26,564 nt of DNA from the IMG/VR virus record IMGVR_UViG_3300031695_001027, positions 1-26,564 of that record. One strand, written 5' to 3'. The notes beneath the pieces were generated by a model. That model was given only the letters and a program-made list of their open reading frames with translations. It was not told the origin of the DNA and made no database searches. The position numbers were made by a program, and so were the translations under genes. Shown here one piece after another: positions 1-26,564 of the stretch. Positions within the stretch are counted from its first letter, which is position 1, and every line of letters begins with the position of its first letter. The stretch comes from a virus.

Positions 1-74
1 ACACAGGAAGCCTTACAGACCGAATATCATAATTGCCTCTATTGGTACCACGTTATGGTATACTAAATAAACCT

Positions 75-830
75 ATGATTATTAAAAAGATATTACTTTT
101 TTTAGTATTATTAAGTATCGGGTTAATTGCAAGAGCCGATGCTAATCCTGATTTATGGCCATATGTACAAGAAAGAATGTTTGGCGATAAGGTTATCACT
201 GAAGTAGAATTTCTTAAGATTGATGGTCCAAAAAGAGCATCTAGTGGCGCTCAAGTTCCAGTCAATATAATACTAACAAAAACTCCTAATATTAAAATAG
301 AAAAGATATTCCTAATCATCGATGGGAATCCTATTCAACACGCAGCTACATATCACCTTACAAATCAAACACAAAACTTAGACCTATCAACTCGCATTAG
401 AATGGAGACAGATTCTTTTGTTCATGTTGTTGCTGAAGATAGTAATGGTAAATTATATATGAATAAGATTGCTATAAGAGCATCAGGTGGTTGTAGTGGT
501 TATATGAATAGTCAAGACCCTGAGATGACTAAAGATTTAGGTAAAATTCTAATTAAATCTAAGAATAATTATATAACAACTCGTATCAAACATCCTAATT
601 TTACAGGACTACAAAAAGATTCAATTAATGGTTGGTATGTACCAGAATGGATTGTTAAACAAGTTCGTTACAATTTTAATGGTGAAATAGTATTAGTTGT
701 TGAGAATGGTATTAGTGTAAGTCAAGACCCATATATTAAATTTAACTTTTCTTCTGAACAGTCTGGAACAATGACAATCAAAGCTTCAGATACGAAAGGT
801 CAAATCTTCCTTAAAACTTTAGAACTCTAG
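75..830 (+). CDS. SoxYZ-like fused carrier protein, secreted
   Basis: A 251-aa protein that looks like a SoxY-SoxZ fusion of the kind called quinoprotein dehydrogenase-associated SoxYZ-like carrier. I start it at ATG 75, where an N-terminal signal peptide begins (IIKKILLFLVLL, cleavage near ADA); the longer frame from TTG 33 adds 14 residues ahead of the signal. Residues about 45-142 are SoxY-like and end in RASGGCSGY, matching the SoxY carrier-arm motif GGCGG with the cysteine at residue 140. The rest is SoxZ-like (TTRIKHPNFTG, KDSINGWYVP, VSQDPYIKF). In bacteria such carriers are periplasmic and sit beside PQQ alcohol dehydrogenases; the ligand carried here is unknown. No oxidoreductase is in the window, so it would act with host enzymes. 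It converges on gp32 with a shared terminator between. Family call fairly sure; role inferred. Confidence 0.8.
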   Translation: MIIKKILLFLVLLSIGLIARADANPDLWPYVQERMFGDKVITEVEFLKIDGPKRASSGAQVPVNIILTKTPNIKIEKIFLIIDGNPIQHAATYHLTNQTQNLDLSTRIRMETDSFVHVVAEDSNGKLYMNKIAIRASGGCSGYMNSQDPEMTKDLGKILIKSKNNYITTRIKHPNFTGLQKDSINGWYVPEWIVKQVRYNFNGEIVLVVENGISVSQDPYIKFNFSSEQSGTMTIKASDTKGQIFLKTLEL

Positions 831-832
831 GC

Positions 833-858
833 AAAAAGAAACCCGCCGAAGCGGGTTT
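833..858 (-). terminator. Rho-independent terminator of gp32, possibly bidirectional
   Basis: A perfect 8-bp stem (839-846 with 851-858). Read on the minus strand it is AAACCCGC, loop TTCG, GCGGGTTT, then CTTTTT. The C(UUCG)G tetraloop and the U-run fit termination downstream of gp32, whose stop is 32 nt upstream. On the plus strand the loop is CGAA and the T-run is only TTT, so it is weaker for the SoxYZ-like gene. Confidence 0.85.
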
Positions 859-889
859 CAATATAACTAAATCAGAAATTACTTTCGGT

Positions 890-1813
890 CTAGTCTTGTG
901 ATGCTAAGTTCTTAAAGTAATCTAAATCATCATCAGAACCAGCAGTTGCAATCGCTGTGTCTACTTGATTTAGAGCAGATGAAACTTCTACATCTGATGG
1001 CGCTGGTGCTATTGTATCAGCCATAACTTCTTCTGCTATAGTTCTTGGTGCAGCTTCACCTTGAAACCCTAAAACCTTATCTAATCTTGCTTTTAATTCT
1101 TCATAAGATTTAAAGTTTTTAGCGTCTAAGAATTCTTTCAATGAATACTCTTGTTGCCATACTGCTTCGAGTTTCTCATCGTTGCCTTCCATTAAAGCTA
1201 CTTTATCACTAAATTCAGATTTATCATAGTTACGATAACCTTCTACATTACGAATCTTTAATTTGAAGTTGGCACCTTCCCACAAATCAAATGGATTAAC
1301 AGCCACTTCATCTGCAAAGTCAGGATTCATTGCTTCAGTAATTTTATCAAAGATTTTCTTACCAAATTTATAGAGTCTTATTTGACCCTCATTTTCTGGT
1401 CTGCTTGGGTCTGAAACTACCATAATATTAGCGACATAATGTAAGCGCCTTTTTTGTTTACGAGCAATTTCTTTATTGGCTTCAATACCAGAATTCCATA
1501 ATGTTGAATTATATTCAGAAACAGGGTCTTTTTGATTGAGAGTTGTTAATGAGTTCTCAATGTACCAACCTCCAGTTCCTTGAAATCCGTGAGAGAAATA
1601 TCTAACCCATGGCAGTCCGTCATCGCCATCTACCGATGGTGCAGGTAAGAATCTAATAACAGCCATTCCGTTACCAGCCTTATCTACATCTGGAGTCCAG
1701 AATCTTGTGTCTTCTCGGGAGTTTGAATCTTGTGATGTTGTTGTTGATGCTATTGCTTGAGTCAGTTTATCTAGACTAGAGCGATTACGTTTTAAATTTG
1801 CAAAACTTGACAT
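890..1813 (-). CDS. 32: Single-stranded DNA-binding protein, T4 gp32 family
   Basis: 307 aa, close to T4 gp32 (301 aa). It coats single-stranded DNA in phage replication, recombination and repair. The basic N-terminal segment (residues 1-20, with KRNRSSL) is the cooperativity domain. The core carries the OB-fold signature seen in marine T4-like phages (WVRYFSHGFQGTGGWYIENS, then KDPVSEYNSTLWNSG and ARKQKRRLHYVANIMVVSDP). The C-tail is acidic (SDDDLDYFKNLASQD) and would recruit partner proteins. The protein has no cysteine, so the T4 zinc site (His plus three Cys) cannot form; as I recall cyanophage homologues also lack it. A good ribosome site (AAGGAAAA) precedes ATG 1813. gp59 and gp33 lie just upstream in the T4 order, and a strong terminator follows. 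Confidence 0.95.
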   Translation of the reverse strand: MSSFANLKRNRSSLDKLTQAIASTTTSQDSNSREDTRFWTPDVDKAGNGMAVIRFLPAPSVDGDDGLPWVRYFSHGFQGTGGWYIENSLTTLNQKDPVSEYNSTLWNSGIEANKEIARKQKRRLHYVANIMVVSDPSRPENEGQIRLYKFGKKIFDKITEAMNPDFADEVAVNPFDLWEGANFKLKIRNVEGYRNYDKSEFSDKVALMEGNDEKLEAVWQQEYSLKEFLDAKNFKSYEELKARLDKVLGFQGEAAPRTIAEEVMADTIAPAPSDVEVSSALNQVDTAIATAGSDDDLDYFKNLASQD

Positions 1814-1893
1814 ATCGTATTTTCCTTGTATAAGTTGTATGTTAGTACGTTTAGTTTATAACTATTATCCACTGTAAATCATAATGTATAAGT

Positions 1894-1901
1894 TATTTAT
1901 G
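1894..1901 (-). promoter_or_regulatory. Candidate T4-type late promoter upstream of gp32
   Basis: Minus strand reads CATAAATA, a match to the NATAAATA late consensus of T4-like marine phages, about 80 nt before the gp32 start codon. It overlaps the start of the gp59-gp32 intergenic gap. gp32 is needed early, so this could be an additional late promoter or chance in AT-rich DNA. Confidence 0.4.
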
Positions 1902-1904
1902 CTA

Positions 1905-2498
1905 CTAATTCCCAATAACTTTATTGAGAAGAAGTCTATATTTTACTACATCTCTTGGTAGAAATGCGGTAAACTTTAAAACTTTTTTTCTAAACTCAGG
2001 CCAATATATTGTGTCTTGAATTTTCTCAGTCCACATTGGTACAAAGTTTAGAATAGAGTTCAGTAGGCAAAAGGTTTCAATCTCAATATCACGTTGTAAA
2101 GCCATAGTCAAAAGTTTGGGATATCCATCTTTTACCTTAATCAAGTCATTCGGATTAGTTACATCTCCAAATAACTTTTTACAATCACTCTCGAAATTAT
2201 ATGAAAGCGATTGTAAAATCTTTTTGTGTTTTTGGTATCGTTGGTTTGATTCTTCAGTCAACAGTTCGCCAACCCATACGTTATCTTTTTCGATAAAGTT
2301 ATAGACAATGTATTGTAACATGTCATCTCGGTTTTCGTGTTTTCTGGAAAGTTTGTAGAAGTGATATTTGTCTTTTCTGTTTTCAAATTGTTCAGTTGTG
2401 GTTTTCACCTTACCGTTATATTTAAAGAAGTCAAACTTCTCCGTGGTAAAGTGTAATTTTAAAGCATTAAATAAAATGTAAGTTTCGTAGCCTGTCAT
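1905..2498 (-). CDS. 59: Loader of replicative helicase, T4 gp59 family
   Basis: 197 aa, near the T4 gp59 length of 217. gp59 binds fork DNA and gp32 and loads the gp41 helicase. The opening MTGYETYILFNALKLHFTTE and the following FDFFKYNGK are typical of the family in T4-like phages. The C-terminal half has the expected helical, basic character (FRKKVLKF, VVKYRLLLNKV). It lies between gp33 and gp32, as in T4, which strongly supports the call. No clear Shine-Dalgarno precedes the ATG at 2498. A 6-bp stem (2509-2514 with 2527-2532) sits about 12 nt upstream of the start and may affect translation. Confidence 0.88.
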   Translation of the reverse strand: MTGYETYILFNALKLHFTTEKFDFFKYNGKVKTTTEQFENRKDKYHFYKLSRKHENRDDMLQYIVYNFIEKDNVWVGELLTEESNQRYQKHKKILQSLSYNFESDCKKLFGDVTNPNDLIKVKDGYPKLLTMALQRDIEIETFCLLNSILNFVPMWTEKIQDTIYWPEFRKKVLKFTAFLPRDVVKYRLLLNKVIGN

Positions 2499-2567
2499 AT
2501 AATTAGGGTGGGAGTTTTAAAGAGCTCTCCCAACTCTATAATAAATTGTAATTACTTAATTAAGTAT

Positions 2568-2660
2568 TTACCACCAGCCGGTTAATTTACCGAGCCAATC
2601 CACTGCTACAACTGCAACTGCTACATTTAATATTAAATTAAAGTCTAAGTTTAAAGGCAT
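2568..2660 (-). CDS. Tiny 30-aa hydrophobic phage protein
   Basis: A 30-aa ORF beginning MPLNLDFNLILNV and ending WLGKLTGWW, preceded by a strong ribosome site (GGAGAAACTACT before the ATG at 2660). The middle is a short hydrophobic stretch (about residues 9-22), so it could be a single-pass membrane peptide. It fills the gap between gp33 and gp59. I recall similarly sized DFNLILN-type peptides in marine T4-like phages but cannot name a function. The ribosome site and gap-filling position support it as real. Confidence 0.6.
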   Translation of the reverse strand: MPLNLDFNLILNVAVAVVAVDWLGKLTGWW

Positions 2661-2721
2661 AGTAGTTTCTCCTATTATTATAGTTTTGGTTTGTTATTTT
2701 TATGAGATAACAATGGGGAAC

Positions 2722-2955
2722 TCATATAGGTAAACGACTGAATCTACTAGACTTCTCTTTTAACATGTTGTTGTCCAATGCATCACACTCTATTCGTGAT
2801 TTGAGGTTAGCATTACATAGTGTTGCCGCTACTTCTATTTCTAATCCTGTTTCTTTACAATAAGCTGCTATAGCTTCAATGTAATTGTAATCTGTTCTTG
2901 ATACCAAATCGTGTATCTCTTTAGCGAACTTCGCCATCTCATCTTTTGTTGCCAT
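2722..2955 (-). CDS. 33: Late transcription coactivator, T4 gp33 family
   Basis: 77 aa, helical. In T4, gp33 bridges host RNA polymerase to the sliding clamp and, with gp55, activates late promoters. The sequence MATKDEMAKFAKEIHDLV, then NYIEAIAAYCKETGLEIEVAA, then LKEKSSRFSRLPI resembles the short gp33 proteins of marine T4-like phages. The hydrophobic end RLPI would be the clamp-binding tip, though it differs from the T4 tail. Position directly before gp59-gp32 matches T4 gene order. It connects with the NATAAATA motifs found in this window. The main doubt is the low sequence conservation of gp33. Confidence 0.72.
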   Translation of the reverse strand: MATKDEMAKFAKEIHDLVSRTDYNYIEAIAAYCKETGLEIEVAATLCNANLKSRIECDALDNNMLKEKSSRFSRLPI

Positions 2956-2957
2956 GA

Positions 2958-3203
2958 TTATTTTTTCGCCTTAGTGTTATTATTTCGTGAATAAGCATAT
3001 GATATACATACAGCATCAATCTCTGATGCATAAGCACATCTAACTGATAGTGGGTTGATACCTTTCTCTATTGCATCATCTATGTTTTTAGACATTAAGA
3101 TTCTATCTTGAGTTACATAGTAATTATAAGCACCTATGGTTGAAAGAAGAATAATAGTAAAACACACTACTGTAGTTATATACAAAACTGATGATTGATT
3201 CAT
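2958..3203 (-). CDS. Small single-pass membrane protein, unknown function
   Basis: 81 aa with one membrane segment (about residues 8-28, VLYITTVVCFTIILLSTIGA) and a polar tail containing two cysteines (VRCAYASEIDAVCISYAYS). The tail DRILMSKNIDDAIEKGINPL followed by the Cys pair resembles small envelope-facing proteins I recall from cyanophages; the cysteines may form a disulfide if the tail is periplasmic. It starts 3 nt after the lysin stop and ends just before gp33, so it is co-transcribed with both. No function can be assigned. Confidence 0.65.
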   Translation of the reverse strand: MNQSSVLYITTVVCFTIILLSTIGAYNYYVTQDRILMSKNIDDAIEKGINPLSVRCAYASEIDAVCISYAYSRNNNTKAKK

Positions 3204-3206
3204 AAT

Positions 3207-3758
3207 TTACTTCCTATAGAATATGTGTTTACCAATAACTGCAACTTTATTCATATCTTTACGCCATAATGGCTTCACATAGTTTGCATGGTAGAATAAC
3301 GAACCCTTGGATGGGTCAACTAAACTATCATGATTAGCATAAACATTTATAGCTAATTTGATAATAGTATTATACATGGTTTTGTTATGTCTTGTCAACC
3401 ATTTCATAGGTTCTTTGCCTTCACAATACCATGAGAATTGGCAACCTCTAGGATTCTTTTGTTTAACCACACCACAAATATTATCTGGATAACTTTCACT
3501 CTTCACACGATTAAGTGTAACGAAAGCCACAGCTACCTGGCCATTTAATGGCTCATGTGCTGATTCGTAAAATATATTTTCTGCCAAGCACATTACTTGT
3601 TGTTGTGCTTTAGGTATTAGTTGGTCAAATGTTATGTTATGTTTGAAGTCGGCTCTTATTAGAGCTTCAGATTGAATTGCTTTTGAACTTAATTGGAATA
3701 TTAGTATTGTTATCAATATTGCCAAAAGCGTTGGAATAATAAAAATCACTTTACGCAT
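3207..3758 (-). CDS. Cell wall hydrolase, SleB/CwlJ (Hydrolase_2) family, membrane-anchored
   Basis: 183 aa. The catalytic domain covers about residues 52-180, with the family motif CLAENIFYES (candidate catalytic Glu60), then GQVAVAFVTLNRVKS, YPDNICGVV and CQFSWYCEG. These enzymes cleave peptidoglycan glycan strands. The N-terminus is one long hydrophobic segment (residues 4-24) without an obvious signal peptidase site, so this is probably a signal-anchor endolysin that reaches the periplasm by the host Sec system. A good ribosome site (AAGGAGAA) precedes ATG 3758, and a CATAAATA late motif lies 30 nt upstream, fitting late lysis timing. The likely role is host lysis; a structural or entry role is possible. 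Confidence 0.88.
   Translation of the reverse strand: MRKVIFIIPTLLAILITILIFQLSSKAIQSEALIRADFKHNITFDQLIPKAQQQVMCLAENIFYESAHEPLNGQVAVAFVTLNRVKSESYPDNICGVVKQKNPRGCQFSWYCEGKEPMKWLTRHNKTMYNTIIKLAINVYANHDSLVDPSKGSLFYHANYVKPLWRKDMNKVAVIGKHIFYRK
3369..3398 (-). promoter_or_regulatory. Candidate sigma70 promoter inside the lysin gene
   Basis: Minus strand has perfect hexamers TTGACA (3398-3393) and TATAAT (3374-3369) with an 18-nt spacer. It would drive the 2958 gene, gp33, gp59 and gp32 early, independently of the late lysin. It lacks the GC before TTGAC seen in the five intergenic early promoters, and it lies in coding DNA, so it remains a candidate. Confidence 0.4.
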
Positions 3759-3787
3759 ACATTCTCCTTTGTAATCGAATGTTTCTT

Positions 3788-3795
3788 TATTTATG
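3788..3795 (-). promoter_or_regulatory. Candidate T4-type late promoter for the lysin gene
   Basis: Minus strand reads CATAAATA, matching NATAAATA, 30 nt before the start codon of the SleB-type lysin in the short gap after the zinc-ribbon gene. Position and gene type fit late expression. Confidence 0.6.
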
Positions 3796-3808
3796 AACCA
3801 AAGGTAGT

Positions 3809-3991
3809 CTAAACCTTAGTTCCACATGATTCACATAGAACAAAATTGGGTTTTTGTTGTATAAACCCACACTTTTTACACTTTTTACTGGTTTCTTTCT
3901 TATTAAATATACGGTCCCAGCCTTCATCATAGCTTTTAGTATTAACTTTGCTAATTAGATTGTCACCGGTTATGTCATTTTTACCTGCCAT
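3809..3991 (-). CDS. Small zinc-ribbon protein, unknown function
   Basis: 60 aa starting MAGKNDITGDNLISK at ATG 3991, two nt after the stop of the upstream membrane-protein gene (TGACAATG), so probably translationally coupled. The C-terminus has two CxxC pairs (KKCKKCGF and VLCESCG), a zinc ribbon. The MAGKNDITGDxLISK opening is one I associate with small proteins of marine T4-like phages. The frame stays open upstream to 4054, but that extension lies inside the neighbouring gene and I reject it. A DNA- or protein-binding role is possible but unproven. Confidence 0.72.
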   Translation of the reverse strand: MAGKNDITGDNLISKVNTKSYDEGWDRIFNKKETSKKCKKCGFIQQKPNFVLCESCGTKV

Positions 3992-3993
3992 TG

Positions 3994-4212
3994 TCAGACC
4001 AAATAAGCCTGCGATACGGTATATAATCCTAATACTACAACTATGGCAGAACATATTTTTAAAATTATTGAAACAAATCCACTACCAAAATAGACAGCAA
4101 CTGCTATTGCAATTACTAACCAAACATCAGACAATTCGCCTTCAGTTAATTTTTTTGGTAACTGTTCAATGTATTCCTTGACTGCTGGAACTTCTTCGTT
4201 TATAATAGGCAT
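3994..4212 (-). CDS. Small membrane protein, unknown function
   Basis: 72 aa with a polar N-terminus (residues 1-27) followed by two adjacent hydrophobic segments (about 29-47 and 51-70), so probably a two-helix inner-membrane protein with a very short loop. A good ribosome site (GAGGAAATAAGAA) precedes ATG 4212. It sits between the PD-(D/E)XK nuclease and the zinc-ribbon gene in the same operon. The size and topology would suit a holin, particularly with the lysin two genes downstream, but no holin family is recognisable. Confidence 0.65.
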   Translation of the reverse strand: MPIINEEVPAVKEYIEQLPKKLTEGELSDVWLVIAIAVAVYFGSGFVSIILKICSAIVVVLGLYTVSQAYLV

Positions 4213-4223
4213 TTCTTATTTCC

Positions 4224-4895
4224 TCATAATGTAGAATAATATTCATCAATAAAATGTTTCAGACCACTCATATATTCATCTTTTTGTTTTACAAATATTT
4301 GAGAGTCTCCGTTTGTAACTGCTATAGCTACCACGATTTGGTTGATTGGCGTTCCTGTACGTTCTTCAAACATCATAGCATAAGCCGTACATTGCATGAA
4401 ATAGTTCTCAATCCAATCTTCTTTCTTTTCTTTAGCTGCAGATTTAAAATCTACAACAGATAACTGGCCGTTCCATTCAGCAATACAATCAACACGACCT
4501 GCCAGTTTTAATTCATCAGAATATAATGCTTGTTCTAGTGAATATACTTTTCCAATGTTTTCATCAAGTTTTGGTTTCATTTTAAAAAACAAATCTTTAG
4601 CATCAGGGAAAGCAGAGGCCATTCTCTTTAGTGTCAATTCATTAAGTAGATATTGTTCACACATTGTATGCAATCTGGTTCCACGACTTGACGCTTGATT
4701 AGATATCTTATTAGCGACATCATGACCAACTCGGTCTCTCCATTCTTGTATTGCTTTTTTGTTGAATGAAGATAGAACAGTTGTGACTGACGGATAAGCA
4801 TTACCCTCTGGCGTAACATATCTACGACCTTCAGGTTTAGTTTCAGCGTTCATGTCAAAATCTAGTTCTTTTAAATGAGTAAATTCAAATGCCAT
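4224..4895 (-). CDS. PD-(D/E)XK (RecB/Cas4-like) exonuclease
   Basis: 223 aa. The fold's motifs are visible in order: SSRGTRLHTMCE (His76), LAGRVDCIAEWNG (Asp136), LSVVDFKSA (Asp149-x-Lys151) and QCTAYAMMFEE (Gln168, Tyr172). This is the RecB/Cas4-type layout with an intact metal site, so an active DNA exonuclease in phage recombination or host DNA degradation is expected. I chose ATG 4895 because it follows the upstream stop by one base (TAGAATG); an in-frame ATG at 4937 would add 14 residues inside the upstream gene. It lacks the four iron-sulfur cysteines of true Cas4. Confidence 0.85.
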   Translation of the reverse strand: MAFEFTHLKELDFDMNAETKPEGRRYVTPEGNAYPSVTTVLSSFNKKAIQEWRDRVGHDVANKISNQASSRGTRLHTMCEQYLLNELTLKRMASAFPDAKDLFFKMKPKLDENIGKVYSLEQALYSDELKLAGRVDCIAEWNGQLSVVDFKSAAKEKKEDWIENYFMQCTAYAMMFEERTGTPINQIVVAIAVTNGDSQIFVKQKDEYMSGLKHFIDEYYSTL

Positions 4896-4896
4896 T

Positions 4897-5334
4897 CTAA
4901 TCTTCTCTTTCGCCGCCATGGCCAATTCGTTGTTCAACTGTTTGACTACTTAATGTGTCAACATCGTGTCTTACTGTTGATGCCATTTTATCAGCATCTC
5001 TATCTTTTTCTCTTTTAGCCAATTCTTTTTTAACGCCAATGTCAACATGTTTTTTGTGAATTTGTGCTGTCTTCACTTCTTTATTACTCTTCTTTACATA
5101 TTCATCAGCCAATGGACTATTAGGGAACTTTTCGCCAATCTTGGATAACACTTCTTTGAATCCATCAGATTGACCTTTCTGTCTGTTATCTCCCACTCCA
5201 GTGACAATAGTAAAACCAGTCGGCACTTGTGTTATGTGAGGGTTTGCTTTAAGATATTCATCTTTGGAAGCTATAGACATCATATCTTCCCATTCTTCAT
5301 TTGTATTTGAATCTTTAAACTGGTAAAATCCCAT
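4897..5334 (-). CDS. Conserved phage protein with FmdB-like N-terminus
   Basis: 145 aa from ATG 5334 (MGFYQFKDSNTNEEWEDMMS). The opening, with a Y-x-F start, EEWEDMMSI and NPHITQVPTGF, matches the short N-terminal beta domain annotated as FmdB-like in marine T4-like phages; the zinc cysteines of bacterial FmdB are absent. The rest is a basic, helical linker (KKHVDIGVKKELAKREKDRD). It overlaps the upstream gene by 20 nt, so it is probably coupled. Upstream in-frame ATG codons at 5346 and 5382 are less likely because family members start at this point. Function unknown. Confidence 0.68.
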   Translation of the reverse strand: MGFYQFKDSNTNEEWEDMMSIASKDEYLKANPHITQVPTGFTIVTGVGDNRQKGQSDGFKEVLSKIGEKFPNSPLADEYVKKSNKEVKTAQIHKKHVDIGVKKELAKREKDRDADKMASTVRHDVDTLSSQTVEQRIGHGGERED

Positions 5335-5872
5335 AATCCATTTCATACCACGAGGGAACAGGTCTTTTTGTCCATGTCGCAATATGCCTTTTATTTTTAA
5401 TATAGTATTTATGATATGATTCTAATACATTTCCAGGTACTTTACAGTCATCTGGCATAGCCGGTGTAGGTGGATAGAATTCGCCATCACTTATATTTTT
5501 TGGTGGCGATTCTAATATACCTAATAGACGGCTACAAGCATGCTGTCTTCCATAACGAAATGTGTATTCCTTGAGCAGGTTTTCCCACAACGAAAACAGC
5601 CACTTGTAGTTGTTTTGATTAGCTCTCACCCAAACATTACTTGGATGGTTGACGTGAGATGCTTTCATCAATTGAAATTCTCGCTCATCAGCCATACGCC
5701 ATCTCTTGATATTACGGTTATTGACCGTTTTACCAAGATATTGTGAGCCGTCTAAAACTCGATGGGCAGTTGACATCAACTGAGCGTACTCGATGCACAT
5801 TTTTGTAGAATGTTTATCAAGGTGCATTTCTGCACATTGCCTTGGGTCATTGTGAAGATAAAATATGTTCAT
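5315..5872 (-). CDS. Conserved T4-like phage protein, unknown function
   Basis: 185 aa beginning MNIFYLHNDPRQCAEMHLDK, then HSTKMCIEYAQLMSTAHR. This NxFxLdxDPxxCAxxHxDKHxxKM pattern is a widespread signature of an uncharacterised family in T4-like and other tailed phages. The His/Asp/Lys pattern and the conserved helix ending STAHRVLDG suggest an enzyme, possibly acting on nucleic acid, but I know of no proven activity. A second conserved stretch follows (SHVNHPSNVWVRANQNNYKWL). A NATAAATA motif lies inside its 3' end. Confidence 0.72.
   Translation of the reverse strand: MNIFYLHNDPRQCAEMHLDKHSTKMCIEYAQLMSTAHRVLDGSQYLGKTVNNRNIKRWRMADEREFQLMKASHVNHPSNVWVRANQNNYKWLFSLWENLLKEYTFRYGRQHACSRLLGILESPPKNISDGEFYPPTPAMPDDCKVPGNVLESYHKYYIKNKRHIATWTKRPVPSWYEMDYGILPV
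5406..5413 (-). promoter_or_regulatory. Candidate late promoter inside the 5315-5872 gene
   Basis: Minus strand reads CATAAATA about 75 nt upstream of the next gene start (5334). It could give late expression of the FmdB-like gene, the nuclease and the lysin-side genes. It is intragenic, so chance is possible. Confidence 0.3.
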
Positions 5873-5891
5873 AAGTAACCATTATACATGC

Positions 5892-6548
5892 TTATTCTAC
5901 TAATGGAGGCAAATCACCACTAAGTATTTGTAGTTCTTCTATCTTCTGCTCTTCAATCAAAGCAACACCTTCTTCTAATTCAGCAAAACGCTTTGAAGCA
6001 TTAAACTTTGTCATTAGTTTGGCATTCTTTCTTACTTCAGATAATATAAAAGCATTTGCACTATCTGGCGTATACTTTAGTTTAACATAAGCACGATAGC
6101 CGCCTTCACCAGAATGAACAATAGACATATTGGTTCTTTGAACGCCAATTAGATTAACTCGTGCTACAACTAATTTGGTAGTTCTATCTATCTCACGAAT
6201 AACAGTTGTGTCAAGGTCACCAACTTCTGTTGCATAATCCTTTAACATAGCATCAATGTGTGATGAGAAGTTTGAAGCAAGTTCACGCTTAGCAGACAAT
6301 GAAGCCTTATCTAATGCAAATTGCATATCTTTAGAATATTCTGAAGCTACTGCATAAAGATTTACATCATCATCTTCTAAATCTTCATTATACCATTCAG
6401 GATAAGCTACTTCAACACCAGGAGAGGCTTCAGCTTGTGGTGTGCTAGAGTCTATTTCAAATCCAGTATTGTATTTTAATGAACCACAACCTGTGGCAAA
6501 GGCTGATGCAATTAACATCGCAATCAGAGTTTTTTTATTCAATTTCAT
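5892..6548 (-). CDS. LPP20-family outer-membrane-type lipoprotein
   Basis: 218 aa. A lipoprotein signal ends SAFATGCGS, making Cys21 the lipidated residue. The mature part contains an LPP20-like domain (about residues 48-175: YPEWYNED, VNLYAVASEYSKDMQFALDKA, ASLSAKRELASNF, GGYRAYVKLKY). LPP20/FlgP-type lipoproteins are found beside CsgG-, FlgO- and FlgT-like envelope genes. A good ribosome site (AGAGGAAATACA) precedes the ATG, and the gene overlaps the DUF4384-like gene upstream by 4 nt (ATGA). The pair forms an envelope module in an operon led by an early promoter, unlike the csgG operon. A role with the phage CsgG pore is plausible but unproven. Confidence 0.75.
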   Translation of the reverse strand: MKLNKKTLIAMLIASAFATGCGSLKYNTGFEIDSSTPQAEASPGVEVAYPEWYNEDLEDDDVNLYAVASEYSKDMQFALDKASLSAKRELASNFSSHIDAMLKDYATEVGDLDTTVIREIDRTTKLVVARVNLIGVQRTNMSIVHSGEGGYRAYVKLKYTPDSANAFILSEVRKNAKLMTKFNASKRFAELEEGVALIEEQKIEELQILSGDLPPLVE

Positions 6549-7345
6549 ATTGTATTTCCTCTTTTCATAATATAAACATGATTATTAATCACCTTTCGCT
6601 TTTGAACCGGTACAGTATTCAATAAATTATCCATTTCTACTTTATTGTATTTTTGTTTGATATTATATTGCCTGTCATCATTCTCAATAAACAATACGGT
6701 TAAAAGTTCTTTAGACTGTAATTTATTTTGTGGTAAGTATGCTACTAATCTATTTTCTTTAGTAGATGGTAACATAAAATTACCTGGTGAGGTGGCAATC
6801 ATGCTACCATCGATTAAATGATATATGCCATCAATAAACAAGAAAGCTAAAACTAATCCTTGTTTGTTGGATGAACCAGAAATAACTACTTCATCACCTT
6901 CATTAAAATAAAACTCAGTACTATCCAATTTGAATTTAATTGGGTTCTCAATTGTTCCTACATCTGCACGAATAACTACTGTGCATTTATTATAACCTAG
7001 TGCTTTATTTGTTTGAATATTCTTTTCAATAATAGACTTGATGTAACCAGACGAATCTGATATAACATTTTTTTGTATATCGCACTTTGCTTCTTTGCAA
7101 CTTTCTATTGTAAAAGCACTTAACGATTCACCAGTAACTTCGAGAATAGCATTCTCTTTAGCGATTGATTCAGCCATTTTACAAGCATCTGATTCTGACG
7201 TATCAGGACCAAATTTATATTCACCTACTGCAGTCGTAACTGTACTTTCTTGTTTAATTAAGTTTTTTAATGCCTTAATCTCAAGATATTCCTCAGCGTT
7301 AGCGAACATAGATGCAATTAACAATGGTAATAAAAGTTTCTTCAT
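6545..7345 (-). CDS. Secreted DUF4384 / FlgT-like envelope protein
   Basis: 266 aa with a cleavable signal (MKKLLLPLLIASMFANAEE). The N-terminal half (about residues 45-140: DACKMAESIAKENAILEVTGE, then KCTVVIRADV) resembles FlgT/LPP20-type N-domains. The second half (about 145-225: VKLDSTEFYFNEGDEVVISG, LAFLFIDGIYHLI) resembles DUF4384, a beta domain often met beside CsgG-family pores. It is probably a periplasmic or outer-membrane accessory protein. It overlaps both neighbours (TAATG upstream, ATGA downstream), so all three genes are translationally coupled. Four cysteines in the N-domain may form disulfides. The domain assignment comes from pattern memory and needs a profile search. Confidence 0.65.
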   Translation of the reverse strand: MKKLLLPLLIASMFANAEEYLEIKALKNLIKQESTVTTAVGEYKFGPDTSESDACKMAESIAKENAILEVTGESLSAFTIESCKEAKCDIQKNVISDSSGYIKSIIEKNIQTNKALGYNKCTVVIRADVGTIENPIKFKLDSTEFYFNEGDEVVISGSSNKQGLVLAFLFIDGIYHLIDGSMIATSPGNFMLPSTKENRLVAYLPQNKLQSKELLTVLFIENDDRQYNIKQKYNKVEMDNLLNTVPVQKRKVINNHVYIMKRGNTI

Positions 7346-7743
7346 TAAGCTGTTGCTTTTTGTTCTGCTATTTCAGCATCAATCTCGTCTGAAATTTCAA
7401 GCATCTCTTTCTTGATATCAGAAACTAAATCATCTAGTTTTGATATTGAAGGTTTTTTTATCATATCACCTGGTGTAAAATTTGATGTTAATATACCAGT
7501 TCTTCGCATATATTCTTTTACTTCATCAGCATTTACTAATTGATAAGAGGTCACTTTACGACCATCTTTAGTAATACGAATTATGCCATTAGCATTTGTT
7601 TTGATATGCCACATGTATGTAGAAATACGATACATATAGATTTCTTTACCGAGAAGAGTGTCAATTTCTTCTCTTGTTACTGCATTTCCTGAAATCATTA
7701 TTGTCAATAATTTCTGAAAAGGTTTAAGTTTCACTGTTTTCAT
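7345..7743 (-). CDS. Small winged-helix-like protein, unknown function
   Basis: 132 aa. The first 70 residues (LKPFQKLLTIMISGNAVTRE, IDTLLGKEIYMYRISTYMWHI, KDGRKVTSYQLVN) look like a winged-helix domain: a helix-turn-helix followed by a basic beta hairpin. The C-terminal third is acidic and helical (DIKKEMLEISDEIDAEIAEQ). It is the first gene after the sigma70-type promoter at 7811-7839 and overlaps the DUF4384 gene by 1 nt. An early regulator role is possible; alternatively it is one of the many small T4-like phage proteins of no known role. Confidence 0.68.
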   Translation of the reverse strand: MKTVKLKPFQKLLTIMISGNAVTREEIDTLLGKEIYMYRISTYMWHIKTNANGIIRITKDGRKVTSYQLVNADEVKEYMRRTGILTSNFTPGDMIKKPSISKLDDLVSDIKKEMLEISDEIDAEIAEQKATA

Positions 7744-7810
7744 AATATAATTTCCTTGTTAATAAAATCAAAATAAGATTTAATATATAGATTTCTCATT
7801 TTGAAGGGTA

Positions 7811-7839
7811 AGTATAACACAATTTTGCCTGAAAGTCAA
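7811..7839 (-). promoter_or_regulatory. Early sigma70-type promoter
   Basis: Minus strand: GCTTGACT (-35 hexamer 7839-7834), 17-nt spacer, TATACT (7816-7811), with a TG one base upstream of the -10 box (TGTTATACT). It drives the 7743 gene and the DUF4384/LPP20 module. It shares GCTTGAC with four other intergenic promoters here. Confidence 0.85.
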
Positions 7840-7842
7840 GCA

Positions 7843-8160
7843 TTATCGCCTCATCTTTGCCTGGTCTTCCAGGTCTTCTTGTCTGAATAGTGGAACACCA
7901 TTCGATTTGTGTAATGTTCCAATACCAATCATCTTATCACCAGTATAAGTCGGTGGATGATTCTCTTTGGTTGTTGAACCAGATGAATCTGTTTTTAAAC
8001 TTGGATGATATGGTGTTTCTCTGATTATTAGACCAGATGCCACAGGATTGAATCGGTTAGATACATCAATAGGCTTAGTTTTACCATCAGTTCTAGCAAC
8101 CAGATTTCTCTTTTTACTTTTTCGTCTAGGTTTGTATTTACTGTTCACATAGATAATCAT
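7843..8160 (-). CDS. Small basic phage protein, unknown function
   Basis: 105 aa starting MIIYVNSKYKPRRKSKKRN at ATG 8160. The frame is open to 8223, but the promoter at 8203-8230 overlaps that extension, which could not then be in the transcript; AAAGGA also lies 12 nt before ATG 8160. The N-terminus is strongly basic (KYKPRRKSKKR), the remainder polar and probably disordered, ending in a charged tail (RQEDLEDQAKMRR). The IIYVNxKYKPRRK opening recalls small proteins of marine T4-like phages. Nucleic-acid binding is possible; nothing more can be said. Confidence 0.6.
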   Translation of the reverse strand: MIIYVNSKYKPRRKSKKRNLVARTDGKTKPIDVSNRFNPVASGLIIRETPYHPSLKTDSSGSTTKENHPPTYTGDKMIGIGTLHKSNGVPLFRQEDLEDQAKMRR

Positions 8161-8202
8161 TCGTACCGTATATCCTTTACATAATTTTACATCTATATAA
8201 GG

Positions 8203-8230
8203 ATTATACATGTTTTTAGGCAAAAGTCAA
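8203..8230 (-). promoter_or_regulatory. Early sigma70-type promoter
   Basis: Minus strand: GCTTGACT (-35 hexamer 8230-8225), 16-nt spacer, TATAAT (8208-8203). It drives the 7843-8160 gene and fixes the start of that gene downstream of 8195. Confidence 0.85.
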
Positions 8231-8290
8231 GCACTTTCGAGCATTAATTTGGTATTATTCTTTGATGTAAATGAGAGTGATTCGCATTTA

Positions 8291-8536
8291 CTATAGTTCG
8301 ATGTTACTCCATTTCTGAAGTTTTAAGTTTTTTGCTTGTGAACATAGTTCCAAAGCTTCTTTTTTGATGTAACCTTTTTTGATGAGAATTTCAATCATGC
8401 AATATATGTCGCCTAGTTCTGATTCGAGTTTATCAAATCCAGCATCAAATCTAATTATTTTGGATGCTTCAACTGAAGCTTCAGAACATTCTTCCATGAG
8501 TATGGTTAGAATTTCGTGTTTTTCGTTAGTTATCAT
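8291..8536 (-). CDS. MazG-like nucleotide pyrophosphohydrolase domain protein
   Basis: 81 aa, the size of a minimal MazG-like domain. It shows the metal-binding pattern EExxE (EECSEASVEASKIIRF) followed by ExxD (LESELGDIYCMIEILI). All-alpha NTP pyrophosphatases of this type are common in marine phages, where they hydrolyse NTP or dNTP; effects on the host (p)ppGpp response have been proposed. Activity here is inferred from the retained acidic residues. It lies downstream of the 56-aa gene and ClpP in the same operon. A 7-bp stem (8267-8273 with 8285-8291) overlaps its stop but lacks a U-run. Confidence 0.75.
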   Translation of the reverse strand: MITNEKHEILTILMEECSEASVEASKIIRFDAGFDKLESELGDIYCMIEILIKKGYIKKEALELCSQAKNLKLQKWSNIEL

Positions 8537-8551
8537 AATATAAGTTAATTC

Positions 8552-8722
8552 TTAAAAGAGTTGTAATTGTTTATCTTTATAATAAGTTTTTTCGTCTACA
8601 TCTACTTCAACTTCTAGTTCATTTTTTTGGTCTATTAATTGAGATACATGTAGCATTTTCGACTCTATTTCCACTTCTAGTTCTAGTATTCTTTGTTGAT
8701 TAAACTGTACTGTCGTGGTCAT
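8552..8722 (-). CDS. Small acidic coiled-coil protein (56 aa)
   Basis: 56 aa beginning MTTTVQFNQQRILELEVEIE, with a strong ribosome site (AAGGAAAAATC) before ATG 8722. The heptad-like ILELEVEIESKMLHVSQLI and acidic NELEVEVDVDEK suggest a short coiled coil. It fills the gap between the ClpP and MazG-like genes exactly. No family recognised. Confidence 0.7.
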   Translation of the reverse strand: MTTTVQFNQQRILELEVEIESKMLHVSQLIDQKNELEVEVDVDEKTYYKDKQLQLF

Positions 8723-8731
8723 GATTTTTCC

Positions 8732-9340
8732 TTAACTTATGAATTTATCGGCAATTCCCAAATTGATACACTCATCTGCTGTTAACCAAACATCTGTAGG
8801 TGGTAACAGTTTTGATTTTATGGATTTCTCTTCCATGTTTGTCGCTCTTTTCAAAACATCAACCATTCGTTTATTTAATAACTCAGTCTCTTTATATTGT
8901 GCCTTTATATCGTGGTGTTTTCCATAAACTTCACCTGTATATTGGTGGCACATAATACTAGCATATTTACCAATATATCTTTCACCTTTCATTCCTGTTG
9001 CGAATACTAGAAAAGCTGCACTCATAACATTACCAATTCCAAAGGTTCGAATCTTACGATGTGAATTATGCATAATATCAATTAGAGCAAAGGCATCAGT
9101 CAAACTGCCGCCTGTTGAATTGATAAACAATGTTAAAGGAACTTCGGTATGTAACGTATTCTCATATGCAATCCACCGAATAATCTCAGTAACATTTTCT
9201 TCACATATTTCGCCAGTAAGAAAATTAATATGGTTATTGAGTAACGCAACATTAATTCTTTCTGAGGAGAAGAGTAAATCGTCTATATCTCTCTTATCGT
9301 CAACTGGTTTTTTATATTTCTGTAGTCTCTTGTTTTTCAT
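8732..9340 (-). CDS. ClpP-like serine protease
   Basis: 202 aa, the usual ClpP length. The catalytic triad can be placed: Ser107 (IGNVMSAAFLVFATG), His132 (SIMCHQYTGEVYG) and Asp183 (LPPTDVWLTADE). The oxyanion strand LFINSTGGSLTDAF and the ending LGIADKF are also typical. No Clp ATPase is in the window, so it may use a host ClpA or ClpX, or process phage proteins alone; ClpP-like enzymes are sometimes prohead proteases, but no capsid gene is nearby. Its start overlaps the epimerase by 29 nt and no other good start exists. A 56-aa gene follows by 9 nt. Confidence 0.9.
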   Translation of the reverse strand: MKNKRLQKYKKPVDDKRDIDDLLFSSERINVALLNNHINFLTGEICEENVTEIIRWIAYENTLHTEVPLTLFINSTGGSLTDAFALIDIMHNSHRKIRTFGIGNVMSAAFLVFATGMKGERYIGKYASIMCHQYTGEVYGKHHDIKAQYKETELLNKRMVDVLKRATNMEEKSIKSKLLPPTDVWLTADECINLGIADKFIS

Positions 9341-10343
9341 TTGAATGCCATTCGTAAGCGGTTTTTATAATCGAAGTGATGTCATACTTCGGCTCGTATT
9401 TTAATATTTCTACCGCTTTGGAGATATCTGCAACTAAACTGACTGCATCTCCATCTCTTCTTGGGTTGAGTTTGATTGTAATTAACTTCTCAGATACTTT
9501 CTCAACTTCAGATAAGATTTCATAGACTGAATGACCTTTACCGGTACCTAGATTAAACACGTCTGATTTACCACCTTTATTTAGATATTCTGAAGCTAAT
9601 ATATGAGCATCAGCAACATCATTTACATGAACATAATCTCTTATGCATGTACCATCTTTTGTGTTGTAGTCATCGCCATTTAATTCAAATTCTATGTTAC
9701 TTCTTTCATATTTCTTATCACCCAAGCTATATATTAAACGTGGTATTAAGTGTGTTTCTGGTTGATGGTCTTCACCAAACTCACCATCTTCATCTGCACC
9801 AGTTAAGTTAAAGAATCTAAAAATTACATAGTTTAATCCTGACTTATTAATTATCTGTTCTGATAATTCTTTAGAGTGACCATAAGGTTGATTGAATTCT
9901 ATTTCATCATCTTCCTTAATCATTGAGTTTTTTGTTTTATAGACAGCCGCTGTTGAAGAGTAAATGATATTTTTAACACCATGTTTATTCATAGCGTTTA
10001 CAACAGCACAAGTTCCGCCAAGATTGATATCATAGAATTCAGTTGGTTCTAATACAGATATTCCTGCTTCTATTCTAGCAGCCAAATGAATCACTAAATC
10101 AAAGTTCCAGTTACCAAGAACACTTTCTAATCTAGGTCCGTCTCGCACATCACCAGCATGCATAACATCGATATAACTATTAAAGTTATGTTTGTAATCG
10201 AAACCATGAACACTCCAGTTGGCTTGTTTCATTGTCTTTGCTAGATGTGAACCAAGATAACCAGATACGCCAGTAATCAATACTCTTTTCTTAGAATGTT
10301 CTATTTGTGATTTAAGATTATCTATCTTCTCGTCCCATTTCAT
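9312..10343 (-). CDS. NAD-dependent nucleotide-sugar epimerase, GalE-like
   Basis: 343 aa, an extended short-chain dehydrogenase. It has the NAD motif TGVSGYLGSHL (Gly25, Gly28, Gly31), the Ser/Thr site SSTAAVYK, and the catalytic pair Tyr154-Lys158 in PYGHSKE. GalE features follow: RFFNLTGAD, IRDYVHVNDVADAH, FNLGTGKGHSV and RRDGDAVSLVADISKA. It probably interconverts UDP-glucose and UDP-galactose (or the N-acetyl forms). It overlaps the GT2 gene by 4 nt (ATGA), so the two probably supply and attach a sugar to host surface glycan, a virion protein or DNA. Substrate not determinable. Confidence 0.9.
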   Translation of the reverse strand: MKWDEKIDNLKSQIEHSKKRVLITGVSGYLGSHLAKTMKQANWSVHGFDYKHNFNSYIDVMHAGDVRDGPRLESVLGNWNFDLVIHLAARIEAGISVLEPTEFYDINLGGTCAVVNAMNKHGVKNIIYSSTAAVYKTKNSMIKEDDEIEFNQPYGHSKELSEQIINKSGLNYVIFRFFNLTGADEDGEFGEDHQPETHLIPRLIYSLGDKKYERSNIEFELNGDDYNTKDGTCIRDYVHVNDVADAHILASEYLNKGGKSDVFNLGTGKGHSVYEILSEVEKVSEKLITIKLNPRRDGDAVSLVADISKAVEILKYEPKYDITSIIKTAYEWHSNEKQETTEI

Positions 10344-11092
10344 TCTTCTACTGACTCAACTATTGATATTCCTGGACCAACTTGATGTATCTTTTGTTTA
10401 ATTGTCCATGGATATATTTCACCATATTTGTCTTTTGTTATTTTGTTACCAGAAATAAAGAATTCTTTTGTTACAGAATTTTCATTACCATCTAAACGAT
10501 AGTTGACTGTATATTCATTAGAACATTGGCCGTTTGGAAAGTGATGTTTTAATGCTCTAAAGAATTGTCTATCTGCACCCCATTTTCCATACCAAGCATG
10601 ACCAATTTTAGTTGCAACATCTCTTTTTATGGCAAAACATGATGTGTCAATATGTCTAACATCTTCATTAAAATATGTAGGCCAATCACCAAGTGATTCA
10701 CAATTGTCTTCACATATAAACTCGCCTTCTTTATCTACTATTCTTCTAAGTGAATAAGCCCAATCTGTACCTGACTCGATTGTTTTAACCATGTGTTCAA
10801 TATGGGTCGGTTCTAACCAATTATCTTCATCAAGATAGACTATGATGTCAGCATTAACTAAAAATGAGCAGGCTGCGTACACACGATGACCGTACCAGTC
10901 TTTACCAACGTTTTCTTCAAGACTAATAGTTTTAATTGTTGGTATATTTCTACACCAACTAGGAATAGTTACTTCTGCTCCATCTTTGAAAACGTAATGA
11001 ATAATATCTTTATATGTTTGATTTTTGACCGAGTTTAGGTTCTGTTCTAGATGCTTCGAGCCAATGGTTGGAGTTACAACTGCAACTCTCAT
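10340..11092 (-). CDS. Family 2-like glycosyltransferase (GT-A fold)
   Basis: 250 aa. The N-terminus MRVAVVTPTIGSKHLEQNL, then SVKNQTYKDI, is a GT-A start, and DIIVYLDEDNW holds the DxD-type metal motif at Asp88-Asp90. A later acceptor-side segment (WGADRQFFRAL) is also typical. There are no membrane segments, so it is cytoplasmic. It is coupled to the GalE-like gene downstream (ATGA overlap) and overlaps the upstream gene by 1 nt, forming a compact sugar-modification pair. The acceptor is unknown; phage DNA or a structural protein are options besides LPS. Confidence 0.88.
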   Translation of the reverse strand: MRVAVVTPTIGSKHLEQNLNSVKNQTYKDIIHYVFKDGAEVTIPSWCRNIPTIKTISLEENVGKDWYGHRVYAACSFLVNADIIVYLDEDNWLEPTHIEHMVKTIESGTDWAYSLRRIVDKEGEFICEDNCESLGDWPTYFNEDVRHIDTSCFAIKRDVATKIGHAWYGKWGADRQFFRALKHHFPNGQCSNEYTVNYRLDGNENSVTKEFFISGNKITKDKYGEIYPWTIKQKIHQVGPGISIVESVEE

Positions 11093-11541
11093 TATAAAGA
11101 TTCTTTTTTAAGGTCTATCAGGGTAAATGCATCATTAACTAGTGATTTGGTTAGATGCATAATGCCAATATCTTTCTTTAAAAGACCAACTAGTATTTCA
11201 GCTTCATCTTTATGTAAGCTTTCTAGTATAATTAACATTATTTGTTTCTTTCTTTTAGGTGTCAACATGGTTGACCTAGAATCACCTTTAATGAATCTAT
11301 ACAATTTAGCAGTCTCGCCATGAAGATAAGCAAAGTTTAATCCAGCTGGGTCAACAGAAGGTCTGTAGTCTGGAATCTCTACATCAAATTCAACATTGTC
11401 ATCATATAATAATTCGAAGAATTGTCTTAATGCTTTAGTGTCATACTTTTGAAGCACAGCTATTCTATCTTTCTTTGTTACTCCATTTTCTACTTCTGTA
11501 AATATTTCTGAGAATAAATTTATCATATTAGAATTCGTCAA
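11092..11541 (-). CDS. Conserved phage protein (DUF6433-like), unknown function
   Basis: 149 aa, all-helical in appearance: MINLFSEIFTEVENGVTKKD, VLQKYDTKALRQFFELLYDD, then RPSVDPAGLNFAYLHGETAKLYRF. This composition (short helices, a central PAGLN segment, a basic TPKRKKQIML helix) matches an uncharacterised family I associate with T4-like marine phages. It overlaps RNase H upstream by 14 nt and GT2 downstream by 1 nt. Co-expression with RNase H suggests a replication-linked role, which is inference only. Confidence 0.65.
   Translation of the reverse strand: MTNSNMINLFSEIFTEVENGVTKKDRIAVLQKYDTKALRQFFELLYDDNVEFDVEIPDYRPSVDPAGLNFAYLHGETAKLYRFIKGDSRSTMLTPKRKKQIMLIILESLHKDEAEILVGLLKKDIGIMHLTKSLVNDAFTLIDLKKESL
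11237..11265 (-). promoter_or_regulatory. Weak candidate sigma70 promoter inside the 11092-11541 gene
   Basis: Minus strand has TTGACA (11265-11260), a 17-nt spacer and AATAAT (11242-11237). It would serve GT2, GalE and ClpP. It is intragenic and lacks the preceding GC of the clear early promoters, so chance is a real alternative. Confidence 0.25.
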
Positions 11542-12376
11542 TGACCTCCAGTAAATTTTTAAGGCGATTAGTTATCATGTAATTCATAAACACTTGTTTA
11601 GTATTAGTGGTAGTTTCATCATATGTTTTGAGAATTAGTTCTTTTAAATTCTCTGGTATTTTAGTTAAGTCAATAAGTAGTTCATTTCTTATAAAGTTTC
11701 TATACATTTCATCAGTACAGAATTCTTTTGGTTCTTGATTTAACCATTTAATAATCTTTACTTCTGTTATTGGTCTCTGGCGAATACCCTCTACAAACAC
11801 ATCATCATTAGATAATATATTAGGAACGCCATCTGATTTGTCACCACGAATAATCAATTGTTTTAATTGAACGGCAGGTAATGGTTCTACTAATGCCTTT
11901 TTCATAATTGGTGAGTATTGTTCTACGTTAGGCCACTTTTGTAGTTGAACGAAATCTTTATCTGATGAAAGAATCATTATCTTTTGTGTAGCACAATATT
12001 TCATTGTTAATATTGCAATCACATCATCAGCCTCACAGGTGTCTATCTCAACAACTTTATAAGGTGAGTGTTTTCTAATCTCGTCTTTGATTAAATGTAG
12101 ACATGCAAAGATTGAATTCCAGTCGTGACCAGATTTCTGTCTAGCTTTCTTACGACTTGCTTTATAGTTTGGGAATAAATCTTTACGCCAGAAGTTTTTG
12201 CTATCACAAGCAATAACAACTTCTGGACCGTGAGATTGTTTATATTTCTTTACATAGGTTCTAATCGTGTTGAGAATCATGTGTCTTACCATAGATTCGT
12301 CAACAGGACCGTTTGTTGAACCGATATGTTCCATCAGGTTAGAAATAGCTACCTGGTTATAGTCAAATATTATCAT
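11528..12376 (-). CDS. rnh: RNase H / 5'-3' exonuclease, T4 Rnh (FEN-like) family
   Basis: 282 aa, near T4 RNase H (305 aa). It removes RNA primers from lagging-strand fragments. The flap-nuclease acidic residues are all visible: Asp5 (IIFDYN), Asp58 (VIACDSKNFWRKDLFPNYK), Glu115-Asp117-Asp118 (CEADDVIAILT), Asp139 and Asp141 (SSDKDF), and Asp179 and Asp182 (IRGDKSDGVPNI). The conserved basic loop FPNYKASRKKAR follows the second Asp. In T4, rnh lies just before dsbA-33-59-32; here the order is kept but 8.5 kb of other genes intervene. The start at ATG 12376 gives the family N-terminus directly. Confidence 0.93.
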   Translation of the reverse strand: MIIFDYNQVAISNLMEHIGSTNGPVDESMVRHMILNTIRTYVKKYKQSHGPEVVIACDSKNFWRKDLFPNYKASRKKARQKSGHDWNSIFACLHLIKDEIRKHSPYKVVEIDTCEADDVIAILTMKYCATQKIMILSSDKDFVQLQKWPNVEQYSPIMKKALVEPLPAVQLKQLIIRGDKSDGVPNILSNDDVFVEGIRQRPITEVKIIKWLNQEPKEFCTDEMYRNFIRNELLIDLTKIPENLKELILKTYDETTTNTKQVFMNYMITNRLKNLLEVIDEF

Positions 12377-12414
12377 GTTAGTATTATATCAAATTTAGAA
12401 GTTTAAAGAGGCAA

Positions 12415-12909
12415 TCATTTGTTTTCTTTCTCTCTCTTTGCATCGTCCATATCTCTTGTCCATTCCATTGCGATATCATCGTAGAAAACTCCAACACTTC
12501 TTTTAGGTTGTCCGTCTTTATCATATCCAAGAGCCAGACATCTATGTTTCATTCTCATCTCTTGATTCTCGCCATAGAAGTTATCAATCCAATTACCACT
12601 TTCTAGATACATTCTACAGTTTCTAATATAACCTTCTAGTGAAGATACCTGTGCAACTGCACCTTTTACATTCTGTCTAACAGCCACTTTAAGACTTGCA
12701 ACCTTATCTTGTGAAATCTTAATCCACTCTTTAACGTTAGACATAGTTAATGGGTGGTCATCGGGTAAGGATTGAACTTCTTGTGAAATGTTTTTGTATT
12801 CGGGTGGATTTTCTTTGAGTCTCTTTTCTCGAGCAAGTGCTAATCTTTCGACTGCAGCTTTCTTTTGTTCAGGAGACATTGGCTTTCTATGCTTTTTTGT
12901 CTTATTCAT
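12415..12909 (-). CDS. Conserved T4-like phage protein, unknown function
   Basis: 164 aa from ATG 12909, which has GAGG 6 nt upstream; the frame remains open to a TTG at 12930 without better support. The N-terminus is very basic (MNKTKKHRKPMSPEQKKAAV, then RLALAREKRLKENPPEYKN), followed by a helical body (WIKISQDKVASLKVAVRQN) and YLESGNWIDNFYGENQE. The KTKKHRKPMSPEQK opening is one I recognise from small proteins of marine T4-like phages, with no known role. It is the first gene after the 12968-12996 early promoter and leads the operon containing RNase H. Confidence 0.72.
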   Translation of the reverse strand: MNKTKKHRKPMSPEQKKAAVERLALAREKRLKENPPEYKNISQEVQSLPDDHPLTMSNVKEWIKISQDKVASLKVAVRQNVKGAVAQVSSLEGYIRNCRMYLESGNWIDNFYGENQEMRMKHRCLALGYDKDGQPKRSVGVFYDDIAMEWTRDMDDAKREKENK

Positions 12910-12957
12910 AATATACCTCAAGTGTTTCAAAGATGTAATAAATGTTATATTATCACT

Positions 12958-12965
12958 TATTTATG
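12958..12965 (-). promoter_or_regulatory. Candidate late promoter, minus side of the divergent region
   Basis: Minus strand reads CATAAATA, 49 nt before ATG 12909 and just downstream of the early -10 box. It may let the 12909 operon continue late. Confidence 0.5.
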
Positions 12966-12967
12966 TA

Positions 12968-12996
12968 AGTATAACATAAATAGCTCCCAATGTCAA
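12968..12996 (-). promoter_or_regulatory. Early sigma70-type promoter for the 12909 operon
   Basis: Minus strand: GCTTGACA (-35 hexamer 12996-12991, perfect), 17-nt spacer, TATACT (12973-12968). It is among the strongest in the window and drives the operon with RNase H. Its spacer contains, on the opposite strand, the late motif of the plus-strand island. Confidence 0.9.
12975..12982 (+). promoter_or_regulatory. Candidate late promoter for the plus-strand island
   Basis: Plus strand reads CATAAATA, about 30 nt before ATG 13013, and lies wholly inside the spacer of the opposing early promoter. The gene it serves has a strong ribosome site (AAGAAGG) downstream. Confidence 0.6.
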
Positions 12997-13012
12997 GCTA
13001 AAGAAGGCAAAC

Positions 13013-13291
13013 ATGGACTTTTTATTCTTAGTAACTGAAGTAGGTTTCCCAATAGCAGCTGCAATGGCTGCCGGGTATTTTGTATTTTTAACATTGAAGT
13101 TTATCCTATCAGATGTGACTTCAAATGTCAAGCGACTAAGTGGTATTATTACCGCATTAGACAATCGTGTAAAAACTATGAATCATGATGTAATTCGCAT
13201 AGACACTCTCATGTCGTCAGCGTTAGGCCTCAAACCAGATATAAATCGTATAGCTCGGGCTGACGGAAAGAATGACGCCAGAAAGGATTAA
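13013..13291 (+). CDS. Small 'GFPI' membrane protein (YvrJ/holin-like), copy 1
   Basis: 92 aa. One or two short membrane helices (about residues 5-32) carry the motif EVGFPIAAAMAAGYFVF, followed by an amphipathic helical tail (RLSGIITALDNRVKTMNHDV). The GFPI motif ahead of a single helix and a coiled tail resembles the YvrJ family and some holin-like phage proteins. The gene at 15000-15263 has the same layout (YGFPIIASFGLGYLIFY), so the two are likely paralogues bracketing this island. The ribosome site AAGAAGG is strong. Inner-membrane location is likely; holin activity is only a possibility. Confidence 0.68.
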   Translation: MDFLFLVTEVGFPIAAAMAAGYFVFLTLKFILSDVTSNVKRLSGIITALDNRVKTMNHDVIRIDTLMSSALGLKPDINRIARADGKNDARKD

Positions 13292-13296
13292 CTCCA

Positions 13297-13656
13297 ATGA
13301 AATTCAATATATCAATTAACTGGTACACTAAGTGGTCAGTAATTTTGTTATTCTTGTCAGCCAATTGTTTTGCCGAAATGAATGTAGAAAGAGTTTATAT
13401 GGCAAATCAAGCTGGTGGTCATATTATATTAACTCAAGAAGAGTGTAAATTAACTAAATATAGTGATAGATATAAGAACAGAGCCTATGCAACAACGAGT
13501 GAATTGGGTATTGAATATGAGGCTTGTTATGATGTGCCTTCTATCGAAGGTGCTCCAGATATTCCAGGCTTTAGAACATTTCCAATAGTAAATTATATAG
13601 ACGAAGATGGATTGATAGTAGAATACCATTTAGACATGTTCTCTGTTAACCGATAG
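13297..13656 (+). CDS. Small secreted protein, unknown function
   Basis: 119 aa with a signal peptide (KWSVILLFLSANCFA, cleavage before EMN). The mature part is about 95 aa with two cysteines (ECKLTK and YEACYDVP) likely to pair in the periplasm. It contains beta-type segments (VYMANQAGGHIILTQEEC and PIVNYIDEDGLIVEYHLD). AAAGGA lies upstream of the ATG, which is 5 nt after the previous stop. A periplasmic role is likely; no family recognised. Confidence 0.68.
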   Translation: MKFNISINWYTKWSVILLFLSANCFAEMNVERVYMANQAGGHIILTQEECKLTKYSDRYKNRAYATTSELGIEYEACYDVPSIEGAPDIPGFRTFPIVNYIDEDGLIVEYHLDMFSVNR

Positions 13657-13678
13657 ATAAAAAAGAGGAACTAATTTA

Positions 13679-14044
13679 ATGAAATTTATAGAAGTTTTAA
13701 AGCACAACTTTGTTTTAGTGCCGGTAGTGGCATCTGTTATTTTTGGTACATTTACTGGTATTAAATATATCGTAGACGTGTCTAATACAATTCACACAAG
13801 TGAAGTCGAAGTTCAATCTCTTTTACAAGAATTAAAAGAAACTCAAGCTAAATATGATGATAAGATAGACAATCTTAAAATGACTATAAACTCAAATAAT
13901 AATCAAACAAATTTAAACATTGCAGATGTAAAAGCACAAGTAGCTAAATTAGAAGCATCAATGAGAATGGGCGAAGACTTATATCGAGTATTAGCTGACC
14001 AAGTGAGGGAACAAGCTTATGACATTAAAGACCTCAATCGATAA
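13679..14044 (+). CDS. Membrane-anchored coiled-coil protein (spanin- or tether-like)
   Basis: 121 aa. One N-terminal membrane helix (about residues 10-33, NFVLVPVVASVIFGTFTGI) is followed by a long predicted coiled coil (VEVQSLLQELKETQAKYDDK to VAKLEASMRMG). This topology, with the coil in the periplasm, is that of an inner-membrane spanin, but the partner would be a lipoprotein, which the next gene is not. GAGGAA precedes the ATG by 8 nt. It overlaps the next gene by 26 nt. Function uncertain; probably an envelope protein. Confidence 0.62.
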   Translation: MKFIEVLKHNFVLVPVVASVIFGTFTGIKYIVDVSNTIHTSEVEVQSLLQELKETQAKYDDKIDNLKMTINSNNNQTNLNIADVKAQVAKLEASMRMGEDLYRVLADQVREQAYDIKDLNR

Positions 14045-14744
14045 ATTAAACAACATATTATCTCCTATCACATTATCTTTATGTGTTGGGTTAATGTTAG
14101 CTATTATTCCTAGTAAAAATGCACATGCAAGAAATGATTATCTTCAAGGTAGTTTTCAACAATGTAACAAAGGTAATTTTTCTGTAGAATCTTCTTATGA
14201 CGAAAGAGATAACTCATATTCAAATAGATATCCTAATAGTGTAAATAGTAATAACAATCATTATGGTGATGGCTCATCTCAAAGAATAGGCGTTAGGTGG
14301 ACTTGGTATCTAGGAAGTAACTGCACTGATTATACTCAAAGTTTAATACAAGAGAATATGGAATTAGCTCAACAGTTAGAGTTAATTAAGATGTGTAAAA
14401 GATATAATAACAAAAAGCTACCACCACAATTTGCAACACTTGCTAGAAAATGTCAGGGTGTTAATGGCGAAGAAATGATTGATGATAGACCGCCATCAGG
14501 CAAAAGTTACTATGATGAACTTATGGAAGATATTACAAAGAATCCAGATAAACATAAAAACCCCAATGTATATTATAATAAAAGCGAAGAATTAAAGGAT
14601 ATAACGGAACTTAAAGGTGATAAGAATTTAAAACTAGGTAAGAAATTAATAGTTCCAGAGTTTGAAAGACCAGTAGACGATATGGGTATTCCATTACCTT
14701 ATCCAATACCAATGATTGAGGAGAAGATTATAACAGTTGAATAA
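14019..14744 (+). CDS. Secreted periplasmic protein, unknown function
   Basis: 241 aa with a signal peptide (ITLSLCVGLMLAIIPSKNAHA, cleaved before RND). Next comes a low-complexity Asn/Ser/Tyr-rich stretch (about residues 55-85), then a structured section with cysteines (WYLGSNCTDYTQSLI, LIKMCKRYNNKKLP, LARKCQG) and a charged tail ending in prolines (PLPYPIPMIEEK). The Cys residues suggest disulfides in the periplasm. The start, with GAGGGAA upstream, lies within the end of the coiled-coil gene, so the two are probably translated together. No lipobox is present. Perhaps a partner of the coiled-coil protein; no family recognised. Confidence 0.66.
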   Translation: MTLKTSIDKLNNILSPITLSLCVGLMLAIIPSKNAHARNDYLQGSFQQCNKGNFSVESSYDERDNSYSNRYPNSVNSNNNHYGDGSSQRIGVRWTWYLGSNCTDYTQSLIQENMELAQQLELIKMCKRYNNKKLPPQFATLARKCQGVNGEEMIDDRPPSGKSYYDELMEDITKNPDKHKNPNVYYNKSEELKDITELKGDKNLKLGKKLIVPEFERPVDDMGIPLPYPIPMIEEKIITVE

Positions 14745-14765
14745 GAATCGCTACCTTAGGACCGT

Positions 14766-14773
14766 TATAAATA
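14766..14773 (+). promoter_or_regulatory. T4-type late promoter (exact TATAAATA)
   Basis: Plus strand reads TATAAATA, the exact T4 late consensus and the best match in the window. It lies in the gap after the secreted-protein gene and would serve the two small ORFs and the second GFPI protein. Transcripts would begin near 14780, so the first small ORF may be nearly leaderless. Confidence 0.65.
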
Positions 14774-14777
14774 TATG

Positions 14778-14861
14778 ATGAATAATGAAAAACACTTTAG
14801 AGAAATTGCAGTCATCGTATCAATAATCTTGGTGATTGCATACTTTAAACTGTTTATATGA
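14778..14861 (+). CDS. 27-aa membrane peptide
   Basis: A 27-aa ORF beginning MNNEKHFREIAVIVS, followed by an unbroken hydrophobic stretch, so a single-pass membrane peptide. It overlaps the next small ORF by ATGA, as neighbouring operon genes do. There is no ribosome site, and the late promoter is immediately upstream, so translation is uncertain; ATG 14775 is an alternative start one codon earlier. Confidence 0.42.
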   Translation: MNNEKHFREIAVIVSIILVIAYFKLFI

Positions 14862-15007
14862 AACTTAATGAACTATATGACATAGCACTTTATTTTATTG
14901 TGTTGGTTTGTTTTTGGTTGAGTTTTCATAGTATAGATGATGAAACAAATCATATCACAATAACATTAGATACAATTGAAGTAACAGGTGAGGACGTTGA
15001 TGGATAA
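14858..15007 (+). CDS. 49-aa membrane peptide
   Basis: 49 aa: MKLNELYDIALYFIVLVCFW begins a single membrane segment (about residues 9-23), followed by an acidic tail (SIDDETNHITITLDTIEVTG). It overlaps the preceding 27-aa ORF (ATGA) and the following GFPI gene by 8 nt, so it fits an operon. It has no strong ribosome site and probably depends on coupling. Function unknown. Confidence 0.5.
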   Translation: MKLNELYDIALYFIVLVCFWLSFHSIDDETNHITITLDTIEVTGEDVDG

Positions 15008-15263
15008 TATAACAACAGTAATAGCAGACTATGGTTTTCCAATCATAGCTTCCTTTGGTCTTGGATATTTAATATTCTATATTTGGAAATGGGTAACAGG
15101 TGAAATTAATATTGTCATTGCTCAAGCAACCAAAACTCTAATAGAATTAATTGACCGTGTTCGTATGCTTGATAATGATTTAATACGACTCAATCAAAAA
15201 CTCAACACACTATTGCAAATACGAGAAGAAGAATCTCGCAAAAAAGGCCAAGATAAAGAATAG
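15000..15263 (+). CDS. Small 'GFPI' membrane protein (YvrJ/holin-like), copy 2
   Basis: 87 aa from ATG 15000, preceded by the ribosome site AGGTGAGG; the longer GTG start at 14988 is less likely. It shares with the 13013 protein the layout MD-x(8)-GFPI, a membrane segment (YGFPIIASFGLGYLIFYIWK), and an amphipathic tail (LIELIDRVRMLDNDLIRLNQ, compare NRVKTMNHDVIRIDTL). The tail ends in a charged run (REEESRKKGQDKE). It ends only 2 nt from the stop of the converging cyclase gene. A holin-like or membrane-scaffold role is possible. Confidence 0.68.
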   Translation: MDNITTVIADYGFPIIASFGLGYLIFYIWKWVTGEINIVIAQATKTLIELIDRVRMLDNDLIRLNQKLNTLLQIREEESRKKGQDKE

Positions 15264-15265
15264 TA

Positions 15266-17266
15266 TTATTTAGAAGTTAGTCTATACACTCCATCAAAAT
15301 CTTTTGGTTTTTCTTTATACAATCTTTGTACCATGTTATCATAATAATCAATAAGATTTATATTTTCATTTTTCAATTTCACTGTCATCAATATTGCAGT
15401 CTTCCACTCTCCAGAATAATAAGCTCTAAGAAACTTCTTGTGGCCAGATTCATCATCTAGTTCTGCAATCGTATAGACTTTAACACCAATAGTTTTACCT
15501 TTGACTGCAATCGTATCTAATTCTACAACTGGATAATATTCTTTAACCAATTCAGCAGTTCTAGGTCCTAATATAATTCTAACACCATAAGTTTTACTTT
15601 GACCTTCTAGTCTTGCAGCTAAATTAACTGCATCTCCTAAACAAGTGTAATCAAAACGCTGTGTGCTACCCATATTACCAACAACAACTTCACCTGTATT
15701 AATACCTAATCCCATTCCAAATGCAGGAATGTTTTCTTTCTCAATTTCTTTATTGAAGTTATCTAAGTCTCCTAACATTTCTATTGCAGCTTTAACTGAA
15801 TTCAATGCATGTTCTTTATCATCAAGTGGTGCATTCCAAAATGCCATTTGAGCATCACCAATATATTTGTCGAGTGTGCCATTGTAATCAATAATCTTAG
15901 CAGTCATCGCTGTCATATATCGATTCATGATTGAAGTGAGGCCTTGAACATCTTTACCATAGTGTTCAGATATCGTTGTGAATCCACGGACATCAGTAAA
16001 CATAATAGATAACTCTCTAGTTTCACCTCCCAATCTTAATAGTTCTGGATTCTTCTGTAACTTCTCAACAAGTGCTGGTGACAAGTAAGTTCCAAACTGT
16101 TTCTTTATAAGAAGTTTTTGATTGAGTTCTGAAACAAATTTAATAGTATAAGCAATTCCATATATCACACCTAATGAAACTATAGGATAAAAAGCGTCTA
16201 TTAATATCGCTTCTTTGGTAAATAGATGTACAGAGTAATAATATAAACTAACAATAATACCAATATTGAAAACAATTCCATATTTCCACCTTGTAAATAA
16301 GATTAGAATGATTGATAATAATAATATACTAATTAACTCGGCGCCAGTTGCCCAATCTGGTCGTGATATGTTTATCTGATTAGAAAGTGTTGCTATTAAT
16401 GAAGCTTGTGCATGATGTGGCCAAACTTCGCCAATGCTTGTTGATAAAGGATTAACTAAACCACTTGCAGTTACTCCAATAATTACTATCTCATTATTAA
16501 AGTTTTTTGGTAAGTTAGTTAAACTATGTTCAATTCCTTTTTGTTGCCAATCTATCCATACACGACCAATAGTATCTGTTTTTATTTTACCAAACTGTGG
16601 TATTCTAAGTGCTTGTATGCCTAGTTCATTAAACTTTATTTGAAAACTTGGGTCATTAGCAATGACTCTTAAAACTTCTAATGATAGATTTGGATATAAT
16701 GTGTCACCACTTGAAATGACCAGTGGCATTCTTCGTACAACACCATCAACTTCTGGAAATGTATTAACTATTCCAACACCAATTGCATTATCTTCTAATA
16801 ATTTTATATTAGCAATGATTCCAGGATAATCTACAGTTTTATTTTTACTGTCGCCAATTGACACTGCACCTGGATTTCTTGGTTCATTTTTAGTTTTGGC
16901 TGCACCTATATTTGGCAGAATAACAGGATAATCTTTTAGAGTTTTAGCAAACACTTTGTCTTGACCTAATCTGTCTGCTTCAGGCATCATTATATTCCAG
17001 ACAACCAAACCGGCGCCTCGATTATATAAGTCTTCTACTATTGTTGCATAAACATTACGACTAAAAGGAAATTGGCCATAGTCTTCGAGTGCTGATTCAT
17101 CAATATTAACTAAATGAATTCCATTAGTTGTTTCTACTTTTGATGAAATAAGGGTATCGAAATATCTAAGTCTTAATGATTCGACAAATGCTGGGTCTTC
17201 AACTCTTATAGGAATAATTATTAAAAGAAGTAGAAGTGCCCACCAAGGTGAGATTAGTTTTTTCAT
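15266..17266 (-). CDS. CHASE2-domain class III adenylate cyclase, membrane-bound
   Basis: 666 aa. An N-terminal membrane helix (8-20) leads into a CHASE2 periplasmic sensor (about 25-305; LRYFDTLISS, VNIDESALEDYGQFPFSR). Three membrane helices follow (about 308-325, 330-347, 355-376), then a class III cyclase domain (415-600). Catalytic residues look complete: metal Asp425 (FTDVRGFT) and Asp471 (DKYIGDAQMAFW), purine-selecting Lys467 with Thr541 (DYTCLGD), and transition-state Asn548 and Arg552 (NLAARLE). The Lys/Thr pair is the class IIIb adenylate type. It should make cAMP in the host cytoplasm under a periplasmic cue. I start at ATG 17266; the longer frame begins in the upstream gene. Last gene of the curli-type operon. 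FecR-CHASE2 cyclase neighbours occur in bacteria, so the pair may have been acquired together. Confidence 0.92.
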   Translation of the reverse strand: MKKLISPWWALLLLLIIIPIRVEDPAFVESLRLRYFDTLISSKVETTNGIHLVNIDESALEDYGQFPFSRNVYATIVEDLYNRGAGLVVWNIMMPEADRLGQDKVFAKTLKDYPVILPNIGAAKTKNEPRNPGAVSIGDSKNKTVDYPGIIANIKLLEDNAIGVGIVNTFPEVDGVVRRMPLVISSGDTLYPNLSLEVLRVIANDPSFQIKFNELGIQALRIPQFGKIKTDTIGRVWIDWQQKGIEHSLTNLPKNFNNEIVIIGVTASGLVNPLSTSIGEVWPHHAQASLIATLSNQINISRPDWATGAELISILLLSIILILFTRWKYGIVFNIGIIVSLYYYSVHLFTKEAILIDAFYPIVSLGVIYGIAYTIKFVSELNQKLLIKKQFGTYLSPALVEKLQKNPELLRLGGETRELSIMFTDVRGFTTISEHYGKDVQGLTSIMNRYMTAMTAKIIDYNGTLDKYIGDAQMAFWNAPLDDKEHALNSVKAAIEMLGDLDNFNKEIEKENIPAFGMGLGINTGEVVVGNMGSTQRFDYTCLGDAVNLAARLEGQSKTYGVRIILGPRTAELVKEYYPVVELDTIAVKGKTIGVKVYTIAELDDESGHKKFLRAYYSGEWKTAILMTVKLKNENINLIDYYDNMVQRLYKEKPKDFDGVYRLTSK

Positions 17267-17274
17267 ATATGTAT

Positions 17275-18732
17275 TTATTCTTGTGTTACTGAGACTGAAC
17301 ACCCACCAGCAGTGTAACAAGTTTGAGTTAGTGAATAACTTTGATTTGAATCACCTTGTTGTGTTAAATCTACAGTGCTTGATGCCGAACCAAAAGTTAA
17401 GTCAATGGTTGCATTGTGAGCTCCAGTTCCTTTTTGTAGAATGGTCACATCATGTGCATTACCATTTAATGTTATATCTGCAAATTTAGATGAGTTATGT
17501 TGTTGTGTAACATCTATTATATTGCTATTGCCAGTTACATCTACAAACAATCGTTTTTCGGATGCATCTTTCTGTAGAACATCAAAATTACTAGAATTAC
17601 CAGTCACATCTATATCTGCATAATGACCATGGTTGCCAGTATTTCTTTGTATTACTTCAATAGCATTTAAATTACCATCAACATTAAGTTTGATAATATG
17701 GTCACCTCTAGAAGTATTCTCTGTTCCGTCATCGTTTCTATCTTGAAAAAGGTCAAGGTCATTTGAATCGCCATCGAGCATTAATTCAATTAAATTAGGA
17801 GCCCACGAACTTGGCGAACCTTGTTTAATCAAAATATTATTACTATTGCCATCAATATCAGAACGCTCAACTCCTATTCCTCTTATGTGATTGCCGGTAC
17901 TTCCGTCTTGTAGAATATTAATTGTATTATTATTACCAGCTTGGTCTATGTAAACACTATTATCTGGATTAGACCCAGCACTTGCTGCCGTAGCTCTAGA
18001 AGAAGCGGTTGATATCTTTGATGTTTGTGTAGATGAAATACCAGAGCTTGTGCCAGTGGTTGTTGATGTTGATGTTGTGCTGAATACACCTTCCTCTTCA
18101 AGTGTTTCTCCAAAAAAGGTATACATTCTTGCTGAATAAGTTGTGTTAGTAGAATTAAATTGTACTTGGTCCATAGTGATAATTAATTTACCACCATTAC
18201 TACCATAACCATATACTGCCCAAGATTTCCAACCACTAAGGCCTGATGCTGTATTTGACGCTATTGCCGTACCACCCGATTGCATTGAAAAAAGATTTCT
18301 TGTTACCCAAGTATTTGAAACGGTATATTGAGAACCATTAGCGTGAGAAGTATAGTTTGCCTCACCATTGTACATTGTGATAGCACCTACACTTAATTTA
18401 CTTTCAACAAGCGATTCAATGCTAAGCGTTCTAGCGCCATCATGGTCACCATTACCAGCAATTAAAACTGTACCACCTGCACCAATGTAAGTTTCATATG
18501 CTGTCTTACAAGTACCACCACAATTGTTATTACCTGCTATGTTAATATGTAAATCTTTATTAGTAAAATGACTTAAAGTAACTGAACCACTATTTGTGCC
18601 TGAAACTGTAAACCCATGACCCTCTAGTTCACCTTTTAGTTTATTGTACATATTGGTGTCAGTATAATTTATATGAGCTGTTTCAGCAAATGCTGATGTA
18701 CAAAAAAAGAATACTAATAAAAATAGTCTCAT
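17275..18732 (-). CDS. Secreted curlin-repeat protein with novel N-terminal domain
   Basis: 485 aa, a putative exported fibre protein. The signal peptide is MRLFLLVFFFCTSAFA. Residues about 17-210 form a Rossmann-like domain (HINYTDTNMYNKLKGELEGH, GGTVLIAGNGDHDG) resembling glutamine-amidotransferase or ThuA-type folds without a clear catalytic triad. A Ser/Thr linker follows (219-253). Residues 257-470 are curlin-type repeats with spaced Asn/Gln (NSVYIDQAGNNNTINILQDG and similar units), as in CsgA and CsgB. The same unit starts the smaller curlin-repeat protein at 20114, so they are related. A disulfide is likely near the end (TCYTAGGCS). It would leave the cell through the phage CsgG pore; it might instead be a virion fibre. 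Its ATG overlaps the NqrM-like gene (ATGA). Confidence 0.8.
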   Translation of the reverse strand: MRLFLLVFFFCTSAFAETAHINYTDTNMYNKLKGELEGHGFTVSGTNSGSVTLSHFTNKDLHINIAGNNNCGGTCKTAYETYIGAGGTVLIAGNGDHDGARTLSIESLVESKLSVGAITMYNGEANYTSHANGSQYTVSNTWVTRNLFSMQSGGTAIASNTASGLSGWKSWAVYGYGSNGGKLIITMDQVQFNSTNTTYSARMYTFFGETLEEEGVFSTTSTSTTTGTSSGISSTQTSKISTASSRATAASAGSNPDNSVYIDQAGNNNTINILQDGSTGNHIRGIGVERSDIDGNSNNILIKQGSPSSWAPNLIELMLDGDSNDLDLFQDRNDDGTENTSRGDHIIKLNVDGNLNAIEVIQRNTGNHGHYADIDVTGNSSNFDVLQKDASEKRLFVDVTGNSNIIDVTQQHNSSKFADITLNGNAHDVTILQKGTGAHNATIDLTFGSASSTVDLTQQGDSNQSYSLTQTCYTAGGCSVSVTQE

Positions 18733-18881
18733 TTAATTACCTTATTACAAACAAGGCACTTGTCTGAACCATTTAATCCACCACAACTTCCTTTAATGTT
18801 TTTTCCCATTAACATAACGCCAAGTGACATTAGAGTTACTATTATGGATAAGATAATAAATGTTATTATAAATGTTGTCAT
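18729..18881 (-). CDS. NqrM-like small membrane protein (50 aa)
   Basis: A 50-aa ORF, too short for common cutoffs. It has a membrane helix (MTTFIITFIILSIIVTLMSL) followed by LGVMLMGKNIKGSCGGLNGS and DKCLVCNK. This fits NqrM (DUF539), which matures the iron centre of the Na+-translocating NADH:quinone oxidoreductase; the hallmark is a helix, then (I/P)KGSCGGLN, then CxxC. It has three cysteines (33, 42, 45); NqrM proteins usually have four. It starts within the FecR stop (TAATG) and ends within the next start (ATGA), so it is tightly coupled. No Nqr subunit is in the window. Confidence 0.75.
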   Translation of the reverse strand: MTTFIITFIILSIIVTLMSLGVMLMGKNIKGSCGGLNGSDKCLVCNKVIK

Positions 18882-19996
18882 TAGTTTTGTCGAGTAGTAA
18901 TTATAGTTGTGCCTTCTGAATTAACTCTATTTGTTATATCAATAACACCTTGTATCTGTCTGATTGTGGTCTCTTGTGTAGTTGGAACAATAATACAAGA
19001 AATGTCACTACCTGTGGTATCCATACAAAGTTCTACTGAAATAACATCTACAATAGCTGTAACACCTTGGTCAGGAATAAAATCTGGTAATAAATCAGAA
19101 CCAGTAGATACCGCTAATGTTTTTTCTTGTGATATTTTAAGTTGTAGATTTAAAGCATCTAAAATGTTTTGTAAGAAATTTCTATCTAATAAGTTATCTG
19201 ATAATCTATCAGTAAACAATTTAGCTTCTTCTTTATCTAATTCATTCTCTAACAACTCTTGGTCTAAATCATTAGTATCTAGTGTAGACACATTAGTTTT
19301 ACCAACTTCTTCTGATTCAATCTCTTTTGGTGGTCCAAGAATAAGAATGTTACTAATCATTTCTTCTGTCAAATCAACAATAATTGGTTTTGTTGGTTTA
19401 GCATCTAGATTAGGAACTCTTGTTGCTTGAAATGCCACATCCATGTGTACGATGCCACCTAAACTCTCAACATCAATAGCACCTGTTTTACAATCTGCTT
19501 CTATAGATGCCCAACCAAAAGGACAACTAGGCAATAGAATAACTGTAGTAGCACCAATCTCATCCACTGTTGCTGTAAAATCTGTACCACGAACTGTAAT
19601 TGTGGCAGTTGGAGTTTTAATTTTAACTGCTTGTGGTTTGTCTTTAGCGATTTGACCAGAAGCATATCGTGCCGTGCCAGCTGCAATTCTTATTGCTAAC
19701 TTACCTGCATCTTTATTCTTTGGTTCATATACAAAGTCATCAATTGTTAGTCTAGAACTTTCAGTCATCTGAACAATTGTATTATCTTCGAATGTAATTT
19801 CAGCTGTGCCTTGACCTGTTCTCAAAGCATCATTCATTTCTACACCAACACCTTTAGTTCCTACTATCTTTTCTTTATCTCTTGTAATAGAAAGTGGGTC
19901 ATGTTTTTGTTGTGTAATTGTTCCAATAAAACTCCATGCCATAGTTGGTATGAGAAGAAGTAATATTAAACTTTGTCTAATACTTCTATTTGCCAT
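18881..19996 (-). CDS. FecR-domain secreted protein
   Basis: 371 aa from ATG 19996; a TTG 21 nt upstream also fits the frame but the signal peptide begins at this ATG (SLILLLLIPTMAWS). The FecR domain spans about residues 45-150: VEMNDALRTGQGTAEITFED, then VKIKTPTATITVRGTDFTAT, the classic FecR core. A long acidic, partly disordered region follows (STLDTNDLDQELLENELDKE), then a C-terminal part with two cysteines. This is a free periplasmic FecR-type protein, not a sigma-factor anchor, as it has no TonB or sigma partner nearby. It lies in the curli-type operon two genes before the CHASE2 cyclase; a role in sensing or assembling the exported protein is likely but unproven. Confidence 0.85.
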   Translation of the reverse strand: MANRSIRQSLILLLLIPTMAWSFIGTITQQKHDPLSITRDKEKIVGTKGVGVEMNDALRTGQGTAEITFEDNTIVQMTESSRLTIDDFVYEPKNKDAGKLAIRIAAGTARYASGQIAKDKPQAVKIKTPTATITVRGTDFTATVDEIGATTVILLPSCPFGWASIEADCKTGAIDVESLGGIVHMDVAFQATRVPNLDAKPTKPIIVDLTEEMISNILILGPPKEIESEEVGKTNVSTLDTNDLDQELLENELDKEEAKLFTDRLSDNLLDRNFLQNILDALNLQLKISQEKTLAVSTGSDLLPDFIPDQGVTAIVDVISVELCMDTTGSDISCIIVPTTQETTIRQIQGVIDITNRVNSEGTTIITTRQN

Positions 19997-20121
19997 AATT
20001 TTGTATAAGTAGCCCAATTGGTTGAATCTAAATCTTCAATGTGTAGATTGTGTTCTTTGATAAGCCAGTTATTAAATGGCACAATATTTTCAAGTTCTTT
20101 TAGACTATATTTCTTAGTCAT
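19966..20121 (-). CDS. Small 51-aa soluble protein overlapping FecR start
   Basis: 51 aa beginning MTKKYSLKELENIVPFNNWL, with two later tryptophans (STNWATYTKLWQ). It starts 8 nt before the end of the curlin-repeat gene and its 3' end overlaps the FecR gene by 31 nt in another frame. It fills a gap of nearly 100 nt that would otherwise break an unbroken chain of coupled genes. No ribosome site of note (the region reads AATAAGCC) and no family recognised. Cytoplasmic, as no signal is present. Confidence 0.52.
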   Translation of the reverse strand: MTKKYSLKELENIVPFNNWLIKEHNLHIEDLDSTNWATYTKLWQIEVLDKV

Positions 20122-20887
20122 CTTGGCTTATTACCCAAGTATTACTATTTCCTGTTATGTTCACATCGATATCATTATCTTGGCTACCAGCTTGTGTTGA
20201 TGTCCAAGCATTACTTGAACCGATTATATCTAAATCATAGTTATGTCCAGCGGAACCACCATTGCCAGATTGAGTTGCTGTTATTACATTACTAGCACCT
20301 TGTGCTGTCAAGTTAAAGGTTGCTGAATCTGTTCCTAAAGTAGCTGTTACTTTATTACCTCCACCACCACTAATTGCAGTAGCAACTGCTATTGTGTCAC
20401 CATCAATTGTATATGTAAGGTCATTGTAAGTACCACCAGTTGTGGTTGCTGTCAAAGTATTTCCTGTGCCTAATAAATCAAATATTAAATCTGAGTAATT
20501 ACCAACTTGCCTAATATCAATAACATTATTAGCTGCAGTTCCATTACCATCGCCATTAATGTCTATACTCGCAACTGAGTTTGAACCTGTGATGTAGTAT
20601 TTTAAGTTGACACCAACAGAAGATGCTACTGATGTGTTCATATCAATCTTTAGAATATTAGCACCACCGATTTGTTTTATGTCTACTGTCTGGCTACTAC
20701 CAGTAAATAGTGCAGCTGTGCCTTCTGAATCTCCTACACCGAATAGTTTATTGGCTGCACCGTCCTGCAACACATTAATTGTTGAACTACTACCAACTTG
20801 AGTTATATAGATACTATTGTCAGCTGCATGAGCAACTGAAAGCACCATCACAAGTAACATAATGAAATATGTTTTTATTGTAGTCAT
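20114..20887 (-). CDS. Secreted curlin-repeat (CsgA/B-like) protein
   Basis: 257 aa with a signal peptide (LLVMVLSVAHA, cleaved before ADN). Directly after it comes the curlin-type unit NSIYITQVGSSSTINVLQDG, shared with the larger protein at 17275, then less regular repeats with spaced Asn and Gln (NVIDIRQVGNYSDLIF, NVITATQSGNGG, NAWTSTQAGSQDNDIDVNIT, NTWVISQDD). The composition (Gly/Ser/Thr/Asn, no Cys) fits an amyloid-forming exported subunit. It immediately follows csgG (TAAATG) and so is the expected client of that pore. It might instead coat the virion or cell. A true CsgA/CsgB assignment cannot be made. Confidence 0.82.
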   Translation of the reverse strand: MTTIKTYFIMLLVMVLSVAHAADNSIYITQVGSSSTINVLQDGAANKLFGVGDSEGTAALFTGSSQTVDIKQIGGANILKIDMNTSVASSVGVNLKYYITGSNSVASIDINGDGNGTAANNVIDIRQVGNYSDLIFDLLGTGNTLTATTTGGTYNDLTYTIDGDTIAVATAISGGGGNKVTATLGTDSATFNLTAQGASNVITATQSGNGGSAGHNYDLDIIGSSNAWTSTQAGSQDNDIDVNITGNSNTWVISQDD

Positions 20888-21781
20888 TTAATTTCCTTGT
20901 CCAAATGTTGTATTTAAAACTGGTTCTACTTCCTCTATAATATCAATATATTCTGATGTTGGTTTAAGTGGTGTTATTTCAACTTCACTAATCACCTCTT
21001 CTTTAAAATCCCACACATCAGTTCTTTCGCCTTCTTTTATTAATTCTACTACCGCAGCTTCAATAGCTGACTTTACTGCCAAACTTCCTGGTTCATTTAA
21101 AGTTAAGCCAGATTCAAACTCAAACACTTGTGTGCCTTTATCATAAAACTTTAGTATTGCTAAGCTATCTGCAGTTGAGTAAATTGTTTTCTGAACATTG
21201 ACTGCAGCTATAACCAAACCTGTATTAACACTTATAGCTCTCAAACTTACTGTAATGATATCTTCACTAAACTTTGTTGATGGTCCTATTCCTAATATTC
21301 TAGCGGCACTTCCTCCACTTCTCACTGATGTATCATAACCAGTAATACCACCTTCAATAATCATACCAGCGAATCGCATTGGTTGTAATTTCTTGGCATC
21401 AGCTCCTTCATATGCTTCTCGCATCTGTCGAACTATCTGTCTTTCTTGTGTAAGACTCGCAAGACCAACTCTTTCTACTACATCAAACCAACCAGCATTA
21501 CCCACATCTCTTAACGCTTTAATTAAAAAGGCTTCAGCGCCTTGTGTTACTGCCGTACTGAAACTCGATTGTGTCGAACTAGGTCTTCTTTGACCTGTTT
21601 GGTCTTTAAAACTATAAACAGCAACAGATACTTTGCCCATCATTGGTTTTGGTATAGTATCAAATTCTTTATATGTAGAGTTCTTTACAGCCATAGGAGG
21701 TTCATACTCTCCTTTAATTGCTTGAGATGTAGCACAGCCAGTTAAGATGGATAATACCATCAATAATAAAAGTAGTTTCAT
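20888..21781 (-). CDS. csgG: CsgG, curli secretion outer-membrane pore lipoprotein
   Basis: 297 aa (E. coli CsgG 277). The lipoprotein signal ends ILTGC, Cys16. CsgG landmarks follow: KVSVAVYSFKDQTGQRRPSS, FSTAVTQGAEAFLIKALRD, WFDVVERVGLASLTQERQIV, MIIEGGITGYDTSVRSGGSA, ARILGIG and TVSLRAISVNTGLVIAAVNV. CsgG forms a nonameric outer-membrane channel that exports curlins. The constriction loop differs: where E. coli has Tyr51 and Asn55, this protein appears to have Ser; Phe56 is kept. A C-terminal acidic extension (EEVISEVEITPLK and after) is longer than in E. coli. It begins one base after the csgF stop. Confidence 0.95.
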   Translation of the reverse strand: MKLLLLLMVLSILTGCATSQAIKGEYEPPMAVKNSTYKEFDTIPKPMMGKVSVAVYSFKDQTGQRRPSSTQSSFSTAVTQGAEAFLIKALRDVGNAGWFDVVERVGLASLTQERQIVRQMREAYEGADAKKLQPMRFAGMIIEGGITGYDTSVRSGGSAARILGIGPSTKFSEDIITVSLRAISVNTGLVIAAVNVQKTIYSTADSLAILKFYDKGTQVFEFESGLTLNEPGSLAVKSAIEAAVVELIKEGERTDVWDFKEEVISEVEITPLKPTSEYIDIIEEVEPVLNTTFGQGN

Positions 21782-21782
21782 A

Positions 21783-22232
21783 TTAAAAAGTAAAGTCGCC
21801 TAATGGTATTGCAATGCTTGTTGTTGTGCCTACCACATCAATAACACTTAAGTTAATCTGACTTGATGTTTTAGCCCAATTGATAATGTTACCTTCAAAG
21901 TTTAATGTGCCTGATGTAGGTGATGACGAATCATCTGTAAACATCGCAGTAGCTAAATCTTGTGATATCTGTGCATAAATTCTAGATTCTAAATTACTCA
22001 TAAATTTAGCAATATTGGTACTACCTTTTTGTCTAGCAGCTTCTTTTAATTGTGATTCGAGTTTATCTGCAATTGCCTTTTTACGAGAATGTTCTTGATT
22101 CTCTATTGTCAAGACATGTCCAGAATATCCATTACCATTAAAGGCAGGACTTTTAAACTCAAAATCATTTTGGGGTTGTGAGGTCGCATTAATTGACCAC
22201 AGAAAAACACCCATATAAATTAGTTTATTCAT
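21783..22232 (-). CDS. csgF: CsgF, curli assembly/nucleation accessory protein
   Basis: 149 aa (E. coli CsgF 138). A signal peptide (LIYMGVFLWSINATS) is followed by NDFEFKSPAFNGNGYSGHVL, matching the N-terminus of CsgF (FQFRNPNFGGNP in E. coli), the part that plugs into the CsgG channel. The next helix has SRIYAQISQDLATAMF, comparable to the CsgF middle segment ending near GG. CsgF joins the pore at the outer membrane and helps curlin nucleation. It is the first gene of the operon; a late-promoter motif lies about 80 nt upstream. No csgE or csgD is in the window. The csgF-csgG pair agrees with reports I recall from marine myophages. Confidence 0.88.
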   Translation of the reverse strand: MNKLIYMGVFLWSINATSQPQNDFEFKSPAFNGNGYSGHVLTIENQEHSRKKAIADKLESQLKEAARQKGSTNIAKFMSNLESRIYAQISQDLATAMFTDDSSSPTSGTLNFEGNIINWAKTSSQINLSVIDVVGTTTSIAIPLGDFTF

Positions 22233-22306
22233 ATATGTTCCGTTCAGTTATTGTATGTCAGAGGCAGTTACAACGGTTAGTTGTAAATTAATATAAAATG
22301 ATATAC

Positions 22307-22342
22307 CAGTATTTATCCAGGAGAATCCTGTTTTTTATACTG
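22307..22342 (+). terminator. Imperfect hairpin with a plus-strand U-run
   Basis: Outer stem CAGTAT/ATACTG (22307-22312 with 22337-22342) and inner stem CAGGA/TCCTG (22318-22322 with 22326-22330, loop GAA) separated by an internal loop that includes TTTTTT (22331-22336). On the plus strand the inner hairpin and the T-run look like a terminator, but both flanking genes are on the minus strand. It lies between the rpsU stop and csgF, so it may separate those transcripts as a structure. Confidence 0.4.
22310..22317 (-). promoter_or_regulatory. Candidate late promoter for the csgF-cyclase operon
   Basis: Minus strand reads GATAAATA (NATAAATA), 78 nt before the csgF start, in the only non-coding gap upstream of the eight-gene operon. 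It overlaps the hairpin at 22307-22342. No GCTTGAC-type early promoter occurs in this gap, which supports late timing for the operon. Confidence 0.55.
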
Positions 22343-22359
22343 ATATTGATGAGTTAATA

Positions 22360-22632
22360 CTAATACTTTTTCGCACGACCAGCTAGATGGGTCTGTTCAA
22401 ACTTTTTAGCCCAACGTTTCTTTGCTCGGCCTTTTGCTAACTTTCTTTTTTCTGATGGTTTTGAATATTCACCTCGTTCTTTTAATTCTCGAAGTAATCC
22501 AGAATTATCTACTTTTCTTTTGAATATTCTTAAAGCCTTATCAAAAAACATCTTATCGTCTAAAACAACTTTTAGTCCAAATGTATCTTTTTCCCAAGCC
22601 TTCTTATAAACTTTCTTATCAGTAATTGCCAT
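22360..22632 (-). CDS. rpsU: Ribosomal protein S21 (phage-encoded)
   Basis: 90 aa. The core FDKALRIFKRKVDNSGLLRE, then LKERGEYSKPSEKRKLAKGR, then AKKRWAKK is plainly bS21, with about 20 extra N-terminal residues and a C-tail that ends LAGRAKKY. S21 is a 30S protein involved in initiation of translation; it is one of the ribosomal proteins most often found in phages. A phage copy could reprogram host ribosomes toward phage messages. It starts 3 nt after the preceding stop and is the last gene of its operon. Confidence 0.93.
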   Translation of the reverse strand: MAITDKKVYKKAWEKDTFGLKVVLDDKMFFDKALRIFKRKVDNSGLLRELKERGEYSKPSEKRKLAKGRAKKRWAKKFEQTHLAGRAKKY

Positions 22633-22635
22633 TCT

Positions 22636-22839
22636 TTAGATTTTGCTCCTTTTGTCCAACATTGCTTGTTTTCTTATTATTTCTTTAAGATATTTAGCTC
22701 TGTCTTTATTTTTAACTGTCTTTTCTGCTAACTCTGTCAATTGTGCTATGTTCAATGGTCCCAATCTTGGTTTATCATTATGAGTTCTCATTGGATTAGC
22801 TTTTCTTTTACCTGGATGAATTCTTACTGTAACTGCCAT
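22636..22839 (-). CDS. Small basic phage protein, unknown function
   Basis: 67 aa. The N-terminal MAVTVRIHPGKRKANPMRTH, then NDKPRLGPLNIAQLTELAEK, then KDRAKYLKEIIRKQ is a pattern I recall from many myoviruses, where short proteins carry RKANPMR and LGPLN. It is strongly basic and may bind RNA or the ribosome, which its position just before rpsU would suit. The ribosome site AAGGATAATATC precedes the ATG. No function assigned. Confidence 0.7.
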   Translation of the reverse strand: MAVTVRIHPGKRKANPMRTHNDKPRLGPLNIAQLTELAEKTVKNKDRAKYLKEIIRKQAMLDKRSKI

Positions 22840-22884
22840 GATATTATCCTTAAATAGTGTTAGCGTGAGTGCTATTTAGTCGAT

Positions 22885-23328
22885 TTATAATTCAAATGAT
22901 ACATTTTTGATTGTATCGAATCTAAAACTTCTCCAACCTTTCTTATCGACATCAAAAACCGGCAAAACATCGCCATTTACTGCTTTTTTAGCTTCAGTTG
23001 TTGCACCTTCTTTGGTAATCTCTGGTAAAAACGATTCTTGAAGAGTACAAGACATTTCTCTTAACTTTCCGTCTGCTTTTGTAAAAGATACTTTAACTAT
23101 TTGTCTTTTTAATGCAGAAATAAGAACATCTTTAGATTTTTCATCAGAAAAGTTGCCTAATTTCTCAGATTCGATATTAATTCTTAGTTTTTGCGGCACA
23201 TGAGTGCCAGGTTCTGCTTGATAAGGTTCAGCCGGCCATTCTTTAGTAGCCATTCCTGCATTTGATTGCATTTCTTTCAATTCACTGGCATCTACCATGT
23301 CAGCTGCTAATATATCATCTCTATTCAT
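22885..23328 (-). CDS. WYL_2 / Sm-like SH3 fold (DUF2693-type) phage protein
   Basis: 147 aa. Residues about 60-147 hold DVLISALKRQIVKVSFTKAD, GKLREMSCTLQESFLPE, VLPVFDVDKKGWRSFRFDTI, which is the T4-like phage pattern of a small beta-barrel (Sm/SH3-like, DUF2693). Such domains often bind nucleic acid. The N-terminal third is polar and less conserved (residues 1-45). It begins one base from the upstream stop. Which process it serves is unknown. Confidence 0.75.
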   Translation of the reverse strand: MNRDDILAADMVDASELKEMQSNAGMATKEWPAEPYQAEPGTHVPQKLRINIESEKLGNFSDEKSKDVLISALKRQIVKVSFTKADGKLREMSCTLQESFLPEITKEGATTEAKKAVNGDVLPVFDVDKKGWRSFRFDTIKNVSFEL

Positions 23329-23330
23329 GT

Positions 23331-23561
23331 TTAACTTTCCTCCCAGAGGTCTATATGATTAATTTTAGATACCACAACACTCAATTCTTCTTTTACAGTC
23401 CAAGTTAAGTCACCTCCAGCGAAAATTGCTGTAACAAGCTTTTTCTTTTTCTTGTCTTGAGGGTCTATCATCGAGAAAACAGATATAATTTTATCTGGAT
23501 TTATCCAAACGTCTTTGTTGTGTGCTTCTTTTAATGTATTTGTAAATAATACTAACGCCAT
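23331..23561 (-). CDS. Small phage protein, unknown function
   Basis: 76 aa: MALVLFTNTLKEAHNKDVWI, NPDKIISVFSMIDPQDKKKK, LVTAIFAGGDLTWTVKEELS. The layout is a compact beta-rich domain with WINPDKI, like small conserved proteins I recall from cyanophages. It sits between the SAP-like gene and the WYL_2 gene in one operon. No signal peptide or membrane segment is seen. No function can be assigned. Confidence 0.62.
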   Translation of the reverse strand: MALVLFTNTLKEAHNKDVWINPDKIISVFSMIDPQDKKKKKLVTAIFAGGDLTWTVKEELSVVVSKINHIDLWEES

Positions 23562-23578
23562 AATATAATACTCCTATT

Positions 23579-23752
23579 TTACTTCATTACTTTTAATAAT
23601 TGTTTGACTAATTTGTCTTTTGTTTCTCTTCGGTCTAATTCTATTCCCCATGAGCGACCAATTTCTTCTAAAGTTACTTTATCAAACTCTCTGAGTTCAG
23701 CTTTAGTGTAATTCCATTTTGGTAAGAATAGTTTCTTTATCCAGTTAAACAT
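23579..23752 (-). CDS. Small SAP/Rho-N-like protein (57 aa)
   Basis: 57 aa, below most cutoffs. MFNWIKKLFLPKWNYTKAEL, then EFDKVTLEEIGRSWGIELDR, RRETKDKLVKQLLKVMK: the second half has the two-helix pattern of SAP or Rho-N domains (LEEIGRSWGI, TKDKLVKQLL), which bind nucleic acid. A good ribosome site (GGAGAAACAAAAG) is upstream, and it starts inside the end of the 23745 gene (the ATG lies within its last codons). Confidence 0.65.
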   Translation of the reverse strand: MFNWIKKLFLPKWNYTKAELREFDKVTLEEIGRSWGIELDRRETKDKLVKQLLKVMK

Positions 23753-24191
23753 CTTTTGTTTCTCCTTGTTTTTTTATCTCTGTTTGTTGTATAGACTTTG
23801 CAATATTGTATAGTTTTTGAATATTAACATTCTTATCTATACGAGTAGCATAATCTTTCATCCATTTGGCAGATTTGTCAGTTTTTCGAAGTATAACTCC
23901 GTGAACATTCGAACCGGCAAGGCCTTTTAGATAAGTATCAACATCAGAGAACACAGCTTCAAACGATTCCTCTACTGCTGGAAAGCCCAACTTGTCTTTA
24001 CCAATAAATGAAACATGAAACATATCTCCATGAGAAGTTCCATTCATTTTTATTTGGTTTTCGTATTCATCACCTTTCAGCTGAAACCAATCCTGTGCCA
24101 TATGGCCAGGAGTTTCGGGGTCAGGAAAAAAGTATACGCCATCAAAAGGATATTCCGTTTTCTTGTCGTTGGTATTCTCTAGTGGGTCCAA
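23745..24191 (-). CDS. Conserved phage protein, unknown function
   Basis: 148 aa beginning at a TTG (24191) with strong GAGGA 8 nt upstream; no ATG exists before residue 30, which supports the TTG. The first part is beta-rich and acidic (PFDGVYFFPDPETPGHMAQD, DWFQLKGDEYENQIKMNG), the C-terminal part basic and helical (KSAKWMKDYATRIDKNVN, NIQKLYNIAKSIQQTEIKK). It overlaps the preceding gene by 50 nt. No family recognised. Confidence 0.55.
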   Translation of the reverse strand: MDPLENTNDKKTEYPFDGVYFFPDPETPGHMAQDWFQLKGDEYENQIKMNGTSHGDMFHVSFIGKDKLGFPAVEESFEAVFSDVDTYLKGLAGSNVHGVILRKTDKSAKWMKDYATRIDKNVNIQKLYNIAKSIQQTEIKKQGETKDV

Positions 24192-24429
24192 ACGTGTCTT
24201 CCTCTGAAAGTGGTTTTTCTTTATTTCTAAAGTCTTTGGTCATTGCAGTGAAACTATTAAAGAATTCAGTAATGTCAGCAGATGGATTTCTCACCTTAAC
24301 GCTAACACACATTGTCTTCTGTTCAATTAAGTCTCTAGCATGTTGACAATCTTCTTGACTATCAAAACGGTAAGTCTCTTCGACTCCGCCTATAGATGAA
24401 ATAACAAGTAATGCAAATAGTGTATTCAT
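24142..24429 (-). CDS. Small secreted protein, unknown function
   Basis: 95 aa with a short signal-like N-terminus (MNTLFALLVISSIGG) and a mature part with two cysteines (SQEDCQHARDLIEQKTMCVS) that probably pair in the periplasm. The region after residue 50 is helical and acidic (EFFNSFTAMTKDFRNKEK). It overlaps the next gene by 50 nt and the previous one by 1 nt (TAATG). Periplasmic location is inferred; function unknown. Confidence 0.6.
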   Translation of the reverse strand: MNTLFALLVISSIGGVEETYRFDSQEDCQHARDLIEQKTMCVSVKVRNPSADITEFFNSFTAMTKDFRNKEKPLSEEDTFGPTREYQRQENGISF

Positions 24430-24803
24430 TAGTGTTTAGTCGCCTCTGTACCTACATCACCATCATAGAAATCACCAAGTTCAGCAACTTCTTCTGTAAT
24501 GCCAGTCATAATTTTATTGAAGGCTTCTAAACAATCTGTATGTTTACACATTACCATTGTTCGTGCAATTATGATTGAAGAAATATTCAATGGATGAAGA
24601 TTGTGCTTTTCTGATATTGACATAAGATAATCATCTACTTCATTAGAAACTTGTACTATCTTTTTGTCATGAGTTGCAGAATCGCCAACTGGATTTTCAG
24701 AATCATATACATGGTCATCATGCACTGAATCTGTATTTACTTCCAATAAATCATCAACATCTTTAATAATTTGTCCGTCTACCTTGTTATCTTTCTTTGC
24801 CAT
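24429..24803 (-). CDS. Acidic phage protein, unknown function
   Basis: 124 aa from ATG 24803 (MAKKDNKVDGQIIKDVDDLL), which has GGAG 9 nt upstream; a second ATG at 24818 is possible but has a poorer site. The N-terminal half is acidic and probably disordered (EVNTDSVHDDHVYDSENP). The C-terminal half forms helices (NEVDDYLMSISEKHNLHP, LNISSIIIARTMVMCKHTDC, AFNKIMTGITEEV). It is the first gene downstream of the 24849-24877 early promoter. No family recognised. Confidence 0.58.
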   Translation of the reverse strand: MAKKDNKVDGQIIKDVDDLLEVNTDSVHDDHVYDSENPVGDSATHDKKIVQVSNEVDDYLMSISEKHNLHPLNISSIIIARTMVMCKHTDCLEAFNKIMTGITEEVAELGDFYDGDVGTEATKH

Positions 24804-24848
24804 GCCATCTATCTCCATAATTTAAAAAAACATTATTCATTCATACTA

Positions 24849-24877
24849 ATCCTATCATAATCGATGATGGATGTCAA
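24849..24877 (-). promoter_or_regulatory. Early sigma70-type promoter
   Basis: Minus strand: GCTTGACA (-35 hexamer 24877-24872, perfect), 17-nt spacer, TAGGAT (24854-24849). Its -35 overlaps the last codons of the 24874 gene. It drives the operon running down to rpsU. Confidence 0.75.
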
Positions 24878-25059
24878 GCACCTTTTTCATCTTTGCCTGG
24901 TCTAATCTCACCTTCTTTATCTATATGAATAACTTCTTGCTCTGTTAGTTTATCGACCACAAATTCAACTGCACCATCACGGCCTTCTTTTAAACCAATC
25001 TTATAAAACACATAGACTAAAATTGCCCATGTAATTGTTATTGCCATTTCGTAGCTCAT
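24874..25059 (-). CDS. Small single-pass membrane protein
   Basis: 61 aa from ATG 25059 (MSYEMAITITWAILVYVFYK), which has GGAGG 4 nt upstream and overlaps the protease stop (ATGA); the frame remains open 15 nt further. The membrane helix covers about residues 4-21, followed by an acidic cytoplasmic or periplasmic tail (GLKEGRDGAVEFVVDKLTEQ). Its end overlaps the -35 element of the next promoter. Function unknown. Confidence 0.66.
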   Translation of the reverse strand: MSYEMAITITWAILVYVFYKIGLKEGRDGAVEFVVDKLTEQEVIHIDKEGEIRPGKDEKGA

Positions 25060-25682
25060 AGTTCCTCCATCCACTTATAAATCTTTTTATAGAGAGCCTT
25101 TTGTGTCTTTGACCAATCGGTCCCGGCAAAGGCCTTTTTGTAAACTTTATACGACTCAACCAATTTCTTTCTATCTAATTGAGTAGCAGTCTTAAATCTT
25201 TTTCTACCACCATAGTGTTCAACTATCTCTAGTGCTATGTCATGTGCATATGCACCAATCTCATCTTTATTGGATAGATAAGTTCTTTGTTGAGTTACCT
25301 TATCTCGTTCTACATTAAATCCAGAATCACCTTCAATTCTTTGTGAGTTCTGACTCTTGTGAATCATCTCATGCTGAAGTACCTGGCTTAACTCAAACAT
25401 AAAGGCGTGTCGCCTCTTATCAGTCCAATTATGAATCTGCTTATGGTTCGAACTGAACAACAAGGTCACACATATTGGTTGTCTTTTTCTTTCTGCATCA
25501 AACGTACCGGAGACCGATATTTCTGAGAGGTCTAACTCTGGTATCCATTTTACTTCTAACCTGGAACCAAAAGGTCGTATCGCACTTCGCACCTCTGAGA
25601 CAATTTCTTTATGTGTCATCTGACAAAGAAGAATTTTTTCCAGACTCTCCAATGCCTTATTCACTTTAATCGTTAAGTACAA
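25056..25682 (-). CDS. Putative zinc metallopeptidase (SprT-like HExxH)
   Basis: 208 aa from TTG 25682 with GGAG 9 nt upstream; the nearest alternative is GTG at 25664. It has HEMIHKSQ (His104, Glu105, His108), an HExxH zinc site, within FELSQVLQHEMIHK, and a downstream conserved stretch DEIGAYAHDIALEI that may provide the third ligand. The tail is basic (KKAFAGTDWSKTQKALYKKI). SprT-like metallopeptidases act on DNA-linked proteins in cells; phage versions are of unknown use. A late motif is just upstream (25708). Activity is inferred from the motif only. Confidence 0.68.
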   Translation of the reverse strand: MYLTIKVNKALESLEKILLCQMTHKEIVSEVRSAIRPFGSRLEVKWIPELDLSEISVSGTFDAERKRQPICVTLLFSSNHKQIHNWTDKRRHAFMFELSQVLQHEMIHKSQNSQRIEGDSGFNVERDKVTQQRTYLSNKDEIGAYAHDIALEIVEHYGGRKRFKTATQLDRKKLVESYKVYKKAFAGTDWSKTQKALYKKIYKWMEEL

Positions 25683-25707
25683 ATTTAAATACTCCAGTAT
25701 AATCCAC

Positions 25708-25715
25708 TATTTATT
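25708..25715 (-). promoter_or_regulatory. Weak candidate late promoter for the metallopeptidase gene
   Basis: Minus strand reads AATAAATA, 26 nt before TTG 25682, in the short non-coding gap after the 25727 gene. It matches NATAAATA but the sequence is AT-rich, so this is weak. Confidence 0.35.
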
Positions 25716-25726
25716 CCGAATACATA

Positions 25727-26047
25727 CTATCCATGAAAATGCTCACCCATATAATTAGGTCTCATAATCACTTTCTTTTTATTTGCTCTATCATAAAGAT
25801 ATATCGCAGATACGATTCCTAAGGCTCCTCCGAGTCCGGCAACAATCAACGTAGAGTAACCAGCGTCATTCACAACCAATCGAATAAAGAAGAAGTTCGC
25901 AACCGTTATGGCTATCGAAGTCATCGCAGCCGCAACATATTTCGAACCTTGGACATTCTTACTTTGGAGTCCTAATAGACCGACCAGTAAGAATGAAGCT
26001 GCGAATAGTATTATAAAGTCTTGGTATTCTATCACAAATTTAAGCAT
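25727..26047 (-). CDS. Small multi-pass membrane protein, unknown function
   Basis: 106 aa with three predicted membrane helices (about residues 10-26, 37-57, 66-84), then a basic, His-ending tail (RANKKKVIMRPNYMGEHFHG). The first helix contains ILFAASFLLVGLLGLQSK, the second YVAAAMTSIAITVANFFFI. I recall similar three-helix proteins in marine T4-like phages. It overlaps the upstream gene by 8 nt. Possible holin-like or membrane-remodelling role, without evidence. Confidence 0.66.
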   Translation of the reverse strand: MLKFVIEYQDFIILFAASFLLVGLLGLQSKNVQGSKYVAAAMTSIAITVANFFFIRLVVNDAGYSTLIVAGLGGALGIVSAIYLYDRANKKKVIMRPNYMGEHFHG

Positions 26048-26417
26048 ATTTTTCCTCTATTTTTAGTTCAGACATTTTCTCTAGAAATGCCGTTATCTCA
26101 TAATCTAATCTAGCACCAGTAATGGAATCCATTTTGGCACCAGTCTTATAAACAGCTTCGAAAGCTCGAGCCACATCTTTTGGGTCTTCATTGGGCCTCG
26201 CATCAATCTCAATCTTTCTACATCTATAAAATTCTTTTTTCGCAACCTCTTGCTCATTGCGAAGCAAAACAGATTCCTTGTTCCAGACTTCTACGTCTTG
26301 GATAAACAACTCACCAGTTCCTGTGTCGGTCGAGATAAACAGTTCAGCCGTTTGGCGACTGTTACAACACGCCACTATTTGGTATTCATCAGTCATTATA
26401 TTATATACATTACTCAT
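26040..26417 (-). CDS. Conserved phage protein, unknown function
   Basis: 125 aa: MSNVYNIMTDEYQIVACCNS, QTAELFISTDTGTGELFIQD, then a charged helical section (RNEQEVAKKEFYRCRKIEID) and NEDPKDVARAFEAVYKTGAK. It looks cytoplasmic. It is the first gene of an operon that includes the 25727 membrane protein, led by the 26449-26476 promoter. A second possible ATG is at 26396 (MTDEYQ). No family recognised. Confidence 0.58.
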   Translation of the reverse strand: MSNVYNIMTDEYQIVACCNSRQTAELFISTDTGTGELFIQDVEVWNKESVLLRNEQEVAKKEFYRCRKIEIDARPNEDPKDVARAFEAVYKTGAKMDSITGARLDYEITAFLEKMSELKIEEKYA

Positions 26418-26448
26418 TTTATTGCCTCGTTATTTAATTTCTACAACC

Positions 26449-26476
26449 ATTATAACACAATGGGCAAGAAAGTCAA
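26449..26476 (-). promoter_or_regulatory. Early sigma70-type promoter
   Basis: Minus strand: GCTTGACT (-35 hexamer 26476-26471), 16-nt spacer, TATAAT (26454-26449). It drives the 26417 gene and the membrane-protein gene after it. Confidence 0.88.
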
Positions 26477-26564
26477 GCGCTCATTTGGTTCAGTTTAGCA
26501 CTAGCTCTAGCGCTTGGGACAGTGGCTCTCACCAATGCTCTGCATTTACGAGTTAAACGTTTCA

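Follow-up and report, generated by a model that had tools for sequence, protein, structure and literature searches.

The window analyzed here, a virus fragment of 26,564 bases (IMG/VR record IMGVR_UViG_3300031695_001027), carries a gene for a 666-amino-acid adenylate cyclase at the end of a six-gene curli-type operon. We consider it reasonably probable that the product is an active, membrane-bound, homodimeric adenylate cyclase of the class IIIb type and that it serves as the cytoplasmic output of a phage curli-type secretion module; its most likely role would be cAMP signaling coupled to fiber secretion. A 2020 paper reported curli genes in pelagimyophages (PMC7029224), and a report of such genes in the methylophage Melnitz followed in 2022 (PMC9004378). 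Also in 2022, a curli (type VIII secretion) module with FecR and an adenylate cyclase was described from pelagiphages belonging to two families (PMC9599517). The window is a further example of this known ocean-phage module, with the catalytic machinery of the cyclase fully conserved.

A CHASE2-class III adenylate cyclase in a T4-type phage fragment

The cyclase gene lies on the minus strand, with its ATG at 17266 and its stop codon at 15266-15268. The containing open frame spans 15266-17320 (-), and the start at 17266 was chosen on homology support; the plus strand over 15266-17266 is full of stops. The protein combines CHASE2 (residues 13-322, E = 9.6e-35), membrane helices, and Guanylate_cyc (residues 417-600, E = 6.1e-19) in this order, both domains scoring well over the curated Pfam cut-offs, and its assignment as a CHASE2-class III adenylate cyclase also draws on catalytic residues, an AlphaFold2 model, Foldseek, and hydropathy. 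The original prediction of a complete CHASE2 sensor is borne out. The three membrane helices that it listed correspond to those after CHASE2 (306-324, 330-352, and 359-about 380), whereas hydropathy and the model give four overall, including one at 7-23 ahead of CHASE2. On this helix layout, in which hydropathy and model agree, CHASE2 would be periplasmic and the cyclase domain cytoplasmic. Because a second contig (L002) encodes an identical 666-amino-acid protein and dN/dS is 0.07-0.22 in comparable related pairs, a sign of strong purifying selection, the reading frame is no assembly accident.

The window also contains the T4-type replication genes for gp32, a helicase loader, and PD-(D/E)XK and RNase H-type exonucleases, and its gp32 shares 54-56% identity with the gp32 proteins of HTVC008M and of cyanomyophages; the gene had therefore been attributed to a phage correctly. 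At 33-830 (+), a SoxY-SoxZ fusion matches NCBIfam TIGR04557, “quinoprotein dehydrogenase-associated SoxYZ-like carrier,” with 226 bits (cut-off, 140), and stays under the NCBIfam cut-offs for true thiosulfate SoxY and SoxZ. Phage “soxYZ” genes have been counted as sulfur-oxidation genes (PMC8190135), and part of them may be this quinoprotein dehydrogenase-associated carrier. By its family name, the carrier hints at a methylotroph-like host with a quinoprotein (e.g., methanol) dehydrogenase; a search for an annotated phage relative with SoxYZ as the key found none. A SoxYZ-like gene accompanies the cyclase on the 72-kb contig L060 as well, where CsgG lies about 14 kb from the cyclase. At 5892-7345 (-), two neighboring genes encode exported proteins, one of which is likely to be a lipoprotein; the pair is conserved in L002 and L003 and has no match in Pfam, PHROG, or NCBIfam.

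Organization of the curli-type operon

Six genes on the same strand follow the order csgF-csgG-curlin-fecR-curlin-cyclase. The curli assembly factor CsgF (21783-22232, -) matches PF10614 with an E value of 4.5e-12, and the outer-membrane secretion pore lipoprotein CsgG (20888-21781, -), which has the lipobox LTGC, matches PF03783 with an E value of 2.4e-46; both are over the cut-off. Against the NCBIfam CsgG model, CsgG scores an E value of 5.8e-51, which is under that model's cut-off. The FecR-domain protein (18881-19996, -) matches FecR (E = 2.2e-12) and phrog_37870 (E = 1.7e-103); its frame opens with a TTG at 20017, and the ATG at 19996 is the likelier start.

The two curlin genes are weakly assigned, by low profile scores together with their positions in Melnitz and HTVC008M. 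The first (20114-20887, -; 257 amino acids) encodes a putative curlin-like repeat protein with a weak CsgA match (E = 7.5e-4) and no Pfam match, and it occupies the place of the annotated curlin proteins in both of these phages. The second (17275-18732, -; 485 amino acids), directly upstream of the cyclase, encodes a putative curlin-repeat protein that matches Curlin_rpt just under the curated cut-off (E = 8e-4) and CsgB weakly, and its place is that of the Melnitz “curlin associated repeat protein.” Adjacent csgF, csgG, and curlin-repeat genes, followed by FecR and an adenylate cyclase, make up the module described in pelagiphages. All five products encoded upstream of the cyclase begin in a signal peptide-like (both curlins and FecR among them) or lipoprotein-like manner, and only 8 bases separate the stop of the second curlin gene from the cyclase ATG. 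An Rfam search of the window found no known RNA element near the operon.

The motif ATAAATA occurs nine times in the window (at 1894, 3788, 5406, 12958, 12976, 17272, 22310, 25708, and 14767). All nine copies are oriented as the genes that follow them, eight precede a gene start by 6-81 nt, and eight fall outside the listed genes, though genes cover 92% of the window; they look like T4-type late promoters. The copy at 22310-22316 (-), placed by motif scan and position 78 nt upstream of csgF, is a possible element of this type and hints at late expression of the operon. This hint is no proof, because the intergenic gaps are AT-rich and only 8 of 52 relatives have the motif ahead of csgF. Matches to sigma-70 promoters did not exceed their frequency in shuffled sequences. 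Another copy, at 17272-17278 (-), overlaps the curlin stop codon, and its end is 6 nt from the cyclase ATG; a late transcript from this element would begin nearly at that ATG. Similar motifs are found 11-22 nt upstream of the cyclase in L003, L004, L005, L007, L060, and L067.

Catalytic site and predicted activity

The two metal-binding aspartates (D425 and D471), the substrate residues K467 and T541, and the transition-state residues N548 and R552 are all present at exactly the positions first proposed, and they align with those of solved class III cyclases, e.g., Pseudomonas aeruginosa CyaB (3r5g). Of 86 copies, the window included, 81 retain all six. In Melnitz and in the phage copies from a Rhodobacteraceae bin, T541 is replaced by D and N548 by S, which may mean that some relatives can do without activity; the HTVC008M cyclase has S at 541. 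Because of these departures, the phages isolated earlier do not provide the best enzymes for testing.

An AlphaFold2 model of the monomer, for which 41 window and viral sequences were used, reaches a mean pLDDT of 86.4 and a pTM of 0.63, the latter leaving the relative placement of the domains uncertain. Its catalytic part superposes on CyaC (1wc1) and CyaB with TM scores of 0.80-0.86, normalized to the target (Foldseek). These proteins have the catalytic fold and residues in common with the window cyclase, while their structures comprise catalytic domains without CHASE2 and the membrane part and are about 30% identical to it. Given the phage context, the intact CHASE2 and class III domains, and the presence of all catalytic residues, the window enzyme is likely to be active, and the fold model and the purifying selection support this prediction. 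The expected product would be cAMP, since K467 is an ATP/adenine-type residue and the guanylyl cyclase Cya2 carries glutamate at this position.

Spread and linkage of the module among phages

Sensor-bearing adenylate cyclases had been thought rare in phages. This view does not hold, as IMG/VR contains at least 598 loci with a relative of the cyclase, the gene is annotated in two isolated phages, Melnitz and HTVC008M, and the module was published in 2022 (PMC9599517). A T4-type major capsid protein is encoded in 12 of the 32 larger records with a relative, on contigs of 69 to 337 kb. Of the 46 viral loci in which the upstream flank of the cyclase measures 7.5 kb or more, 43 have csgF, csgG, fecR, and curlin genes nearby; in one of the remaining three, CsgG lies farther off on the same contig. 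In some viral contigs (e.g., L013, L044, L058, and L075), the cyclase and the csg genes have opposite orientations, so strict cotranscription with these genes is not universal.

The isolated phages share the arrangement of the window and differ in the enzyme. T4-like HTVC008M has the same csgF-csgG-curlin-fecR-curlin-cyclase order, and its cyclase is 37-38% identical to that of the window, which keeps the Thr541/Asn548 pair. Melnitz, a Methylophilales phage (cyclase QZI95054; PMC9004378), also has the six-gene order and the domain architecture of the window, whereas its cyclase is 37% identical and carries the two substitutions given above. Podophage modules (PMC9599517) always include a histidine kinase; none was identified beside the window module, without a targeted search.

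A phage-encoded cAMP receptor was considered and rejected, as the cNMP-binding domain (PF00027) is absent from 36 viral records; this is weak evidence, because many of these records are fragments. Without a receptor in the phage records, any cAMP would have to act through the host.

Two contigs of Rhodobacteraceae bacterium Water_Bin34 (G035), L084 and L085, carry the phage curli-cyclase module and seem to be phage sequences that were sorted into a bacterial bin. L084 also encodes small phage membrane proteins like those at 13013-13291 and 14988-15263 in the window.

Bacterial relatives of the FecR/CHASE2-cyclase pair

Bacterial curli operons do not include FecR, the histidine kinase, or the cyclase (PMC9599517), and a FecR/CHASE2-cyclase/TPR/phosphodiesterase cluster has been described in Campylobacterota (PMC9239204). 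We sampled 399 Pseudomonadota genomes, and plasmids in addition, picked by similarity to the window. FecR adjoins the cyclase in 17 of the 22 bacterial loci nearest in sequence, while CsgG, CsgF, or curlin does so in none of these 22. Conversely, neither FecR nor such a cyclase was found near bacterial CsgF/CsgG in any of 20 loci, with roughly 7-8 kb scanned on each side and less at contig ends. The bacterial pairs (Rhizobiaceae, Paracoccus, and Campylobacterota) place the CHASE2-cyclase beside FecR as the window does, whereas their other neighbors are NHLP/ABC export, TPR, large FecR-containing, and sometimes cNMP-binding proteins. In the bacterial loci L119-L128, the FecR beside the cyclase often lies inside a very large open frame of 4-8 kb, suggesting that bacterial FecR is fused to big surface or secreted proteins.

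A phylogeny had been proposed as a way to find the donor lineage. In a quick tree of full-length sequences, with the bacteria chosen by similarity, 36 phage sequences stand on one side of a branch and 32 bacterial sequences on the other (SH-aLRT, 100), so the phage copies are set apart from every sampled bacterial copy, and the single phage side points to an origin shared with the pelagiphage cyclases; no recent donor can be named. A recent bacterial donor was sought in a scan of 84,980 species and rejected, the one match being the phage contig in the Rhodobacteraceae bin, and none of the bacterial copies in the 399 Pseudomonadota genomes exceeds about 45% local identity. The union of the FecR/CHASE2-cyclase pair with curli is specific to phages in this sample. 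Given 43 of 46 viral loci versus 17/22, 0/22, and 0/20 in bacteria, the pair appears to be an older bacterial unit that was joined to curli secretion in phages, a combination made, or at least kept, by phages.

Proposed role and alternative explanations

Taken together, the gene neighborhood, the exported FecR-domain protein, and the predicted periplasmic CHASE2 suggest a cyclase that informs the cytoplasm about some state of the envelope or of curli secretion. Late in infection, csgF, csgG, the two curlin-like genes, fecR, and the cyclase gene would be expressed as one operon, and CsgG and CsgF would form an outer-membrane pore through which the curlin-like proteins pass. The exported FecR-domain protein, which by its neighborhood alone may be coupled to CHASE2, would report the envelope or secretion state to this periplasmic domain and so change cyclase activity. 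The cAMP produced would act on the host's own CRP-type receptor, a target proposed because no receptor gene was seen in the phage records, presumably to the benefit of the phage.

The original prediction suggested that cAMP could rewire the carbon metabolism of a host with few regulators. This is unsupported as worded: the prediction overlooked that the cyclase gene closes a curli secretion module which also contains FecR, a position that points to signaling coupled to the secretion of cell-surface fibers. By way of the host cAMP receptor, the enzyme may nevertheless affect metabolism. In its strict form, this metabolic explanation casts the cyclase as an auxiliary metabolic gene whose product increases host cAMP and redirects carbon metabolism via CRP, with incidental curli neighbors. 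The intact catalytic set agrees with it, as do the need for host targets that follows from the missing phage receptor and the distance between the cyclase and CsgG in L060, which indicates that the genes are separable. We nevertheless find it improbable in view of the linkage with the whole csg/FecR set in 43 of 46 loci and the gene order common to distant phages; moreover, a constitutive metabolic effect would need no periplasmic sensor. Somewhat better placed, though on balance doubtful, is the idea that the fibers or the pore serve cell aggregation, superinfection exclusion, or lysis timing, as proposed for the phage curli module (PMC7029224, PMC9599517, and PMC9004378), and that the cyclase merely adjusts the host transcription needed for this. 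CsgG and CsgF are indeed present, but no cAMP target is known, and Melnitz gave no clumping and its genome was reported to be without fiber genes (PMC9004378). This idea overlaps our preferred reading, a cyclase that signals on behalf of the secretion module, and differs from it mainly in the direction of signaling.

Two further explanations have very little in their favor. One is that the enzyme makes cGMP, cCMP, or cUMP or belongs to a defense-like Pycsar system, in favor of which the catalytic domain is matched by PycC models of PADLOC (best E = 1.7e-26); these models, however, cover only the general class III domain (residues 415-555), and Lys467/Thr541 is the adenylate-type pair. A Pycsar defense composed of PycC and an effector was rejected, as none of the five csg/FecR neighbors matches any PADLOC model. 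It is equally hard to credit that the cyclase is an inactive relic or a scaffold hitchhiking with the curli genes: the changes of T541 and N548 in Melnitz-type relatives would fit this, whereas the retention of all six residues in nearly all copies and the low dN/dS values speak against it.

We also propose, tentatively, that the module is a phage-built composite unknown from bacteria, in which an envelope-sensing FecR/CHASE2 cyclase reports curli secretion to the host cytoplasm and which has spread in T4-type phages, jumbo phages included. If so, the phage would control host cAMP by the state of a surface structure of its own making. Several uses have been proposed for the phage curli module, but so far no mechanism has been put to the test. 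A fully conserved cyclase at its end, with a sensor in the periplasm and without a receptor of its own would offer a measurable handle on this module, namely, the cAMP level of infected cells.
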